A stretch of DNA of 64,000 bases from a virus. Under the pieces are notes generated by a model. The model was not told the DNA's origin. It made no database searches and worked only from the letters and a program-made list of their open reading frames with translations. The translations under genes and the position numbers were made by a program. This document shows, piece after piece, positions 1-64,000 of this stretch. Location: positions 58,780-122,779 of the IMG/VR virus record IMGVR_UViG_3300042114_000045; one strand, written 5' to 3'. Positions within the stretch are counted from its first letter, which is position 1. Each line of letters starts with the position of its first letter.

Positions 1-1
1 T

Positions 2-487
2 ATTCATACACCAGTAGTACATATTGATTTAGGTATAACAAACTTTGAGATACACACTAACAAATGGAAACCAGCAGGTACAACATTAGTATGTACAGAA
101 GTATTTGATGGTAAGAAATGGGTTAGAGTATTTACACATAAAGTAAACTACATACCTGATTACGATAAAATGAAAACATTTTGGGCTACTTGTCTAGTAC
201 ATCATCTAGACTCAGACTTAATGGAACATAACCTAGTACACAATTCACAATATTGGGCACTAGATATACACGATGCGATTCTATGCTTACCAGGTCAAGC
301 TAGAATATTCAGAGAATCAGCATCAAGAAGACTTAAATACTATAACACAAATAGAAAACTAATACTTAATAGTTATATGATATCTATTGGTGCAATAACG
401 GATAAGGCTTATAATCAATTGCTAAAACTATTAGCAAGTGTTGTTGAAGCTGAAGACTTAGAATTCAGTAGAAACTGTATGAAATAA
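2..487 (+). CDS. C-terminal part of a possible single-subunit polymerase (5' end outside window)
   Basis: The frame is open from base 2 to the stop at 485-487, so this is the last ~161 residues of a longer protein; the first internal ATG is at 170. The segment contains DIHDAILCLPGQARIFRE followed by RLKYYNTNRKLILNSYM. An 'HD' pair in this setting resembles motif C of single-subunit (T7/N4-type) RNA polymerases, but without the upstream motifs this is a weak inference. A hairpin follows directly, so the gene probably ends a transcription unit. Confidence 0.45.
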   Translation: MHTPVVHIDLGITNFEIHTNKWKPAGTTLVCTEVFDGKKWVRVFTHKVNYIPDYDKMKTFWATCLVHHLDSDLMEHNLVHNSQYWALDIHDAILCLPGQARIFRESASRRLKYYNTNRKLILNSYMISIGAITDKAYNQLLKLLASVVEAEDLEFSRNCMK

Positions 488-515
488 CGGAGAGGTATAA
501 AAGCCTCTCTAACTT
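488..515 (+). terminator. Hairpin after the first gene
   Basis: GGAGAGG (489-495) pairs with CCTCTCT (504-510) around an 8-nt A-rich loop, directly after the stop codon. The 3' side lacks a long T run, so termination is plausible but not certain. Confidence 0.5.
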
Positions 516-531
516 AACTAAAGGATAGCAG

Positions 532-840
532 ATGGCTAACAGATACACAGCAACAGTCAGTACGGAGTACAGAGATACTCATACCAGCTCACCTAGAGTA
601 TGCATTAATAATGTAATGAATCTTGAGACAGGAGAAGTATTCAGAGACGGACATACTTGGATACCATTAACAGATGAAATCAGAGGTATGGTACGAAGTA
701 ACCTAGAGTTTGCTAGAATAACATTTATAGCAGATGTAAGAGAGTATAAAACTAGAGGACCAATTAAGGAATCATTATTCAATGTAAATGGGTTAACTAA
801 AATAGGTAACTCAGTTAGAAAACCAAGAAGAGCGAAGTAA
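532..840 (+). CDS. Hypothetical protein, 102 aa
   Basis: Starts at ATG 532 after AAAGGATAGCAG. Soluble, basic C-terminus ending KIGNSVRKPRRAK. The order of motifs (RYTA, a central VCINNVMNLETGEVFRDGH, then WIPL) resembles small conserved proteins seen in many tailed phages, but I cannot assign a function. It sits alone between two hairpins, so it is likely its own short transcription unit. Confidence 0.7.
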   Translation: MANRYTATVSTEYRDTHTSSPRVCINNVMNLETGEVFRDGHTWIPLTDEIRGMVRSNLEFARITFIADVREYKTRGPIKESLFNVNGLTKIGNSVRKPRRAK

Positions 841-883
841 TGGCTATACCGTAATGGTATGGCTAACTCTTTTTTTTTTTTTT
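841..883 (+). terminator. Strong intrinsic terminator
   Basis: GGCTATACC (842-850) pairs with GGTATGGCT (856-864) across a GTAAT loop with one wobble, followed after AACTC by a run of about 14 T (870-883). This is the clearest rho-independent terminator in the window. Confidence 0.85.
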
Positions 884-890
884 CTATCCT

Positions 891-936
891 TTTTTTAAAG
901 GAAATATGATATATATTTTTTAAAGGAAATACGATA
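891..936 (+). repeat. 21-nt direct repeat in an intergenic region
   Basis: 891-911 and 916-936 are the same 21-mer (T6-AAAGGAAAT-A-Y-GATA) with one mismatch. Each copy contains an AAAGGA ribosome-site-like core. It may be a duplicated leader or a promoter/operator element; only the repeat itself is certain. Confidence 0.6.
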
Positions 937-1004
937 AAACTGTTGTATTGTTCTACTTAACTGTTTGGATAATACTGAAATTTAAACTACTAAAGGAGTT
1001 AGAA

Positions 1005-1247
1005 ATGATACAAATTATAATAAATGGAGAAACAACACCTATCGGTAAACCATTACCTGAAAAAATAGAAGCATTAACTGTTGTTAATATAGTTAATCAT
1101 CTTCAACCACCGATTATAGTACCAGCTGAACAAGCTATACTGATTGATAAATGGTTAAAAGAGATGATAGGAAAATGTGTATGTGAGTATGCGATGTACA
1201 ACGGAACCTTTGTAACATTAGAAGAAATTAGGGAAACTATTAAGTAG
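1005..1247 (+). CDS. Hypothetical protein, 80 aa
   Basis: I chose ATG 1005 because AAAGGAG lies at 992-998. The frame is open further upstream to 948, but that start lacks a ribosome site. The product is small and soluble (MIQIIINGETTPIGKPLPEK...). A central VVNIVNHLQPPIIVPAEQAILI segment is hydrophobic but not a convincing membrane helix. Function unknown. Confidence 0.65.
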   Translation: MIQIIINGETTPIGKPLPEKIEALTVVNIVNHLQPPIIVPAEQAILIDKWLKEMIGKCVCEYAMYNGTFVTLEEIRETIK

Positions 1248-1251
1248 TAAT

Positions 1252-1283
1252 AGTAGTAAACTGTACATACACTACTCTTTTTA
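1252..1283 (+). terminator. Probable intrinsic terminator
   Basis: AGTAGT (1252-1257) and ACTACT (1271-1276) form a short stem followed by a T-rich run (CTTTTT). Confidence 0.5.
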
Positions 1284-1331
1284 AAAATACCTAATTTTTA
1301 CATACGTCAGTATACACCAAAATGAGGTAAT

Positions 1332-1694
1332 ATGGAAATAGTGATAGTTCTTTTTTTCGTTGGTTGTGCCATTGCATTATACAATGAAAGTACTAAGTAT
1401 AGCAAAGAAAAACCTGCACCCAAATTCGATAAAGGACTATATAGAATTGCTAGTATAGATTATAAGATGTATATTATGTCACCAGAATGGTACGCAAAAA
1501 AGATACAAAGATTAGTACTAGACAACTATACCTGTCAACGATGTGGAAGTAAAGAATTCTTAGAGGTTCATCATAAAACCTACGAGAATTTAGGTAAAGA
1601 ACAAATGGAAGATTTAGCTACGGTGTGTAGAACTTGTCATCAAGCAATACACGATAAGTATGGAAGGAAAGGGAATTACTTTCCACTAAACTAA
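1332..1694 (+). CDS. HNH endonuclease with N-terminal hydrophobic segment
   Basis: A 120-residue protein. The C-terminal half is a compact HNH nuclease: CQRCG zinc knuckle (~res 69-73), LEVHHKTYENLG with the HH pair, then EDLATVCRTCHQAIH. The N-terminus (res 1-18, MEIVIVLFFVGCAIALY) is a hydrophobic helix, unusual for a free HNH enzyme and suggesting membrane attachment or export. It could act as a homing-type or DNA-processing nuclease. It is not inserted in a neighbouring gene, so it is probably a free-standing accessory gene. Confidence 0.85.
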   Translation: MEIVIVLFFVGCAIALYNESTKYSKEKPAPKFDKGLYRIASIDYKMYIMSPEWYAKKIQRLVLDNYTCQRCGSKEFLEVHHKTYENLGKEQMEDLATVCRTCHQAIHDKYGRKGNYFPLN

Positions 1695-1714
1695 AATAAA
1701 AGGAAAAACAAAAC

Positions 1715-1969
1715 ATGAGAAAAGTATTATTAACAATAGCGGTATTAGCTACGATGGCTCAAGCTGGATGGATTACATCAGTGCAATCATACAATGATCC
1801 AGAGGTAAAAACAAAAAAGAACTCTTTAGATACTTATGGTCAAAACCCAAGAATGTATCAATTCGATACTGATTTTATGCATTGTGTTATTGTGTACACA
1901 GAACAAGACTTAGGAGAAAAAAACGCTAAATCAACTGCTCCAGTTATGCAATGTATTACTAAAAAATAA
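1715..1969 (+). CDS. Small exported protein, 84 aa
   Basis: A classical Sec signal peptide is visible: MRKVLLTIAVLATMAQAG, with a likely cleavage after AQA. The mature ~66 residues are polar with two cysteines (HCVIVY and VMQCITKK), which could form a disulphide in the periplasm. Ribosome site AAAGGA precedes the ATG. No family recognised. Confidence 0.75.
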   Translation: MRKVLLTIAVLATMAQAGWITSVQSYNDPEVKTKKNSLDTYGQNPRMYQFDTDFMHCVIVYTEQDLGEKNAKSTAPVMQCITKK

Positions 1970-1978
1970 GGAAAAATA

Positions 1979-2974
1979 ATGACATCATTTAGTGAAATAA
2001 GAAGTAGATGTAGTGATTTTGATCAGCTAAACGACTATATGAGAGAGCTAGATTTACTAGATTACTTTTCAGCAGAAGACTTATTTACACACTTTGTTTA
2101 TACAGGTATTACTGAACCTGATGCATCATGCAGAACTATGTTATCTGATATATATTATAGTTTACCAGATGATGCTGAAGAACAATATCTAATACAAGGT
2201 TATCAATCTGCTATAAATAAATTTAGAACTTTCGATGCAATGTGGGATACAATACTTGGATTAGATTTAAGTAATTTTGACTATGATGGTATTTCATATA
2301 TATCAATATACTTTGAATTTGCAAATAGTGTAAAACTTGAAGCACCATTCCCTGATATGAAACGTCTATTTTTAGAGCATATTAAAAAAGAGTATGGTAT
2401 TGAATTAGAAGAGGAGAACAATGTGATTAACAGTCAAACAGGAAGATACGAAGTAGGTACACCAAAATTAGCTAGCGGTGGAATAATAGTAAATAACAAC
2501 GGGAGAAAAACGATGAAACAAACGATTATGGGATTAGGGGAACAAAATAAAGACAACGCACTTGCAGTAGCAAGAGTAACTGCTGGTAAAGCACTAAACA
2601 AAAAGTTAGTAAAACTTATTAAACCAAAACTACCATTTCCTATTAACGGTCTTGCAGACTCTGGATTTGCTCCAGTTATTATTGCTAACGCAGTTGCATT
2701 TGCAATTAAACAATACACAACAAATGAAAGAGCAAACACTATAGCCGACTTAATGCTAGAAGCAGCAGCGTTTCAATTAGCAGGTTCATTCAATCTTGAT
2801 GATATGCTTGAAGATTTGATTGATGGTATTGCATTACCAGGTGCTGTAGCTACGGTAGATTTGAATGCTATGTCTGTTACCGACTTAAAAACATTAGCTA
2901 AAACTAACAATATTGATATTGCTGGTTTAACTTCTAAAGCAGAAATTAGAGACGCTGTTAAAGCAGCTATCTAG
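1979..2974 (+). CDS. 331-aa protein with C-terminal SAP/Rho-N-like motif
   Basis: The N-terminal ~140 residues are acidic and helical (FSEIRSRCSDFDQLNDYMREL). A glycine/alanine-rich middle (res ~155-275) follows. The last 40 residues (LNAMSVTDLKTLAKTNNIDI, then GLTSKAEIRDAVKAAI) fit the short helix-extended-helix fold of Rho-N/SAP-like DNA- or RNA-binding motifs common at the ends of phage structural proteins. It might be a virion or nucleoid-binding protein; function is inference only. Confidence 0.7.
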   Translation: MTSFSEIRSRCSDFDQLNDYMRELDLLDYFSAEDLFTHFVYTGITEPDASCRTMLSDIYYSLPDDAEEQYLIQGYQSAINKFRTFDAMWDTILGLDLSNFDYDGISYISIYFEFANSVKLEAPFPDMKRLFLEHIKKEYGIELEEENNVINSQTGRYEVGTPKLASGGIIVNNNGRKTMKQTIMGLGEQNKDNALAVARVTAGKALNKKLVKLIKPKLPFPINGLADSGFAPVIIANAVAFAIKQYTTNERANTIADLMLEAAAFQLAGSFNLDDMLEDLIDGIALPGAVATVDLNAMSVTDLKTLAKTNNIDIAGLTSKAEIRDAVKAAI

Positions 2975-3036
2975 TACAAACGAATAGGTGAACAATAGTT
3001 CAACAAAATAATCATGATGAAGATAAGGATTGTAAA

Positions 3037-3258
3037 ATGATAACAATGAACAGAATTAGCACAGCTAAAAAATCAAAGAATGGTACACCAGTTACCTCAA
3101 GACTTGGACAAACTACTTACACTAAAACTGTAGTAGGTGGAAATGGTATGTACGTATTTGTATACGGAGAAGGTAAAAAGAAAAAATCTGAAACTAGACA
3201 TATGTCTGAGTCTCAAGCTAATACTTATAAAGCACAACTAGAAAAAGCAGGGTACTAG
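3037..3258 (+). CDS. Small basic hypothetical protein, 73 aa
   Basis: ATG 3037 follows AAGGATTGTAAA. Lys/Arg/Ser/Thr-rich, glycine at turns, ending in a helical MSESQANTYKAQLEKAGY. The basic composition suggests nucleic-acid or virion binding, but there is no specific motif. Confidence 0.65.
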   Translation: MITMNRISTAKKSKNGTPVTSRLGQTTYTKTVVGGNGMYVFVYGEGKKKKSETRHMSESQANTYKAQLEKAGY

Positions 3259-3260
3259 TC

Positions 3261-3821
3261 ATGGATATTATACTAGCATTTATTGCAGGTGCAGTGTGGT
3301 ATGAGTTACTATTCCTGGTAGTTCTAGGGATAGTGTTTATAGTATCAATAGCTGAAGAAAGTTCTTTCTGGTTAATTGTAGTAACGGCTCTGTACCTACT
3401 GATATTTGGACATCCACTTGAACTGCTAGAACAATACTGGTATTATGTACCTATGTATATCGTATTAGGATTACTATGGTCTGTGTTTAAACATTCTGTT
3501 GTAGCAAAAGAGATAACAGTAAGTGCGTTTAAAAGATTCTATACAGATAAAATTATACCAGAAGAAGGTACACATCAGTATAACAAAAACAAAGAATATC
3601 TTAGTAGGGAAATTAAGGATAAGCTTGAGTATAGATCAAGTGTTGATGCAAAACTATATTGGGTACTATTATTCCCAATATCTGTAACAGGTTACTTATT
3701 TGGAGATATGCTTAAAAATATTATCAACAAACTAGGCGTAGTTTATACCAGTATTACTAATAAGATTATTCAATCTCAATTTGATACGATATATCCAACG
3801 AAACAAAAAACAACAGTTTAA
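3261..3821 (+). CDS. Multi-pass membrane protein, 186 aa
   Basis: Three to four hydrophobic helices lie in the first ~75 residues (for example LLFLVVLGIVFIVSIAEE and YIVLGLLWSVF) and another near res 132-145 (LYWVLLFPISVTGYLF), with a charged cytosolic-looking segment between. It begins 2 nt after the previous stop, so the two are translated together. Function unknown. Confidence 0.7.
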   Translation: MDIILAFIAGAVWYELLFLVVLGIVFIVSIAEESSFWLIVVTALYLLIFGHPLELLEQYWYYVPMYIVLGLLWSVFKHSVVAKEITVSAFKRFYTDKIIPEEGTHQYNKNKEYLSREIKDKLEYRSSVDAKLYWVLLFPISVTGYLFGDMLKNIINKLGVVYTSITNKIIQSQFDTIYPTKQKTTV

Positions 3822-3952
3822 AAACTACGGTTGTGGTATGCATACTCCTACTGATTAACTAGACTTGAAGATAAGTCTGACCGGTACCGATCCTATTAAG
3901 TTAGGTTTAATCAATGGCTCCTCAGCATTCTCTGAGGACTAGTATATGATAC

Positions 3953-4028
3953 TGCTATACAACCTCTGGAAGCGGAGGATCTTGGAGAGACTGGGATACT
4001 GGTTGATGTTCGATTCGTCGTATAGTAG
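3953..4028 (+). tRNA. Degenerate tRNA-like RNA
   Basis: TGCTATA (3953-3959) pairs with TATAGTA (4021-4027) as an acceptor stem. A CCTC/GAGG D-type stem follows, and GATG-TTCGATT-CGTC is a recognisable T-arm. The anticodon arm is weak and a U33 is not evident, so the amino acid cannot be assigned. No CCA is encoded. It could be a decayed or repurposed tRNA. Confidence 0.5.
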
Positions 4029-4110
4029 TACAATGTACTATCTTTAACTGCTCTGGAATTGATCACTGGAGTGTCATGGAGACTTATGAACGTTAAATAC
4101 GTCATTGTTT

Positions 4111-4144
4111 ATATACCGATGAAAGCTAAATCGGTATATCTTTT
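4111..4144 (+). terminator. 10-bp hairpin before a tRNA-like gene
   Basis: ATATACCGAT (4111-4120) and ATCGGTATAT (4130-4139) form a perfect stem followed by CTTTT. It may terminate upstream transcription or act as an RNA-processing signal ahead of the tRNA at 4147. Confidence 0.6.
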
Positions 4145-4146
4145 AT

Positions 4147-4215
4147 GTACATTTAGCTCAGTTGGTAGAGCGTCTCGCGAGGTGTCGTTGGTTCGAGTCC
4201 AACAATGTACAACCA
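4147..4215 (+). tRNA. tRNA-like RNA with a shortened anticodon arm
   Basis: Acceptor GTACATT/AATGTAC, D-arm GCTCAGTTGGTAGAGC and T-arm GTTGG-TTCGAGT-CCAAC are all canonical. Between the D- and T-arms there are only about 14 nt (TCTCGCGAGGTGTC), roughly 8 fewer than needed for a normal anticodon arm plus variable loop. No 7-nt anticodon loop can form. A CCA is present at 4213-4215. Confidence 0.6.
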
Positions 4216-4316
4216 ACATAGGTTTATATATGCAAAGTCCCGTATGAGCTCTGGCAAAAGTATGAGTAGCTTATGATACTTCGGGTTCGCTGTAAATTCT
4301 AGATCGTCTAAAGAAA

Positions 4317-4361
4317 CACAGTAGCATCCGTACGCTCTGGATGTGAAGCAGTGCTACAGTG
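4317..4361 (+). ncRNA. Stable hairpin RNA of unknown role
   Basis: Nested stems CAC/GTG, GTAGCA (4321-4326)/TGCTAC (4352-4357) and CATCC/GGATG. The context is entirely structured RNA. No T-arm is visible, so it is not called a tRNA. Confidence 0.4.
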
Positions 4362-4462
4362 CTTAATCTGTAGAAGACATCTCTATATTTTGTAATTGAA
4401 TAGATGAATAGGTGTGATGGTAACGAGCACCTGTAAAATAAATATCGTGCCACCTTATATAT

Positions 4463-4583
4463 GATGGTCTGGCGAAATTGGGAAACGCTTGGGTATAGAT
4501 ACTCATTCTGTAGGTTCGACTCCTACTAGGAATTAATTACTCCGAATATGGTAAGTTTTCAGGTTCAACTCCTGAGTCCATCA
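4463..4583 (+). tRNA. tRNA-Leu-like gene with ~45-nt insertion containing a second T-arm
   Basis: The D-arm TGGCGAAATTGGGAAACGC is typical of tRNA-Leu, and TGGGT/ACTCA closes a loop containing TAG. The acceptor GATGGTC/GTCCATC (one mismatch) uses the outer T-arm CAGG-TTCAACT-CCTG. Between them lies an additional complete T-arm, GTAGG-TTCGACT-CCTAC. The gene is therefore about 120 nt long and may be a chimera or carry an insertion in the variable region. Confidence 0.5.
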
Positions 4584-4593
4584 TCATTTTTAT

Positions 4594-4671
4594 ATAGCTA
4601 TAGTTTAACTGGGTAAAACCGTCGACATTATGGAGGCAAGATATAGGTTCAAATCCTATTAGTTATGTCCA
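4594..4671 (+). tRNA. tRNA, anticodon uncertain
   Basis: Acceptor ATAGCTA/TAGTTAT with one G-U, D-arm GTTT-AACTGGGTA-AAAC, T-arm ATAGG-TTCAAAT-CCTAT and an encoded CCA (4669-4671). The anticodon stem in CCGTCGACATTATGGAGG pairs imperfectly, so I do not assign an amino acid. Confidence 0.65.
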
Positions 4672-4793
4672 GAAGATAGAAAGATGCATTAGGTTGTGTA
4701 GAGTCTGCGGAAGCCAGAGTGTCTGGTAGTCGAATGCATAGGCTGACTCATTGGATTAATTCCAGGCAAGTTCGATTCTTGTCATCTTCACCA
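4672..4793 (+). tRNA. tRNA-like RNA with a large structured insertion
   Basis: Acceptor GAAGAT/ATCTTC (seventh pair mismatched), T-arm CAAG-TTCGATT-CTTG and encoded ACCA. The interior is about 45 nt too long and contains a separate ATGCATT/AATGCAT stem with a CCAGA/TCTGG hairpin inside it. It abuts the previous tRNA without a gap. Confidence 0.45.
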
Positions 4794-4799
4794 ATATAC

Positions 4800-4885
4800 G
4801 CAAGGATATAGTCACTGACACATATTGAAAACATAGGGCGTACAGCTACGTTCCAGAGTAAGTTTGAATCTTACACCTTGCTCCA
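4800..4885 (+). tRNA. tRNA-like RNA with non-standard anticodon region
   Basis: Acceptor GCAAGG/CCTTGC plus an encoded CCA (4883-4885) and a canonical T-arm GTAAG-TTTGAAT-CTTAC. The D-arm is poor. A CGTA-CAGC-TACG hairpin sits where the anticodon arm should be. The last 13 bases are duplicated downstream at 5147-5160. Confidence 0.5.
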
Positions 4886-5160
4886 AATCTAACTTAAAGG
4901 AATATAAATGAAGTATCTACTTATACTAGCTATTATACTAATCCTATCTGGTTGCACAGAAAAAAAGATAGTGCATGTAGACCCAACAACAATAAAGTAC
5001 CCTCAAATGCCAGAGTTAAAGATTGTATGTGATAAACGTGGATACGCTTACTACAAACAATATGTATATACTGAAACATATATATATACTCCGATACTTA
5101 GGAACTATGATTCAACATATCAATTACTATGCAAAGATCTATAATGACACCTTGCTCCAA
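4873..5160 (+). repeat. tRNA 3'-end direct repeat flanking a lipoprotein gene
   Basis: ACACCTTGCTCCAA occurs at 4873-4886 (3' end of the tRNA-like gene) and again at 5147-5160, just after the lipoprotein stop codon. The 260-bp unit between holds only that gene. This looks like a target-site or recombination duplication at a tRNA 3' end. Confidence 0.55.
4908..5144 (+). CDS. Small lipoprotein, 78 aa
   Basis: The signal peptide MKYLLILAIILILSGC ends in a good lipobox (LSGC), so Cys16 should be lipidated. The mature part is about 60 residues, tyrosine-rich, with further Cys residues. The size and lipobox would suit an outer-membrane spanin or a superinfection-exclusion lipoprotein; neither is proven. 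It lies between duplicated tRNA 3' ends. Confidence 0.75.
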   Translation: MKYLLILAIILILSGCTEKKIVHVDPTTIKYPQMPELKIVCDKRGYAYYKQYVYTETYIYTPILRNYDSTYQLLCKDL

Positions 5161-5333
5161 TGTCTTTGTAGTATATCGTAATTATACCTATTTTGTCTCA
5201 TAAACGAAATAGAGAACTTGGTACGTAAGCCAAGCAAAGGCTTATCAAACGTTTAGATCGTAATGGTATACCATCTTTAAACACCTTTAGTGAGTAGGTT
5301 AACTCACTTGCAAATTTAACATAAGGAAATAAA

Positions 5334-5864
5334 ATGAACTTTACAATTGAATCATTGAAAAAATGTAAAACTATTAAAGATTGGAATAGTGTATGTGATG
5401 CTGTTAAAGCAGTAAACAACGGCAAATATCCTGAATGGTGGTACGATGAAGTAGTAACTACTGGTCTTGCTAAAGAGATGGGTTTATACTTCGAGTATGG
5501 TGATGCATTCAAACCAACTTGGATGGAAGAATTTGAACGAGGTATAGAAATTGTATCTGGTGGTGAAGCTGGTAGTTTACTACTAGCAGCGGTAGAAGCT
5601 GCAGCTGCTGGAGAGACTATTATCTTGAACGATGACTTTAGTTATCCAATTCAAAATAACAGATTATCAAGAAGAAATATGGTGAAAATGTCGTTAGCCG
5701 TTGCAGCTAGTGATTATTTACCAAGTTCATTTGCTGCGCACTATAAAAATCCTCTAACTGGTAGAGTATTTGGTGAAGTTGATAGAACTGTATCTCAAGA
5801 ACAACAAGCTATTAAAATAGCTAAAGCTGAAGCTAAAAGGCTAAGAAAACAAAAGGTTAAATAG
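5334..5864 (+). CDS. Hypothetical protein, 176 aa
   Basis: A clear AAGGA site precedes ATG 5334. Helical N-terminus, an alanine-rich stretch (LLLAAVEAAAAGET, res ~83-97) and a lysine-rich coiled tail (QQAIKIAKAEAKRLRKQKVK). The preceding 170 bp have only small hairpins, including the palindrome ATGGTATACCAT near 5260. Function unknown. Confidence 0.7.
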   Translation: MNFTIESLKKCKTIKDWNSVCDAVKAVNNGKYPEWWYDEVVTTGLAKEMGLYFEYGDAFKPTWMEEFERGIEIVSGGEAGSLLLAAVEAAAAGETIILNDDFSYPIQNNRLSRRNMVKMSLAVAASDYLPSSFAAHYKNPLTGRVFGEVDRTVSQEQQAIKIAKAEAKRLRKQKVK

Positions 5865-6109
5865 TGAAAACTGTAACTTCTACAACATTTATTTCAAATG
5901 ATGATAAAGAATTTAAAACAAAAGAAGAATGTTTAACTTGGGAATCATTACCTCGTGTATACATTATAGTTAAAACAGATAGTTATAATGATGAAATTAT
6001 TGACGTGTATACTGATTACAAAGTTGCATATGAACGACGTAAAACTTTAAGTTTACAAAATATTATGTCAAGTTGTTCATATATACTGGTTATAAAACAA
6101 CTAAAATAA
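5864..6109 (+). CDS. Hypothetical protein, 81 aa (GTG start)
   Basis: The GTG at 5864 overlaps the previous TAG by one base and has AAAGG upstream. Begins VKTVTSTTFISNDDKEFKTK, a pattern seen in small phage proteins of unknown function. Confidence 0.6.
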   Translation: MKTVTSTTFISNDDKEFKTKEECLTWESLPRVYIIVKTDSYNDEIIDVYTDYKVAYERRKTLSLQNIMSSCSYILVIKQLK

Positions 6110-6120
6110 AAGGTTAGATA

Positions 6121-6441
6121 ATGGAACAAAAAAGAGAAAATTTATCACTAATAGCTGAAAACCAAAGATTAAAAATTGAATTACAGGATAATGATGTAAA
6201 ATATCTAAATCTACAAAGGGTGTTTGTTGCACTAATAGTGACGTTATACATAACTATTACTATAGCCGCTGTAGCCATTATTACATCTAATAAGCAAGAA
6301 GTAGAACTTAAATCTCAAACCGAATCAATACTATATCTTACTTCAGAGCTGATTGTAACAAAACAAACATTAGCTGAAATAGATTCTGATTCAAGAATGA
6401 TACAGGAGCTACAACGAGTGGGAAAGCCAATAGGGCAATAG
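6121..6441 (+). CDS. Unshifted product: membrane-anchored coiled-coil protein, 106 aa
   Basis: Charged coiled N-terminus (res 1-30), one transmembrane helix (~res 37-56, ALIVTLYITITIAAVAIIT), then a periplasmic-looking coiled segment. The stop at 6439-6441 is reached only if ribosomes do not slip at GGGAAAG (6420-6426). See the fusion entry. Confidence 0.7.
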   Translation: MEQKRENLSLIAENQRLKIELQDNDVKYLNLQRVFVALIVTLYITITIAAVAIITSNKQEVELKSQTESILYLTSELIVTKQTLAEIDSDSRMIQELQRVGKPIGQ

Positions 6442-6710
6442 TACTTGCTATAGCCTTTTCTGAATCATCATTTAACTATGATGTTAAACACCCTACTTCT
6501 GATTTATCGGGTATTGGTGGTATGAAAAAAATTAACAAGGTTAAACATCCAAATTCATTAATGGGTATTGAAGAATATTGGTTAGAGTGTTTAAGATTAA
6601 AAAATGGTGATTTTCATAAAGCATTAAAACATTACAAAGGTAGTGTTAAAAATCTTAAATCGTACTATATAACATTAAGGCTGTATAACAGAATAAAGGA
6701 CATTAAATGA
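6121..6710 (+). CDS. Membrane-anchored lytic transglycosylase made by -1 frameshift
   Basis: The first part is the coiled-coil/TM protein at 6121. After a -1 slip on G_GGA_AAG (6420-6426) translation continues as ANRAIVLAIAFSESSFNYDV, then SDLSGIGGM and ALKHYKG, which is the lysozyme-like SLT/goose-type fold with catalytic Glu in ESSF. The downstream reading frame is open from 6390 and has no ATG, GTG or TTG before its conserved glutamate; the first ATG (6522) would cut off the active site. A fused enzyme of about 196 residues, anchored in the inner membrane and acting on peptidoglycan, is the economical reading. Confidence 0.7.
6420..6426 (+). promoter_or_regulatory. -1 ribosomal slippery heptamer GGGAAAG
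   Basis: In the upstream frame the codons are GTG GGA AAG, giving X_XXY_YYZ = G_GGA_AAG. The same heptamer is used for the lambda gpG/gpGT frameshift. A -1 slip joins exactly the two halves of the transglycosylase. Confidence 0.7.
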
Positions 6711-6937
6711 GTGTTAAGGTAAGAAGTATAATACTAGTACAACTAACATTAGATGAACTACGTCAAGTTGTTGGATCACTACAGCCTAGTTATAAAGAAG
6801 TAAAAAGTCTTGAGCACTACGGAGCCTTATGGGGCGGAATGGGTGGAGAGACTTGGAGATGGAATGATAACTTCAGTACAGCCAATAGAGATGAACTAAT
6901 GGATATCAATAATAAGATAAATGATTTTTATAAATAA
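6707..6937 (+). CDS. Hypothetical protein, 76 aa
   Basis: Start overlaps the preceding stop (ATGA). Soluble, with a Trp/Gly-rich WGGMGGETWRWND motif near the middle. Function unknown. Confidence 0.6.
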   Translation: MSVKVRSIILVQLTLDELRQVVGSLQPSYKEVKSLEHYGALWGGMGGETWRWNDNFSTANRDELMDINNKINDFYK

Positions 6938-6946
6938 AGGATACTA

Positions 6947-7258
6947 ATGTTAGTAGCAGATTGTACTTTTTATAATCATTATGTAAAAATAGGTAATGAT
7001 GATATATGTATTCAACTAGATGAAAAACTATCAGAAGAACAACTACTGAAGTATATAACAAAATGTCTAGTAGGTTTCGATATAGATAAACAAAATAAGG
7101 AACTACTATTTTATAGAGGTACTAATAGATCAGGAATTATGGCATTCTGGTTTTCATTTCCAGCACAAGAAACTACATTAACGATGGATTCAAATAACAA
7201 TGAGTTATCGAATGAGTTCTATAGGATATATAACCTATGGAAAGCACAACAACAATAA
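6947..7258 (+). CDS. Hypothetical protein, 103 aa
   Basis: Preceded by AAAGGATACTA. Soluble mixed alpha/beta composition; no motif recognised. Part of the run of small accessory genes read together. Confidence 0.6.
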   Translation: MLVADCTFYNHYVKIGNDDICIQLDEKLSEEQLLKYITKCLVGFDIDKQNKELLFYRGTNRSGIMAFWFSFPAQETTLTMDSNNNELSNEFYRIYNLWKAQQQ

Positions 7259-7261
7259 GGA

Positions 7262-7708
7262 ATGGCTATGTTTAGAAACGCAAAAAAAGGCGACAAAGTA
7301 TGGAGTATAAAATTCGGATGGGGAACTATCGCACAAATAATCAAACCTTCTGAGTGCCCAATAGGAGTAGACTTTAAAGACTCTTGTAGACTATGGTACT
7401 GCACAGACGGTAGGTACTCACAAGATGATATTTTACCATCTATATTCTGGAATGAATTTACAATACCAGATGAAGCATTTAAAAAACCATTACCTAATAT
7501 TGAAGTGGATACAAAAGTATTAGTCTGGTATGTAAATAATGGTTCTATATCAAATAAACAACGTATGCATTTTAGTGGATTTACAGAAGATGGTAAAATA
7601 ATGGTATATCAAGATGGTAGAACGTCGTTCTCATCGGCAAAATGGTTACCATCTGGTAAACCTTGCCTACAAACATTTGATGACTACGAAATATATAAGG
7701 AAGAATAG
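7262..7708 (+). CDS. Hypothetical protein, 148 aa
   Basis: Two in-frame starts, ATG 7262 and ATG 7268; the AAGGA at 7257-7261 is better spaced for 7268, so the true protein may lack MA. KKGDKVWSIKFGWGTIAQI at the N-terminus is a small beta-barrel-like pattern that recurs in phage proteins. A second, similar half starts near VDTKVLVWYVNNGS. Confidence 0.65.
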   Translation: MAMFRNAKKGDKVWSIKFGWGTIAQIIKPSECPIGVDFKDSCRLWYCTDGRYSQDDILPSIFWNEFTIPDEAFKKPLPNIEVDTKVLVWYVNNGSISNKQRMHFSGFTEDGKIMVYQDGRTSFSSAKWLPSGKPCLQTFDDYEIYKEE

Positions 7709-7930
7709 ATGAAAAGTTTATTAGACCCTATAGCAATTTTTTTCACTTTAACACTTTTTATAATGGTATTATTTTACTTGGGTGTAGTAGTTGTGTTAGG
7801 AGTTATATCGTTTTTACGGTTTGATCTAATTCCATTTGATTTATTCCAAGAAAACTTTTGGGAAGCAATACGCGGTATAGCTGTTATATTAGCAGTACTA
7901 GCAATATGTGTTATGGATGATGAAAAATGA
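7709..7930 (+). CDS. Small membrane protein, 73 aa
   Basis: Two hydrophobic helices (~res 8-35 and ~50-67), short cytosolic tail MDDEK. Starts directly after the previous stop. Function unknown. Confidence 0.65.
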   Translation: MKSLLDPIAIFFTLTLFIMVLFYLGVVVVLGVISFLRFDLIPFDLFQENFWEAIRGIAVILAVLAICVMDDEK

Positions 7931-8184
7931 CAGTAAATACATCAATAGCAATTAAAATACTTGAAGCATCACGTTGTTTATCAGATGAAGGAAACTATCA
8001 AACTACATTAACAGATGCTATTCAAGAAGTACAAGCTTTATATCTAGCTAGAGATTACCTTGAAGCTCAGCTTGAAGCCTTAAAAATATTTACACATAAA
8101 CCTGAAACCAAAGTATTGAGAATAACATCTACTAGTGTTGAGACTGCACAACTAAACGGGAGCTCTGATGAAAATCAAATATAA
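7927..8184 (+). CDS. Hypothetical helical protein, 85 aa
   Basis: ATGA overlap with the preceding gene. Helical and acidic, no motif. Confidence 0.6.
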   Translation: MTVNTSIAIKILEASRCLSDEGNYQTTLTDAIQEVQALYLARDYLEAQLEALKIFTHKPETKVLRITSTSVETAQLNGSSDENQI

Positions 8185-8551
8185 AAATAAGCATTATTGT
8201 ATTAGCCCTTGTGCTAAAGATAAATTTGAAACCTATATACTAGAACCAGTAACGGCAATTATTTTTGTTGAGTCAATAATTACTGTTTTATACATAGCAC
8301 TGTCTATACTTGGATTCTTCGTTGAAGGCGTACTAGTTACTTTCTTTCACGAAAGAGCAGGTATAGAAACAGGTATATGGTTTGTGTTTGGTCTAGGTTT
8401 AGTAGTAGCAATACTACTAACAGTTGGAATAATACTGATGATAAAAGATTGGTTTAAAAGATTATATCAGTATGTTCAATATAGAGTATCCGCAGAGTAT
8501 ACTAAAAGATACAAACCAGAGTGTAAATTATTTATCGAATGTAAAGAATAA
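8168..8551 (+). CDS. Membrane protein, 127 aa
   Basis: Overlaps the previous gene by 17 bp. Two long hydrophobic segments (~res 28-55 and ~70-95) flanked by basic regions. Function unknown. Confidence 0.65.
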   Translation: MKIKYKNKHYCISPCAKDKFETYILEPVTAIIFVESIITVLYIALSILGFFVEGVLVTFFHERAGIETGIWFVFGLGLVVAILLTVGIILMIKDWFKRLYQYVQYRVSAEYTKRYKPECKLFIECKE

Positions 8552-8553
8552 TT

Positions 8554-8898
8554 ATGGAAGCCCACGTAGATAATAGAAGATTAGTATTTACAAATCTTAA
8601 CATATTGCATGCTGAGTTACTTGATGTGCATCAGCATATCATTTTTACAGCTGCACAAGAAGTAAAAAATCATTCTAAAAAGTTTAATAGTGATTTGATT
8701 GCAATTGGATTTCCATCATTTGTTTTAATGATTACTGATAATATAGTAGCTTATTCAATACATCACTTTAAAAAAATTTGTGAAAATCAAACATGTGTGC
8801 TCATTAGCCATACTGATTTCTTTAAAGATATGTCTATTAAAAAAGTAGACTATGAAAGAAGGTTAAATGCGTATAGGCGTAAGTACTATAAAAAATAA
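8554..8898 (+). CDS. Hypothetical protein, 114 aa
   Basis: Soluble, His/Lys-rich; starts 2 nt after the previous stop. No family recognised. Confidence 0.6.
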   Translation: MEAHVDNRRLVFTNLNILHAELLDVHQHIIFTAAQEVKNHSKKFNSDLIAIGFPSFVLMITDNIVAYSIHHFKKICENQTCVLISHTDFFKDMSIKKVDYERRLNAYRRKYYKK

Positions 8899-8907
8899 GG
8901 AATATCT

Positions 8908-9183
8908 ATGGCTGAAATACTAGAGCAAAATGCTATAGATAAGCTACTGAAGTTAAATGAAGAACTTGAAGCGAAGAAAGCTATAGCGGATAGTGCAAAA
9001 GAAAAAATTAGGGAAATGTATATAGACACTTGTGGATATAGGTGTTTTGAAGATATGGATACACTAGTCTCGATAGGTTCAGTTATAAAAGACATAGCTG
9101 AACTAATACATAGAGATAGTATATATTTTCCTAGCTTTATGATGTTAAAACAATCATACGAAAATAAAATATTAAAGGTTTAA
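8908..9183 (+). CDS. Hypothetical coiled-coil protein, 91 aa
   Basis: The N-terminal half is a strongly charged helix (KLLKLNEELEAKKAIADSAK), probably coiled-coil. RBS AAGGA at 8897-8901. Confidence 0.6.
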   Translation: MAEILEQNAIDKLLKLNEELEAKKAIADSAKEKIREMYIDTCGYRCFEDMDTLVSIGSVIKDIAELIHRDSIYFPSFMMLKQSYENKILKV

Positions 9184-9184
9184 A

Positions 9185-9706
9185 ATGGATATGTATGTAC
9201 AGACATGTAGTGTATGCGGAAAAGATTATGATATTGAATTTGGCGGATGTGATTGTAAAAGCAAAAAAGAAAGAACAGTGTATCAGTTAATTATTAAAGA
9301 GAGAGATGACTACTTCTACTATCATAATACTTTAATTTGTAAGATATTAAGCATTGACGAAAGTGACACAAAAACTACGGAACACATAACTATAGTCAAC
9401 GGAACAGAAACTAGAAGAACTACCTTAACAGAAACTATGGTTAACGGTAAGTACACTAGCATACCAAATAGTGATGGAGTATTTGATTCATTAGAATCAT
9501 TAAAAGAACATTTAGAAAAAGAGTATACATTAGTACATACTGATAAGTATCATCATTATTTTTTAGATACACACGAAGGTATGGATACAGTATTTGTAAT
9601 AACAAACATAAAAGGTCAAACAGGAATTGGTATTTGTTCTGATCATATCAATCTACAAGATTTACTAGGTTTAGATGAAAATGGACAGAAACAAGAAACA
9701 CTATAA
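9185..9706 (+). CDS. Hypothetical protein with N-terminal zinc ribbon, 173 aa
   Basis: N-terminal CSVCGKDY...CDC could bind one zinc. The remainder is soluble with an unusual Thr-rich stretch. Function unknown. Confidence 0.6.
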   Translation: MDMYVQTCSVCGKDYDIEFGGCDCKSKKERTVYQLIIKERDDYFYYHNTLICKILSIDESDTKTTEHITIVNGTETRRTTLTETMVNGKYTSIPNSDGVFDSLESLKEHLEKEYTLVHTDKYHHYFLDTHEGMDTVFVITNIKGQTGIGICSDHINLQDLLGLDENGQKQETL

Positions 9707-9715
9707 AGGTAATTT

Positions 9716-9913
9716 ATGTCAACACAAGAAGAAATCTTAATTAAGCAACAATCAGAATGTATGGCTAAGCAAGCAATGCAAATTGAAGTTCTAACCGAAT
9801 TACTTGAAGGTGCAACAAGAAGAGCCAGTATGAACCTTGACAGTTCTCGAAAATGGAAAGAGAAGTATGAACAGCTAGAAGCAAAAGTAAAATACTGTAA
9901 GGAACAGCTATGA
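9716..9913 (+). CDS. Hypothetical coiled-coil protein, 65 aa
   Basis: Predicted almost wholly helical (EEILIKQQSECMAKQAMQIE). Overlaps the next gene by 4 bp. Confidence 0.6.
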   Translation: MSTQEEILIKQQSECMAKQAMQIEVLTELLEGATRRASMNLDSSRKWKEKYEQLEAKVKYCKEQL

Positions 9914-10200
9914 CTATATTGTTTACAAGTACTGCACAACCAGTTGGTGACTTTCAAGTTGAAAAATTCTATGAAGAAAATAAAAACAAAAGAGTTATTA
10001 GAATTCAGAATGAACTAGTACTACACAGGTTTAGGTTAGGTGTAGTTCAGAAAGAGATACAGCCATTCAAACTGGTAACTCAGTACGAAAACGGTAAAAT
10101 TTTCATGTGTGAAAGATGTGATAGTAATGGCAACTTTTGTAAATCTTGGGCTTTTAAACCGTTTGATAAAATGATGGACATTATAATGGAATTAATGTAA
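9910..10200 (+). CDS. Hypothetical protein, 96 aa
   Basis: ATGA overlap start. Contains a CERCDSNGNFC segment, a possible zinc site. Function unknown. Confidence 0.6.
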   Translation: MTILFTSTAQPVGDFQVEKFYEENKNKRVIRIQNELVLHRFRLGVVQKEIQPFKLVTQYENGKIFMCERCDSNGNFCKSWAFKPFDKMMDIIMELM

Positions 10201-10245
10201 CTGAGTTTCTCAGAATATGCAAAGAATAAAACTTAAGGAAATAAA

Positions 10246-10596
10246 ATGAAAAAAATGTTAATAAGATTTACTGCAAATTGGGCAGATGAAATGGATGTTG
10301 AAGGGTTATTCCTTATAACACAAGAAGATTGGGAAGCTTTCAAAAAAATGGCTAAAGATCATTTTGAAAAAAGTAGTGAGGTAATTTACTCAGTAGGTTC
10401 AAATCAAGATATTGAGTTCGATTCGTATGAAGACTTGATGGACAGCTACGAAATCATCTCAGCAGATATTACTGCAGATGGTATTGGCATCTTAAATGTT
10501 GTAAATTTTCTACCGATCGGTTATACTGGTCCAGAAGACTATAACTTCGAATCAGAGGATGAGGATGAAGAAGAAGAAGATGAGGATGACAACTAA
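10246..10596 (+). CDS. Acidic-tailed protein, 116 aa
   Basis: Good AAGGA site. The last ~18 residues are nearly all Asp/Glu, a feature of DNA-mimic or chaperone-like proteins; no enzyme motif. An anti-restriction or SSB-type role is possible but unsupported. Confidence 0.6.
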   Translation: MKKMLIRFTANWADEMDVEGLFLITQEDWEAFKKMAKDHFEKSSEVIYSVGSNQDIEFDSYEDLMDSYEIISADITADGIGILNVVNFLPIGYTGPEDYNFESEDEDEEEEDEDDN

Positions 10597-10821
10597 ATGA
10601 ACTTTATATCATTTAAAGGTATAACTCACAGCAGTAACTACATTATCGCTTTATTACTAGCCGTAGCTACTATATTAGGTGTTATTACCGCAATACCGGT
10701 TTGCTACGCATTTATGGTATGGGAGCCAGTTAGTTTCATTTCATTACGAGGCTTTATACTATCTATCATTATAATATTAATAGCTGGTGCAATACACAAT
10801 AGGTCAGATGAAAAAAACTAA
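10597..10821 (+). CDS. Small membrane protein, 74 aa
   Basis: Two hydrophobic helices (~res 14-38 and ~47-66). Starts immediately after the previous stop. Confidence 0.6.
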   Translation: MNFISFKGITHSSNYIIALLLAVATILGVITAIPVCYAFMVWEPVSFISLRGFILSIIIILIAGAIHNRSDEKN

Positions 10822-10942
10822 AGTAAAGATGAGCTTAGTAGCTGCAGTTGCACTTATAGGTATGGTATATTCTCCTTACAGTGTATCAACAACGAATGTA
10901 AAACAAACATTAAAGGATTTAAAAAATGAAATTTACAAATAA
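10808..10942 (+). CDS. Small exported peptide, 44 aa
   Basis: MKKTKVKMSLVAAVALIG is a basic-hydrophobic signal-like N-terminus. Overlaps both neighbours (14 and 17 bp), which is common in this gene run. Short, so coding status is moderately supported only. Confidence 0.45.
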   Translation: MKKTKVKMSLVAAVALIGMVYSPYSVSTTNVKQTLKDLKNEIYK

Positions 10943-11309
10943 AAAAGTAGTCGGTATGAGCGATTTTAATGACTTAGTAAGAACTACTTACGGAAAACCT
11001 TATCACATTCAACAACAAGATGGTTGTAAGCCTAGGAGAATGGAATACTTCTCTGTACCTGTAGAATATCCAGAAGATTACGAAAATGATACAGTACCAG
11101 AAATAGTAAATCATTCAGAAATGGGAGTATCATTCAAAGCTTGGCTTGAAAGAGATCCGAAACAAAAATTACCAAATCGTGAAGATGATTTTGGTTTACA
11201 TTTATGGTGGGAAAGAAACTTCTACCCTACTTTAGATATGGTAATACAAGATCTACACAGTAAAGGTTTGATAGAACCTGGTGAATACGCAATCGATATT
11301 GATTGGTAG
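10926..11309 (+). CDS. Hypothetical protein, 127 aa
   Basis: RBS AAAGGA at 10912-10917. Acidic, aromatic-rich C-terminus (LHLWWERNFYPTLDMVIQDL). No family recognised. Confidence 0.65.
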   Translation: MKFTNKKVVGMSDFNDLVRTTYGKPYHIQQQDGCKPRRMEYFSVPVEYPEDYENDTVPEIVNHSEMGVSFKAWLERDPKQKLPNREDDFGLHLWWERNFYPTLDMVIQDLHSKGLIEPGEYAIDIDW

Positions 11310-11335
11310 CATAACAACAAAATAAAGGTAAAAAT

Positions 11336-11743
11336 ATGACAATAGAAGAAATTAAAGACCACGAAAAAAGATGTAAAAGTCTTGGTATAAAATCAGCATT
11401 ACAAGAAATCGAAGATAAAAAAATAGATACTGGTGTAGGTCAAATGAAAGTTAATCTTCCAGATTCAATTGCAAAATTTGAAACAGGTAATGGAGAAGGA
11501 ATTTGGGCTAAACCATATACTGAAAATGATGCTAAAATCTACAATGCAGGTACTTTAAATCTTCCATTTGAAGTAGTATTATTAAATCATGCTATTTCAT
11601 ACCCATTTCCATGGGGTTCAGTAGTAACTGTTAGAAACATTACAAAAGATGGTAGACCAGTACTAGATAAAGAATGGATAAGTAATATCATTTCTACAGC
11701 TACTGATGGTCAACAAACACTAGAAAAAATACTAGGGGAATAA
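11336..11743 (+). CDS. Hypothetical protein, 135 aa
   Basis: RBS AAAGG. Helical N-terminus then beta-rich core (FEVVLLNHAISYPFPWGSVV). Function unknown. Confidence 0.65.
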   Translation: MTIEEIKDHEKRCKSLGIKSALQEIEDKKIDTGVGQMKVNLPDSIAKFETGNGEGIWAKPYTENDAKIYNAGTLNLPFEVVLLNHAISYPFPWGSVVTVRNITKDGRPVLDKEWISNIISTATDGQQTLEKILGE

Positions 11744-11745
11744 GT

Positions 11746-11907
11746 ATGGAAAAAGTAACGTGTCATATGTGTGGTAAAGTACAACGGAAAGTACTTATAA
11801 AAACAGATAGTGGTTCGTTATTTGGTACTATGGATCAATACCATATGACTTGTAAAAAATGTAACAAAACAGTACTATCTTTCTCATTACCAAAACAAAA
11901 AGGATAA
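11746..11907 (+). CDS. Small zinc-ribbon protein, 53 aa
   Basis: MEKVTCHMCGKVQRK...CKKCNKTVLSF: two CxxC pairs 33 residues apart, forming a zinc ribbon. Starts 2 nt after the previous stop with AGGGGAA upstream. Probably a small nucleic-acid or protein-interaction adaptor. Confidence 0.6.
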   Translation: MEKVTCHMCGKVQRKVLIKTDSGSLFGTMDQYHMTCKKCNKTVLSFSLPKQKG

Positions 11908-11909
11908 CT

Positions 11910-12020
11910 ATGACACCATTACTACACCAAATGTGGAAAGATTTATACAATATTAGATTTAATGTTCTTATCAGAACTAATGAAAATGTCAACTCAAGAA
12001 GAGCAAAAAGATGCAACTAA
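11910..12020 (+). CDS. Possible small protein, 36 aa
   Basis: ATG 11910 follows AAAGGATAACT, a good ribosome site. Open for 36 codons, overlapping the start of the next gene in another frame. It may be a real micropeptide or a leader that couples translation to the next gene. Confidence 0.35.
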   Translation: MTPLLHQMWKDLYNIRFNVLIRTNENVNSRRAKRCN

Positions 12021-12210
12021 CTCAAACTTAGTAGCTATTATGATAGACAAAAATAGTAAATACATAGGATATTTTTACGCTAACACTGATGCTGAAGTAA
12101 AAGAAATTGCTGCTAAACCAGAAAATGAAGGTAACAAAATCTGTGTATTCGAATACAAAACAACTTTCTCTCAAAAACCAAGAAGAGTAATTGAAGTAGG
12201 AAGAGACTAA
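11962..12210 (+). CDS. Hypothetical protein, up to 82 aa
   Basis: The start is uncertain: ATGs at 11962, 11980 and 11986 are all in frame and none has a clear Shine-Dalgarno, so coupling to the upstream 36-aa frame is plausible. Core SNLVAIMIDKNSKYIGYFYA looks like a small alpha/beta fold. Confidence 0.6.
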   Translation: MFLSELMKMSTQEEQKDATNSNLVAIMIDKNSKYIGYFYANTDAEVKEIAAKPENEGNKICVFEYKTTFSQKPRRVIEVGRD

Positions 12211-12233
12211 AGATAGGCTATTTGCCTATCTAA
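12211..12233 (+). terminator. Hairpin between genes
   Basis: GATAGGC (12213-12219) pairs with GCCTATC (12225-12231), loop TATTT, directly after a stop codon. No T run; may act as a processing or partial termination signal. Confidence 0.5.
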
Positions 12234-12254
12234 ACTAACATAAGGAAAACAAAA

Positions 12255-12722
12255 ATGAAATTAAGAACATTTACCGACCTAAGAGGTCAAGACGTAGTTT
12301 TAACTAGCACAACTAACCCAAGATTCAAATATCTTGAAGAACAACCAATGAAAATATGGTATAGAGGTGAAGTAGTAGAAGCTCTTTTAAGAGGATTATC
12401 AAACTTTCATACATCGTATGTTAAATCTATGGTAATAAGAAATGGATTACTTGAAGTAACTACAAGAAATAGTGTGTATATATTCGAGTTCAACGATAAA
12501 GACTTATGGGAAGACTCAGAAGTTATTACAGAAAATAGAGAAGAATTAGAAAAAGAAATTGTAGAAACTGAAACAAAATTCGTAACAAGAAGTCAAGGAA
12601 CATTTAGCAAAAAGTACAACAATAATGATGCTAGCTGTAGTGCACCAGCATTTACGGCAGGTGGATATTCATTTGAAGATAACTCTGGGTATGATTCAGG
12701 ATCTAGTAGTGGAGGAGAGTAA
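12255..12722 (+). CDS. Hypothetical protein with Ser/Gly tail, 155 aa
   Basis: RBS AAGGA. A folded N-terminal ~110 residues followed by a disordered tail (NSGYDSGSSSGGE). No recognised family. Overlaps the YqeY-like gene by one base. Confidence 0.65.
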   Translation: MKLRTFTDLRGQDVVLTSTTNPRFKYLEEQPMKIWYRGEVVEALLRGLSNFHTSYVKSMVIRNGLLEVTTRNSVYIFEFNDKDLWEDSEVITENREELEKEIVETETKFVTRSQGTFSKKYNNNDASCSAPAFTAGGYSFEDNSGYDSGSSSGGE

Positions 12723-13207
12723 TGGAATTAGTACAAACAACTGAAGAATCGGAATTAGTAGGTCTAATTAAAAAACATCAGCTACAAGCAAGAAAAGATA
12801 GAAACAAAGATAGAATAGATATTTTAACATCATTGTTAAGTGAAATTTTAATTGTAGGTAAAAACAATGGAAACAGAGAAACAACTAATGAAGAAGCAAT
12901 TAGAGTAATTAAAAAATTCAAAAATGGTGTTGAGTTAAGTATCGAGTCATTACAAGGGTCTCATAACTATGAAAACTGTACAGAAAGAATTGAAGATTTA
13001 AGAAATGAATTAGCAATTTATGATACATTTTTACCTAGACAAATGTCAGAAGAAGATCTACGGACTCTTCTGAACGTATGGAAAGAGACTAACTATGTCG
13101 ATAGTCCTACGATCGGTGGTTATATGTCAGCACTAAAAAGAGTATACGATGGCTTCTACGATGGTAAAATGGCATCAAGAGTTATACTAGAGATATTAAA
13201 GTCTTAA
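12722..13207 (+). CDS. YqeY-like (GatB/YqeY domain) protein
   Basis: 161 residues, close to bacterial YqeY. RKDRNKDRIDILTSLLSEI near the N-terminus, then LRNELAIYDTFLPRQMSEED and IGGYMSALKRVYDGFYDGKM are the conserved helical-bundle landmarks. This domain forms the tRNA-interacting tail of the GatB amidotransferase subunit; stand-alone YqeY is poorly understood but linked to tRNA. That fits the phage's heavy investment in tRNA biology. Confidence 0.75.
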   Translation: MELVQTTEESELVGLIKKHQLQARKDRNKDRIDILTSLLSEILIVGKNNGNRETTNEEAIRVIKKFKNGVELSIESLQGSHNYENCTERIEDLRNELAIYDTFLPRQMSEEDLRTLLNVWKETNYVDSPTIGGYMSALKRVYDGFYDGKMASRVILEILKS

Positions 13208-13208
13208 T

Positions 13209-13385
13209 ATGCTTGAAACTTATGATAAAACAGCTCAAGCAAAACGAAATACTGCTGAATACAAAAAAGATAGAATGATGCAAGAAGAATGGCTAAAAAA
13301 GAATAAACCAACTACTTGTAGTATAGCTCAAAATTTTAACGTACCGACAGAAATACCGGAGGTGTACGATGACGATAATAGTTAA
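13209..13385 (+). CDS. Small hypothetical protein, 58 aa
   Basis: Begins MLETYDKTAQAKRNTAEYKK and ends EVYDDDNS; overlaps the next gene by 17 bp. Charged and probably helical. Confidence 0.45.
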   Translation: MLETYDKTAQAKRNTAEYKKDRMMQEEWLKKNKPTTCSIAQNFNVPTEIPEVYDDDNS

Positions 13386-13638
13386 TACTGCACAATGTCC
13401 TACTTGTAAAGACATACTATTTAGTAGAGCCCACCACGACTTCAGATTCTGTACTTGTGGAGAAACATTTGTAGATGGTGGATTTGAGTATGTACGAATA
13501 GGTGGTAAAGATCTTGAAGCAATTATAACAGGAACTATGGAAATATCAGCTTCAAAAAAAGAGTTATACGATGATTGGAACTACAGTGAAAATAAATACG
13601 GATTAATAAGGGGAACAAATGAAATACCTTCTGCTTGA
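13369..13638 (+). CDS. Small zinc-binding phage protein, 89 aa
   Basis: CPTCKDILFSRAHHDFRFCTCG gives two Cys pairs, followed by VDGGFEYVRIGG. This arrangement (Cys pair, 'SR..HDFR.C.CG', 'DGG...R') is a recurrent small family in tailed phages of unknown function. Good GGAGG ribosome site at 13360-13364. Confidence 0.75.
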   Translation: MTIIVNTAQCPTCKDILFSRAHHDFRFCTCGETFVDGGFEYVRIGGKDLEAIITGTMEISASKKELYDDWNYSENKYGLIRGTNEIPSA

Positions 13639-13858
13639 TAAAGTATTACTTAAATTAGCAATGATTACAGCTATATACGGTGCAGTACTCGTAGCTGCAG
13701 GTATCGAACAAACCTATGGGTACATAGTGTTTAGTATATCATCAATCTTATGGATTTACCATTCAATTAGAACTGCTCAAGAAGAGCTATTTTATACAAA
13801 CGTAGTGTTTCTCTTTATAAACCTATTTGGATTGTGGGTAAGATATGATGTTAGTTGA
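13619..13858 (+). CDS. Small membrane protein, 79 aa
   Basis: Three hydrophobic segments (ITAIYGAVLVAAGI, YIVFSISSILWIY, VVFLFINLFGLWV). Overlaps both neighbours. Function unknown. Confidence 0.6.
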   Translation: MKYLLLDKVLLKLAMITAIYGAVLVAAGIEQTYGYIVFSISSILWIYHSIRTAQEELFYTNVVFLFINLFGLWVRYDVS

Positions 13859-14009
13859 TACTATTTCAGAAAAACAAGAAGCAATAAAAATCTATGAGAA
13901 ATTAATGGACGACATAGTTATTGAAACTATTGATAACAAAATACTACGATTAATTGCTGAAGCTACAAAAGCACTAAAAGAAAATAAAGCAAAATACGGG
14001 ATATTGTAA
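13845..14009 (+). CDS. Small helical protein, 54 aa
   Basis: MMLVDTISEKQEAIKIYEKL...; starts inside the end of the membrane protein gene. Charged, helical. It is the last gene before the RNA region. Confidence 0.5.
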   Translation: MMLVDTISEKQEAIKIYEKLMDDIVIETIDNKILRLIAEATKALKENKAKYGIL

Positions 14010-14176
14010 AACTTCACCCGCTATTAAAGAAAGAAAGCTTATTACAAGTCTAGAAGGACATAAAGGTAGACTATAAATTAACAAACCAAAACGTACCTGC
14101 GAAGTGTAGTAGCGGTGACCTGAGATGACCTTTGGAACGTAGACCCACTCAGTATAAAAAGGGGAAAGTTCCACGA

Positions 14177-14251
14177 AACGGGTTGATGCAGCGGCAGCAG
14201 GTAGGCCTCATAAGCCGACAGTCATGGGTTCGAGTCCCATACCCGTTACCA
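14177..14251 (+). tRNA. tRNA-Met (CAT)
   Basis: Acceptor AACGGGT/ACCCGTT, anticodon loop CTCATAA, T-arm ATGGG-TTCGAGT-CCCAT and encoded ACCA. CAT could also be a lysidine-modified Ile tRNA; I cannot tell from sequence. Confidence 0.88.
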
Positions 14252-14260
14252 ATTTCATAT

Positions 14261-14385
14261 ACGCATATCGTCTAAGGGTAGGATATATAAAAACGTTTTC
14301 AGTTTGGCTAGAAAACGCACAGCAACTAAACAATAAAAATTTCTTTAAATGAAAAAGATGTGGGTTCGAATCCCACTATGCGTCC
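14261..14385 (+). tRNA. tRNA with ~50-nt extra sequence between D- and T-arms
   Basis: Acceptor ACGCATA/TATGCGT, D-arm GTCTAAGGGTAGGAT and T-arm GTGGG-TTCGAAT-CCCAC are clean. Between them are a CGTTTTC/GAAAACG hairpin (loop could present TTG) and then CACAGCAA plus ~30 A/T-rich bases. The same hairpin-plus-CACNGCAA arrangement interrupts the tRNA at 21911. It could be an insertion, an intron or an extended variable region. Confidence 0.6.
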
Positions 14386-14403
14386 GAGGGCAGCCACCCT
14401 CAA

Positions 14404-14502
14404 CTTAACACTATAGAAAGCTAACAGCAAACTTTAATTATAAAACAACGCTGATTTAACATCTGCTCCATATAAACAAAAATAGCTTTCTGTAGTGTTA
14501 AG
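14404..14502 (+). ncRNA. CAGCA-family hairpin RNA, copy A
   Basis: A 19-bp stem, 14404-14422 with 14484-14502 (one G-U). The 5' strand is followed at once by AACAGCAA. The loop also contains CAGC/GCTG complementarity. Confidence 0.6.
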
Positions 14503-14712
14503 CCTAAACACTCATCTCTAAAGGTAGTAGAGTGAGCAGCGATAAGAATAAAGGTTCGCCGTAATAAGACAGGAACGATAGGCCACTTTGATTTACATAA
14601 TACTATAGTTATAAGTAACTGTGTATCGCAACCACCAGGACTAGGCATCCTGGTTTACTATTTTATAGGTTATATAACATATATTATATATCGTATAAAG
14701 TAGTTAAACTAC

Positions 14713-14775
14713 TAGAGAGCTAACAGCAACCCTATACGACTCAACTTTTAATTGAAACTCACATAATGCTCTCTG
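14713..14775 (+). ncRNA. CAGCA-family hairpin RNA, copy B
   Basis: TAGAGAGC (14713-14720) pairs with GCTCTCTG (14768-14775). TAACAGCAA follows the 5' strand, and a TCAA-CTTTTAA-TTGA hairpin lies in the loop. Confidence 0.55.
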
Positions 14776-14776
14776 T

Positions 14777-14863
14777 CTACTGTATCACAGATAACTAACA
14801 GCATACAATTTATGACCAAACTTTTAATTTGAACTCACAAACTAGTTATCTGTAATGCAGTAG
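14777..14863 (+). ncRNA. CAGCA-family hairpin RNA, copy C
   Basis: A 20-position stem (14777-14796 with 14844-14863; one mismatch, one G-U). TAACAGCA follows the 5' strand; the loop carries ACTTTTAATTTGAACTCACA, nearly the same as copy B. It ends about 30 bp before the TROVE start. Confidence 0.6.
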
Positions 14864-14896
14864 GCTCCTACTACAAAAAATAAAAGGAGAACAATA

Positions 14897-16315
14897 ATGT
14901 TCGTAGATGAATTATTAAACAAAACAACAACTCAAAATGGTGCAGTGACACATAAGTCATCGCTAAACGCATGCCTAGACCTATTCAGTATGGGTGTATC
15001 AGGTAATAAAGCATTACTTATTGAAGCTGCTCTTAAAGAAGATCCAATTACTGCTATCAAAGCAGTTCTATATCTACGAGATTGTAGAGGTGGTCAAGGT
15101 AATAAAGATATCGCAAGAGAATTCCATAAAGTAGTTATTCAAAAATTAGCTACTTGGGAAGCATTTATGACTGGCTACATAAAACTATTACCATTCCTAC
15201 CAGAGTTAGGTAGCTGGAAAGACATCTACGACTTATACGGTAGAAACGCAATGATGAACAATGAAATCTTAAAACTTGTTACACAAGCAATTAAAGATAA
15301 CAATGGATTAGCTGCAAAATGGTTCCCAAGACAATCTCAATTTCATAAAGACTACTGTGAATACGTAGGTAAAGACTTAGGTACAGTTAGAAGACAAATA
15401 ACAAAACTTACAAAAGTAGTTGAAACTAAAATGTGTTCACAAAATTGGCATGAAATAAATTACTCACAAGTACCATCAATTGCTAACAAAAAATACAACA
15501 AAGCTTTCAAAAGAAACGATAGCAGTAGATATGAGCAATTCCTTAACAAAGCCGTAGCTGGTGAAGTAAAAGTAAATGCTGCACAATTATACCCTCACGA
15601 AATTACTTATAAAGCAAAACGAGGTGGAACTGAGTCAAAACAAGCAGATGCATTGTGGAAAAATCTACCAAACTATATGGCAGATAACCAAACAAATATC
15701 CTACCAGTAATTGATACTTCAGGTTCAATGACATCTACGGCGTATAGCCCATACTCTTGTATGGATATAGCAATTGGTCTAGGTTTATACTTCTCTGAGC
15801 ATAATACTGGAGAATTTAAAGATGTCTGGTGTAACTTTGATACAAACCCTAAGTTTAAAAAACTTACTGGTTCAACACTTTCTGAAAGAGTTAGAACTTT
15901 AGACTATAACAACTGGGGTGGTTCAACAAATATTCAAGCAGTATTTGACACAATCTTACCAATCGCAATCAGAAATCCAGAAACTTGTCCAAAAGCAATT
16001 ATCATCGTATCTGATATAGAATTCAACGAAGCAAATAGACGAGGAATGACTAACTTTGAAGCAATTAAAGATAAATATGCAGCAGCTGGTCTTGTAGCAC
16101 CTACAGTTATCTTTTGGAGAGTGAATGTAAAAGTTTCTCAACAACCAGTAACAGCACACTCAACAGGTGCAGTATTAATCAACGGATTTTCTCCAGCGAT
16201 TATGAAATTACTTTGTAGCTTTGATTTAGAAACATTAACGGATATTACTCCATTAAGTTTGATGCACAAAGCATTAGAAAAATATAAATTTGTTAATGAG
16301 TTGTTTGTAGCTTAG
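14897..16315 (+). CDS. TROVE/vWA protein (Ro60/Rsr-like)
   Basis: 472 residues. The N-terminal ~260 residues form a helical-repeat ring of the TROVE/DUF2828 type (LDLFSMGVSGNKALLIEAAL, YLRDCRGGQGNKDIAREFH). The C-terminal von Willebrand A domain has a full MIDAS: DTSGSM, GGSTNI and VSDIEF. Ro proteins bind the ends of misfolded small RNAs in the ring and Y RNAs on its outer edge, acting in RNA quality control. In bacteria the Y-RNA genes lie beside the gene, and here a cluster of structured RNAs sits directly upstream. RBS AAAGGAG. Confidence 0.85.
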   Translation: MFVDELLNKTTTQNGAVTHKSSLNACLDLFSMGVSGNKALLIEAALKEDPITAIKAVLYLRDCRGGQGNKDIAREFHKVVIQKLATWEAFMTGYIKLLPFLPELGSWKDIYDLYGRNAMMNNEILKLVTQAIKDNNGLAAKWFPRQSQFHKDYCEYVGKDLGTVRRQITKLTKVVETKMCSQNWHEINYSQVPSIANKKYNKAFKRNDSSRYEQFLNKAVAGEVKVNAAQLYPHEITYKAKRGGTESKQADALWKNLPNYMADNQTNILPVIDTSGSMTSTAYSPYSCMDIAIGLGLYFSEHNTGEFKDVWCNFDTNPKFKKLTGSTLSERVRTLDYNNWGGSTNIQAVFDTILPIAIRNPETCPKAIIIVSDIEFNEANRRGMTNFEAIKDKYAAAGLVAPTVIFWRVNVKVSQQPVTAHSTGAVLINGFSPAIMKLLCSFDLETLTDITPLSLMHKALEKYKFVNELFVA

Positions 16316-16338
16316 TAACTACTCATAAGGAGTCAGTA

Positions 16339-16521
16339 ATGGCAGACAAAACAAAACAAGAAATAGATTTAGAAAAACTCAAAGAAAATCAAAAGCAACT
16401 AGTTACTTGGCTAGAAAACCAAAGAAGAACTAGTCAAAGCCATATAGGCTTTTCAGCTTTTGACTCAGTTATAACGTTTATAAACAACGATTATAAGGAC
16501 TTGAGGCAAGAAGTATGCTAA
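16339..16521 (+). CDS. Small hypothetical protein, 60 aa
   Basis: Charged helical N-terminus (KQEIDLEKLKENQKQLVTWL). RBS AAGGAG. Overlaps the next small frame by 7 bp. Confidence 0.55.
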   Translation: MADKTKQEIDLEKLKENQKQLVTWLENQRRTSQSHIGFSAFDSVITFINNDYKDLRQEVC

Positions 16522-16667
16522 CATTTATTTCAATAATTAAGGCAGAGTTTCTTGCATTCTACTATTCAGGAGAGGTTATATACCACCATATTAACAAACA
16601 CAATCAATGGGAGTTTATTATTGTTGGTACATATAGAACATTATACAGAAGTAAAGGATTAAGATAA
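16515..16667 (+). CDS. Small hypothetical protein, 50 aa
   Basis: MLTFISIIKAEFLAFYYSGE...; its stop overlaps the TerC start (TAATG). Too short to classify. Confidence 0.45.
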   Translation: MLTFISIIKAEFLAFYYSGEVIYHHINKHNQWEFIIVGTYRTLYRSKGLR

Positions 16668-17683
16668 TGAAACATCATTTAGGCTCTATACTATTTTCAA
16701 TAGTAACGGCAATTTTAATATTCGGCTATGGCTTTGCTATAGAAGGAATAAACACAGGTCTACAGTTTTTAGTAGTAATTCTAGCACTATCAGTTTTAGA
16801 AGTATCACTATCGTTTGATAATGCAGTTGCAAATGCAAGGGTATTAGCTACAATGGATAAAGTATGGCAGCAACGCTTTTTAACTTGGGGTATGCTTATA
16901 GCAGTATTTGGTATGAGAATTGTATTCCCGTTAATTATAGTTGCTATAGCAGGTTCAATAAGTATGTTTGATGCATTAACGTTAGCAATGTATGAACCAT
17001 TAAAATATGCAGAAGTACTGACTAGTGCAGAAGTTTTAATTAAAGGATTCGGAGGAGCATTCTTACTACTTGTAGGTTTAGAATTCTTCTTTGATGAAGA
17101 AAAAGAAAATCACTGGATTAAACCAGTAGAAAGTAAACTAATTAAATTAGGTGCTTTAAAATCATCAGCTATCGTCATAACGCTAATAGTACTTTCATAT
17201 TTCAGTACACTATTGCCTATTGAAGAAGCAAAAGAACTTTTAGTATCAGGTGTACTTGGTATTATAGCTCATGAAATTATAAAAAGTTTCGGAGAACTAG
17301 TAGGAGAAGAAGATGCTACAACTACGGTGGCAAAAGCAGGGCTTATGTCATTCTTATACTTAGAGATTTTAGATGCTTCATTCTCATTTGATGGGGTTAT
17401 TGGTGCATTCGCAATTAGTACAAATATATTTGTAATAGCAGCAGGTTTAGGTATTGGTGCAATGTTCGTAAGATCATTAACAATACATTTAGTGGAAGCA
17501 GGTACTTTAGCTGAATACAAATTCTTAGAGCACGGAGCATTCTGGTCAATCATTGTACTAGCATTTATCATGTTCGCTGGAACAGTAATGCATATTTCAG
17601 AAATCATTACAGGTGTGCTATCAGTAGCATTAATAGGAATAGCGTTAGCTCATTCAATTTACAACAATAAAAAAGGTATTTAA
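16667..17683 (+). CDS. terC: TerC-family integral membrane protein
   Basis: 338 residues with about nine transmembrane helices. Characteristic acidic residues lie within helices: LEVSLSFDNAVANA and later LDASFSFDGVIGAFA, the two halves of the TerC/Alx metal-ion transport fold. TerC proteins export Mn2+ or assist membrane-protein metalation, and in ter operons support tellurite, phage and colicin resistance. It leads a five-gene cassette with TerD- and TelA-type proteins. Confidence 0.92.
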   Translation: MKHHLGSILFSIVTAILIFGYGFAIEGINTGLQFLVVILALSVLEVSLSFDNAVANARVLATMDKVWQQRFLTWGMLIAVFGMRIVFPLIIVAIAGSISMFDALTLAMYEPLKYAEVLTSAEVLIKGFGGAFLLLVGLEFFFDEEKENHWIKPVESKLIKLGALKSSAIVITLIVLSYFSTLLPIEEAKELLVSGVLGIIAHEIIKSFGELVGEEDATTTVAKAGLMSFLYLEILDASFSFDGVIGAFAISTNIFVIAAGLGIGAMFVRSLTIHLVEAGTLAEYKFLEHGAFWSIIVLAFIMFAGTVMHISEIITGVLSVALIGIALAHSIYNNKKGI

Positions 17684-17684
17684 T

Positions 17685-18251
17685 ATGGTATTAGATTTAA
17701 ATAAAGGTCAAGAGTTTAATCTTGACTTAACAAAAGAAACAAAATTTGAAATTGCTCTCCAATGGGGCTACAACAGAACTGGCGTAGATATGGACTTAGA
17801 TGTATCTGCATTCTTGCTTAACGAATCAGCTGGTAAAAATAAATTACTTGATATGGGTAATGCAGTTTACTTTAAAAACAAAGAGTCAAAAGATAAATCA
17901 GTAAGATTATCTGGTGATAGTAGAGATGGTGCAGCAGAAAAAGATGACGAAGTTATCTATGTTGATACAAGTAAAATTGCATCTGACGTGTCAAGAATTC
18001 AAATCTATGTTAATATTTTTGCTCCAAAAGTATCATTCAGAGAAGTTCAAACAGCATTAGCAATCGTTAGAACTGGTAACACAGTACTTGCAACAGTAAA
18101 TATGTCAACTGATTTCCAAAATGAAAACAGTATTCTAGTTGGGTTTATCTCAAAAGTTAATGGTAACTGGACTTTCACTGCAGGTGGAGAAGGTTATATT
18201 ATTACCGATTTGAACACAATCGTAGCAGCATTAAATAAAGAAGGAGTATAG
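17685..18251 (+). CDS. terD: TerD-family calcium-binding stress protein
   Basis: 188 residues, the normal TerD length. MVLDLNKGQEFNLDLTKE start, LQWGYNRTGVDMDLDVSAFLL, then GDSRDGAAEKDDEVIYVD, the acidic Ca2+-binding loops of the family. TerD proteins form membrane-associated complexes with TerC in stress or phage-response systems. It starts one base after terC ends. Confidence 0.93.
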   Translation: MVLDLNKGQEFNLDLTKETKFEIALQWGYNRTGVDMDLDVSAFLLNESAGKNKLLDMGNAVYFKNKESKDKSVRLSGDSRDGAAEKDDEVIYVDTSKIASDVSRIQIYVNIFAPKVSFREVQTALAIVRTGNTVLATVNMSTDFQNENSILVGFISKVNGNWTFTAGGEGYIITDLNTIVAALNKEGV

Positions 18252-18252
18252 T

Positions 18253-18858
18253 ATGCAACTAGACTTAGAAAAAGGTATGTCATTAGACTTAAGTAAACAA
18301 CCAGGTGGTCTAACAACAATGGACATCGGTGTTACTTGGGGAAAACAAATTATTGAAAAAACGTCAAGTGGACTATTCGGAATCGGTAGCAAAACTTCAA
18401 CTGAAGAAAAAGATGTAGACTTAGATCTATCATTATTTGTTTACTCAGACTCAGGGTTAATTGATAAAGTATACTTCAACAATAAAAGAATTGCTGGTGT
18501 AGTACACAGTGGTGATGATTTAATCGGTGGTGTAAAATCAAAAGATAACGAAACAATCAGAGTTGACTTTAATAGTTTACCTGCTAAAGCAACAAAATTA
18601 GTTGCTGTTCTTGTGTCTTACAACAAAGTTCCGTTTAAAGAACTTAATACTGCTGAACTAAGAACATATGATACATCTGTTAATCCAAGAGCTGTAATGA
18701 CTGAAACAAAAATTACAACACAAACATTTGGTAATGCATCTTCAATGATATTCTGTAAAATAGAATTAAAAGACAATAGCTGGGTTATTACTGCAATTGG
18801 TGAACCATCTTCAGCTACAAGTATTTCAGAAATAGAAACATTCGCACGAAGAGCGTAA
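18253..18858 (+). CDS. Second TerD-family protein
   Basis: 201 residues, paralogous to the upstream gene: MQLDLEKGMSLDLSKQPGG and DVDLDLSLFVYSDSG, HSGDDLIGG. The acidic loop is shorter than in the first copy, so metal binding may differ. Tight spacing (1 nt) implies stoichiometric co-expression. Confidence 0.88.
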   Translation: MQLDLEKGMSLDLSKQPGGLTTMDIGVTWGKQIIEKTSSGLFGIGSKTSTEEKDVDLDLSLFVYSDSGLIDKVYFNNKRIAGVVHSGDDLIGGVKSKDNETIRVDFNSLPAKATKLVAVLVSYNKVPFKELNTAELRTYDTSVNPRAVMTETKITTQTFGNASSMIFCKIELKDNSWVITAIGEPSSATSISEIETFARRA

Positions 18859-18867
18859 GGAATAAAA

Positions 18868-19929
18868 ATGCTACAAGCTACAAAAACAACATTTGATATA
18901 ACTGATGTAGAGGTATCAAATTCAAAACAACTTGTTATCTCTCCCGAGATAAAAAATAAACTACAAGTAATTACACTTTCGAATCCAGAAGCTTTAAACA
19001 CTTTTGGAGAAGAAACTGCTAATGTATTAAAAAATTTATCAAATGATATGTCAGTTGATTCAAAACTAAAAGATATGGGAGAGGTAGGTACTAAAATAAA
19101 TGACCTACTTAAAAAAGCAAAGAGTTTAGATCCTTCTGTACTTTTAGCAAAACCAGGCTTCTTCGGTAAACTATTTGGTAAAATCAAAGATCCAATTGAC
19201 ACATTTGCAAATAATCAAAAATCAGTATCTGAATCAGTAAAACAAATTGCAGTGAAGTTATTAGATGATAGAAAAACTCTATTAGCTGATAATGTTAAAT
19301 TAGATAAAGTATATGATTCAAATGTTATTGCATTAGCTAATCTTGAACAATATATTGTAGCTGGTAATAACCATCTCGAAACTCTTAGAGAAGAATTGAG
19401 GGTATTATCTACGAGTCAATCTGACTCAGTAGGATTACAAATACAGACTGGTAAAGATGTTATTAGTAGATTTGAGCAAAGAATTGATAGACTTAATTCA
19501 TCAAGAGCTATTGTACTTAGACAATTACCTCAAATTCGTATTATGCAAAACTCTAACTTTAGAGAAGCAGAAACTATACAAGATACAGTTAATACCGCAA
19601 TACCAGTATGGGAACAACAAATTAGTTTATATATAACCCAACTACGTACTAAACTAGCTTTAGAAAACGAAAGAAGTGTAAATAAAATGATAAATGAAAC
19701 AATAAGTGCTTCAGCAGCATTAACACATCAAAATACAGTTGAAATTGCAAACGCAAGTAACAACTCTTTAATAGATTTATCTACTATTCAAACAGTACAA
19801 GATAATCTAATTAAATCAATTGATGTTATGGCTGCTACAGCAGAAACAGGTAGACAAAAAAGACTTGAGTCATTCAACGCAATAGCATTAATGGATACTC
19901 AGTTAAAAGAAAACCTTTCAAAAAGATAA
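18868..19929 (+). CDS. telA: TelA-like toxic-anion resistance protein
   Basis: 353 residues, mostly long helices. LDKVYDSNVIALANLEQYIV and RIMQNSNFREAETIQDTVNT, IPVWEQQISLYI are the recognisable TelA core. TelA/YaaN proteins accompany TerD/TerC in tellurite-resistance and stress cassettes. Cytosolic and likely oligomeric. Confidence 0.88.
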   Translation: MLQATKTTFDITDVEVSNSKQLVISPEIKNKLQVITLSNPEALNTFGEETANVLKNLSNDMSVDSKLKDMGEVGTKINDLLKKAKSLDPSVLLAKPGFFGKLFGKIKDPIDTFANNQKSVSESVKQIAVKLLDDRKTLLADNVKLDKVYDSNVIALANLEQYIVAGNNHLETLREELRVLSTSQSDSVGLQIQTGKDVISRFEQRIDRLNSSRAIVLRQLPQIRIMQNSNFREAETIQDTVNTAIPVWEQQISLYITQLRTKLALENERSVNKMINETISASAALTHQNTVEIANASNNSLIDLSTIQTVQDNLIKSIDVMAATAETGRQKRLESFNAIALMDTQLKENLSKR

Positions 19930-19940
19930 GGAAATAAACC

Positions 19941-20717
19941 ATGCTAGTAGCTACTAAAGTACTCCCTATGCTTCAAGCTAGTACTAGCATAAATACTTCT
20001 TTACCACAACAACAGTTAGAGGTATCTTTAGATTTTAATTATTCATTTCTTAAAACAAAGATACCAAATTTAACAATGATTTTATATGATGATATTAAAA
20101 ATTATCTTAGTAACTTTAAAAAAGAAGTAGTGCTATCACTAGACTTTAATTTTTTAAATAGCTTTGGAAATAAACATCAACATGACATAACAATGTTATC
20201 GTCTAAGATTATAGAGTTAAATAATGTTGTTACATTTGAACAAACACTTAACAAAGTAAGAACACAAATAACTAGTAAATCAATATTTAGTACAAAATTA
20301 ATAGTTGAATCTTCAACGGCATTATCTTTGTTACAAAATAATATTTTAACTGTACAAGCTACACTAGCTACGTCAATAGGAAGCGTGAAGAACAATCTAT
20401 CCGTATTAGAAAAGGATTTAAGAGAAGTTACAGTTTATTATGATATACTTCTATTTATATATAACTATATAATAGATAATAACATATTAACTAAACAACA
20501 GATAGAATCAGTAGATTTATTTATTACTAGAACTAATAGTCTAAAAACATCTTGTATTATAGCAAGTCAACTACAAATGACAATGCAAAATATACTAAAC
20601 TCATTAGAACTAGAACAAAAACAATGTAGTACTTTTTTAAATATAACAATACCAGCATTTGTAGCTTTGCAGTTAAATGATCCAAATAAATTAAAAGAAA
20701 CTCTATTAACGTTATAA
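19941..20717 (+). CDS. Divergent TelA-like relative
   Basis: 258 residues, helical. Begins like its neighbour (MLVATKVLPMLQAS) and keeps a similar distant layout: VYYDILLFIYNYIIDNN corresponds to the TelA 'VYDSN..ALANLEQYI' region and FLNITIPAFVAL to its 'IPVWEQQ' region. Probably a duplicated and strongly diverged copy; the link is by eye and position only. Confidence 0.55.
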   Translation: MLVATKVLPMLQASTSINTSLPQQQLEVSLDFNYSFLKTKIPNLTMILYDDIKNYLSNFKKEVVLSLDFNFLNSFGNKHQHDITMLSSKIIELNNVVTFEQTLNKVRTQITSKSIFSTKLIVESSTALSLLQNNILTVQATLATSIGSVKNNLSVLEKDLREVTVYYDILLFIYNYIIDNNILTKQQIESVDLFITRTNSLKTSCIIASQLQMTMQNILNSLELEQKQCSTFLNITIPAFVALQLNDPNKLKETLLTL

Positions 20718-20726
20718 GGATAACAA

Positions 20727-20975
20727 TTGAATAAAGAACAAATAGATAAGGCTATACAACTTATACCAACTTACACAGATGATGATTTAGTCCATAACTG
20801 GAAATGTGCAACAGCGATGAAAGCAAACTCAGATAGACTGTTACTAAAACCATTTATAACTGCGATAGAATCAGAACGGAAAAAAAGAGGTAAAGTGATA
20901 GAACTAGCAGATACATCAATACACGCACCTGAATCTACAAACGTAGATACAGAAGAGGAAACTGAAGAGCCTTAA
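20727..20975 (+). CDS. Small hypothetical protein, 82 aa (TTG start)
   Basis: TTG 20727 follows AAGGATAACAA. Begins NKEQIDKAIQLIPTYTDDDL and ends with an acidic tail (DTEEETEEP). Last gene of the ter cassette unit; function unknown. Confidence 0.6.
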   Translation: MNKEQIDKAIQLIPTYTDDDLVHNWKCATAMKANSDRLLLKPFITAIESERKKRGKVIELADTSIHAPESTNVDTEEETEEP

Positions 20976-21232
20976 AGACTTAGTGGCGGTGGGTCACAAA
21001 ATTGACCATCAAGTTCTAGGACTAATAACCTAGTGGAAGAGAGTTTAACACTCCAAGTTCTTGAACTTAAATCAAGTGGTACCCTCAGTAATGGGGCAGT
21101 TATCGGACTTAAACCGATTGGTGGAGTTTACTACCAAGTAAACCTTATGACCTAGCTAGAAGTCATTAAAAGCTGCAGTAGAAGTTTTGTTAGCTAGCCT
21201 GGACTACATAAAAACCAGAAAACTAACACTAT
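20976..21232 (+). ncRNA. Unassigned structured RNA upstream of tmRNA
   Basis: Dense local pairing: GGTCA/TGACC, CTAGG/CCTAG, AGTTC/GAACT, TTTACT/AGTAAA and an outer CTAGCTA/TAGCTAG. No T-arm or reading frame. It may be one folded RNA or several; I do not recognise the family. Confidence 0.4.
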
Positions 21233-21562
21233 GGGGATGTCCTGGCATCGACTAGAGCATCAAGCTACCTATGTGCTATCCAGTTGTAGAACTGTAAAAC
21301 TACACCAAAATTTTAAATGCAAACAATGTAAACTACAGATCAGCTCAATTCGTAAGAGTTGCTGCTTAATCTATAGCCTGGTCCCACTATATTACCAAAC
21401 GGGACTGTTTCGTCGAAAGACACCTCTCATATATACAAATATGCAGTATTAAAATGTATATCAGTCCGCAGCTACTGAACAAGCGACCAATTTAGTATGA
21501 TAGCTAAAAGCATGGATGCAAGGTGTTTTAACACACGGGTTCGACTCCCGTCATCTCCACCA
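21233..21562 (+). ncRNA. ssrA: tmRNA (transfer-messenger RNA)
   Basis: The 5' end GGGGATGTCCTGGCATCGAC and 3' end ending CGTCATCTCCACCA form the tRNA-like domain: GGGGATG pairs with CATCTCC, T-arm ACGGG-TTCGACT-CCCGT, encoded CCA. The 3' half keeps the conserved TCCGCAGCTACTGAACAAGCGA-like region followed by AGC and GTGTT/AACAC pairing before the T-arm. Length ~330 nt is typical. It would rescue stalled ribosomes with host SmpB and tag products for proteolysis. Confidence 0.93.
21319..21369 (+). CDS. tmRNA tag-peptide reading frame
   Basis: Resume codon GCA at 21319 gives ANNVNYRSAQFVRVAA then TAA (21367-21369). The ANNV start resembles Campylobacter-type tags and the hydrophobic ...AA end is the standard protease signal. 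The middle (YRSAQFVRV) differs from the usual APAYAK. Confidence 0.85.
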   Translation, partial: ANNVNYRSAQFVRVAA

Positions 21563-21564
21563 AT

Positions 21565-21653
21565 GGATAGATAGCCTAATGGTAAGGCACCAGCCTTGAA
21601 AGCTGGCGATAGAAGAAATTCTATTGAGAGTTCGAGTCTCTCTCTATCCTCCA
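21565..21653 (+). tRNA. tRNA-Ser (TGA)
   Basis: Acceptor GGATAGA/TCTATCC, anticodon arm CCAGC-CTTGAAA-GCTGG, long variable arm ATAGAAGAAATTCTAT, T-arm with TTCGAGT, and encoded CCA. A canonical class II tRNA. Confidence 0.95.
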
Positions 21654-21654
21654 T

Positions 21655-21729
21655 TCAAAGATAGTTCAACCGGGCAGAACAACAACCAGGGGGTTGTAGT
21701 TATAGGTTCAAATCCTGTTCTTTGATCCA
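21655..21729 (+). tRNA. tRNA, anticodon uncertain (GGG/AGG region)
   Basis: Acceptor TCAAAGA/TCTTTGA, D-arm GTTC...GAAC, T-arm ATAGG-TTCAAAT-CCTGT, encoded CCA. The anticodon stem ACAAC/GTTGT closes a 6-nt loop CAGGGG without a U33, so decoding (Pro?) is doubtful. Confidence 0.7.
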
Positions 21730-21734
21730 AATAA

Positions 21735-21811
21735 GGACCTGTAGCTTAAACGTAAAAGCCCTCGCCTCATAAGCGAAGAGATTTCATGACGTAACATGAA
21801 TGGGTCCACCA
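21735..21811 (+). tRNA. tRNA-Met-like (CAT) with unusual T-arm
   Basis: Acceptor GGACCT/GGGTCC, anticodon loop CTCATAA closed by TCGC/GCGA, and encoded ACCA. The T-arm is TTCATG/CATGAA with loop ACGTAA, lacking the TTC-purine-A motif found in nearly all elongator and initiator tRNAs. Confidence 0.7.
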
Positions 21812-21812
21812 C

Positions 21813-21900
21813 GGAGAGTTGAGAGAGTGGTTTATTCTACCTCTTTGCTAAAGAGGCGTAGTTTCGGCTACCATAGGTTCAAATCCTATACTCTCCTCCA
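21813..21900 (+). tRNA. tRNA-Ser (GCT)
   Basis: Acceptor GGAGAGT/ACTCTCC, anticodon arm CCTCT-TTGCTAA-AGAGG, variable arm GTAGTTTCGGCTAC, T-arm ATAGG-TTCAAAT-CCTAT, encoded CCA. Confidence 0.95.
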
Positions 21901-21910
21901 TTTTTCATAT

Positions 21911-22032
21911 GATACTGTAGCTCAGCGGTAGAGCGCTAAAAAATGTTTCCTGTATTGACTTAGGAAATGCACTGCAATAAAACTTATTCACTTATAATGA
22001 AGCGGTCGGTGGTTCGAATCCATCCAGTATCT
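21911..22032 (+). tRNA. tRNA with ~47-nt extra sequence
   Basis: Acceptor GATACTG/CAGTATC, D-arm GCTCAGCGGTAGAGC, CGCT/AGCG inner stem and T-arm GGTGG-TTCGAAT-CCATC. Within the anticodon region is a TTTCCT/AGGAAA hairpin followed by GCACTGCAA and A/T-rich sequence, matching the interruption in the tRNA at 14261 in order and motif. No CCA encoded. Confidence 0.6.
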
Positions 22033-22152
22033 TTACGGGACTAGTCATCCCATCTTTAATCAATTATTAAGGATAAAGTTACTATAATTAGTAACAAACG
22101 TTAAATCTCTGTACAGAAGTATTGAACTACTGTGTTACATTTAACTTTTCTT

Positions 22153-22236
22153 GGGAGTGTAGACCTCTAAGGAGCAGGGCCGGATTGTAAATCCGGATCG
22201 TAAGACCGCCAGGATCGTTACCTGGAATTCCCACCA
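22153..22236 (+). tRNA. tRNA-Tyr (GTA)
   Basis: Acceptor GGGAGT/ATTCCC, anticodon arm CCGGA-TTGTAAA-TCCGG, variable arm ATCGTAAGACC, T-arm CCAGG-ATCGTTA-CCTGG (loop slightly atypical), encoded ACCA. Confidence 0.88.
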
Positions 22237-22299
22237 TTTAATAAACAATTAAGAAATTTATTGGTATACTCATGTATAAATTATTACATAGGGTTAACA

Positions 22300-22776
22300 A
22301 TGAAATACAATAAAGAAAATTTAACAATAGCGGCTAAAAATAACGATACAATAAGTGATGTTGTAAGAACTATAACCGGTAAAAGTATAGCCTCACCAAG
22401 TTCAATAAACTTAGTTAGTAAAAAATTAAAAGAGTATGGTATAGATACATCTCATTTTATAGGATCAAGTAAAGGTTCGCTTAATTTAAAAGTAGAAAAA
22501 CGAACATTTGAAGAAGTTTTAGTTTTTAATAAAAATCTAATAAATAGAGTTAATAGAAAAAGCTTATTATCAGCAATACTTAAAAGTAAAGTGCTGGATT
22601 ATGAATGCGAAATATGTAAAAATAAAGGCATTCATTTAGAAAAAGAACTAGTACTACAGATAGACCATAAAGATGGTAACTGGAAAAACAACAGTATAAG
22701 TAACCTACGATTTCTATGTCCAAATTGTCATTCACAAACAAGTACTTACGGGTTTAATGGTACCGTAAAATACTAG
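22300..22776 (+). CDS. HNH endonuclease
   Basis: I use ATG 22300 (AGGG upstream) rather than the in-frame ATG 22261. 158 residues: a basic N-terminal DNA-binding-like half, then a C-terminal HNH core CEICKNKGIHLEKE, LQIDHKDGNWKNNSISNLRF, LCPNCHSQT. This is the free-standing HNH type that targets phage genes; its position right after the tRNA-Tyr suggests insertion at the tRNA cluster. Confidence 0.85.
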   Translation: MKYNKENLTIAAKNNDTISDVVRTITGKSIASPSSINLVSKKLKEYGIDTSHFIGSSKGSLNLKVEKRTFEEVLVFNKNLINRVNRKSLLSAILKSKVLDYECEICKNKGIHLEKELVLQIDHKDGNWKNNSISNLRFLCPNCHSQTSTYGFNGTVKY

Positions 22777-22788
22777 ATAATACCATTT

Positions 22789-22871
22789 GTAGTTACTATA
22801 GAAAACAACCAGCAATTAACAAATTATCTTTCAATTTCAAAGCTAAAACAATTGTTTTCTGTAGTGCCTAC
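22789..22871 (+). ncRNA. CAGCA-family hairpin RNA, copy D
   Basis: A 19-position stem (22789-22807 with 22853-22871; one mismatch, two wobbles). ACCAGCAA follows the 5' strand; a CTTT/AAAG hairpin lies in the loop. Confidence 0.6.
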
Positions 22872-23191
22872 TTGGCACATCTGATTCAAGAACCCGTACA
22901 TAGGGTAAGCATTGTATATGTACACGCAGCAAAATAAACAAACAAAATTAAACAAGTAAATTTAAAACGGTTTGCCTTAAAGTCAACACTGGCATAATAA
23001 GGACTGCTTGTATACCCGAGTATACACTTCTGATATACTGTATATATCATGAGTTAGATCCTTGCTTACCAAAAAAAACCAACTTCAAGCTTAAAACTCC
23101 CACTGAAAAAGAATATAAGCCGAGACAATAATCATCTTTGAATACCTCCTTTCTAAATAAAACTTCAAAGAATAAAGCACATTTTTTGTGC

Positions 23192-23260
23192 TTTACAGAC
23201 AACATACAGCAATTATAAAAACTTCAATTTTGGATTTGAAATCAACCTGTTGTCTGTAAA
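23192..23260 (+). ncRNA. CAGCA-family hairpin RNA, copy E
   Basis: TTTACAGACAACA (23192-23204) pairs perfectly with TGTTGTCTGTAAA (23248-23260). TACAGCAA follows, then a TTCAA/TTGAA hairpin in the loop. It lies 25 bp before the next gene. Confidence 0.6.
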
Positions 23261-23285
23261 TCACAAACTAAACTAGGAAACAATA

Positions 23286-23624
23286 ATGTATATAGAACTT
23301 CAAACATTGGCATTTATTTTAATACTACACTTCGTAGCTGACTTTATTTTACAATCAGATTATATTGCTAAAACTAAGTCATCATCATGGAAATCTCTTA
23401 CTATCCATGTGAGTATATATACTATGGTTTTGCTACTTACACTAAACCCTTTATGGGCTTTCGTTAACGGTACCCTTCACTTTTGCGTAGATGCTGTAAC
23501 TTCAAGACTTACGTCAATGCTATGGAAAGAAGGCAAGACTCATTACTTTTTCGTTGTTATTGGGTTTGACCAATTACTTCACACTCTTATGTTGGTCACA
23601 ACCTATATTTATTTAACAAATTAA
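23286..23624 (+). CDS. DUF3307-like membrane protein
   Basis: 112 residues with three to four transmembrane helices. LHFVADFILQSDYIAKTKS near the N-terminus and the central histidine helix (LTIHVSIYTMVLLL) match the small 'H..aDF.lQ' membrane family often found in phages and beside Sat/Par genes. Biochemical role unknown. It opens the NAD-salvage unit. Confidence 0.75.
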   Translation: MYIELQTLAFILILHFVADFILQSDYIAKTKSSSWKSLTIHVSIYTMVLLLTLNPLWAFVNGTLHFCVDAVTSRLTSMLWKEGKTHYFFVVIGFDQLLHTLMLVTTYIYLTN

Positions 23625-23634
23625 AGGATTTATT

Positions 23635-24165
23635 ATGAATAAAAAATACGGTATCTACATTGGTAGACTACAACCAATGCACTTAGGTCATCAACAGATT
23701 ATTAATACAATCATCTCAGATGGTCTAGAACCGATCATAATCCTTGGTTCAGCCCAAGAGTCAGGTACAGAGAAAAATACTCTTACCGTGTCTCAGAGAC
23801 GCTCTATTATCCGTAGTTGTTACCCAGCTATGAAAGTATTTAAACTAAATGACTACCCTGATTGGAATCAATGGTTTGAACATCTAATGGATATACTAGA
23901 CGGACTATCACCAAAGCGCGAAGATATCGTTATATACACACATTCAAAACCAGAAGACCTAAAAGCTTTTGAGTTCCGTGGTATTAACTACGAGTCAGAG
24001 TACTATACTCATATGTTTCATGTAGAAGGTATGAACCTAAAAAACATTGAGTCAGCAAACTTTCCGGTAAGAGCTAGTACAATCAGAGCAGACTTAGAAA
24101 ACAATAAACACTTCCTAGACGAAAAAGTCTATAACCAATTTGCAACAATAAAATATTTAAAATAG
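23635..24165 (+). CDS. nadM: Nicotinamide-nucleotide adenylyltransferase (NMNAT)
   Basis: 176 residues of the HxGH cytidylyltransferase superfamily. IYIGRLQPMHLGHQQIINT has the nucleotide-binding GR.QP.H.GH signature; ILGSAQESGTEKNTLTVSQR and a C-terminal VRASTIRADLE (ISSTxxR-like) complete the site. It would make NAD+ from NMN and ATP. The neighbour NAMPT makes NMN, so the two form the two-step nicotinamide salvage pathway. Related NadM/NadR-N enzymes have the same length. Confidence 0.88.
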   Translation: MNKKYGIYIGRLQPMHLGHQQIINTIISDGLEPIIILGSAQESGTEKNTLTVSQRRSIIRSCYPAMKVFKLNDYPDWNQWFEHLMDILDGLSPKREDIVIYTHSKPEDLKAFEFRGINYESEYYTHMFHVEGMNLKNIESANFPVRASTIRADLENNKHFLDEKVYNQFATIKYLK

Positions 24166-24173
24166 GAAAATCA

Positions 24174-24788
24174 ATGCAACCAATATTCATTCATTCATTA
24201 GAAGAAACAACTGAACACAAATTTGTAAAACCTGCTAAACTAGCTACATATACGATAGGTGATAAACTAGGTAAAAAACACTACTGGGAAGTAATAGAAA
24301 ATCCAAAACAAACTGTACATATTATGGTAGTAAACACAGATACTAATACACTTCATTTAGTAGAACAAACTAGAGTACCTGTAGCAATAAATACTAGATT
24401 TATAACAGGAGTAACTGTTGAAGTGTGTGCTGGTTTAGTCGATAAATACGAAGGTGAAGAAGATCAATTAATAAAAATTGCTATTGATGAAGTACAAGAA
24501 GAATTAGGTTACACAATAACTAAATCAGATATACAACAAATTGATACAATTCTTTCGAATGTAGGTATGTCAGGTAGTGTTTCAAACTTATTCGTCGCTA
24601 TGATAAATAATGATACACCAAAAACAATAGTTGATCCTCAAGACGGAGAAAACTTAAAAGAAGTAATACTAACAATCGAAGAAGCGATGGATTTCGTTAT
24701 ACAAGTACAAAACACTGATGCAACTACGAAATTTTTAGTAACAGGTATGTTAGTAAACTATATTTCAAAGGCTTTAAATGAAAACTAA
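24174..24788 (+). CDS. Nudix hydrolase, ADP-sugar diphosphatase type
   Basis: 204 residues. EVCAGLVDKYEGEEDQLIK followed by IAIDEVQEELGY is a Nudix box of the NUDT5/NUDT14 (ADP-ribose or UDP-glucose pyrophosphatase) layout, although the usual Arg before the first Glu is Asp. Likely acts on ADP-ribose or a related product of NAD breakdown, feeding or clearing the salvage pathway. It overlaps the NAMPT start by 11 bp. Confidence 0.82.
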   Translation: MQPIFIHSLEETTEHKFVKPAKLATYTIGDKLGKKHYWEVIENPKQTVHIMVVNTDTNTLHLVEQTRVPVAINTRFITGVTVEVCAGLVDKYEGEEDQLIKIAIDEVQEELGYTITKSDIQQIDTILSNVGMSGSVSNLFVAMINNDTPKTIVDPQDGENLKEVILTIEEAMDFVIQVQNTDATTKFLVTGMLVNYISKALNEN

Positions 24789-26175
24789 AAATAGAATCTT
24801 AATGGCTGACTCATATAAGTACAGTCACACAACTCAATACCCTCCAAAAACTACTTCTATGTACAGTTACTTAGAAGCTAGAGGTTCAAAACAATATAAT
24901 AGAGTTGTATTCTTCGGATTACAATATCTTTTAAAAACTTACTTCTCAACGCCAATTACGTTAGACGAAGTTAAAGAAGCAAAAGATTACGCAGAAGCTA
25001 ATGGAGTACCGTTCGATACAGAAGGTTGGACATATATAGCTACAACTTTAAAAGGTATGTTACCCGTAGAAATTAAAGCTGTACAAGAAGGTTCAGTATT
25101 ACCTTTATCAGTTCCATTATTAACTGTAGAATCAACGGATCCAAGAGTATTCTGGGTTGCATCTTGGCTAGAAACATTCTTAATGAAAGTTTGGTACCCG
25201 TGTACAGTAGCTACTAGATCATACTTTATTAAACAACTACTATTAGAGTTTGCAAATAAAACTCAAGATATACCAAACGTAGATTTTCAATTCCATAACT
25301 TCGGTTACAGAGGAGCAACTACAGAAGAAGCTGGTGTAGTAGGTGGTATGGCACACTTAACTCAATTCCTTGGTACAGATAATATTTACAACTTAAAAAC
25401 TATGGCTGAGGCTTACAACGCACATCCATCAACAATAGGTTACTCAATACCAGCAACTGAACACTCAACTGTAACTAGTTGGGGTAGAGATGGTGAAGAA
25501 GCAATGATTATGAACTATCTTGAACAAAACAAAGGTAAACACCTTATAGCTTGTGTAATGGACAGCTACGATTACTACTCAGCAATAACTATGATAACAT
25601 CTGGTAAATTTAAACAAAAAATTGAATCATCAGAGTACCCAACATTCGTAATAAGACCTGACTCTGGAGAGCAAGTAGAAATACTACACTTCACATTAAG
25701 TATTCTTGAAAAAAACAAAGTAGCCTATACTACAAACGGTAAAGGATTCAAAGTATTAAACAAATACAGAATCATATTCGGAGACGGTATTAACGAAGCA
25801 GTTATAAATCAATTACTTAACGTACTGTACACTAGAGGTTATAGCTCAGAAAACATAGCATTCGGATCTGGTGGATGGTTAATGCAAGACTTAAACAGAG
25901 ATACATTAGGTTTTGCAATTAAGTGTTCTAGTATTACAATAGATGGTAAACAAAAAGATGTATATAAAGATCCAAAAACAGATTCATCAAAAAAATCTAA
26001 GAGAGGTAGAGTAACTACTTGGTATGAAACTATGTATAAAAAACATATAATAGTAGATGTAATAGGTGATACACCATCAGTAGGACATACTTGCTATCTT
26101 GACAGAGTATTCCTAAACGGTAAAATAATTTGTGAAACAACACTATCTACTATAAGAGCTAACTCAAATGAATAA
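24778..26175 (+). CDS. nadV: Nicotinamide phosphoribosyltransferase
   Basis: 465 residues, full-length for NAMPT/NadV. DSYKYSHTTQYPP N-terminal motif, FHNFGYRGATTEEAG, PATEHSTVTSWG, RPDSGEQVEI and FGSGGWLMQDLNRDTLGFA are all characteristic. Converts nicotinamide and PRPP to NMN. Phage NAMPT+NMNAT pairs (NARP2) rebuild NAD+ after host defence enzymes have destroyed it. The next gene overlaps by 8 bp. Confidence 0.95.
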   Translation: MKTKNRILMADSYKYSHTTQYPPKTTSMYSYLEARGSKQYNRVVFFGLQYLLKTYFSTPITLDEVKEAKDYAEANGVPFDTEGWTYIATTLKGMLPVEIKAVQEGSVLPLSVPLLTVESTDPRVFWVASWLETFLMKVWYPCTVATRSYFIKQLLLEFANKTQDIPNVDFQFHNFGYRGATTEEAGVVGGMAHLTQFLGTDNIYNLKTMAEAYNAHPSTIGYSIPATEHSTVTSWGRDGEEAMIMNYLEQNKGKHLIACVMDSYDYYSAITMITSGKFKQKIESSEYPTFVIRPDSGEQVEILHFTLSILEKNKVAYTTNGKGFKVLNKYRIIFGDGINEAVINQLLNVLYTRGYSSENIAFGSGGWLMQDLNRDTLGFAIKCSSITIDGKQKDVYKDPKTDSSKKSKRGRVTTWYETMYKKHIIVDVIGDTPSVGHTCYLDRVFLNGKIICETTLSTIRANSNE

Positions 26176-26671
26176 TTCAACTAGAGTAACAAAAACACAC
26201 TTGTTTTTCTGGAATACTATATACTCACAATGGTATACAGCACCGAAACTAATTACAGAAGAAGGTAAAACATTTACAAGTGCAGAACAGTACATGATGT
26301 ACAAAAAAGCACAACTGTTCAACGACGTAGAAGCAGCAGAAGAAATTTTAGCAACAGACAATCCTAGAACCATAAAAGCTATAGGTAGAAGAGTTAAAAA
26401 CTTTAACGCAACTGCATGGTCAGATATAAGCTACGCTGTAGTAGTGCAAGGAAACTTCTTAAAGTTTACGCAAAATATAGAGCTACAACATACTCTAAGA
26501 GAACAAGCACACCTACAACTAGTAGAAGCTTCACCAGAAGATAAAATCTGGGGAATTGGACTACATGCATCAGATGATAGGGTATTAGATGAATCGCAAT
26601 GGCAAGGACAAAATTTATTAGGTAAAGCAATAATGGCTGTAAGAGAAAGAATATTAAATGGCATCAATTAA
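26168..26671 (+). CDS. NADAR-family N-glycosidase (YbiA-like)
   Basis: 167 residues. FTSAEQYMMYKKAQLFND, the conserved WSDISYAVVVQGNFLKF helix and IWGIGLHASDDRVLDESQWQG, NLLGKAIMAVRE are the hallmarks of the YbiA/NADAR (DUF1768) fold. NADAR enzymes cleave N-glycosidic bonds of ADP-ribosylated guanine or riboflavin intermediates. In this operon it probably removes ADP-ribose adducts or detoxifies NAD-metabolism products. Confidence 0.88.
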   Translation: MNNSTRVTKTHLFFWNTIYSQWYTAPKLITEEGKTFTSAEQYMMYKKAQLFNDVEAAEEILATDNPRTIKAIGRRVKNFNATAWSDISYAVVVQGNFLKFTQNIELQHTLREQAHLQLVEASPEDKIWGIGLHASDDRVLDESQWQGQNLLGKAIMAVRERILNGIN

Positions 26672-27083
26672 AAAAGCATTTACTCAAGCCTACGCAGATA
26701 TGAAACGAAAAGGTTGGGACTGGATCTACATTTACGTAGATTTACACTCAACTGTAATCAAACCAACCTATGTACACGATGACATATCAATCAACTACTA
26801 TCCGTTAGCGAAAGAAGCATTACAGATGCTATCAAATAGACCAGATATTAGACTTGTTATGTATACTTGTCAAAATGACAAAACTTGTACTAGACAAGCT
26901 CAGCAATTCAAACTAGACGATATACATTTTGATGGTATAAACGTCAATTTAGAAACAGATCCATCGGAGTACGCAGACTACTCATTCAAACCTTACTTCA
27001 ACGTCTTATTAGAAGACAAAGCAGGATTTGAACCAGAAGAAGACTGGAATGAAATACTAGATTTCTACGCTCCTAAAGTGTAG
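26658..27083 (+). CDS. HAD-like phosphatase protein
   Basis: 141 residues. IYIYVDLHSTVIKPTYV resembles HAD motif I but has His where the second Asp (general acid) normally sits; PDIRLVMYTCQ fits motif II (S/T) and NVLLEDKAGFEP motif III-IV. Small stand-alone HAD proteins beside RNA ligases can be 3'-phosphatases, but the altered motif I makes activity uncertain. Overlaps NADAR by 14 bp. Confidence 0.65.
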   Translation: MASIKKAFTQAYADMKRKGWDWIYIYVDLHSTVIKPTYVHDDISINYYPLAKEALQMLSNRPDIRLVMYTCQNDKTCTRQAQQFKLDDIHFDGINVNLETDPSEYADYSFKPYFNVLLEDKAGFEPEEDWNEILDFYAPKV

Positions 27084-27111
27084 AATCTAGACTTTAAATT
27101 AAGGAAATATT

Positions 27112-27300
27112 ATGAAACAAAAAATAGTTAGTTTTATTACCAACCAAGGTAAAGACCACGTAAAAGATACAGTATCATCTATTGCAACGACAATAGCAAT
27201 TAAAGTGATACTGACAGTGTTTATTATAACATTAATAGTATCAGGCGGTTGCGTAGCAACATCTTCATTACTTGATACAAAAACAGAGGTTACAAAATAA
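27112..27300 (+). CDS. Small membrane protein, 62 aa
   Basis: One transmembrane helix (~res 25-45, IAIKVILTVFIITLIVSGG) followed by CVATSSLL. The SGGC is lipobox-like but too far from the start for a standard lipoprotein signal. RBS AAGGA. Confidence 0.6.
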   Translation: MKQKIVSFITNQGKDHVKDTVSSIATTIAIKVILTVFIITLIVSGGCVATSSLLDTKTEVTK

Positions 27301-28307
27301 TGTACGAGGCATACAAACAAGTAAATACAGAAGTAAGAAAGCACGGTATGCTACTACTTTTAACAAAATCAGGTTCAATGCTTTATGGTACTAATACACC
27401 TAGTAGTGATACAGATTATAAGGGAGTATATCTGCCATATAAAGAATCGTTATTACTACAAAAAACTACCGAATTTATTAAATTAGACACAAATAAAACA
27501 GGGAAAGCAAATACATCGGAAGATATTGATTGTCACATAGACTCAATCCATAAATGGTTACACTTATTAGAAAAAGGTGAAACTAACGCGTTAGATACAT
27601 TATTCTCGTTATGGACAGATAAAGTAGAATACGTAGATCCTAGATTTGAAAAAGTATTAAAAGATAATTACCTTAGTTTTATAACTTCAAATCCACACGC
27701 ATTCGTAGGTTACTGTATATCACAAACTAAAAAATATAATATTAGAGGTACAAGATACAACGAATTGTTAGAGTTTGTAACGTATTTAAGGGAATTACCT
27801 TTAGAACCAGAAACTAAAATGTTTACATTTATAGATCATATAAAACAACACTTAACAACAAATTCTGATAAGTACATTAAATTTGTGCAAGCACCTGGAC
27901 CAAGAGGTGCTAAAATCGAAGAATGGACTTACTTAGAAGTACTAGGAAGAAAATTCGCAGATAATATCACACTAGAATACTTAGACCAAAAATGTACTGA
28001 GATGCTCAATAGCTACGGTTCTCGTGTTGTAGGCAACACTGATGCAATAGACTGGAAAGCTATGTCACATGCAGTAAGAGTAATCTTAGAGGTAGAAGAG
28101 CTACTATCAACTAGTTTTATTAAATTCCCATTAAAAGATGCAGAATTTATTAAACAAGTAAAAGCCGGTAACGTAGAAATTGATAAAGTGCAACAGCTTC
28201 TTACTCAAAAAATTGAGTTAGTAGATGAACTTTTACAAACAACAACATTAAACAAAGAAGTAGATAAAAGAGAAGTAAGTAACTTAATATTATCATACTA
28301 CAACTAA
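27300..28307 (+). CDS. RlaP-like nucleotidyltransferase
   Basis: 335 residues. LLLTKSGSMLYGTNTPSSDT followed by DYKGVYLP is the GS...DxD motif of the DNA-polymerase-beta-type minimal nucleotidyltransferases (YcgL/RlaP family), fused to a long helical domain. RlaP proteins are encoded beside RtcB or T4-type RNA ligases in bacteria and phages and are thought to modify RNA ends. RtcB is the next gene, 9 nt away. Confidence 0.82.
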   Translation: MYEAYKQVNTEVRKHGMLLLLTKSGSMLYGTNTPSSDTDYKGVYLPYKESLLLQKTTEFIKLDTNKTGKANTSEDIDCHIDSIHKWLHLLEKGETNALDTLFSLWTDKVEYVDPRFEKVLKDNYLSFITSNPHAFVGYCISQTKKYNIRGTRYNELLEFVTYLRELPLEPETKMFTFIDHIKQHLTTNSDKYIKFVQAPGPRGAKIEEWTYLEVLGRKFADNITLEYLDQKCTEMLNSYGSRVVGNTDAIDWKAMSHAVRVILEVEELLSTSFIKFPLKDAEFIKQVKAGNVEIDKVQQLLTQKIELVDELLQTTTLNKEVDKREVSNLILSYYN

Positions 28308-28316
28308 GGAAAACAC

Positions 28317-29537
28317 ATGGAAAAAAAGGTAACAATATATTCAGACACAATTGAAACAGAAGCATTAGAGCAATTCTACGCAGCAATGGCGTTACCTTGT
28401 GTGCTTCAAGGTGCATTAATGCCTGATTCACATACAGGATATACACTCCCAATTGGAGCAGTAGTTAAAACACAAAGTAAAATATTTCCATCTTTCGTAG
28501 GTTACGATATAGGATGCGGTATGTCTGCAATCAGAACAAATGTAAAGAACTTAACAGAACAACAACTACAAGATCTTAAAACTTTAATTCTTAAAAAGAT
28601 ACCACTTGGTAGAGATACACATAAAGGTAGAATGAAATTAAAGAATAAGTACACTGGTATGTCAGACATAGCAACAGATGTATTTCAACATCTTGCAGAT
28701 AAACAAGTTGGAACTCTTGGTGGAGGAAACCACTTCATTGAAGTAGGTACTGATAAAGAAGACTACGTAAACATTGTAATCCACTCTGGTTCAAGAGGCG
28801 TAGGTAAGAAAATAGCTGAACACTATATGAAACTCGCTGCAATGGAAGATGTAGATAAATCTCGTTATGGAGCAGAATTCAGATCAAAAAATGATTGGGA
28901 ATCTAAAAATCCAGATAACTTTAAAAAAGCTATGGACGAATTTGTATACAGAAGAACAAGAGCTAGAGTATCAGATGTAGAAGGTGCCTACGGCTTCGAT
29001 ATCTCATCAGAATCTGGTAAAGCATATATACACGATATGGATCAAGCACTGGCATTTGCGTTAGAAAATAGAGAAACTATGATTTATACAATTGTAGACT
29101 GTATCAAAGAGGTATTAGGAACTAAAACCGTAGGTACTTCTCGTTTCATTAATAGAAACCATAATCACGCTGAAATAAATGAAGCTGGAGAAGTAATACA
29201 CCGTAAAGGAGCAACTCACGCAGAAGAAGGTATGCTTGGAGTAATTCCAGGAAATATGCGAGATGGTTCTTTCATCGTTTCAGGAAAAGGTAATCCACAT
29301 TCAATGAATAGTAGTTCACACGGAGCAGGACGAGTCCTATCTCGTAGACAAGCCAAAGACTTACTATCGTTGGAAGATCTGCGGATTGCTACACAAGGAA
29401 TAGTTACGAACCATTCAGATGAAAATATAGACGAAGCACCAGATGCTTACAAAAATATCTTTGAAGTAATGGAACTTCAATCAGATTTAGTAGAAGTACT
29501 AGATCATATAAAACCAATCCTCAATATTAAAGGTTAA
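28317..29537 (+). CDS. rtcB: RtcB RNA-splicing ligase
   Basis: 406 residues, matching E. coli RtcB. PDSHTGYTLPIGAVVKT, VGYDIGCGMSAIRT, LGGGNHFIEVG, IHSGSRGVGKKIAEHY and the guanylylated-His region SMNSSSHGAGRVLSRRQAK are all present, as is RNHNHAEI. Joins 3'-phosphate (or 2',3'-cyclic phosphate) to 5'-OH RNA ends using GTP and Mn2+. In a phage this is ideal for resealing tRNAs cut by host anticodon nucleases. Confidence 0.95.
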   Translation: MEKKVTIYSDTIETEALEQFYAAMALPCVLQGALMPDSHTGYTLPIGAVVKTQSKIFPSFVGYDIGCGMSAIRTNVKNLTEQQLQDLKTLILKKIPLGRDTHKGRMKLKNKYTGMSDIATDVFQHLADKQVGTLGGGNHFIEVGTDKEDYVNIVIHSGSRGVGKKIAEHYMKLAAMEDVDKSRYGAEFRSKNDWESKNPDNFKKAMDEFVYRRTRARVSDVEGAYGFDISSESGKAYIHDMDQALAFALENRETMIYTIVDCIKEVLGTKTVGTSRFINRNHNHAEINEAGEVIHRKGATHAEEGMLGVIPGNMRDGSFIVSGKGNPHSMNSSSHGAGRVLSRRQAKDLLSLEDLRIATQGIVTNHSDENIDEAPDAYKNIFEVMELQSDLVEVLDHIKPILNIKG

Positions 29538-29540
29538 TAA

Positions 29541-30680
29541 ATGACTACTTTACCAACTCTGTATAAAAGAACTAAAACTGGTGCAATTCAAGTATGTAGT
29601 ATACTTGTATCAGCAGACACATACACAGTAGTGTTTGGTAAACTAAATGGTAAAATGCAAAGTAAAACTACTACCTGCAAACCTAAAAACGTAGGTAAAT
29701 CAAATGAAACTACGGGACCACAACAAGCGATACTAGAAGCTGAGTCAAAATATAGATCGAAAATAGATGAAGGTTACAGTTTAAACCAAGAACCAGATTC
29801 TGAGGTTGAACTTCCTATGAAAGTTAAAATTTATCAAGAATCAAAACATTTAGTAGACTGGCAAGGTGGAGTAACAGTATCTCCTAAGCTTAATGGTGTA
29901 AATGGAGAATTCAAATTCAAACTAGTCAATGGAAAACTTAAGTTATTTTCAAGAGGCGGATTAGAGTATCCAATGCTTGAACATCTAAAACCAACTATAC
30001 TTAAAGTTCTTCAACTATCAGGGGAAACTAGTCTTAACGTTGAATTATACAAGCACGGATGGCACCTTCAAGATATTACTGCAGCAGTCAAAGCGTTTAA
30101 GCCAGATACACATGAGTTTCCTACATCAAAAATTGAAGCACATATCTTTGAAGTACCATCAAGAACAAACAGTTATGTACACACAATGACTAAAATAGCT
30201 GCTATAACTTCTGCTATCAATAAAGCTAATATTAAACAAAAACTACCTATTTTAGTAGATACAGTTCCGTTTTACGAAGTTACAAATGAAGCTGAAATTG
30301 ACACTTGGTTTGATAGGGTAGTTGATAATTTCGAGGGATTAATTGTTAGAAATAACAGATGTGAATATAGGTATAATGAACGAAGTTCAGATGTATTCAA
30401 GTATAAAAAAGCTTTAGACGCTGAATATGAAATTGTAGGCTACAACATCGATAAAAATGATCATGTAGTATACGTATGTACAACAAAAAATGGTAAAAGA
30501 TTTTCAGTAAAACGAAAAGGTACAAATGAACAAAGACTAGCTGATGCACTTGTAGTTAAAACAAACATTGGTAAATTTTTAACCATAGAGTATGAAACTC
30601 TATCGAAAGATCTGATACCTCAGAAACCAGTTGGATTAAATTTCAGAGACTGTGATATTAATGGTGATCCATTAATATAA
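29541..30680 (+). CDS. ATP-dependent DNA ligase-like protein
   Basis: 379 residues. Nucleotidyltransferase motif I VSPKLNGVNGEFKF with catalytic Lys, motif III region IEAHIFEVPS, motif IV FEGLIVRNN and motif V DVFKYKK, then an OB-type C-terminus (YEIVGYNIDKNDHVVYV). Order and size fit phage ATP-dependent DNA ligases, although a double-stranded RNA ligase cannot be excluded. The ~100-residue N-terminus includes a WGR-like segment. Confidence 0.8.
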   Translation: MTTLPTLYKRTKTGAIQVCSILVSADTYTVVFGKLNGKMQSKTTTCKPKNVGKSNETTGPQQAILEAESKYRSKIDEGYSLNQEPDSEVELPMKVKIYQESKHLVDWQGGVTVSPKLNGVNGEFKFKLVNGKLKLFSRGGLEYPMLEHLKPTILKVLQLSGETSLNVELYKHGWHLQDITAAVKAFKPDTHEFPTSKIEAHIFEVPSRTNSYVHTMTKIAAITSAINKANIKQKLPILVDTVPFYEVTNEAEIDTWFDRVVDNFEGLIVRNNRCEYRYNERSSDVFKYKKALDAEYEIVGYNIDKNDHVVYVCTTKNGKRFSVKRKGTNEQRLADALVVKTNIGKFLTIEYETLSKDLIPQKPVGLNFRDCDINGDPLI

Positions 30681-30703
30681 AATATTCATTAAAGGAAAAA
30701 AAT

Positions 30704-31651
30704 ATGGGACAAGGATATTGTGATTTTAACCCAAAGCTATTTGCACCATTTATATCAAAAAAGGTAAAAATAAACCCTGAGTTAGCTGATGACTGGGAAA
30801 TAATACCTACAACATATGTAAGTACTACTGGATTCTCATTAAAATCAAAAAAGTTAAACCAAGAAGTAGCTGACATAGAACTGTATAGATTTTTGAAGTT
30901 TTCAAAAGAACAAAAATTAGTTATAGAAGGACTGAAGTTAAAAGGTACTTATATTATAGGTAACGATAGAAGTGTGTATACACAGAGTATGTACAATGAA
31001 TGGTTTTCATTATATCATAAAAGAACTGAGACTATTATAAACCCAAAAGATTATATAGTAGGTAACAAATATACTACACCATGTGGTATGTCACTGATTT
31101 ATTTAGGATACAGATACGTAGCAACAATAAAAAAAGCACATTTAATTAACTACGCAGAGCACTCAACAATAATAAAAAAACATTTTTATGTTGATGCCTC
31201 ATTCAATAAGTACCATGACAATAATTCAGCGCCCATCTACGAATTAAAAATGAAGTTATCAAAAGATTTAGGTGTAGCAATAACAAAAGAAGATGCAGAT
31301 ACACTTCTATATAATTTATATGTTTCTAACCTAAATTTTATATGTTTTGAAAAAGTTAAACCGACTAACCCTGTATTTGGTATTATACCAATGAAAGATT
31401 ATAAATTTTCTGCAGGATACAGTGATAAAACTACGAAATACTTTAACGTTCTTATAGCAAAGCTAAATAATCAGTACTTTTCTGGTAGATATACGTTATA
31501 CATGTATACAAAAGATACAGTTGAAAATGCAGTACTTGGGTCAGGTACGTTATACCTAGTTGACCCAATAACATTAATAGGTAGAGATAATTGTACTTGT
31601 CCATCACACAAAAAATTTGATAGTTACCACAGAATAGGATTGATAAAATGA
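30704..31651 (+). CDS. Hypothetical protein, 315 aa
   Basis: Soluble, lysine- and tyrosine-rich with no recognisable domain; C-terminal CTCPSHKKFDSYHR could bind a metal. RBS AAAGGA. It lies between a ligase and the CCA-adding enzyme and overlaps the latter by 4 bp, so a link to RNA repair is possible by position alone. Confidence 0.7.
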   Translation: MGQGYCDFNPKLFAPFISKKVKINPELADDWEIIPTTYVSTTGFSLKSKKLNQEVADIELYRFLKFSKEQKLVIEGLKLKGTYIIGNDRSVYTQSMYNEWFSLYHKRTETIINPKDYIVGNKYTTPCGMSLIYLGYRYVATIKKAHLINYAEHSTIIKKHFYVDASFNKYHDNNSAPIYELKMKLSKDLGVAITKEDADTLLYNLYVSNLNFICFEKVKPTNPVFGIIPMKDYKFSAGYSDKTTKYFNVLIAKLNNQYFSGRYTLYMYTKDTVENAVLGSGTLYLVDPITLIGRDNCTCPSHKKFDSYHRIGLIK

Positions 31652-32895
31652 AACAACAAATATACATAGTAGGAGGAGCTGTAAGAGACCAATTGCTAGA
31701 AACTATACCAGCAGACATCGACTATGTAGCTGTTGGTTATACCGCTGAACACTTTATAGAAAAAGGATTTAAGCAAGTAGGTAAAGACTTCCCAGTATTC
31801 CTATCCCCAACAGGGAACGAATACGCGCTAGCTCGCAGAGAACGTTCAACTGGAAATGGTTATAACGACTTCACAGTTGATACATCAGATGTAACAATTG
31901 AAGAAGATTTAAAACGAAGAGATTTAACAATAAATTCAATGGCACTTGATGCAGATAATAAGCTCATAGATCCGTATCACGGGCAAGAAGATATAGCTCG
32001 TAAGATTCTAAGACATACGTCAGAAGCATTCGCTGAAGATCCTTTGAGAGTCCTTAGACTAGCAAGATTCAGAGCAAGATTAGGGGAGGAATGGTCAATA
32101 GCACCAGAAACAAAACTCCTCATAGATTCAATGCGACCAAAACTTACAAGTCTACAACCAGATAGAGTATTCGCAGAAGTAGATAAAGTAATGAAACTTA
32201 CTGACTCTTATATATTCTTTGAGACTTTAGATGAGCTGCAAGTATTAGACATAGTATTTCCAAATATCTACGACTTAAAATCTTATAGAGAAGGATCTAA
32301 ATGGCATAAAGAACCAAATGTCTTTGAACATACTATGAGAATGCTTCAATTAGCTTCATTATACACACCTGTAATTAAATATATGATTTTATACCACGAT
32401 ATATGTAAACCAAAGTGTAGACGACTATACGGCAATGGTGCAGGTCATGATTCAGCAGAAATGGCAGAACCATTATTAGATATTAAATTACCTACGAAGA
32501 TTAAAGAGTATGTATTACACCATATCGAATATCATCAACGAATATTTAAGGTATACGAAGACATGTCAGCTAGAAAAATAGTTAAACTTATTAAAGCTTT
32601 TAAAAAAGATAAGTTACTACTTACTTACATGATAATTGTTGGTAAATTTGACAAAGATGGTTCAATATGTCTATATCAAAGACCTCATACAGATTTTAGT
32701 TCATTTAAACATGCATTTGATGAAGTAAATAGTTTCTCTCCGTTATTTTGGATACAGGATTACATAGCAAAGAATGGTGAAAGACCTTCTGGTGAAGTAA
32801 TAAAACAATATGTTCATAATGAACAAATAAAAATCGTTAAAAGTATAATTATCAAGGAAAGAAATGAGTCAAATAGTAGAGTCACTAAAAAATAG
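31648..32895 (+). CDS. cca: tRNA CCA-nucleotidyltransferase with HD domain
   Basis: 415 residues, the length of bacterial class II CCA-adding enzymes. IVGGAVRDQLL, ADIDYVAVG (DxD), ERSTGNGYNDF and RRDLTINSMALD form the head; AFAEDPLRVLRLARFRARLG the neck; a C-terminal HD-type FEHT/YHDICKPK segment follows. Restores the 3' CCA of damaged tRNAs. Several tRNAs here lack an encoded CCA and would need it. Confidence 0.94.
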   Translation: MKQQIYIVGGAVRDQLLETIPADIDYVAVGYTAEHFIEKGFKQVGKDFPVFLSPTGNEYALARRERSTGNGYNDFTVDTSDVTIEEDLKRRDLTINSMALDADNKLIDPYHGQEDIARKILRHTSEAFAEDPLRVLRLARFRARLGEEWSIAPETKLLIDSMRPKLTSLQPDRVFAEVDKVMKLTDSYIFFETLDELQVLDIVFPNIYDLKSYREGSKWHKEPNVFEHTMRMLQLASLYTPVIKYMILYHDICKPKCRRLYGNGAGHDSAEMAEPLLDIKLPTKIKEYVLHHIEYHQRIFKVYEDMSARKIVKLIKAFKKDKLLLTYMIIVGKFDKDGSICLYQRPHTDFSSFKHAFDEVNSFSPLFWIQDYIAKNGERPSGEVIKQYVHNEQIKIVKSIIIKERNESNSRVTKK

Positions 32896-33052
32896 GGTAG
32901 CAATTCTTAAAGGCTATTCTCCATTAGAAGAAGAAAAATATAAAAAAAGTAAAGAAGGTCTAGAAGATATGTTCGAGTACGCTAAGAGTAAGGGTAAAGA
33001 AATACCAAAAACACTTGTACTTGAAGTTGAAGACTTACTAAAAAAGGAATAA
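32864..33052 (+). CDS. Small hypothetical protein, 62 aa
   Basis: Overlaps the end of the CCA gene by 32 bp in another frame, with AAGGAAA before its ATG. Charged helical protein, no motif. Confidence 0.55.
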   Translation: MSQIVESLKNRVAILKGYSPLEEEKYKKSKEGLEDMFEYAKSKGKEIPKTLVLEVEDLLKKE

Positions 33053-33053
33053 A

Positions 33054-34139
33054 ATGAGAAAATTAGCATCAATACAAACAATAACTGCTCTATACCCAAT
33101 AGAAGGTAAAGACAGAATAGCATTAGCACAAATACTAGGTTGGCAAGTAATCGTCAAAAAAGATGAATTTGCTGTAGGAGATAAGTGTGTATACTTTGAA
33201 ATAGATAGCTTCTTACCAGATGTACCAGAATTTCAATTCTTAGGTAAAACTAGTACGTATCTAAGTTACACTGGTTATAGACTTAAAACTATGAAAATGG
33301 CAAAAGTATTATCTCAAGGATTAGCATTACCATTAAGTATGTTTCCTACATTAATTGCAAATCTTAGTGATGACACAGATGTAACCGAAAGGCTAAATAT
33401 TGTCAAATATGACAAAGAAACAGTAGAAAATGCTCAAAGTGGGTCACTTAACCAAGGATCTTCAGAAGGAAAATTTCCTTCGTTTATCCCAAAAACTGAT
33501 CAAACTAGAATTCAATCACTTCCTTCATTTTTTATATCTCATAAAGATGAAGCATTTGAAGAAACATTAAAATTAGATGGTAGTAGCTGTACAATTTACA
33601 AAATAATGAGTAAAAAAACAGGCTTACTAGCTAAGGTAATGAACTTCTTAGGATTCGATACTACAACTACGCACTTTGGTGTATGTAGTAGAAACCTAGA
33701 AATTAAACGACCAAAAGCTGGTGAAAAACAATCAGATTTCTGGACAGCGGCAATTAAATATGATATTGAAAATTCATTGCCAGTTGGTTATGCTATTCAA
33801 GGTGAATTAATAGCACCTAATATCCAAAAGAATTGGGAGAAGGTAAAAGAAGTAGAATACTACATATTTGATGTATATGACATCAATAAAGGTAGTTACT
33901 TATTACCAGATGCAAGAAGAGCATTCGTAGCTTCGTATCTATCTAGTGCAAAACATGTACCTGTGATAAATGAATCTGTAGAAATATTAAAACTTACACA
34001 AGACCAAATACTTGAACGAGTTAAAAGACAATCAATGAATCCTGGAACTATCAGTGAAGGAAGCGTGTATAAATCACTTAAACATTCAACAGTATCGTTT
34101 AAAGCAATCAGTAATGAGTATCTGTTAAAGGAAAAATAA
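33054..34139 (+). CDS. RNA ligase, DRB0094 (Rnl5-like) family
   Basis: 361 residues. N-terminal OB-like domain (IEGKDRIALAQILGWQVIVK, GDKCVYFEIDSFLP), then the nucleotidyltransferase domain: motif I ETLKLDGSSCTIYK, motif III region YYIFDVYDI and motif V EGSVYKS...VSFKAIS. Domain order (OB first) is that of the Deinococcus DRB0094 RNA ligase family, which seals nicks with 3'-OH/5'-PO4 ends. Complements RtcB by handling the opposite end chemistry. Confidence 0.85.
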   Translation: MRKLASIQTITALYPIEGKDRIALAQILGWQVIVKKDEFAVGDKCVYFEIDSFLPDVPEFQFLGKTSTYLSYTGYRLKTMKMAKVLSQGLALPLSMFPTLIANLSDDTDVTERLNIVKYDKETVENAQSGSLNQGSSEGKFPSFIPKTDQTRIQSLPSFFISHKDEAFEETLKLDGSSCTIYKIMSKKTGLLAKVMNFLGFDTTTTHFGVCSRNLEIKRPKAGEKQSDFWTAAIKYDIENSLPVGYAIQGELIAPNIQKNWEKVKEVEYYIFDVYDINKGSYLLPDARRAFVASYLSSAKHVPVINESVEILKLTQDQILERVKRQSMNPGTISEGSVYKSLKHSTVSFKAISNEYLLKEK

Positions 34140-34438
34140 TGGTACAAGAAGTAAAAAACACAAAAATAATTTGTGATAAATGCGGAAAAGTAATAAGAGA
34201 TACTAGAATGTCAGAAGCTTACTTTATCAATATGCCAACAGGAACTACTCCAAGAAAGGATGCAGCAAAAATAGGTGACAAAGATATTTGTTTACACTGT
34301 TGTGCTGACTATCTAGAAAAACTCTGCAGTAACAACGTAGTTGACCCATTTACAATGGTAACTTCGGATATTGAACAAGAAAAAGCAAAGAAACAAACAT
34401 TTACGTTTGACTGGTCAAAAATAAAAGTCAAACCATAA
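34139..34438 (+). CDS. Small zinc-binding protein, 99 aa
   Basis: ICDKCGKVIRD near the N-terminus and ICLHCCADYLEKLC in the middle give a plausible four-Cys zinc site. Overlaps the RNA ligase stop by one base. Confidence 0.65.
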   Translation: MVQEVKNTKIICDKCGKVIRDTRMSEAYFINMPTGTTPRKDAAKIGDKDICLHCCADYLEKLCSNNVVDPFTMVTSDIEQEKAKKQTFTFDWSKIKVKP

Positions 34439-34445
34439 CAACTTG

Positions 34446-34491
34446 GCGTATCGAGGCATTACCTCCAGTCGGTGCGAGCCGCGACGTACGC
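34446..34491 (+). ncRNA. Compact three-way-junction RNA motif
   Basis: GCGTA-TCG (34446-34453) closes with CGA...TACGC (34482-34491). Inside are GAGG-CATTA-CCTC and CGG-TGCGAG-CCG hairpins. Markedly more GC-rich than its surroundings, and it ends ~25 bp before the next start, so a leader-type regulatory RNA or processing site is possible. Confidence 0.5.
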
Positions 34492-34515
34492 AGAATTTAA
34501 CAAAAGGAAACAAAA

Positions 34516-35316
34516 ATGCTATTTTCAGCAGCAGCGCTAGTAAAAAATTCAGCAACTCAAATGGTGTATAAGAATAGAAACAAAGTACCTGATATAAGAC
34601 CTACTGCAAGAATGGTAGAAGCAATGAAACGCCAATACAGCTCAACACAGCCAGGTTCTAAAGTAGAGATGGGTGGTAGCGTAAATATAGAACACAATAA
34701 CTCCGTGAATACTGTGTGTTTCTCAGTAGATGAGGTAAGAGCATCAGGTAGAGGAGTACAGTTGGTTGAACACAAGTATATAGACTCTGAAGAACTACCG
34801 GAATGGTTTTTACATCAATCATTAATACAAGTTGCATTCTACGGTACATTGGCTCTAAGGCTAAATAAACTGCGAACAGCTAAATTCCACTCACAACAAA
34901 CTGGAATAGTGGAAGAAGTATCTATCAGACGAGCAACAAATACCGTCTCATTAGAAGAAGATAGACCATTTTTTTCAAGAACAGTAACTGCAGCTGCTAC
35001 GAGACGTCTACCATTCAATGAAATTGAAGTAGAAAAACCACCGTTAATAGTAGAACAGTTACTGGTATTTACCAGAGATAATAAAATTGAATGTGAATCT
35101 TGTAATATAGACTCACCAGCAACAATACAGATGATGGCAAGTAGACAAGAAATTTATACAGTATCGACTTCTGAAGAAGTATTAGACTTCTATTCAGCTA
35201 AAGCGTATGTTGTAGCTACGAATAACTACACCAACGCTAAAGCATTTGATGAAAAGTATAAATGGAAAGAATGGGAACTACTAAAGGATTCCTTCAAATA
35301 TAAAAGAATTGCGTAG
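34516..35316 (+). CDS. Possible PD-(D/E)XK nuclease-like protein, 266 aa
   Basis: Central VQLVEHKYIDSEELPEWF followed by HQSLIQVAFYGTLALR resembles the E-x-K plus QxxxY motifs of RecB/Cas4-type nucleases, with upstream SVDEVRASG as the possible Asp motif. The rest, including CESCNID, is unassigned. First gene of the cassette leading to the ThiF, JAMM and reverse transcriptase genes; RBS AAAGGA. Confidence 0.45.
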   Translation: MLFSAAALVKNSATQMVYKNRNKVPDIRPTARMVEAMKRQYSSTQPGSKVEMGGSVNIEHNNSVNTVCFSVDEVRASGRGVQLVEHKYIDSEELPEWFLHQSLIQVAFYGTLALRLNKLRTAKFHSQQTGIVEEVSIRRATNTVSLEEDRPFFSRTVTAAATRRLPFNEIEVEKPPLIVEQLLVFTRDNKIECESCNIDSPATIQMMASRQEIYTVSTSEEVLDFYSAKAYVVATNNYTNAKAFDEKYKWKEWELLKDSFKYKRIA

Positions 35317-35373
35317 TATAAAGTGACGCTATATAAATAAGCTTTAGACTAAAAACACAAACAGGAGAAAATT

Positions 35374-35844
35374 ATGGCAATCAAAAGAGTAGAAAGATCA
35401 TTATCAGGAATGGTAAAATTTAAGGAATTAGCAGACTATCTAAATGCTAATAAAAAAACAGTAGAAGCAGGTAAAGCTGCACCAATGGCTCAAATCTTAA
35501 AGATTCTAGAAATAGAGAGACCAGTAGAAAACGCTGCAGACTATAGAACAACAATTAAAGAAGCAAAGGCGTATGAGTCAAAAGTAAGATATTGGCAAAA
35601 CAAAATCAATAGACTTATTGCGTATAGAGGACTTTATATGTCAATCAGCTTTCACAATGACTACTTCTTTTTTAAAACAAAAGAAGAATCAGCTCAAAAA
35701 GTTGAGTCGCTTTACAGAGATTCAAGAACAAAAATGGTAAGAGGGGTTCAACTATCACACGGTATAGTTAACTACAGATCAGCGTTTACAACAGCGTTTA
35801 ACAATCAAGAAATAGTAGCTGCTTATAGCGGTAACATTCTTTAA
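35374..35844 (+). CDS. Hypothetical protein, 156 aa
   Basis: Begins MAIKRVERSLSGMVKFKELA; basic and helical with a short beta segment (LYMSISFHNDYFFF). RBS CAGGAG. No recognised family; expected to be co-expressed with the E1-like/JAMM/RT genes. Confidence 0.65.
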   Translation: MAIKRVERSLSGMVKFKELADYLNANKKTVEAGKAAPMAQILKILEIERPVENAADYRTTIKEAKAYESKVRYWQNKINRLIAYRGLYMSISFHNDYFFFKTKEESAQKVESLYRDSRTKMVRGVQLSHGIVNYRSAFTTAFNNQEIVAAYSGNIL

Positions 35845-35894
35845 TGATATAGACCGCAATGTCTCTAAACTAATTTCGAAATTAGGATAACCAG

Positions 35895-36164
35895 ATGGAT
35901 ATTAACCAAAATGAATTGGCAGAACTTGTACAAAAACTTATTACAGATGCACTTGTAAAAGGTGGTGTTATTGCACCACAAACACCAGTAGTAGAAGAAG
36001 TACCAGCTACACCAGAATACTTAGTAACAGTAGACGGAACAATCGTTGATGCACCAGTTGCAGATTGTGATGAATTAGAAGAGTTGATCGAAGCAGTTTT
36101 AGAAGTAAATGAAAATGCTAAGATTTGTGTATATGAATTAAATGAAGAATTAGGAGCAAACTAA
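35895..36164 (+). CDS. Small acidic protein, 89 aa
   Basis: Helical N-terminus, an Ala/Pro/Val linker (res ~26-40), then a compact ~48-residue alpha/beta part: YLVTVDGTIVDAPVADCDEL, LIEAVLEVNENAKICVYELN. Size and fold could suit a ubiquitin-like modifier or small partner in the E1/JAMM system, but there is no C-terminal Gly-Gly. Confidence 0.6.
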   Translation: MDINQNELAELVQKLITDALVKGGVIAPQTPVVEEVPATPEYLVTVDGTIVDAPVADCDELEELIEAVLEVNENAKICVYELNEELGAN

Positions 36165-36165
36165 A

Positions 36166-36315
36166 ATGGCAACATCAGCAGCAGAATTAGCAAAACAAAT
36201 CGCAGCAGCAGCAGCAGCAGCGGCAGGTGGTAGAGATACTACAACTCAAAATAGTAGCATTAGAACAGCAGAAGCAAAATCTCTTGAAACAAAATCAGGT
36301 TCTGGAAACAGATAA
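36166..36315 (+). CDS. Small alanine-rich protein, 49 aa
   Basis: MATSAAELAKQIAAAAAAAAGG then a Thr/Ser-rich polar tail. Starts one base after the previous stop. Low complexity but a clear start and stop and tight operon spacing. An internal Gly-Gly follows the alanine run. Confidence 0.5.
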   Translation: MATSAAELAKQIAAAAAAAAGGRDTTTQNSSIRTAEAKSLETKSGSGNR

Positions 36316-36316
36316 T

Positions 36317-36343
36317 TTTTAGAGTACTCTTCGGAGTACTTTA
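36317..36343 (+). terminator. UUCG-capped hairpin
   Basis: AGAGTACTC-TTCG-GAGTACTTT forms a very stable tetraloop hairpin between the small genes and the ThiF-like gene, followed by a modest A/T stretch. May be a partial terminator or RNA processing site setting gene ratios. Confidence 0.6.
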
Positions 36344-36367
36344 TAAAACTATTAAAAGGAAAATAAT

Positions 36368-37738
36368 ATGTACAGATATAAACTTAAAGCAGAAATAATC
36401 TCTGCTTTTCAAAACAACGAAATGGCAGCTATAAACGTAGCAACTTCAGAAATAATTCGTCATTTAATCGATTCAGGACAAATATACTATACTAGTACAT
36501 TCAAATTCGATGACCTACCTACAGATTTATCAATGCGTTCTTTTAACACATACTTTCCCATTCCTTATACAATGGAAAATGGTAACGACAGTAGATTTTC
36601 GATGCCAAAAAGCTGGGTGTCATACACAACAGATTTGCCAGCAGGTCAAATATGGAGTGAAACTAAGTATAGAACCGTTAACTTTAGTGGTGATCACTTA
36701 CTAGATCAAGTAAGAGTAAGGTATGCGTTTTATGACAGACCTATTTCAGGATTAATGAACGTAGTTATGGATAACTATATGCCAAAGATACTATACAACG
36801 CTAGATTTAATAGTAATAATCTTTTTAACCTTAAGTTACCAAAAACTATCTACTGTATATCACCTTGGTTTGCAGATGTAATTGGTGCTCATCAAATTGA
36901 AACAGAACAACTATGTAGAGTACTTGGCTATACAGTTAAAGATTTAAAGCAATTAATTACAAAAGTAAAAGCAAACAATTACTCAATTACATTTGTAGGG
37001 TATGGTGGAACTGGCGTTAATACAATTCACTGGTTAACAGAAATTATGAAATTTACAAACAGTGTAAACTTATTTAAGTTTGTAGAAATAGTAGAACCAG
37101 AAAGTTTAGAAATATCAAACTTATTAAGATTCCCTAAACACCCAAACAAGGTATCAAACAATAGTGTTATTACACAATATAATATGAAACCTTCAGCAAA
37201 ACTACGGCTATTAGATAAGTCAGAAGTTACGTTATTATCAAAAAATAAACCACATTTGCTTCAATCATACTTAGATAATGCAAGTAGGGATTATGGTATG
37301 CAAGGATTAGTATACGACTATGACTTAAATAGAAGAAATAGTACAGATGTATATAAAGCTAAAGATAACCACGTATTTTATGGTGCACCATCTTTAGGTA
37401 CAAGAGGAGTAATGGGACAATGGGGTAACTTTATTGCAGCTACTCATAGTGGAAACGGTTGCCAAATGTGGCTTAACCCAACGCAAGATACCGATTTACA
37501 AATAGAATCATATGGATTAATTTCATTAACTCAATTCTTTATGAATCAATTAAGAATGGCAATTTCTCTATTAGAAATATTAGCAGCAAAAACAGATTTA
37601 TCACAAGTGGATACCCAATTATTAGAGTACGCATTTGATGGTGTATCAAAATTAGCTACTGATAGATCGTACAATTTTCAATTACCTGAACATTCAGGAA
37701 ACGTAGCAACAGAGCAAGAAGCTGCTACAACATTTTAA
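36368..37738 (+). CDS. ThiF/E1-like (PRTRC-type) adenylating protein
   Basis: 456 residues. A ~200-residue N-terminal domain of unknown type precedes a Rossmann ThiF domain: ITFVGYGGTGVNTIHWLTEI (GxGGxG at res 211-216), then EIVEPESLEISNLLRFPKH, the counterpart of the E1 'D.D.ve..NL.RQ' motif with Glu in place of Asp. E1-like enzymes activate the C-terminus of ubiquitin-like proteins. The later part includes a possible crossover loop (YGAPSLGTRGVMGQWG). RBS AAAGGA; next gene 9 nt away. Confidence 0.75.
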   Translation: MYRYKLKAEIISAFQNNEMAAINVATSEIIRHLIDSGQIYYTSTFKFDDLPTDLSMRSFNTYFPIPYTMENGNDSRFSMPKSWVSYTTDLPAGQIWSETKYRTVNFSGDHLLDQVRVRYAFYDRPISGLMNVVMDNYMPKILYNARFNSNNLFNLKLPKTIYCISPWFADVIGAHQIETEQLCRVLGYTVKDLKQLITKVKANNYSITFVGYGGTGVNTIHWLTEIMKFTNSVNLFKFVEIVEPESLEISNLLRFPKHPNKVSNNSVITQYNMKPSAKLRLLDKSEVTLLSKNKPHLLQSYLDNASRDYGMQGLVYDYDLNRRNSTDVYKAKDNHVFYGAPSLGTRGVMGQWGNFIAATHSGNGCQMWLNPTQDTDLQIESYGLISLTQFFMNQLRMAISLLEILAAKTDLSQVDTQLLEYAFDGVSKLATDRSYNFQLPEHSGNVATEQEAATTF

Positions 37739-37747
37739 AGGGATTAT

Positions 37748-38776
37748 ATGTTAGATAAACAAACAATATTACAAGAAGTAATTAAAGAAGAACTAAAAGA
37801 ATTCTTAAAAAAAGAGGAACAAAACCTATATAAATCACAAGATTTACTATCAGCACTATCACTAACAGATGGTTCATACACAAAAGAGTTAAACACTTCA
37901 AGTGGATCAGTAGCGAATCTTTTATCAAATGAAAGATTAGCAGTATACTCAAAGGTATCATCTGTTTCACCAAAAGAATATATGACTCAATTAGGTCAAA
38001 ATATTATTAAAGTAGAAGAACAAATGAAAATAAAAAGTGCAATCGAACTTGCTGTGCACCTTCACGAACAGTTAGGTGATTCTCTAGCAGGTATAATTGC
38101 TATTACTGAAAAAGGTGCTTTAATCAACTTACTACATCACATTGTAGCTGTCGAATTAACACCTACAATATTCTCTAATACTGAAATAGTATCAAAGCTT
38201 ATCGTATTTACATTCAAAGATTTAGAAGAAATTAAATTACAGTATAATCCAGCAACAACACCTGAGTTAGAAGCTATTATGGATCAAACTATAAATGAAC
38301 ATATATTAGGTGCATCAACTATTCTTGAACCAAGATATATTAAAATTGTTAGAAATGATATCAGTTTAGAAAATAGATCGATTGTACAACAATATGCGAT
38401 TTCAAAAGGTGAAAATGAAATAAGGTCAAAAGAATACTACTTAACAGTACACCAATTACTGACTAGAAGTACTTTCGTTCCTTACTACGGTGTAACAATT
38501 GTTGCAATACCTTCATCTGGAAGTCCAGCTGGTCATCACGTTTCATTTACTAAAGGTGCAAACATTAGTAACCACGGTGGTACATCAGGAAACGTTTGCT
38601 GTGGGTCAAAGTCTAATAGGACAATTGAAGGTTTAAGAACACAACACCATTCAAATTTATCTTCTCCGTACAACTCAAATTGTATGACGACAGCATCATA
38701 TGCATACATTAAAAAATGTATAGAAAAGAGTATTTCAATTTACAGAAATACATTAAACATTCCGTTAGGAGAATAA
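37748..38776 (+). CDS. Cys/His-rich partner protein of the ThiF-JAMM cassette
   Basis: 342 residues. The N-terminal two-thirds is helical and acidic. The C-terminal third changes character: GVTIVAIPSSGSPAGHHVSF, then ISNHGGTSGNVCCGS and SPYNSNCMTTASYAY. A reactive Cys near His and Asn residues, between an E1-like and a JAMM protein, makes an E2-like or PRTRC-protein-B role worth testing. Assignment is positional, not by clear homology. Confidence 0.5.
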   Translation: MLDKQTILQEVIKEELKEFLKKEEQNLYKSQDLLSALSLTDGSYTKELNTSSGSVANLLSNERLAVYSKVSSVSPKEYMTQLGQNIIKVEEQMKIKSAIELAVHLHEQLGDSLAGIIAITEKGALINLLHHIVAVELTPTIFSNTEIVSKLIVFTFKDLEEIKLQYNPATTPELEAIMDQTINEHILGASTILEPRYIKIVRNDISLENRSIVQQYAISKGENEIRSKEYYLTVHQLLTRSTFVPYYGVTIVAIPSSGSPAGHHVSFTKGANISNHGGTSGNVCCGSKSNRTIEGLRTQHHSNLSSPYNSNCMTTASYAYIKKCIEKSISIYRNTLNIPLGE

Positions 38777-38777
38777 A

Positions 38778-40085
38778 ATGGAACAACTAGAGCCTAAAAT
38801 TAAAGACTCCGTAGATAAAAGTAACGCAGGTATACTCAGAATTACACAAAAAACGCTATCAGAAATAGCAAGAAATTCTGGACCTTTAGTTGCAACAAAC
38901 GAATTCCAAGTACATTATTGGGCACTAGTGATTAGACTAAAAGCACCAGATAACTCTGTACTTGATATCGCATTTCCGACAGTAGTATTTAACTACGCTC
39001 AACAAGTTACACCAGTACATATTGATTTTGAGCTAAAAGATGTAGAAGCAATGTCAAATGCACTACAACCACTACACGATCAGATAGCACAAAATATACT
39101 TGAGAAGTTTACAACTAACAAAAGTATGTTAATGCCTTTCGCTTACGAAGCTTTATCGGTTCCATTGAATACTCTACATAGACACCCTTCTGGTGTAGGA
39201 AGTTTTTCAGGAACAGACTATGGAAAAAACCATATAGTTAATACAGGAGTAGTATTTCCTCTGTCAATAGCCAATGAAACACCATCTTTCAGTAGTATTA
39301 TGTATAATAACCCGATAAAACTTACTAGAACGGAATACAGAATAGCAACTGGATCTACGCAGGCAGAAGGTATTATGTACAGAAAAGGTAGAACAGCGAC
39401 AGTATACATTACAGAACCAGAAGCTACTTCACAAATTGAACAGTACTTAGGTATTGGGGTTAACACTGATGGATTAAATAACATTACTCTCGTAGATAAT
39501 GGAATATCTTCATTACCAACACCATTACTCAAATTAATAGCTAGTGTAGATGTAGAGCCTAATACACAATTTATTGCAGCTGAAAACGTTACTAAAGCAG
39601 AAAAAATTACATACATGTATGATGGTATAGGTAGTTTTAGAAAAACACCTGTTACAGTTAATTATGGATATAACTCAGCTCCAATGGATTCTTATCTAGC
39701 CGATGACACAGAAACTTTACAAAAAATTGAAAAGAAATACTCAATTGAGTTTAAAGAGGACAAGGATCTATTCGTTCTATCAAAAACAGCATTGATTAAA
39801 ACCATATGTACTTTTGAAAAAATATACTACGGAAGAGAACCATCAACACCTGAATTAAATGAGTACCAAAAAACTACAAAAAAAGATCTAGTAGAAACTT
39901 TACTAGAGCTACAGTACTTAGTTTATGAAGAGTTTTCTGCAGATGATAATGGTGATAATCCAGCAACAGATGAAATAGCGGAAATGAAAGGTGCTCTTAT
40001 GCAAGCCGGTTTAGGTCTAGTAGAAGCAGAAAATGCAACAGATGAACAAATAAGAAAATGGCATGAAGCCATATTTGGAGAATAA
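38778..40085 (+). CDS. JAMM/JAB metallopeptidase-like protein
   Basis: 435 residues. LHRHPSGVGSFSGTD contains the full JAMM zinc signature H-x-H-x7-S-x2-D (His133, His135, Ser143, Asp146), with a candidate catalytic Glu at res ~42 (ATNEFQVHYWALV). JAMM peptidases remove ubiquitin-like proteins or cut at Gly motifs. A long unassigned C-terminal half ends in acidic helices. It begins one base after the Cys/His-rich gene and runs into the RT gene start. Confidence 0.78.
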   Translation: MEQLEPKIKDSVDKSNAGILRITQKTLSEIARNSGPLVATNEFQVHYWALVIRLKAPDNSVLDIAFPTVVFNYAQQVTPVHIDFELKDVEAMSNALQPLHDQIAQNILEKFTTNKSMLMPFAYEALSVPLNTLHRHPSGVGSFSGTDYGKNHIVNTGVVFPLSIANETPSFSSIMYNNPIKLTRTEYRIATGSTQAEGIMYRKGRTATVYITEPEATSQIEQYLGIGVNTDGLNNITLVDNGISSLPTPLLKLIASVDVEPNTQFIAAENVTKAEKITYMYDGIGSFRKTPVTVNYGYNSAPMDSYLADDTETLQKIEKKYSIEFKEDKDLFVLSKTALIKTICTFEKIYYGREPSTPELNEYQKTTKKDLVETLLELQYLVYEEFSADDNGDNPATDEIAEMKGALMQAGLGLVEAENATDEQIRKWHEAIFGE

Positions 40086-40086
40086 A

Positions 40087-40845
40087 ATGACATATAGAGA
40101 ATTCCTTATACCAAAAAGAAATAAAGGTACGAGAAAAATTACAGCACCAGATGCGGAATTACTAGCATATCAAAGAAGTGCTCTCCCAAGAATTGAAGCT
40201 CTATGGGCAGACACTGCAGCGGAATATGGAGTAGAAGATGTACAATACGGATTCATTACAGGACGGAACGTAGTTACAGCCGCAAATAACCATATCGGAT
40301 ATAGAGCATCAATTGGTATGGATATAGCAGACTTCTTCGATTCAGTAACTACGGAACACATCAGACCATTCTCTGAGGACTTAGCAAATGATACAAATTT
40401 ATTTCATGCAGATGGGTATTGTTCACAAGGATTTGCAACATCACCGATGTTAGCTAATTTAGCTTTAATACCAGCGTTACAAGAATTAGATGAATATCTT
40501 CATAATAATCCTGAAATAGATTTTGCTACATCTATGACAGTATATGCAGATGACGTAACAGTATCTGCAAATACAGAAGATATGACAAAATTAGTTGTTA
40601 TAATCGAAGCAGTAACTACTATTCTTGCAAATCATGGGTTTACAATAAAACCTACTAAAACTAGAATTAGATTTGCCAGATACGGTTATAGAAGAATGCT
40701 AGGAATTATGGTTGGGGACAACAATATTAAAGTCCCTAGAAAAATTAAGTATAGAATGAGAGCAGCTAAATTTCAAGGCAATCATCATTCTTTAGGTGGC
40801 TTAGTAACTTGGAGTAGACTCCAATTACCAAAAGCTCTACGGTAG
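40087..40845 (+). CDS. Retron-type reverse transcriptase
   Basis: 252 residues from ATG 40087 (GGAGAATAAA upstream), a compact RT. Motifs in order: FLIPKRNKGTRKITAP (RT1), QYGFITGRNVVTAANNH (retron 'GF..gr....NA..H' type), SIGMDIADFFDSV with first catalytic Asp79, SQGFATSPMLANLAL (QGxxxSP), TVYADDVTVS with Asp155/Asp156, then LGIMVGDNNIKVPRKIKYRM as thumb. No maturase or DGR-type extension. Five retron-like RNA elements follow directly downstream and a sixth at 47259, strongly suggesting they are its templates. Co-transcribed with the E1-like and JAMM genes. Confidence 0.9.
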   Translation: MTYREFLIPKRNKGTRKITAPDAELLAYQRSALPRIEALWADTAAEYGVEDVQYGFITGRNVVTAANNHIGYRASIGMDIADFFDSVTTEHIRPFSEDLANDTNLFHADGYCSQGFATSPMLANLALIPALQELDEYLHNNPEIDFATSMTVYADDVTVSANTEDMTKLVVIIEAVTTILANHGFTIKPTKTRIRFARYGYRRMLGIMVGDNNIKVPRKIKYRMRAAKFQGNHHSLGGLVTWSRLQLPKALR

Positions 40846-40857
40846 GTATCTTACCTA

Positions 40858-41061
40858 CTAGTGATATATAGTAGAATAAATTCTCACATTAAGCTGATTA
40901 GTATAAAATAAGAGTGTCATCACCTTTGTTATAATGTTATACTAATATTCAGCTGCAGACTACCGCTTCGCTAACGTCTGCAGCTGAAGGGATGCGGCGT
41001 TCGAACCTGGAGACAGGATCCTACATGTTAAACCCTGTAAAACGGTACTATATATCACTAG
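40858..41061 (+). ncRNA. Retron-like RNA element E1 (msr-msd architecture)
   Basis: Arms CTAGTGATATATAGTA (40858-40873) and its perfect complement at 41046-41061 (16 bp). G at 40874 follows the 5' arm (TA|GAA). Short hairpin 40897-40906/40937-40946, loop motif GTCATCACCTTTG at 40916-40928. Long hairpin 40948-40960/40976-40988 (13 bp perfect) with 15-nt loop. AAAACGG precedes the 3' arm. Confidence 0.8.
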
Positions 41062-41075
41062 TGGGTAAAACCACC

Positions 41076-41313
41076 ACAATACTCACTAAGTATAGAAACC
41101 TTACCCAATCATAACATGATTGTTATTGTATAAGAATGTAATCATCTTTGATATATAGCAGTAACAGTATTCATGTTTTAGAAAACCTGAAATTTCTTCT
41201 TAAAATTTTCTAACGAAAATTTATAATCAGAAATATTCACGAAATCTAAAACATGAATCATCCGGGTCCATGCATACGCTGCACAAAAAACGGTATACTT
41301 AGGTAAGTATTGT
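41076..41313 (+). ncRNA. Retron-like RNA element E2
   Basis: Arms 41076-41094 and 41294-41313 (17 pairs, small internal loop). G at 41095 follows the 5' arm. Short hairpin 41121-41132/41154-41166 with GTAATCATCTTTG at 41138-41150. Long hairpin 41169-41182/41245-41258 (14 bp perfect) with further nested pairing inside (AAATTTTC/GAAAATTT). AAAACGG precedes the 3' arm, which shares 10 nt with the 5' arm of E3. Confidence 0.8.
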
Positions 41314-41550
41314 AAAACACATAGAACTTATTTAATTTATATAAATAGAAATATTATAAAGTTAAAGCGTCTCACTAGTAGTTTTAGAAGAATGTAATCA
41401 TCTTTGGTAAATAGGAACTACTGCAGATGAGATGACAAAAGTTCCCGTTGAGGAGAACTCATGGCCGCAGGCCAAACGTTCTCCTCGGCTGGGAACAAAT
41501 GTCATCTCATCCTGCTGGTGCGCAAAATCGTATGTGTTTTACAATACTTA
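41304..41550 (+). ncRNA. Retron-like RNA element E3
   Basis: The best arms of the array: TAAGTATTGTAAAACACATA (41304-41323) and a 20-nt perfect complement at 41531-41550. G at 41324. Short hairpin 41377-41385/41414-41422 with GTAATCATCTTTG at 41394-41406 (19 nt identical to E2). Long hairpin 41426-41437/41500-41511 (12 bp) containing nested GTTCCC/GGGAAC, GAGGAGAAC/GTTCTCCTC and TGGCC/GGCCA stems. Confidence 0.82.
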
Positions 41551-41684
41551 TAGTAGACTTTTTGTAGAAAAAGGAACGGTAGAAGTATCATCGCCGAACT
41601 TAAGACTTTTTCTAATGTATTTTCAAAGAATATCTGATTAGAACGTAATAACTAAACGATATTCTTATAGTACTATATAGTATT
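41543..41684 (+). ncRNA. Retron-like RNA element E4 (compact)
   Basis: The shortest copy. Arms AATACTTATAGTA (41543-41555) and TACTATATAGTATT (41671-41684), 13 pairs with one bulge. G at 41556. Short hairpin AGAAAAAG/CTTTTTCT (41566-41573/41606-41613) with GTATCATCGCCG at 41585-41596. Long hairpin AAGAATATC/GATATTCTT (41626-41634/41658-41666). Its arms overlap those of E3 by 8 nt and E5 by 2 nt. Confidence 0.6.
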
Positions 41685-41902
41685 AAAAATATTTAAGGGT
41701 ATAGAATTAAATTTCAATAAACTAGCTTGTAATAGTAGGAAGGTGTATCACCTCTGCTATAACGCTATTACATTAGACTAGTTTAGCGCACCCGCCCACT
41801 GTCCCTAAGTTGCGCCCTATCGGGCTGCACTTTAAGACAGTCAGCTACAGCGCTAAACTAGTCAACGTTTTGAAAAAAAGGTATACCCTTAAATATTTTT
41901 AA
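41683..41902 (+). ncRNA. Retron-like RNA element E5
   Basis: Perfect 21-bp arms at 41683-41703 and 41882-41902. G at 41704 (TATA|GAA). Short hairpin TGTAATAG/CTATTACA (41728-41735/41765-41772) with GTATCACCTCTG at 41745-41756. Long hairpin 41776-41789/41850-41863 (14 bp perfect), nested ACTGTC/GACAGT and GCCC/GGGC inside. A7 then GGTATA leads into the 3' arm, which ends at the helicase ribosome site. Confidence 0.82.
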
Positions 41903-41914
41903 GAAAGAAGAAAC

Positions 41915-43345
41915 ATGATATCATACACAGACGAACAAGAAGCTATAATAGATTTAGCACAAAACCCACAAGTACATCTAATTAAGGTATCTTCAGTTGC
42001 AGGATCAGGAAAAACGCATACACTAAAAGGAGTAGCAAGAGCACTAAACTCAACTAACGCACTATACACTGCCTTTAATGCAGCTGTAATAGATGAAGGT
42101 AGACTTACATTTCCTAAAAATGTAACCTGCAAAACATTAGATGCAATAGCATATCAATATGTAGTTAGACCTCATAAATATAAAATAGAAAATTTTACTA
42201 TTGATAGTATTAAAGAAAAATTACAACCACATGTAAAAAGACAAATTATTAAAGCGATGGAAGATTTTTTCAAATCAGCTTCATTAGACTTAATGTCTAT
42301 TACAGCTACTATTGAGAAAAAATATGCTACAATTGCAATAGCATATATTGAAAAGATGGTAGAAGGAGAAGTTCCAGTAACATTCGATTTCTGCAAGAAA
42401 TACCTATACCTACAAATGGTAGAAGGCAACGTAGTTATAGACGAATATGATTTAGTAATGCTTGATGAAGCAGGAGATATTTCAGAAGTTACAATAGAAA
42501 TATTTAAACGAATCATAGCTAACAAAAAGATAATGGTTGGTGATCCACATCAAAACATCTACAGTTTCCTCAATACAGTTAATGGATTTGAAGTGCTAAA
42601 AAACGAAGGTGTAGAACTAGCATTATCACAATCGTTCAGAGTTTCAGAACAAATAGCTGTAAATATAGAACGTTTTTGTAGAAGACACTTAAATCCTAAT
42701 ATGCATTTCCGTGGTATTCACATAGAAGATAAAACGATTAAATCAAGAGCATTTATATCCCGTACAAACTCAACTATGATATCAAGAATGATGGATCTAC
42801 ACGGTGAAAACATAAATTATACACTCCTTAGAACTCCAAAAGAAATATTCAAATTACCGTTAGCCCTTATATCAATATCAGGAAATAAACCTGTAGATAA
42901 AGAATTCGCATATCTACAAACAGACAAAAATAATTATTTAAAAAGTAACTTATTTGACGAAGCCGGTAAAAGAATGACATTCCATAGATATCTTAGAGAA
43001 TTACACAGCGATGACGTAAACTTAGTATCAGCATTACGACTTTTAGAAACACACTCATACGGAGAAATATTTGATTGTTACAAAAAAGCTCATGAGCAAC
43101 CAAAGAAAAGACAAACCATTGTAGTAACTACGGCTCATGTCTGCAAAGGTCAAACTTACGACTCAGTATTTATTGAAGATGACCTAAATAAAAGTGTAAC
43201 AAAAGCTATAAAAAGTAATAAAGGAACTGAAGAAGAACTTACTGAATTAAACCTATATTACGTAGCTGTATCACGAGCTAGGGTAGAATTGACAAATGCA
43301 ACAGTATTAGACTACGAAGAAAAACCAGAAAAAAAGAATAAATAA
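41915..43345 (+). CDS. UvrD/Rep-type SF1 helicase
   Basis: 476 residues. Walker A KVSSVAGSGKTHTLKG, motif Ia region LYTAFNAAVIDEG, Walker B DLVMLDEAGDIS, motif III MVGDPHQNIYSF, motif IV SQSFRVSEQIA, and motifs V-VI TTAHVCKGQTYDSVFIEDD and LYYVAVSRARVEL. Short for UvrD and close to F-box-helicase-like phage enzymes. Unwinds DNA 3'-5' in replication or repair. Its ribosome site lies just downstream of the 3' arm of E5, so folding or processing of that RNA could affect its translation. Confidence 0.9.
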   Translation: MISYTDEQEAIIDLAQNPQVHLIKVSSVAGSGKTHTLKGVARALNSTNALYTAFNAAVIDEGRLTFPKNVTCKTLDAIAYQYVVRPHKYKIENFTIDSIKEKLQPHVKRQIIKAMEDFFKSASLDLMSITATIEKKYATIAIAYIEKMVEGEVPVTFDFCKKYLYLQMVEGNVVIDEYDLVMLDEAGDISEVTIEIFKRIIANKKIMVGDPHQNIYSFLNTVNGFEVLKNEGVELALSQSFRVSEQIAVNIERFCRRHLNPNMHFRGIHIEDKTIKSRAFISRTNSTMISRMMDLHGENINYTLLRTPKEIFKLPLALISISGNKPVDKEFAYLQTDKNNYLKSNLFDEAGKRMTFHRYLRELHSDDVNLVSALRLLETHSYGEIFDCYKKAHEQPKKRQTIVVTTAHVCKGQTYDSVFIEDDLNKSVTKAIKSNKGTEEELTELNLYYVAVSRARVELTNATVLDYEEKPEKKNK

Positions 43346-43357
43346 ACGGAGAGAAAA

Positions 43358-45679
43358 ATGAATGATAAATTAATGTTCAAAGAAGAACTAGATAAGAATA
43401 ATGTATTTTCAGGCAAGTTACCAGAAATACTAATACAATTAGCAGGTTCAATAAACAACTACAGAATTCCTTATAGAATGAAATTAGCAATAGCTGTATC
43501 AGAATTTATACTATTCTTTTCTCAATTTCAAAAAAAGATTAAATTATACGACGGAGCTTTAATACCTATCAACAGTATCACATTCTGTATAGCAGGATCT
43601 GGAGCTGGTAAAGATAGCTCAAAAGATGCTGTAAGAACTTGTTTTGGTGAAGCCTACCAAGTTATTAATGAAACTAGAAAAACAAATGCTAAAAATATAG
43701 CAATTGAAGCCGCTAGAAAAGAAGGAAAAGATAATCCAACAGAATTTGATGTATGGAAAGAGTACTACTCTCATCCATCTTCACTATTCTCAGCACCAAA
43801 CTCAACACTCGAAGGACTAACATCAGATTTCAATCGTCTTGAAGATGAAGGTTTAGGAGCTGGTTTCGTATACTCAGGAGAAATCGGAGACGAATTTGGT
43901 AATGGTATTGACTTACTAATGCAATTTATGGCAGAAGTATACGATAAAGGTTCAAAAGAAGTTAAAGCCTTAAAGGGTAAAGAATCTCAATTAAAACCAT
44001 TATACAATTTCCCTGTATCAGCATTATTTATGGGATCACAAGCAGGAATTTTATTTGAACAAGATATAAAACATAAGTTTAGAAAAGCGTTTAACTCAAA
44101 ATTAGCTCGTAGATCATACTTTATGTATGCACCTGACGAGGAAAAAAGACCAGATTTTGGCGGAAATATAGCAAAATTTGATAAATGGACAGCTCAATGT
44201 AAATCTGATGCGTATGATAACCGTACTAAAGCAATAGCTTCTATTAACACAATAGTACCAGCATTGATAAATGGCTCTACAGAACCATTAACGTTAGCAC
44301 CAGAAGTTCAAAAAATTTATGATCGCTACACAGCGTACAACGAAGAAGTGGCAGAATCAGAGATTGAACATCAATACCCAATATCAAAACTTGTCAGAAA
44401 ACACTTACAATGGAAAGCATTAAAATTCGCTGGTGCAATAGCAATGTTTCACGGTAGAGACATAATTTCAATATCAGATTACGTATCAGCTGTAACTTAC
44501 TGTGAACAACTAAATAGAGATATGGAGTTATTTGAAGCAGAATTGGCAAAACAGCCTCACGAAGTATTTGCAGACTACATGAACGTAAACTGTGGAACAG
44601 ATGGTAAAAGTCATATGTCATTCCATACTATCAAAAAACTTGGTTATATATCTTCAACTGGAACTACTGAAGCAAGAGTACACGAACTGGTAAAACTAGC
44701 TGCATCATATGACAAAACTGGTATTTATACAGTATGTGATGAAGGTGTATGTTTTGAACGGCAACAACTTACTGATATTATTAACATATCGTATCTACCA
44801 ATTGATAACACCGAGTTATTCAAAGCATTAGCAAGAAATGCATCAAAAGATGAGCTAGACGATATAAAACGAAGAATAGCAAATCAAACAACCTATGGTT
44901 ACGAACATTACGATACGACATTCGCTGAATTAGCAGATATGTTACAAGGTGATTTTGCCTATACTCCATTCAAACTGCGGGATTCTAATGATAAACTAGC
45001 TAAGTATGATAAAGAGAAGCATAAAAACGCCAAAGGCGGAGTAAGAGGTAAAGATAACATAGTTGGTGGATGTAAATGGGTAGTATTAGACGTAGATGAC
45101 TCAACGTTAACTGCAGAAGAAGTAGACTTTATGCTGTCAGATATAAATCACCATATATCTTTAACTTCAAATGGTGCAAACCACAAGAAATTTAGGATAC
45201 TGCTTGAATTAGATTCGATAGTAGATATTCCAGATATACAATGGAAGCATTTCATTGGGTTAATAAGTGAGCATATTGCAATCAAAGCAGATCCACTACC
45301 AAAAGCTCAGATATTCTTCAGCTATGCTGATAGACAAATCTGGTCAATGGTAGACGCAGAACCATTACCAGCTAAAAACTTTATAATTGACTCAGCTGAA
45401 CTCGTAGCTAAAAAAGAACGAGTTAAAAAAGAAATTAACCCAGCTCAGAAAAAAGCTGCATTAAATGATCCATTAACTACGTTTCACTATGCTTACGAAG
45501 CAGCAGATGGGGAAGGTAGTAGATCACTAATCAGAGCAGCGTTACACGCTAAAGATTTAGGTGCAGACCAAGAAACAGTTACTCAACTTATGCATGACAT
45601 AAATGACTACTGGGCATATTCAATGCCTGAAGAAAGATTTGGGCGCACGATATTAACATATGTAGAACGTCTATTTTAA
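43358..45679 (+). CDS. Primase-helicase (DUF3987-like ATPase plus AEP-type primase)
   Basis: 773 residues. N-terminal half: ITFCIAGSGAGKDSSKDAVR (P-loop-like, Gly-rich) and VYSGEIGDEF as the acidic motif, as in DUF3987-type phage ATPases. C-terminal part: KWVVLDVDDSTLTAEEVDFM (DxD), SLTSNGANHKKFRILLELD (SxH and KxR of archaeo-eukaryotic primases) and IFFSYADRQIW. Domain order with ATPase first and primase second is reversed relative to many phage primase-helicases. Likely primes and drives replication with the PolA-type polymerase. Confidence 0.75.
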   Translation: MNDKLMFKEELDKNNVFSGKLPEILIQLAGSINNYRIPYRMKLAIAVSEFILFFSQFQKKIKLYDGALIPINSITFCIAGSGAGKDSSKDAVRTCFGEAYQVINETRKTNAKNIAIEAARKEGKDNPTEFDVWKEYYSHPSSLFSAPNSTLEGLTSDFNRLEDEGLGAGFVYSGEIGDEFGNGIDLLMQFMAEVYDKGSKEVKALKGKESQLKPLYNFPVSALFMGSQAGILFEQDIKHKFRKAFNSKLARRSYFMYAPDEEKRPDFGGNIAKFDKWTAQCKSDAYDNRTKAIASINTIVPALINGSTEPLTLAPEVQKIYDRYTAYNEEVAESEIEHQYPISKLVRKHLQWKALKFAGAIAMFHGRDIISISDYVSAVTYCEQLNRDMELFEAELAKQPHEVFADYMNVNCGTDGKSHMSFHTIKKLGYISSTGTTEARVHELVKLAASYDKTGIYTVCDEGVCFERQQLTDIINISYLPIDNTELFKALARNASKDELDDIKRRIANQTTYGYEHYDTTFAELADMLQGDFAYTPFKLRDSNDKLAKYDKEKHKNAKGGVRGKDNIVGGCKWVVLDVDDSTLTAEEVDFMLSDINHHISLTSNGANHKKFRILLELDSIVDIPDIQWKHFIGLISEHIAIKADPLPKAQIFFSYADRQIWSMVDAEPLPAKNFIIDSAELVAKKERVKKEINPAQKKAALNDPLTTFHYAYEAADGEGSRSLIRAALHAKDLGADQETVTQLMHDINDYWAYSMPEERFGRTILTYVERLF

Positions 45680-45691
45680 AGGATTAAGAAA

Positions 45692-45931
45692 ATGACAAAA
45701 GAACAAGAAGACTTAATAGATTTATTGTACGATAATATAAAATCAGTTGATAAAATATACGAAAGTGACAGTAATGGTCCAGACTATGTAAATTGCCCTA
45801 TGTGTGGTGCGTTTGAAAAAGTTAAGATAAGAAATGGTGGTACCAAAGATGTAGCAACTATGGGAACATTGAATCACGATGATACTTGTCCATATATATT
45901 AATAAGTAAATTAAAACAAACAAAGGAATAA
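45692..45931 (+). CDS. Small zinc-binding protein, 79 aa
   Basis: YVNCPMCGAFEKVKI then LNHDDTCPYILI gives a C-x2-C...H-x4-C site, a restriction-alleviation (Lar)-like or small zinc-finger pattern. RBS AAAGGA. Function unknown. Confidence 0.65.
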   Translation: MTKEQEDLIDLLYDNIKSVDKIYESDSNGPDYVNCPMCGAFEKVKIRNGGTKDVATMGTLNHDDTCPYILISKLKQTKE

Positions 45932-45932
45932 C

Positions 45933-46133
45933 ATGTTAAACGATATGGAAAACAATGAATGTTACGAAAAACACGTAGATGTAATAGAAGAACAGGCTTA
46001 TGTAGCTTATAAAGAAGTACAAAATGCGTTAAATGTATTAACAACAAAAGAAAATATATTTCTGTTAGACGCAGAACAATTACTTGATTTGTTTGACGTA
46101 GTTAATCACGCAATTAAGTACAGTGGAGAGTAG
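45933..46133 (+). CDS. Small hypothetical protein, 66 aa
   Basis: Acidic, helical; starts one base after the previous stop. No motif. Confidence 0.55.
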   Translation: MLNDMENNECYEKHVDVIEEQAYVAYKEVQNALNVLTTKENIFLLDAEQLLDLFDVVNHAIKYSGE

Positions 46134-46134
46134 T

Positions 46135-46584
46135 ATGAAACTTTTTGCAGCAATAGATCCAGGAGCTAATGGAGCTCTATGTATCATATCAGAAGAAGGT
46201 GTAGCAGAATTCTATGACTTCGCTAAAGTAGGTCTAATAGGCTATGCCAAAGCACTCAAATCTATTGATATACCATTAACTATGGTAGCAGTAGAAGCAG
46301 TAAGCGCAATGCCTGGTCAAGGAGTTTCTTCGATGTTCAGTTTTGGTCAACGACTAGGAGAACTAGAAGGTATGCTCATAACCTTAGAAATAGGCTATGA
46401 AAAAGTAAGACCACAAAAATGGCAAAAACTATGTGCAGTACCTCCAAAATCTGGTAAAAAAGGTATTTCCGAAACTATGACTAAACTTTACCCAAAACTT
46501 CCTCTAGCAGGACCAAAAGGTGGAATAATGGACGGTAGATGTGATGCTCTAGGTCTAGCACATTATCTGCGTAAAACGTACTAG
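46135..46584 (+). CDS. RuvC-like Holliday junction resolvase
   Basis: 149 residues from ATG 46135 (GGAGAG at 46123-46128; an upstream in-frame ATG at 46123 would overlap the previous gene). LFAAIDPGANGALCII carries the first Asp, MVAVEAVSAMPGQGVSSMFSF the Glu, and MDGRCDALGLAHYLRK the final Asp pair. RNase H-fold resolvases of this size cut branched DNA before packaging. Confidence 0.87.
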   Translation: MKLFAAIDPGANGALCIISEEGVAEFYDFAKVGLIGYAKALKSIDIPLTMVAVEAVSAMPGQGVSSMFSFGQRLGELEGMLITLEIGYEKVRPQKWQKLCAVPPKSGKKGISETMTKLYPKLPLAGPKGGIMDGRCDALGLAHYLRKTY

Positions 46585-46592
46585 GAGTTACA

Positions 46593-47258
46593 ATGGAATT
46601 TGAAATAGTAAAAAGTATAAACCATACGTATTCCTCAAGTCTAGAAACTATTTTAGAAACTTTAAATAATTTACCTGACTTAATAGCATGCGACTTTGAA
46701 GCAGCTTCTCGTTGGACGGACACAGAAAAACAAACGATGAAAGATTTTCTTAAAGAAGAAAAACTAAATCCAACTACTGACCATGAAGAAATAAGATTGA
46801 TAAACCAATATATTGAATCTACAGGATTATCACACCCAACACTTACCTATATAACACATTTTTCGGTAGCTTGGTCAGAAGTAGACTCATTTGTAGCAAT
46901 TCTTGATACAGAGGAAAAACGTAAAGCTGTATGCAACTGGCTAGTTAATACAGATCGTAAACAGATATGGCATAACTTATCATTCGACGGTAAACTAATT
47001 AACTACCATACAGGGAAGTTACCACGGAACTACGAGGATACAGAAATTTTAACTAGATGTCTACTTAACCGCGTTAAAACTGATGAAGCTAAATCCTCAT
47101 TAAAACACCTAATGGGGTACAGATACGGAGATTGGGCAGTTACAAAAGATAACTTTAACTTAGCAAATCTATATGATGAACAACTAATAGAATACGCAGC
47201 TATTGACTCTTGTGCAACCTACGCTTTATACAATGAAATATTAGGGTACTTAAAATAG
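46593..47258 (+). CDS. 3'-5' exonuclease (PolA-type, separate gene)
   Basis: 221 residues. LPDLIACDFEAASRW has the DxE motif (Exo I), IWHNLSFDGKLINYH Exo II, and LIEYAAIDSCATYALYNEI the Exo III Asp. This is the proofreading domain that in E. coli Pol I or T7 polymerase is joined to the polymerase. Here it is its own gene, separated from the polymerase by a retron-like RNA and a small membrane protein. Confidence 0.85.
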   Translation: MEFEIVKSINHTYSSSLETILETLNNLPDLIACDFEAASRWTDTEKQTMKDFLKEEKLNPTTDHEEIRLINQYIESTGLSHPTLTYITHFSVAWSEVDSFVAILDTEEKRKAVCNWLVNTDRKQIWHNLSFDGKLINYHTGKLPRNYEDTEILTRCLLNRVKTDEAKSSLKHLMGYRYGDWAVTKDNFNLANLYDEQLIEYAAIDSCATYALYNEILGYLK

Positions 47259-47484
47259 TTAGATTATATAAGCAATATACCTATTTATATAGAACATATA
47301 ACTCATAAACTAAGATAAGAGAATGTATCATCTCCGTTGTGTATCTTAGTTAAAGATGAGTTCAACAATCGCTCCAGCAGAGCTTACGCATTGTTGAACT
47401 CATCTGGACTCCAGTATACCTGCGGGCCCTGCCACGGTGGACTGGTTTCAGGTATATAGATAGTATATTGTTTATATAACCTAA
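47259..47484 (+). ncRNA. Retron-like RNA element E6 (remote copy)
   Basis: Arms at 47259-47279 and 47464-47484: 21 positions, one A/C mismatch, one G-U, extendable with a bulge through ATACCTAT. TATA|GAA with G at 47292. Short hairpin AACTAAGATA/TATCTTAGTT (47308-47317/47342-47351) carrying GTATCATCTCCG at 47325-47336. Long hairpin 47354-47369/47390-47405 (16 bp perfect) with a GCTC/GAGC inner stem. AGGTATA precedes the 3' arm. Confidence 0.78.
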
Positions 47485-47503
47485 TTAAATAACAGCATAC
47501 TGG

Positions 47504-47538
47504 TAATTAACCTTAAAAACAACTCATAATTAACCTTA
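47504..47538 (+). repeat. 12-bp direct repeat before the polymerase genes
   Basis: TAATTAACCTTA occurs at 47504-47515 and 47527-47538, just upstream of the small membrane gene. Could be a protein-binding or promoter element. Confidence 0.4.
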
Positions 47539-47571
47539 TTGCGTAAATAAGTGTAATTGAAAGGAACGAAC

Positions 47572-47691
47572 ATGGAAACAGATATAAACATACCCGATTG
47601 GGTAGTTGCAGTAATTGCTGGTTTTGGAACTGTACAAGTACTGGCATTAACGTACTTCGGTATATGGATGACTTGGACATGGAAGAAATAA
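47572..47691 (+). CDS. Small single-pass membrane protein, 39 aa
   Basis: Good AAAGGAACGAAC site before ATG 47572. METDINIPDWVVAVIAGFGT is followed by a transmembrane helix and a short WTWKK tail. Overlaps the polymerase start by ~28 bp in another frame, so translation is probably coupled. Confidence 0.6.
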   Translation: METDINIPDWVVAVIAGFGTVQVLALTYFGIWMTWTWKK

Positions 47692-49538
47692 AATCACCAC
47701 ATGACCTACTACCATTAAAACCACCAAGTGAAGAAGAATTCAAATCAGATAAAGGGTTTTTCTATAGAAACGTAGCTAAGCCTTTAATTGCTGACACAAT
47801 CCGTATTATGGCAAACGGTCTACCTATAGACTTAAAGCGTGTACAAGAACTAGAGAAAAAACTAGATGAACTACTAGAACAAGTACATATAACAATAGCA
47901 AATAATGCTTGTATAAAAGACTTTCAAGATTACAAATACCCAATAATAGCGGCTGAGGTTAAATCAGAGATACAATCAAAAATGAAACCGCCTGCTCATT
48001 GGCAGAGAGACTTCAAATGTGATGACCCGATTCACCGTAGCTACTATATGCATTTATACGCAAAAGATAAAGCAGATATAATATATCCTATTAAACTACT
48101 TGCCACTGGTATAGCACAATGGGATGCAAATTATGTCAAAAAGCTTGCAAAAATACATAAAGATTTAGAACCATTAGTAAACAAAACAGTACCGCAAAGT
48201 AATAAATTAGCTAGAGGTGCAATCAAACTATTTACTCAGCATAAATCTGCAATGTATAATAAATCGTATCTTGATCAAATCGCTCAAATAAAAAGAGAAA
48301 CTGTAATGCAACCATTTAATCCAGGTTCTGCTCCACAGAAATCAGAATTTTTTGAATGGTTAGGTATTGAACCGGTAGAATTCAGTAAAGATACTGGTAA
48401 CCCATCTTGGGGTAGAAAAGTTATAGAAGAGCTACTATCAACAGAACAAGATCCAGATATCAGAGAAATATATCAAGCTTTCATAGACTTCTCATTCGCA
48501 TCGATAGTTCGTAATAACTTCATAGAAGCGTTTTACAACTATACAGTAGATGGGAAATTATACGGCAATTACAGGCTATTAGGTGCAAAATCAGGTAGAT
48601 ACACCTCTAATAATCCTAATATGCTTAACAGTCCTTCAACAGGTTCGATCTATGCAAAACCTATTAAGAGATGTTTTACAGCACCACCAGGTTATCTGGT
48701 CTGGTCAATAGACTACGCTGCACTAGAAGATAGAGTAATTGCTTCTCTAACTGCAGATACTAATAAATGTGGGTTATTTCTACAAGACTTAGATGGACAC
48801 TCAATGGGTGCGGTAGCATACTTCCCAGATAAAGTAAAAGAAGAAATGGAATTAACAGGAGATATGCCGACAGATGCTAGAGAATTTAAACGACTAGTAG
48901 ACGAGGGCAATAAACCACTTAAAACATTAAGACAAAACGGAAAAGGTGTAACATTCGGCTTAAGCTACGGGGCTTATCCACCGAAAGTCGCAAAGGCGTT
49001 AAAGATACCAATAAATGAAGCAGAGGATATTTTTAATAACTATCACAATAAGTTATACCCTGGTATAACAAAATACAGAGAAGGATACGTACTTGAAACA
49101 GCTAAGAAAAATCATCGTGTACACTTGGGTATGGGTTTCTACATTAGTACTGACAATCCAAGGAAAGATATACGGACATTAAATAATGCTACTTGTCAAT
49201 TTTGGTCAATACTAACAGCATTATCCATAAATAAACTACATACTTTAATTGATGAAAATCTTATATACACTAGTGACATACAAGTTACTTCTACGATATA
49301 CGACTCAATCTACGGGATAGTTTATAACGACCCAGAAATAATTGCTTGGTTAAATCATAACATAGTAAATATAATGGAGACAGATTTTATGACAGATCAA
49401 ATAGTTAAGAATGAAGCTCAGTTAGAGCTTGGAAACGATTGGTCTGATCTACACCCTCTTCCGAAAGATGCGTCAGAAGAGGTAGTTAAGAGCATCATTA
49501 AGGAAATTAAAAATGGTAAAAGAAAAGAAACTACCTGA
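47664..49538 (+). CDS. Family A DNA polymerase (polymerase domain only)
   Basis: About 624 residues from ATG 47664; ATG 47679 is an alternative. The open frame further upstream overlaps the small membrane gene. Motif A WSIDYAALEDRVIASLTAD, motif B LRQNGKGVTFGLSYGA and a motif C of the form STIYDSIYGIV. Motif C is normally HDE; here the catalytic Asp is kept but flanking residues read YDS. There is no exonuclease domain in this chain; the proofreading domain is encoded at 46593. Main replicative polymerase candidate. Confidence 0.9.
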   Translation: MDDLDMEEIKSPHDLLPLKPPSEEEFKSDKGFFYRNVAKPLIADTIRIMANGLPIDLKRVQELEKKLDELLEQVHITIANNACIKDFQDYKYPIIAAEVKSEIQSKMKPPAHWQRDFKCDDPIHRSYYMHLYAKDKADIIYPIKLLATGIAQWDANYVKKLAKIHKDLEPLVNKTVPQSNKLARGAIKLFTQHKSAMYNKSYLDQIAQIKRETVMQPFNPGSAPQKSEFFEWLGIEPVEFSKDTGNPSWGRKVIEELLSTEQDPDIREIYQAFIDFSFASIVRNNFIEAFYNYTVDGKLYGNYRLLGAKSGRYTSNNPNMLNSPSTGSIYAKPIKRCFTAPPGYLVWSIDYAALEDRVIASLTADTNKCGLFLQDLDGHSMGAVAYFPDKVKEEMELTGDMPTDAREFKRLVDEGNKPLKTLRQNGKGVTFGLSYGAYPPKVAKALKIPINEAEDIFNNYHNKLYPGITKYREGYVLETAKKNHRVHLGMGFYISTDNPRKDIRTLNNATCQFWSILTALSINKLHTLIDENLIYTSDIQVTSTIYDSIYGIVYNDPEIIAWLNHNIVNIMETDFMTDQIVKNEAQLELGNDWSDLHPLPKDASEEVVKSIIKEIKNGKRKETT

Positions 49539-50286
49539 ACCACATCCGTTTGATTATACAAATGTACCACTACCAGAGGATTGTTTTTTTAAAATATCTC
49601 CATCATCAATAAGTAAATTTTTTGATTTTCCAGTAATTTGGTATAAAGAACAAATACTAGGTGATAGACAGTTTACAGGAAGTACGGCAACTGTACTAGG
49701 ATCGATTATACACGGATTAGCAGAGTTCTACGCAAAAGGATTGCCTACGGATAGGGATTTAGTAGAAAAGTACCTACGTCAGCATATGATGAATCCAGAA
49801 GTAAACTGTAAAGAAATTAGAGACTTATATCCTGATATGGCAAAATTGTTAATAAACGATTATATAAAACATAACAAACCTACGGAAGTAGAGGTATCAA
49901 TAGTAACTCAAATTGAACCAGGAATTTACTTGGGTGGTACTTGTGATAACCTTACTGGAACTACAGTCGTAGACTACAAAAATGTATCACAGAAACCAGC
50001 AGGAGACACAATACCTTGGGGATATTACATTCAGATGATGGCATACGCCTATCTATATAGAAAAGAGAAAAAAGTAAATGTAGACAGAATACGTCTAGTA
50101 TATACGATAAGACCTACGAAAACGATAGGACCTCGTCTCCATATAGTAAACAGAACAATTGACGAAACAGACTATAAAGCTTTTGAAGATGTGTTAACAA
50201 TTATGTGTGACACAGTAAAACTATCAAGACTAAAACCTGAATTCAACCACATACTATTCAAATCAATGCAATTAAAGGATAAATAA
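49513..50286 (+). CDS. RecB/Cas4-type PD-(D/E)XK nuclease
   Basis: 257 residues; overlaps the polymerase by 26 bp. ISPSSISKFFDFPVIWYKEQ, ATVLGSIIHGLAEFYA (conserved His), LGGTCDNLTGTTVVDYKNVS (D...D-x-K) and YYIQMMAYAYLYRKE (QxxxY) form the PDDEXK_1 core. Works with the adjacent Sak4-like ATPase in phage recombination or end resection. No four-Cys iron-sulphur cluster is obvious. Confidence 0.88.
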   Translation: MVKEKKLPEPHPFDYTNVPLPEDCFFKISPSSISKFFDFPVIWYKEQILGDRQFTGSTATVLGSIIHGLAEFYAKGLPTDRDLVEKYLRQHMMNPEVNCKEIRDLYPDMAKLLINDYIKHNKPTEVEVSIVTQIEPGIYLGGTCDNLTGTTVVDYKNVSQKPAGDTIPWGYYIQMMAYAYLYRKEKKVNVDRIRLVYTIRPTKTIGPRLHIVNRTIDETDYKAFEDVLTIMCDTVKLSRLKPEFNHILFKSMQLKDK

Positions 50287-50960
50287 TGGCAAAACACGGA
50301 ATTAAATACGGAATCGTAGCTATGGAGAAAAGTGGTAAAACTACTTTAATAAGTAAGTTAGAAGATGCACTAGTCGTGTCAACAGATAACAAAGCTTTTA
50401 AAGGAAAAATACCACACTTTAGATACTCACATTATGAAGGATTAGACCACTTCATCAACACAGTAGGTGCTAAATTAGAAGCTTACGAAGCTAAATACGG
50501 TAAATTACCAGGAACACTAGTAATCGACTCTGTAACTCACTTAGCAAACAATATGGAGAAATACGCAAACGATAAGTTTACAGGTTTCACAATATTTTCA
50601 AATCTCGGTAAAGATGTAATGGGACTAAATGCTTTCTTAGAAGATGCAATCATCCCAGAAGGAATAAATGTTATATTCACATCTCACTGCCAATGGGACG
50701 TAGATTCAAACTCATTTAAAATAGCTGCACCAGGAAACTTCGGTAAAAACGGTAGTTGGTTATCAGTAACAGATGAAGCTTCATTTATTGAACTAAAAGG
50801 TAACAAAAGAATCATCCACCACAGCACAATGAAGTTCCCTTGTAGAACACTTCACGCTACGGAAATTCCAGAGTCTCAAGATCTAGAAGAATTTGACATC
50901 AATAAACATATCGCTATGCTTTCTAATTCATTAGAAGAAGCAGAAGAGTGGACGATATAA
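50286..50960 (+). CDS. Sak4-like RecA-fold ATPase
   Basis: 224 residues. YGIVAMEKSGKTTLISKLED is the Walker A (GxxxxGKT-like), TLVIDSVTHL the Walker B, and VIFTSHCQWDVDS sensor-like. Size and operon position (nuclease before, SSB-like after) match Sak4-type single-strand annealing recombinases of phages. Confidence 0.85.
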   Translation: MAKHGIKYGIVAMEKSGKTTLISKLEDALVVSTDNKAFKGKIPHFRYSHYEGLDHFINTVGAKLEAYEAKYGKLPGTLVIDSVTHLANNMEKYANDKFTGFTIFSNLGKDVMGLNAFLEDAIIPEGINVIFTSHCQWDVDSNSFKIAAPGNFGKNGSWLSVTDEASFIELKGNKRIIHHSTMKFPCRTLHATEIPESQDLEEFDINKHIAMLSNSLEEAEEWTI

Positions 50961-50963
50961 GTC

Positions 50964-51176
50964 GTGAAACATACTACTGATTATTTATATGATATTTCAC
51001 CATCAGAGTTAAGTAACTTATTGTACCCAGAAGCATTAAGCTACAAAGTACAAGCAGCAAGAACCTTGATAGGTAAACTCATAGAACCACATTATTCAGA
51101 ACGAGATGATGAACGACTTTCAGCAGTAATAAAAGCTGAAAAGTTTAATCTAAAACTACTAGAAGAGCTAAAATAG
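50964..51176 (+). CDS. Small hypothetical protein, 70 aa (GTG start)
   Basis: GTG 50964 lies 3 nt after the previous stop. Helical and acidic, no motif. Confidence 0.55.
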   Translation: MKHTTDYLYDISPSELSNLLYPEALSYKVQAARTLIGKLIEPHYSERDDERLSAVIKAEKFNLKLLEELK

Positions 51177-51180
51177 CTCT

Positions 51181-51272
51181 CTAGTACATTTGACTAAGTA
51201 CTGTCTTTTTAAAGACCATAATTTCTCCAATTTTATAAATATTATCGGACAGTACTTATTCAAGTGTACTAG
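51181..51272 (+). promoter_or_regulatory. Long imperfect inverted repeat upstream of the SSB-like gene
   Basis: CTAGTACA (51181-51188) with TGTACTAG (51265-51272), and inside it AAGTACTGTC (51196-51205) with a perfect complement GACAGTACTT (51248-51257). The loop is ~42 nt and A/T-rich. It lacks the GT(N)ATCAYC motif, so it is not counted with the retron-like RNAs. Could be an operator, transcript-end hairpin or a structured leader. Confidence 0.6.
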
Positions 51273-51316
51273 CAACACACTGAAGAACTAAAAAACACAA
51301 AAAAGGAGACATACTC

Positions 51317-52003
51317 ATGTCAAAAGGATCATTCACACTAGGTATATCAGAAGCAGACTTAGAAAAAGTAGGCGGTAACGCTTCATTCATTGGAACTTCA
51401 GGAGTATATGATGTTACTATTCAAGCAGTAGTGGTAGACGAAAACGACAATGGAGCAATTTCATTAGGATTTCTTGTAGACTTAGGAAACGACAAACCAC
51501 AAATGCTTTACGGAGCATTACCACTATCGACATTCGATGGTAAAACACAATTAGATGGTAACCAAAAAACATTCGGAGCATTAGCAAAATTAGCTGGTCT
51601 ATCTGTTAAAGGGAAATTTAACCCAGTTGAAGCAGAATTACCAATCGGTAAAGCAGGTGCATTAAAAGAAGTTTTAATTTTAGAAGATTTTGAAGGTCTT
51701 GAAGTTAAAATGTGGGTAAAACAAGAGTTTTACAGAAAAGGTGATGGAACAATCGGAGATAAAAGAGTTATTATGAGATTCTACAGAGCAAGCGATGCTG
51801 CTGATGTTAGTGAACTCGATAAACCAGAAATCGTTGGTACAAGATTTGAAAAAGATTCAAAATACCATACAGATGTTAAATACGGTGAAGGTGTAACTCA
51901 AGAAGACGCAGAAGCGTACATCAAAGGTACAAAATCAACTGGTAAAACAGGAACTGCTACAGCAACTGTTGAAGTACCAAAAAGTAGATTTGCTAAAAAA
52001 TAG
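51317..52003 (+). CDS. SSB-like DNA-binding protein of the Sak4 module
   Basis: 228 residues. SGVYDVTIQAVVVDENDNGAIS and AKLAGLSVKGKFNPV follow the layout of the DUF669-like/SSB proteins that accompany Sak4 ATPases, with OB-fold strands and a flexible Lys/Thr-rich C-terminal tail. Strong AAAGGAG site, so probably abundant. Confidence 0.68.
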   Translation: MSKGSFTLGISEADLEKVGGNASFIGTSGVYDVTIQAVVVDENDNGAISLGFLVDLGNDKPQMLYGALPLSTFDGKTQLDGNQKTFGALAKLAGLSVKGKFNPVEAELPIGKAGALKEVLILEDFEGLEVKMWVKQEFYRKGDGTIGDKRVIMRFYRASDAADVSELDKPEIVGTRFEKDSKYHTDVKYGEGVTQEDAEAYIKGTKSTGKTGTATATVEVPKSRFAKK

Positions 52004-52033
52004 CAAACTACTTCGGTAAATCTATAAAATAAA

Positions 52034-52058
52034 CAAAACAAAACAAAACAAAACAAAA
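52034..52058 (+). repeat. CAAAA pentanucleotide tandem repeat
   Basis: Five consecutive CAAAA units lie in the HU leader immediately upstream of AAGGAAACAC. A low-complexity, unstructured leader that may favour translation; copy number could vary. Confidence 0.7.
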
Positions 52059-52066
52059 GGAAACAC

Positions 52067-52342
52067 ATGAAAAAAACAGACATAATCACAAGAATGATAG
52101 AACTAGACGACGTAGCTTCAGTAGCTTCAGCAACAAGAATTTATGATGCAATCGTAAATACAGTATTAGAAGGAATTGCAACTGACGGAGTAGTTCATTT
52201 AGGTAACAAACTAGGAACATTCAAAGTAGTAGATAGACAAGCAAGAACTTGTGTAAATCCACAAAAACCAGGTGAAAAAATTCAACTACCAGCTAGAAAA
52301 GTAGTTAGATTTAAAGTATCAAGCTCGTTAAAAGCGAACTAG
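52067..52342 (+). CDS. HU-family DNA-bending protein
   Basis: 91 residues, the standard HU length. GVVHLGNKLGTFKVVDRQAR, then NPQKPGEKIQLPARKVVRFK, the DNA-clamping arm with the intercalating Pro and the C-terminal helix. Would compact or shape phage DNA. Starts after a CAAAA repeat leader. Confidence 0.93.
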   Translation: MKKTDIITRMIELDDVASVASATRIYDAIVNTVLEGIATDGVVHLGNKLGTFKVVDRQARTCVNPQKPGEKIQLPARKVVRFKVSSSLKAN

Positions 52343-52343
52343 T

Positions 52344-53027
52344 ATGTTAGTCACGCTACTTCACCGTACACCACTAGCAGTAGCTTCAAAAGCTATTAGA
52401 ACTTGTTGGGACTCTGGTGATAAGTCAGATACAGATCTATCATTATTATACGCAGATTCGAGTTTAACTCCTATGTGCGGACCAAACGATAGAGCTTTAA
52501 TTGACAGAGTAGGTAACAAGTTCAAACACGCTTCAACGTTAGAGCATATAAGTTACAACTTCTATATAGAAGGAGTATCTAGAGCTCTATTACAAGAACT
52601 AGCACGACATAGAATGGCATCACCTTCAGTTAAATCTACTAGATATACACTAAAAGAGTTAAAGGATGAGGCACCATTTACTTTCATTAACGGTGCAGCT
52701 GCTTTAAAATCTAGAATGGAGAAATATTTAGTATTTACTGGTAACAGAGATATTGATGCTATTTCTATGGTAGCTTTAGAAAATGTAAGAAAACTGTTAG
52801 TTGCTGGATACGCAAATGACGTAGTAAAATATAGTCTACCAGAATCGTATAAAACTACGATTGCATGGACAGTCAATGCTCGTTCGTTACAAAACTTTCT
52901 GAAGCTACGATCATCAAAAGCAGCACTATGGGAGATAAGAGATTTAGCAAATCACTTATACTCAACACTACCAGAAGATCATAAGTATCTATTTGAAGAC
53001 TGCATAGGAGAAACAAATGTTCACTAA
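52344..53027 (+). CDS. thyX: Flavin-dependent thymidylate synthase
   Basis: 227 residues. ELARHRMASPSVKSTRYTLK is the ThyX motif (RHRxxSxxxxSxRY), TLEHISYNFYIEGVSRALL the upstream FAD/dUMP helix, and WTVNARSLQNFLKLRSSKAA the C-terminal conserved Arg segment. Makes dTMP from dUMP with FAD and methylene-THF. One base after HU and upstream of the ribonucleotide reductase genes. Confidence 0.95.
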   Translation: MLVTLLHRTPLAVASKAIRTCWDSGDKSDTDLSLLYADSSLTPMCGPNDRALIDRVGNKFKHASTLEHISYNFYIEGVSRALLQELARHRMASPSVKSTRYTLKELKDEAPFTFINGAAALKSRMEKYLVFTGNRDIDAISMVALENVRKLLVAGYANDVVKYSLPESYKTTIAWTVNARSLQNFLKLRSSKAALWEIRDLANHLYSTLPEDHKYLFEDCIGETNVH

Positions 53028-53190
53028 CATTCATAACAGATTTAGCGAGAAAAAATTTAATTTTTACGACTATACAATTGGTGCTTTAATCGGTACAGGG
53101 GCAGCTACAGGTTCTCTAATTCCTCTAGCACCTATACTTGTACTAGGTTGGTTAAGTTTCAAAGGAGTATCAAATGATACAAGTAATTGA
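53017..53190 (+). CDS. Small membrane protein, 57 aa
   Basis: MFTNIHNRFSEKKFNFYDYT then a Gly-rich transmembrane helix (IGALIGTGAATGSLIPLAPI). Overlaps both ThyX and NrdA (11 and 17 bp). RBS AGGAGAAACAA. Confidence 0.55.
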   Translation: MFTNIHNRFSEKKFNFYDYTIGALIGTGAATGSLIPLAPILVLGWLSFKGVSNDTSN

Positions 53191-55411
53191 GGGTAAAGCC
53201 CATCAAATTATAAAACGTAATGGTTCAATCGAACTTTACAACCACGATAAGATGAGAAAAGTTATACTTTGGGCTTGTGAAGGTTCAAATATACTAGCAG
53301 ATGAATTACTTCAAGCAGTAGATATCAAAATTCATAACAAAATGAAGATAGAAACACTATTTGACGAAGTAATAGCTACTGCGTCTAACAAGATTTCTGA
53401 TCTATATCCAATTTGGGAGAAAGTAGCTAAGAATCTCTATGAACTCAAACTCCACAAAGAGATGGGTTTCCTAAGAGATGATTATCCTAGCTACAGCTAC
53501 ATATTCGACGCAAACGAAGAAGCTGGTCTATATCATACTTCGTGGAGAGAAATTCTAGACCTAGAAGAATTATCAGCAGCTATAGATCCATCATACGATA
53601 AACTATTCACATTCGGTGGACTTAACGTATTCGTAGATAAATACTGCAATAAATCAAAAGGTAAACTACTAGAACTTCCACAACACACTTATATGAGAGT
53701 AGCAATACAACTTATGTACAAAGACGGTACAGATGCAATTATTGAAAAATATCTTCAACTTGCAAAACACGAAGTAACAGAAGCAACGCCAAAGATGGTA
53801 AACTCGATGCGATGGAAAGCAGCACTATTTTCTTGTTGCTTAAATCGACCATCAGATTCACAAGAAGGTATCAACGAATCAATCAATATGCTATCCAAAG
53901 AGTCTAAGTACTCTGGAGGATGTGCATGGGATTCATCACTACTACGAGGTCCAGGATCTAGAGTAGAAGGCAATAATGGTTCGTCTGGTGGAGCAATTCC
54001 ATTTATTCAAGAACTACAGTGGACTGTAGGTGGTTACAATCAAGGTAACACTAGATCGTCAGCTTGTATTAACACGTTCGACGCATTCCACATTCAATCA
54101 CCTGAAATAGCTCAATTAAAACTTGAGTCTGGAAAAGATGAAGACAGAGCTAGAAAACTACAATATTCTGTTAAATGGAATAGACACTTCTCTAAAGCTG
54201 TTAAAGGAAATCAGGATATTCATCTTATGAATCCGCATAAAACTCAAGATTTATTTGAATCTTTTGGTGATAAGTGGTTAGAACTTTATAACAAGTATTT
54301 AAAAAATACTTCAATAAATAAAAGAAAATATAACGCTAGAGAGTTAGCTTTCAGGTATGCAACTACGACATTTGAGACAGGTAACCTATACTACTTCTTT
54401 TCAGACAACGCTAACGAACAAGATATTGGAGCAGGATTCATTCCAGCTTCAAATCTATGTCAAGAGATGATGATGTCTTATGACCCAATTGAATTAGTTT
54501 CTTCAGAACTTGTAGCAGGAAAAGCAGTACACATCTACAAAGGTGATATTGCTCTGTGTAACCTAGCATCTGTAAACCTAATTAAATGGTTTGTACTTTC
54601 AGATGTAGAAAAAGAACGATTAATGTATATACTTGTTAAATCTGCAGACAACGCAATTGAAAACAGCTACTATGTAAATCCTTTAGGAGAGAGGCACTCA
54701 AAAGCTCACAGAAACTTAGGAATTGGTACTTCAAACTACGCAAATCTCCTAGCTTCTCAAAAGCTATTATGGAACTCTGAAGGTGCTAGAAAACTTACAC
54801 ATGAGCTCTACGAAGAACTCAGCTACTATGCTATAAAAGCATCTATTCAGATTGCTAAAGAAACTAGTAGATGTGAAGTCTGGAAAGATACTAAGTGGGC
54901 AAAAGGCTACTTCCCTCATGAATTATCTATATTAGGTAAATCTGACAGCAGTTTAAATTATCCACTTAAGCAAAATTGGGAATACTTACGACAGCAAATG
55001 TACAAATATGGAATTAGAAACTCTCGTATTATGGCAATCGCACCAACTGCAACTTCTGGTAAAGCTATCAACGCAACAGAAGGAGTAGATGCACCTCGTA
55101 AACTAAAAACAATACAAGAAGGTACGTACTCACTACCTTTCGTAGTTCCAAACCTACGTGAAAACAGAGAGTACTACCAAACAACTTTCGAAATCGACAA
55201 TAAAGATACAATCGAACTTGCCGCTATTCGTCAGAAATTCTTGTGTATGTCCCAATCAGTTTCGTTAGGATTCAACAGCTCTAAATCAGCATACGACTTA
55301 GTGTCAGCACTCATCTACGCAGAAGAGTTAGGACTTAAAACAATATATTACACACATACACGTAAAGCAGAAGATGTAGACGTAGAAGTATGTGAGTCTT
55401 GTGGATCATAG
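53174..55411 (+). CDS. nrdA: Ribonucleotide reductase large subunit, class I
   Basis: 745 residues. N-terminal ATP-cone (HQIIKRNGSIELYNHDKMRK), substrate-site cysteine in AALFSCCLNRPSDSQ, the radical-site PASNLCQEMMM (Asn, Cys, Glu), IAPTATSGKAI, and the redox-active C-terminal tail VCESCGS. Reduces NDPs to dNDPs together with NrdB. Uninterrupted and full length. Confidence 0.95.
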   Translation: MIQVIEGKAHQIIKRNGSIELYNHDKMRKVILWACEGSNILADELLQAVDIKIHNKMKIETLFDEVIATASNKISDLYPIWEKVAKNLYELKLHKEMGFLRDDYPSYSYIFDANEEAGLYHTSWREILDLEELSAAIDPSYDKLFTFGGLNVFVDKYCNKSKGKLLELPQHTYMRVAIQLMYKDGTDAIIEKYLQLAKHEVTEATPKMVNSMRWKAALFSCCLNRPSDSQEGINESINMLSKESKYSGGCAWDSSLLRGPGSRVEGNNGSSGGAIPFIQELQWTVGGYNQGNTRSSACINTFDAFHIQSPEIAQLKLESGKDEDRARKLQYSVKWNRHFSKAVKGNQDIHLMNPHKTQDLFESFGDKWLELYNKYLKNTSINKRKYNARELAFRYATTTFETGNLYYFFSDNANEQDIGAGFIPASNLCQEMMMSYDPIELVSSELVAGKAVHIYKGDIALCNLASVNLIKWFVLSDVEKERLMYILVKSADNAIENSYYVNPLGERHSKAHRNLGIGTSNYANLLASQKLLWNSEGARKLTHELYEELSYYAIKASIQIAKETSRCEVWKDTKWAKGYFPHELSILGKSDSSLNYPLKQNWEYLRQQMYKYGIRNSRIMAIAPTATSGKAINATEGVDAPRKLKTIQEGTYSLPFVVPNLRENREYYQTTFEIDNKDTIELAAIRQKFLCMSQSVSLGFNSSKSAYDLVSALIYAEELGLKTIYYTHTRKAEDVDVEVCESCGS

Positions 55412-55419
55412 GGGGTACC

Positions 55420-56505
55420 ATGTTAAACTTACAAATAAAACCATCAACAGAACATAAACTGTTCTTTGGTGAACAAGATTTAAAACGTATCGACTTATCA
55501 TTTGATCCAAAGTTCAAGCAACTTGCAGAAGTAGATGAAGCTAACGTTTGGTTTCTAAACGTAGTATCCTGCTCAAATGACCGATGGTCTGAATTTTCAG
55601 AGTCAGCTCTTAAGAAATTTCAATTAACCAACGGTTATCAGATGGTACTGGATTCACTCGTTCCAGAGGTATTCAGTTATCTTTCAATGGTAGCAACTGA
55701 TCCGTGGTTAAGCTATCTATACAGTAGAATTTCTACTATGGAACATACTCACGCTTTAAGCTACTCATCTGGTGTAACTCAAGCATTCGGTGCTAAAGCT
55801 ACGGAATTCCTAGATGTAGTATACTCAGACCCAATGATTCAAACAAGAATCGAAGATGAAATAGAAGTAGTTACGCAGTTTATTGCAGCAACTCAGAATT
55901 GGACAAACAACGAAGCCAATAGGAAAATTTTGTTAAAAACTCTAGTAGTTATATTTTCATTAGAAGGTATCAAATTTCCGTTTTCATTCTTCACATCGTG
56001 GACTTTAAATAAAGGCTACGGAAACTGTGCTCAAGGTATATCACAACTATTGTTGTCTATTGCACTTGATGAAATGGTAGTTCATACAGCAACTGGATCT
56101 AACGTTATTAATAAACTTAGAAAACACCCAGACTTTGTTGCAGAATTCAACACAGGTTGGTTTGATAAAATGGCTTCAGCCTACATCGATAGAGTTGTTA
56201 CAAAAGAAAAAGCTTGGGCAGACTATCTACTAGAAACTGGTGAAGAGCCTGGTTTTAACCAAGCTATTTGCCATCACTTCATTGAGTACTGGTCAGACAG
56301 AAGGAAAGTAGAAATTAAACTTAAACCTACGTTTAATGTTAAGAAAAATGACATCGAAGACTGGTTCGACGACTATCGAAACGTCAGAGATAAACAATCA
56401 GCATTACAGGAAATATCAAACATCAATTATCAATTAGGTCAGACTATAAATGATCTTAGTAGGTTTGATGAGATAGGAACAATTAGTGCAGTCAGTACCG
56501 ATTAG
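55420..56505 (+). CDS. nrdB: Ribonucleotide reductase small subunit, class I
   Basis: 361 residues from ATG 55420 (GGGGGTACC upstream; an in-frame ATG at 55399 lies inside nrdA). MVLDSLVPEVFSYLS has the first metal-site Asp, STMEHTHALSYSSGV the Glu/His pair and the radical Tyr, and LLLSIALDEMVVHT the second Glu/His set. Provides the diiron-tyrosyl radical for NrdA. Confidence 0.92.
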   Translation: MLNLQIKPSTEHKLFFGEQDLKRIDLSFDPKFKQLAEVDEANVWFLNVVSCSNDRWSEFSESALKKFQLTNGYQMVLDSLVPEVFSYLSMVATDPWLSYLYSRISTMEHTHALSYSSGVTQAFGAKATEFLDVVYSDPMIQTRIEDEIEVVTQFIAATQNWTNNEANRKILLKTLVVIFSLEGIKFPFSFFTSWTLNKGYGNCAQGISQLLLSIALDEMVVHTATGSNVINKLRKHPDFVAEFNTGWFDKMASAYIDRVVTKEKAWADYLLETGEEPGFNQAICHHFIEYWSDRRKVEIKLKPTFNVKKNDIEDWFDDYRNVRDKQSALQEISNINYQLGQTINDLSRFDEIGTISAVSTD

Positions 56506-56530
56506 TGTCGGTACTCAAAAAAGGAAAACC

Positions 56531-57070
56531 ATGAAAGATGTAACAATAGCAGAAATCGAAGCTGCTTTAATAAAAAAATTAAATGGTGCTGCAATGACAT
56601 TAAGGGAGAGCCTCATAGCAGATGAGTATGAAGTTCAAGAAATAGATAGTATGGAAGAACTCTTAAACGCTATCTTTGCATCTTTACCAGATGACGAAGA
56701 TGGTAGTGAAGCAGACGCTGAAGTACTTGAAGACCAAAATATCTATAGAGTTAAAGATGCTGAAGATGACCTTCCATCGTTCCCTACAGCACCAGCAACA
56801 GGGATTCACACTATCCTTGAACAACGAGGAAGTAGATATGGTGATTTTAATGACCATGCTAAGTTAGCACAAAACTTAAAAAATCAACTTGCAAAAGTAG
56901 GCTTTTATAAAAAAGACAAATTCAAATCAATCCACAAAGAAGCCGTAGATATGATACTCCACAAACTCGCAAGAATTGTAAACGGAGATCCAGATTACGA
57001 CGACTCTTGGGTAGACATTGCTGGCTACGCAACACTGGTAGCCGATCACATAAAAAAATCAAAGGAATAA
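56531..57070 (+). CDS. DUF6378-like phage protein (possible MazG-type fold)
   Basis: 179 residues from ATG 56531 (AAAAGGAAAACC). An acidic N-terminal half is followed by TILEQRGSRYGDFNDHAKLA, a helix, and KEAVDMILHKLARIVNGDPD, DDSWVDIAGYATLVADHIKK. This helical H/E/D pattern is common in phage nucleotide-metabolism operons and resembles MazG-type pyrophosphohydrolases. Position after nrdAB fits a dNTP-related role. Confidence 0.72.
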   Translation: MKDVTIAEIEAALIKKLNGAAMTLRESLIADEYEVQEIDSMEELLNAIFASLPDDEDGSEADAEVLEDQNIYRVKDAEDDLPSFPTAPATGIHTILEQRGSRYGDFNDHAKLAQNLKNQLAKVGFYKKDKFKSIHKEAVDMILHKLARIVNGDPDYDDSWVDIAGYATLVADHIKKSKE

Positions 57071-57071
57071 C

Positions 57072-57746
57072 ATGCCTAAAAAAGCAAGTAGAACACAAGA
57101 CGTAGAAAAATACGGTGAGGGTTGGGAAAAATACGTACCTATTATGGCATCAGACGATAATCGTGAGATTGATATATTCTTCCACGACGTAATCCAAGCT
57201 CCTTGTAACTACAGCGAAGCTGTAGACACAATCAGAAGAGCTAAGAAGGGCGATGTAGTCACTCTCCATATAAACAATGGTGGTGGAGTTGTAGATTCAG
57301 CATTCATGGTCTACGATGCGTGCATTCGTTCTGAAGCAAAAATAATAGCAGAATTATCTGGTATAGTAGCGTCAGCTGCAACCATTATAACAATGGCTTG
57401 TGATGAAATCAGAGTAGCATTATTTACACAATTTATGATCCACAACTACAGTGGTGGGGCACACGGTAAAGGTCACGAGATTAAAGCGTACGTTAAGTTC
57501 TCAGATCTAGAGTTGAACAGAGCATTCAGAAAAATCTACGAAGGTTTCTTAACTGAAAAAGAAATGACTGAAGTAATCGAAGGTCAAGATATCTGGCTTA
57601 ACGAAGACGAAGTATACGCTAGATGGGCTAGAAAAAATGGTGATCAAACTGCAGTTATCCAAGACTATAAGACAAAAACTGACAGAGATGATAGACCAAA
57701 ACGTACTTATACAAAAAAAGCTACACCAAGTGTCGCAACAGTATAA
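57072..57746 (+). CDS. ClpP-like serine protease
   Basis: 224 residues. VVTLHINNGGGVVDSAFMVYD, then AELSGIVASAATIITMACDE with the nucleophilic Ser, and FTQFMIHNYSGGAHGK with the catalytic His. In phages such proteases usually act in head maturation, but this one lies in the replication region, so regulatory proteolysis is equally possible. The basic tail (DRPKRTYTKKAT) is unusual. Confidence 0.82.
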   Translation: MPKKASRTQDVEKYGEGWEKYVPIMASDDNREIDIFFHDVIQAPCNYSEAVDTIRRAKKGDVVTLHINNGGGVVDSAFMVYDACIRSEAKIIAELSGIVASAATIITMACDEIRVALFTQFMIHNYSGGAHGKGHEIKAYVKFSDLELNRAFRKIYEGFLTEKEMTEVIEGQDIWLNEDEVYARWARKNGDQTAVIQDYKTKTDRDDRPKRTYTKKATPSVATV

Positions 57747-59118
57747 AGTACTTGACACCAATATTATACTACTTGACGCCCATAATGTCGAAGTCTTGGC
57801 GGCTGACGGTAGTGTAATCGTTATACCAGAAATAGTAATTGATGAGCTCGATGCTAAAAAGACAACTCCTGGAGAACTTGGTTATCAAGCCAGAGAATTC
57901 GGACGTCTTATTACAAAAGCAAAAAAGAAGTGTTTAATCGTTACAAACGATATATCTCGTCACGTATATACCTACGGATCAATTACAATCGAGATAGCAT
58001 CTTCGAGCAACTATCCAGATTACAGGGATGTAAATCCTAAAATAATCAATGATAGAAAAATCATCGAAATTGCAACTCAGTATAAATCAGCTAACATAGG
58101 TAAAGTAACATTTATAACAAACGATATCAACTGTAGAATTAGAGCAGAGTCAATTAATATTGAAACGCTAGAAATTAGAGAAGTTGATAAAGTAAATTTT
58201 GAATTTGTTAAAACCTTGAATGTATCTGCTGATGACATGGGTTCATTGCATAAAAAGAATATTATAGATGTTGATCCTGACTACACAGTAGAGAACTTCA
58301 ACTATAAATTTTATTGTCAAGAATTAGACTACTTAAAATTAGGATATATTCATAATGGACTCATCAATATAATCGGTAAAGAAACAGAAACTGAGTTGCG
58401 AAGACAGAGTATACCTCCAATAAACGCAGAGCAGTTGTTCCTGTCAAGGGCAATGCAAGATCCAAATATTGAAATAGTCATTTGTGAAGCTTTATCAGGA
58501 TCTGGTAAAACAGCGGTATCCGTATCAAATGCTATGAAACTAATCGGTACAAATAATCCATATACCGAAATTCTTTATATTAGAGCGTCAATTAACGACG
58601 TAGATAAAGCGGAAGAGGTAGGATTCTTACCAGGACTAGAAACTAAATTTGAACCTTTCTTACATCCTATCAACGATGTTCTAAACTTTATTGCTAGAGA
58701 GAATAACAAAAACTCAAAGTTAAAAAGTAAAGAATTCGAAGAGATGATAAATGCGTATGTTGAAGACTTAAAAGAAAGATACAAAATCACTGCCATAACT
58801 ACGTTGGGTATGAGAGGACGTACATTTGAAAATTGTGTAGCTATCATTGATGAAGCACAAAATATGTCAAGGTCATCTATGCAAAAAGTTATCACTCGTT
58901 TCGGTAAAAACGTTAAGATAATTATAATAGGATCAAATCGTCAGATTGATAATCCGTACTTAACTAAGTACACAAATGGATTATCAACTATTTTAGAAGA
59001 CTGCACAAAAGAAGATGAGAAAGTTCGTAAGTTCGCTATAAATCTTCACAAAGTAGTCAGATCACCAATAGCTGAATGGGCAGAGCGTCTATTTAGCTCA
59101 ACAAACAAAGAGGAATAA
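57688..59118 (+). CDS. phoH: PIN-PhoH fusion protein
   Basis: About 476 residues. The start is uncertain: ATG 57688 is the most plausible of several within the end of the protease gene; ATG 57637 is the longest. An N-terminal PIN nuclease domain (YKVLDTNIILLDAHNVE, VIPEIVIDELDAKK, CLIVTNDISRHVY) is followed by a PhoH ATPase (VICEALSGSGKTAVSVSNAM, CVAIIDEAQNMSRSSMQKVI, IIIIGSNRQIDNPYL). The fusion corresponds to bacterial PhoH2-type RNA helicase/RNase proteins. Confidence 0.88.
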   Translation: MIDQNVLIQKKLHQVSQQYKVLDTNIILLDAHNVEVLAADGSVIVIPEIVIDELDAKKTTPGELGYQAREFGRLITKAKKKCLIVTNDISRHVYTYGSITIEIASSSNYPDYRDVNPKIINDRKIIEIATQYKSANIGKVTFITNDINCRIRAESINIETLEIREVDKVNFEFVKTLNVSADDMGSLHKKNIIDVDPDYTVENFNYKFYCQELDYLKLGYIHNGLINIIGKETETELRRQSIPPINAEQLFLSRAMQDPNIEIVICEALSGSGKTAVSVSNAMKLIGTNNPYTEILYIRASINDVDKAEEVGFLPGLETKFEPFLHPINDVLNFIARENNKNSKLKSKEFEEMINAYVEDLKERYKITAITTLGMRGRTFENCVAIIDEAQNMSRSSMQKVITRFGKNVKIIIIGSNRQIDNPYLTKYTNGLSTILEDCTKEDEKVRKFAINLHKVVRSPIAEWAERLFSSTNKEE

Positions 59119-59120
59119 AT

Positions 59121-59360
59121 ATGAAGATACTAAGACAAATTATATGGTTTTTAGCAATTGGAATTGTTTTTGCTGCAATTGGAGCAATAGCACTTTCAAC
59201 AATCGGATCTATTCTATACGCTATATATCTATGGGGCGGACTTGGTTTACCACTAAGTGCTGCTGTATGGGGCGGAGCTCAAGTTTGGATAACTATAATT
59301 GTAGTAGGAATACCAACTGCAATCGTAGCTTACCTTATAGCCTTAGCGACGGAGAGGTAG
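59121..59360 (+). CDS. Small membrane protein, 79 aa
   Basis: Two glycine-rich transmembrane helices (IIWFLAIGIVFAAIGAIALS and VWITIIVVGIPTAIVAYLIA) with little else. Holin-like size and topology, but no further support. Confidence 0.6.
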   Translation: MKILRQIIWFLAIGIVFAAIGAIALSTIGSILYAIYLWGGLGLPLSAAVWGGAQVWITIIVVGIPTAIVAYLIALATER

Positions 59361-59801
59361 ATGGAAAATCCAATAAAAGCAATATATAAATGGCAAGTAG
59401 ATGCAGGTTTAACTGTATCGGGGTATGTACCAAGACTTGAGGCATCTTTTCAAATAGAAGAAGCATTAGAAGGGTTTGTTATACCAGAATTAGACGGTAA
59501 AACATTTACTAGCCATAAAGAAATCGCTAGGTATATAGTTGGTAAAGCCGTAGATTCATCAATTAAACCAATCACTGAAGTAGACGCTTTTGACAAAGCT
59601 ATAGATGCTATAGTGTTTGGAATTGGTGCAATGGCTAAACTAGGACTAACACCTCAGCAAATAACAAAAGGTTTACTAGTAGTTAATAGAGCAAACGTTC
59701 AAAAGCTAGGAATGCCTAAAGACTCATTAGGTAAACTAATTAAACCAGACAATTTCGTAGGACCAGAAGTGGAACTACAACGAATATTAAATGAGAGATA
59801 A
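59361..59801 (+). CDS. Hypothetical protein, 146 aa
   Basis: Starts directly after the preceding stop. Helical; EALEGFVIPELDGKTFTSHK and the DAFDKAIDAIVFGIGAMAKL segment suggest a MazG/nucleotide-binding-like helix bundle. No firm family. Confidence 0.6.
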   Translation: MENPIKAIYKWQVDAGLTVSGYVPRLEASFQIEEALEGFVIPELDGKTFTSHKEIARYIVGKAVDSSIKPITEVDAFDKAIDAIVFGIGAMAKLGLTPQQITKGLLVVNRANVQKLGMPKDSLGKLIKPDNFVGPEVELQRILNER

Positions 59802-59804
59802 CAC

Positions 59805-60059
59805 ATGTCACTACTAATAATAGCATTTGCAACTTTCTTCGACATAATGATTATTAAGTGGAAATGGGCTAAGAAACGATACGAGGATGCAACTTTTGAC
59901 TTCCTACTATTTGTATCTCTAATAGCAATATTCCACGGGTCATTTGCTGGAATGGTAGTGGCAGCGGCAACAGCAGTAATGATTAGTATCTATTTTCTGA
60001 TATCACCACCACAGTTTTTTACAAAGGTAATCCGTGAAGCATCTAAACGCAGTAACTAA
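59805..60059 (+). CDS. Small membrane protein, 84 aa
   Basis: Hydrophobic segments at the N-terminus and res ~40-68 (FAGMVVAAATAVMISIYFLI). Overlaps the next small gene by 26 bp. Confidence 0.6.
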   Translation: MSLLIIAFATFFDIMIIKWKWAKKRYEDATFDFLLFVSLIAIFHGSFAGMVVAAATAVMISIYFLISPPQFFTKVIREASKRSN

Positions 60060-60192
60060 AAGTTTTCTAGCAGTAATAATACTACTGTTAGTTGTTGCTT
60101 CATTATACGTTGTATATGTATTTGCAATAGGTCTAATAATAATAGCAGTATTCTACCTCCTATACAAACTCTTTATATTAAAGGGTAAGTAA
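60034..60192 (+). CDS. Small membrane protein, 52 aa (GTG start)
   Basis: GTG 60034 follows AAAGGTAATCC. One long hydrophobic stretch (FLAVIILLLVVASLYVVYVF then IGLIIIAVFYLL), basic ends. Confidence 0.5.
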   Translation: MKHLNAVTKSFLAVIILLLVVASLYVVYVFAIGLIIIAVFYLLYKLFILKGK

Positions 60193-60266
60193 TGGAACTA
60201 GGTTTTATACTTCTATTTGTTGTAGCTTTAATAGCGTATGAACATTTCTTCTTTCATGAAAGGTGA
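60192..60266 (+). CDS. Possible 24-aa membrane peptide
   Basis: MELGFILLFVVALIAYEHFF...: ATG overlaps the previous stop (TAATG), AAAGGGTAAG upstream, stop inside the convergent gene end. Very short; listed because start, ribosome site and hydrophobic pattern all agree. Confidence 0.35.
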   Translation: MELGFILLFVVALIAYEHFFFHER

Positions 60267-63200
60267 AATGGTCTAGCTACGTCAATCATTACATCAACAG
60301 GATCAGACCATAATGAAGCTTTTCTCAATAACGAATTTAGAGGATGAACAAATGGATCTACTGGGGTCTCAAAATCGATACCTGTAAGTCCTTGTCCACC
60401 TTCAACCAAAAACATTGTAAACGCTTTTCTTTGAGCCATTCTTAGAATAGCGGGAGCAACCCTAAAAAAATATTTAGTAAAAACTAAAAACCCAAGATCG
60501 TTTGCAAGTTTAATGTATCTATTATCTAAATAGGTGTAGTTAACGTGTAGACCATCTACATAATTCAACATACTTTGAGTTATTACTTTTTCCTTAGTAT
60601 TTTCAGCCATATCATTTAATATTATAATTTTATTTATAGCATCTGAGTACAACGTAAGTTTCATAACACTATCGTGAAATCTTGCACCTTCTCTAACATA
60701 AATAGTATCAACTAAACCTTTTAATTTTTCCCTACTTTTTTCTTTCTTAACACTATTTAACATAGCATTCACTTTACCTTCAATTATACCTTCCTTATTA
60801 AAGTACCCTAAAGCTACGTCCTCAACCATACTACTGTATTGTCCATCTTTCATAATAGCATGAACCATATTACTTTCTAACTTTTTCTCCAGACCAATAA
60901 TTAGCTTATCGTCAATTACCTCACCAGCAGTTTTTCTAACTCGTAAAGCAGCTAACTTATTCGTATCGTTATGGTAATCATTCATATAACCCCATATTTT
61001 TTTATACTGTTGCATATACACTACAGGATTTTTATTTTTTGTGTGTTGTAACGCTACTAGCATATTACTAAACATATTACCTTTTATAGTACCAACGCTC
61101 AATGCAACATTGTGCATCTTCCACGCCTTTATCATTTCCATTACAACGTCATTAATCCATTTTGCAACTATTTTTCTTTTAGTTTTATTCTTAATCCATG
61201 GTAACTCTGTAATGTTTACGTCTTTGTAACCAAAATAATCAACTAACATACTTTGCTCAACAAATATACTTCCACCAGTACTTTTCTTAATTTCATTTTT
61301 TAAATAGAATGGAATAATATCCCAGTATTCTTTTTCCTTACCTTTACTCTTCTCATTTATTTCGATAAATTTATACTTCTTATTATCTTTGTATGTTTCA
61401 TACAGTTTCTTCATATACTGTAGATTAGCTACGTTAGTAGTCATTGCCTCTTGTTTGAGGGTAAAGTTTGATACTGTCATAGCGATAGACTCTACGATGT
61501 CATCACTTGCGCCAAGGTACTTCATTTTAACATCTCTTGGTACTCTTAGTTTATAGTCATATATTCTTCCCTTACCATCTCTCTCTGGTATGAATTGACT
61601 ATTTGATTCTATACTAGCTATTGAAATAGCTTCAATCTCATCATCTAATTGATCTTCAGTTATCCCATCATTATGTTCCATTAGAATCTTTCTTAAACTA
61701 TCACCTTCACTTTTTAACTGTACAGTTTTCATCAATCCTTCAGTATATCCAGCACTAAGGTTTGTACCAATCACGGTATACATATCTTTGCCTAGTGTCA
61801 TACTAAGTGCTTCGTGTTTACCGATGTTTTTAAATCCTGCTTTTACCATATCTTTCATAGCTGCTTCGTCAACGTAGTTGTGTGTTAGTCTGTGATTAGT
61901 ACTTTGTAGACTAGCACCTTTAACCTCGTACATTCTGTCACCTCTATAGGCTTGTTTCAACATAGCATTTTCATCTGTTTGTTTTAGCACAAGAACTCTA
62001 TTTATACCGTTAACGTTTTCTTCTATAGCTTTCGCTGCTAAGTCTTTATCTATATCACTTATGTTACTTATCGCTATAAGAGTTGCTGCTTTATCAATGT
62101 TATTAATTACTTCGTTATCAACTGTTCCCATTATACTTACAGCAATTTGAGTAGCGTTATTATAACCATTATGCATAGTAGTTTCGTTGTTTGCCAGCAA
62201 CATACCAAGACTTGTAACTGCTGTTCTAGTTGCAGGACTTAACGTACTCATTATATCTGCCAACTCTGATTCTACTTTTTCTTTATTTCTAAGGTAGCTC
62301 CATATAACACTCGCGTCACCAAGTACTTTAGCATCAGTATCAATCAGTACCCGTTTAGCTGCTGCTCGTAGTCCTTTATCCATTTTATTAAACCCATAAG
62401 TTTCATCTAATACTTTAACTGTTGACTTCTTCATAGTATTTACTTCTTTATCTACGAATGCTTTACCTTGTCTTAGTAGTTCATAAAATCTAGCTATGTC
62501 TTTATTATCTGTATTTCTAGTTAAACTGTTAAAGAAGTTATTTCGTAAAGCCCAGTCTTTTAGTCTTGCTAATCCGTGTATCTTCCATACAGCATCAATA
62601 GCATTACCGACTTTATCATTTTCTTTAGCTGTTAAGTAATCAACATAACTGTGTTGTTCTTTCTCAATAGCACCAGTTATTTTAGCAACCTTTTGGTCTA
62701 AGTCATTAACTTTATTTAATATCTTTTCTATTCTACCTTCTTCAGCTTTAGCATCAGAAGTATATCCTATATCAAGTGCTTTAGCTAGTAAATCCATAGC
62801 TACGTCAGATGCCATTTTACCACCAAACTCCTTAGAGTTGAATACACTACTAAGTATCTTGATAATATTATTCCATATCTTAGTCCAAGCACCAGTTTGT
62901 TTAACAGGCTCCATAAATGTTATACCTGCACCACCTGGAATCTTTGACATACTTTTCATTACTCTTTCATTAGTAGTGGCAAATGCCAAGAACTCATCTG
63001 CAGGAGCAGTAGACTTATCGAACATATAATCCCATAAATCTTTAGCATAGTCTACATCATCTTGTGTTACGTTTTCAATACCATCTAAGAATAGTCTATA
63101 CCCTTCACCATTATGAAGATTTGATAATTCTGTTTTCATAGCAGTTCTTAACTCTTCAATACTAGCTCTTAACCAAGGTGCTACTTTAATAGCAGAAGCT

Positions 63201-63907
63201 ACCATAACGTGTTCAACTTCATGAGCTAATACTTCAGTAGCTGTTCTATGTCTTGTGTTACTGAGTATCAGTTTAACTTTACCTTCTTCAACATTTGCAG
63301 TACCTCTTGTACTAGTTATATTGTTCAAGTCTCTTAACATACTTACTGTTATATTAACATCTTTACCAGCGTTCATTAGAGTAGTCTTATAAGCACTAAA
63401 CACTTTGTCTAAATGACTTTTATGTGTACTACTAAGTGCATTACCATCTTCATTATTAACAATTTCAACATAGTCATCTAAGTTTTGAACTACAGTACCT
63501 GCTAATTCCTTAAACTTAATAGTATTCTCTGAATCTACGTCATTCTCACTACCAAACTCAATATGAAAAGATCCATCAGCAGTAACACCATTTGCTATAT
63601 CAACTTTATACTTACCGTCATTTATACTAACAAATCTTGGGTCTATCATACGCGCATTCTTAACAACTACGTTCTCAAATGAAAAGCCATCTATAGGCTC
63701 TACAGTAATAGTCTTACCTACTAAACTATCTACGCTGTATCCGATAAACCTATCTGGAATAGCATACTTGCCAGTAGCTTTAGCTCTATTAATAGCAGCT
63801 TTTAGTCGTTTACCGTTTTCAATAAACGCATTAGCTCTGTCAATTCTACCAATATCATCAACATTATCTTCAACAAATTTCTCGTATTTTACTTCACATA
63901 TACCCAT
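60254..63907 (-). CDS. Large polyvalent virion-type protein with metallopeptidase motif
   Basis: 1217 residues on the opposite strand; AAAGG precedes its ATG. An N-terminal region contains an HEXXH-type site, TATEVLAHEVEHVMVASAIK, with a downstream Glu-rich ADEFLAFATTNERVM that could give the third ligand. This arrangement is seen in the peptidase domains of large polyvalent proteins that phages inject with their DNA. The remainder is long helical regions (coiled, Lys/Asp-rich) with no recognised enzyme. It probably rides in the virion and acts early. Confidence 0.75.
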   Translation of the reverse strand: MGICEVKYEKFVEDNVDDIGRIDRANAFIENGKRLKAAINRAKATGKYAIPDRFIGYSVDSLVGKTITVEPIDGFSFENVVVKNARMIDPRFVSINDGKYKVDIANGVTADGSFHIEFGSENDVDSENTIKFKELAGTVVQNLDDYVEIVNNEDGNALSSTHKSHLDKVFSAYKTTLMNAGKDVNITVSMLRDLNNITSTRGTANVEEGKVKLILSNTRHRTATEVLAHEVEHVMVASAIKVAPWLRASIEELRTAMKTELSNLHNGEGYRLFLDGIENVTQDDVDYAKDLWDYMFDKSTAPADEFLAFATTNERVMKSMSKIPGGAGITFMEPVKQTGAWTKIWNNIIKILSSVFNSKEFGGKMASDVAMDLLAKALDIGYTSDAKAEEGRIEKILNKVNDLDQKVAKITGAIEKEQHSYVDYLTAKENDKVGNAIDAVWKIHGLARLKDWALRNNFFNSLTRNTDNKDIARFYELLRQGKAFVDKEVNTMKKSTVKVLDETYGFNKMDKGLRAAAKRVLIDTDAKVLGDASVIWSYLRNKEKVESELADIMSTLSPATRTAVTSLGMLLANNETTMHNGYNNATQIAVSIMGTVDNEVINNIDKAATLIAISNISDIDKDLAAKAIEENVNGINRVLVLKQTDENAMLKQAYRGDRMYEVKGASLQSTNHRLTHNYVDEAAMKDMVKAGFKNIGKHEALSMTLGKDMYTVIGTNLSAGYTEGLMKTVQLKSEGDSLRKILMEHNDGITEDQLDDEIEAISIASIESNSQFIPERDGKGRIYDYKLRVPRDVKMKYLGASDDIVESIAMTVSNFTLKQEAMTTNVANLQYMKKLYETYKDNKKYKFIEINEKSKGKEKEYWDIIPFYLKNEIKKSTGGSIFVEQSMLVDYFGYKDVNITELPWIKNKTKRKIVAKWINDVVMEMIKAWKMHNVALSVGTIKGNMFSNMLVALQHTKNKNPVVYMQQYKKIWGYMNDYHNDTNKLAALRVRKTAGEVIDDKLIIGLEKKLESNMVHAIMKDGQYSSMVEDVALGYFNKEGIIEGKVNAMLNSVKKEKSREKLKGLVDTIYVREGARFHDSVMKLTLYSDAINKIIILNDMAENTKEKVITQSMLNYVDGLHVNYTYLDNRYIKLANDLGFLVFTKYFFRVAPAILRMAQRKAFTMFLVEGGQGLTGIDFETPVDPFVHPLNSLLRKASLWSDPVDVMIDVARPFHLS

Positions 63908-63917
63908 TTAATTACCT

Positions 63918-64000
63918 TTAACATTCAAGACTACTAATGTCATCTTGTGTTTGTTTTTCTACAGTATTATATCCTATACTTGCTGTATCATCGTTTATGT
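63918..64000 (-). CDS. C-terminus of the next - strand gene (partial)
   Basis: The reverse strand is open from the window edge to TAA at 63918-63920, ending ...DDISSLEC. Only ~26 residues are visible, so no function can be given; it shows that the - strand block continues. Confidence 0.5.
   Translation of the reverse strand, partial: INDDTASIGYNTVEKQTQDDISSLEC

What the first reader, a model, noticed from the sequence alone, without database searches (positions are those of the whole stretch)
40087..41902. One reverse transcriptase followed by a tandem array of five retron-like RNAs
Seen directly: downstream of a retron-type RT (YADD, QGFATSP, NNH motif) lie five consecutive RNA-coding units (E1 40858-41061, E2 41076-41313, E3 41304-41550, E4 41543-41684, E5 41683-41902). 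All are on the RT strand and share one architecture: long terminal complementary arms (13-21 bp), a G right after the 5' arm (TA|GAA in four, TA|GAC in one), a short hairpin whose loop holds GT(N)ATCAYC, and a long perfect hairpin of 9-14 bp. This is the a1-msr-msd-a2 order of retrons, where the G would be the 2'-5' branch point. Known retrons, as far as I know, carry one such RNA per RT. Here one RT would have five templates beside it (six with E6), so the phage could make a set of different msDNAs. Inference: function unknown; options are counter-defence decoys, protein-titrating DNA hairpins or primers.
Basis: partly seen in the sequence, partly recalled or inferred. Interest (0 to 1): 0.97.

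Follow-up and report, generated by a model that had tools for sequence, protein, structure and literature searches.

The report
Phage retron with six RNA templates
A bacterial virus carries one retron-type reverse transcriptase with five tandem RNA templates beside it and a sixth nearby, and similar template arrays turn up in unrelated phages, so some phages probably make a whole set of small DNA hairpins from one enzyme, for a purpose still unknown.

Summary
Downstream of a 252-aa retron-type reverse transcriptase (RT) lie five retron-like RNA units; a sixth (E6) lies 5.4 kb further on. A search anchored on the retron junction (TA|G ... G|TA) over both strands of the 122.8-kb contig scores E1, E3, E5 and E6 far above background; E2 is barely above it and E4 within it. 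The RT's closest solved structures, by sequence and by fold, are all retron RTs.

Seven related phage RTs form one clade (100/100) with 1, 1, 1, 2, 2, 3 and 5 adjacent units. Their msr hairpin keeps its pairing through all four Watson-Crick types (p = 9e-5, 8 distinct rows). More distant RTs have arrays too: 4-5 units in each of eight Staphylococcus jumbo phages examined, with compensatory changes, and 4 in Listeria phage LPJP1. A paper on one of these phages discusses a DGR-like role for the RT and was not seen to mention such RNAs.

Best reading: a phage-domesticated multi-template retron making several msDNAs. No conserved effector adjoins it, and msd parts evolve faster than msr and arms, so trans-acting counter-defence decoys are the likeliest role (about 0.35). 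No msDNA has been shown. E4 is weak.

The parts
40087..40845 (+). Retron-type reverse transcriptase, 252 aa, YADD motif, no effector domain
40851..41068 (+). E1: a1 40851-40873, presumed branch G 40874, msr hairpin with GTCATCACC at 40916-40924, msd hairpin 40948-40988, a2 41046-41068
   Evidence: z -7.8; score 50.5
41076..41313 (+). E2: a1 41076-41094, presumed branch G 41095, loop GTAATCATC 41138-41146, msd hairpin 41169-41258, a2 41294-41313
   Evidence: z -6.9; score 33, barely above background
41304..41550 (+). E3: a1 41304-41323, presumed branch G 41324, loop GTAATCATC 41394-41402, msd hairpin 41426-41511, a2 41531-41550
   Evidence: z -13.2; score 44.5
41543..41684 (+). E4: short, weak unit with junction TA|GAC ... 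G|TA
   Evidence: z -1.6; score 28, background level; similar short unit in L034
41683..41902 (+). E5: a1 41683-41703, presumed branch G 41704, msr hairpin AGGTG-TAT-CACCT 41741-41753, msd hairpin 41776-41863, a2 41882-41902
   Evidence: z -11.9; score 45
47268..47475 (+). E6: sixth unit away from the array, a1 47268-47291, presumed branch G 47292, msr hairpin GAGAATGTATCATCTC 47319-47334, a2 47453-47475; lies between the exonuclease ORF and the polymerase ORF of a split DNA polymerase A
   Evidence: score 41; z -7.6

Best explanation
This is a phage-borne retron whose single RT serves several templates. Each unit is transcribed; its ends (a1/a2) pair; the RT binds the shared msr hairpin (stem-G-NAU-C-stem); the G after a1 primes through its 2'-OH; and the RT copies the msd from the G|TA end inwards, giving one branched msDNA per unit (five to six kinds). 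Shown here: the anatomy, the covariation, the RT class and the recurrence in other phages. Inferred: transcription, priming and msDNA. Most likely role (about 0.35): the msDNAs or RT-msDNA complexes act in trans as decoys against host defence proteins that recognise retron DNA or DNA hairpins, because no conserved effector sits beside the RT and msd sequences drift fast while msr and arms are kept. The confidence given is for the multi-template retron, not for the role.
For: Arms, folds and junctions in the window. Retron RTs are the best PDB hits by sequence and by fold. Seven phage RTs in one clade, with 1 to 5 units near each. msr hairpin covariation, p 9e-5 on distinct rows. Arrays of 4-5 units in eight Staphylococcus jumbo phages with both-side changes found by unguided RNAalifold. 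Four hairpin units in Listeria phage LPJP1. Same layout in Ec67-family retrons and in the published Eco2 anatomy (PMC12405507). msd evolves faster than msr and arms.
Against: No transcript or msDNA data. E4 does not beat shuffles and E2 barely beats background in the junction scan. Hairpin rows were picked by eye around the loop. Neighbouring outer arms overlap, so some units may be weak or inactive. L116 and the third unit of L034 were seen by eye only. Counter-defence is inferred; partner genes of unknown function may exist.
Confidence: 0.8

Rival explanations
1. A defence retron carried by the phage against competing phages: the msDNAs gate a partner protein encoded elsewhere in the phage, and several msDNAs sense several triggers.
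For: Known retrons work this way (PMC12548924). A conserved gene of unknown function follows the Staphylococcus RT at once, and a three-gene operon precedes the window RT and the L034 RT.
Against: No PADLOC effector hit in the neighbours tested (GajB hits of 41915-43345 reflect its UvrD-like helicase fold). Neighbours differ within the clade. The gene after the RT in S6 and that in LPJP1 are not alike.
Confidence: 0.2
2. Only some units are active templates; the others are decaying copies of one ancestral ncRNA.
For: E4 is weak and E2 interrupted; outer arms overlap.
Against: Strong pairing in E1, E3, E5 and E6; 4-5 units kept across Staphylococcus phages with RTs 54-100% identical.
Confidence: 0.2
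3. The RNAs bind the RT but act as RNAs (regulators or scaffolds) and are not reverse transcribed.
For: No DNA product has been shown; some RT systems use ncRNA in other ways.
Against: Branch-type G and arm junctions as in retrons; catalytic YADD kept.
Confidence: 0.07
4. Template donors for changing phage genes, as in diversity-generating retroelements.
For: A DGR-like role was discussed for the Staphylococcus RT (PMC10638138).
Against: No unit matches the rest of the 122.8-kb contig beyond chance; the RT groups with retron RTs; that paper itself notes that DGR regions are absent.
Confidence: 0.02

Closest known systems
Retron Eco2 (Ec67) family, RT-Toprim
   Same: Nearest PDB RT by sequence and fold; a1/a2 arms, G after a1, one msr stem-loop and one long msd hairpin (PMC12405507); the Proteus relative has the loop of E5 (GTG-TAT-CAC)
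   Different: One ncRNA upstream of an RT fused to Toprim, bacterial defence; here up to six units, downstream of an RT with no fused effector, in a phage
Retron Ec86 (Eco1) and other bacterial defence retrons
   Same: RT fold
   Different: Typically one ncRNA and an effector (PMC12548924)
Staphylococcus jumbo phages S6, DC4, PALS_2, Madawaska, LY01, SA1, Machias, AH12 and Listeria phage LPJP1
   Same: Retron-like RT beside a tandem array of 4-5 hairpin units
   Different: Array upstream of the RT in Staphylococcus and after a second ORF in LPJP1; RT about 20% identical with an extra N-terminal part; other arm and loop sequences. Joint monophyly with the window clade is neither shown nor rejected (AU p 0.46)
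Engineered retron arrays (Gonzalez-Delgado et al. 2024, cited in PMC12548924; paper itself not read)
   Same: From the title, several retron templates used together for multi-site editing
   Different: Synthetic, for genome editing; here natural and in phages

Membership tests
Retron | Retron-type RT with catalytic YADD and retron RTs as nearest relatives | tested here: met
Retron | ncRNA with paired ends a1/a2 beside the RT | tested here: met
   E4 weak
Retron | G at the a1/msr junction as 2'-5' branch point | tested here: inconclusive
   A G stands there in every unit (which required it; searches show the relatives), but branching cannot be tested here
Retron | msr stem-loop followed by msd hairpin | tested here: met
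Retron | msDNA produced by the RT | not testable with these tools
   needs expression or infection experiments
Retron | Effector gene or domain of a tripartite defence system | tested here: inconclusive
   No fused effector, and neighbours differ in the clade, but some neighbours have unknown function
Retron | One ncRNA per RT, as usually described | tested here: not met
   Five units beside the RT, one more distant; this is a common trait of described retrons, not a definition
Diversity-generating retroelement | Template repeat with a matching variable repeat in the genome | tested here: not met
   No match of any unit to the rest of the contig beyond chance

The most novel reading that the evidence does not exclude
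Lytic phages have domesticated retrons into multi-template DNA factories: one RT makes a panel of different msDNAs, expanded and diversified like an arsenal, that act in trans as decoys or inhibitors against several host defences. This would be a use of retrons by viruses rather than against them.
Probability: 0.3. Interest if true: 0.93.

Novelty: new variant of a known kind. Interest (0 to 1): 0.83.

Why it matters
Retrons are usually described as one RT, one ncRNA and one effector used by bacteria against phages. Here phages themselves keep the RT, appear to lack a fixed effector, and multiply the template. Because such arrays also sit in cultured Staphylococcus jumbo phages and a Listeria phage, where the role of the RT is an open question, the idea can be tested at once by sequencing small DNA from infected cells. 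It would also give natural retron arrays that make several single-stranded DNAs from one RT.

Tried and rejected
Single-sequence scans of viral contigs with the RT and the primase found no relative; an RT alignment did. Loop-motif scans of viral contigs gave no array: the hits read showed no arms or lay in coding sequence. Site 23274-23435 fits the junction pattern but scores at background and lies mostly in an ORF: rejected. Matches of the units to the rest of the genome (donor or DGR idea): none beyond chance. Six-base palindromes looked enriched in the msd parts (22 against 10.4), but hairpin stems count them twice, so this is not used. Independent origin of the window and Staphylococcus arrays is not established (AU p 0.46). 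The arm-only unit counter is not decisive in AT-rich arrays, where null counts overlap. A viral scan with the Staphylococcus/Listeria RT alignment found nothing. Promoter and terminator scans gave counts at chance level. The structure of the 435-aa upstream protein failed (pLDDT 39.6). Literature searches for natural multi-ncRNA retrons or phage retrons found nothing relevant in the open-access library.

Full report
What was checked. The window is the last 64 kb of a 122.8-kb viral contig. The RT at 40087-40845 matches RVT_1 and scores best against retron RT models in PADLOC. All 12 PDB sequence hits are retron RTs. A confident model (pLDDT 93) has retron RT chains as its first 13 fold hits, led by Eco2 and Ec86, ahead of group II intron, DRT and DGR RTs.

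The units. Arms of E1, E3 and E5 are 17-21 nt without mismatch (23 nt at 96% for E1), while shuffled windows reach 14. E1, E2, E3 and E5 fold far better than dinucleotide shuffles; E4 does not. All units share one junction: the 5' arm ends in TA and is followed by G; the 3' arm starts with TA and is preceded by G. A scan for that junction with complementary arms over both strands of the whole contig returns the five units and 47268-47475 (E6, z -7.6). Other sites reach 30 in the real contig, and 10 shuffled windows reach 32.5. E1, E3, E5 and E6 are therefore secure as inverted-repeat units, E2 is barely above background in this scan but folds well, and E4 rests on its position and on a similar short unit in L034.

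Relatives. An RT alignment scan found phage RTs 41-58% identical. With the window RT they form one clade at 100/100 support. L034 has the same gene order and three units between RT and helicase (two above background, the third by eye). L113 and L033 have two units, L031 and L032 one each. L116 has one by inspection only. E6 has no counterpart at the same place in L034, where the gap holds other sequence. The number of units beside the RT thus varies from one to five.

Covariation. In 16 units of this clade the msr hairpin reads stem-G-NAU(N)-C-stem, with a few loop variants. The third pair from the loop occurs as G-C, A-T, C-G and T-A with no mismatch in 16. Pairs 2-3 are standard in 31 of 32 cells against 19.6 expected; with identical rows removed, 15 of 16, p = 9e-5. 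The rows were chosen by eye around the loop, so this is strong but not blind, and related rows are not independent. Unguided evidence comes from another phage group. Eight Staphylococcus jumbo phages carry a noncoding block of 1.1-1.3 kb directly before their RT with 4-5 units. RNAalifold on their alignment recovers the hairpins; two of them have both-side changes in 4 of 9 pairs with no broken pair. There the msd parts are 86% identical where msr is 96% and arms 98% (close phages), and 39% against 57-63% (distant phages). Listeria phage LPJP1 has four copies of a hairpin with a GTAATC loop, as in E2 and E3, in a 1.2-kb noncoding block near its RT.

Link to known retrons. Ec67-family loci from plasmids show the same layout. 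The Proteus copy reads GCATGTAGGCA|G ... G|TGCTTACATGC with hairpin GATTGTG-TAT-CACAATC, the loop of E5. The Eco2 structure paper describes IRa1/IRa2 pairing, a branched rG15, one msr stem-loop and one long msd hairpin (PMC12405507). By anatomy the units are retron ncRNAs.

Known or new. In the open-access library no paper found describes natural retrons with several ncRNAs, or retron RNAs in these phages. The UFV_DC4 paper names the RT and discusses a DGR-like role; only passages with the searched words were read (PMC10638138). Engineered retron arrays exist (cited in PMC12548924). Subscription papers were mostly not searchable, so novelty is provisional.

Function. The RT has no effector domain. 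Neighbours differ in the clade: a three-gene operon in the window and L034, other genes in L113 and L116. Units do not match the rest of the phage contig, which argues against donor or DGR use. Fast drift of msd with conserved msr and arms, and several different units per phage, fit trans-acting decoys against varied host targets. A defence retron against rival phages, with an unrecognised partner, remains the main rival. No step beyond anatomy has been shown by experiment.

Noticed in passing
window 36368-40085: Three-gene operon directly before the RT, also in L034. By eye it carries ThiF/E1-like (GYGGTG), E2-like and JAB-like (HRHPSG...S..D) motifs. Pfam gives only a weak Prok-JAB hit for the L034 protein (E 0.074) and the model of the 435-aa protein is poor, so this is unproven.
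   Followed up: partly
window 46593-49538: DNA polymerase A is split into an exonuclease ORF and a polymerase ORF. In the window E6 lies between them; in L034 the gap of about 500 nt holds other sequence, apparently an ORF.
   Followed up: partly
window 21233-21900: A tmRNA gene (tag ANNVNYRSAQFVRVAA) beside several tRNA genes in this phage.
   Followed up: no
window 41304-41313, 41543-41550, 41683-41684: Neighbouring units share arm sequence, so their outer arms compete for pairing; units b and c of L034 do the same.
   Followed up: partly
L015 3899-4723 and the matching gene in the other Staphylococcus jumbo phages: A gene of unknown function of about 274-291 aa starts right after the RT in every Staphylococcus jumbo phage examined; a possible partner of the RT.
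   Followed up: partly
L124 5006-5994 (same as L039 4006-4994): Another phage RT has a 989-nt noncoding block before it, rich in strong hairpins with repeated GTTGCTTCGA-like loops; it may be a further array, but arm scores do not exceed the null.
   Followed up: partly
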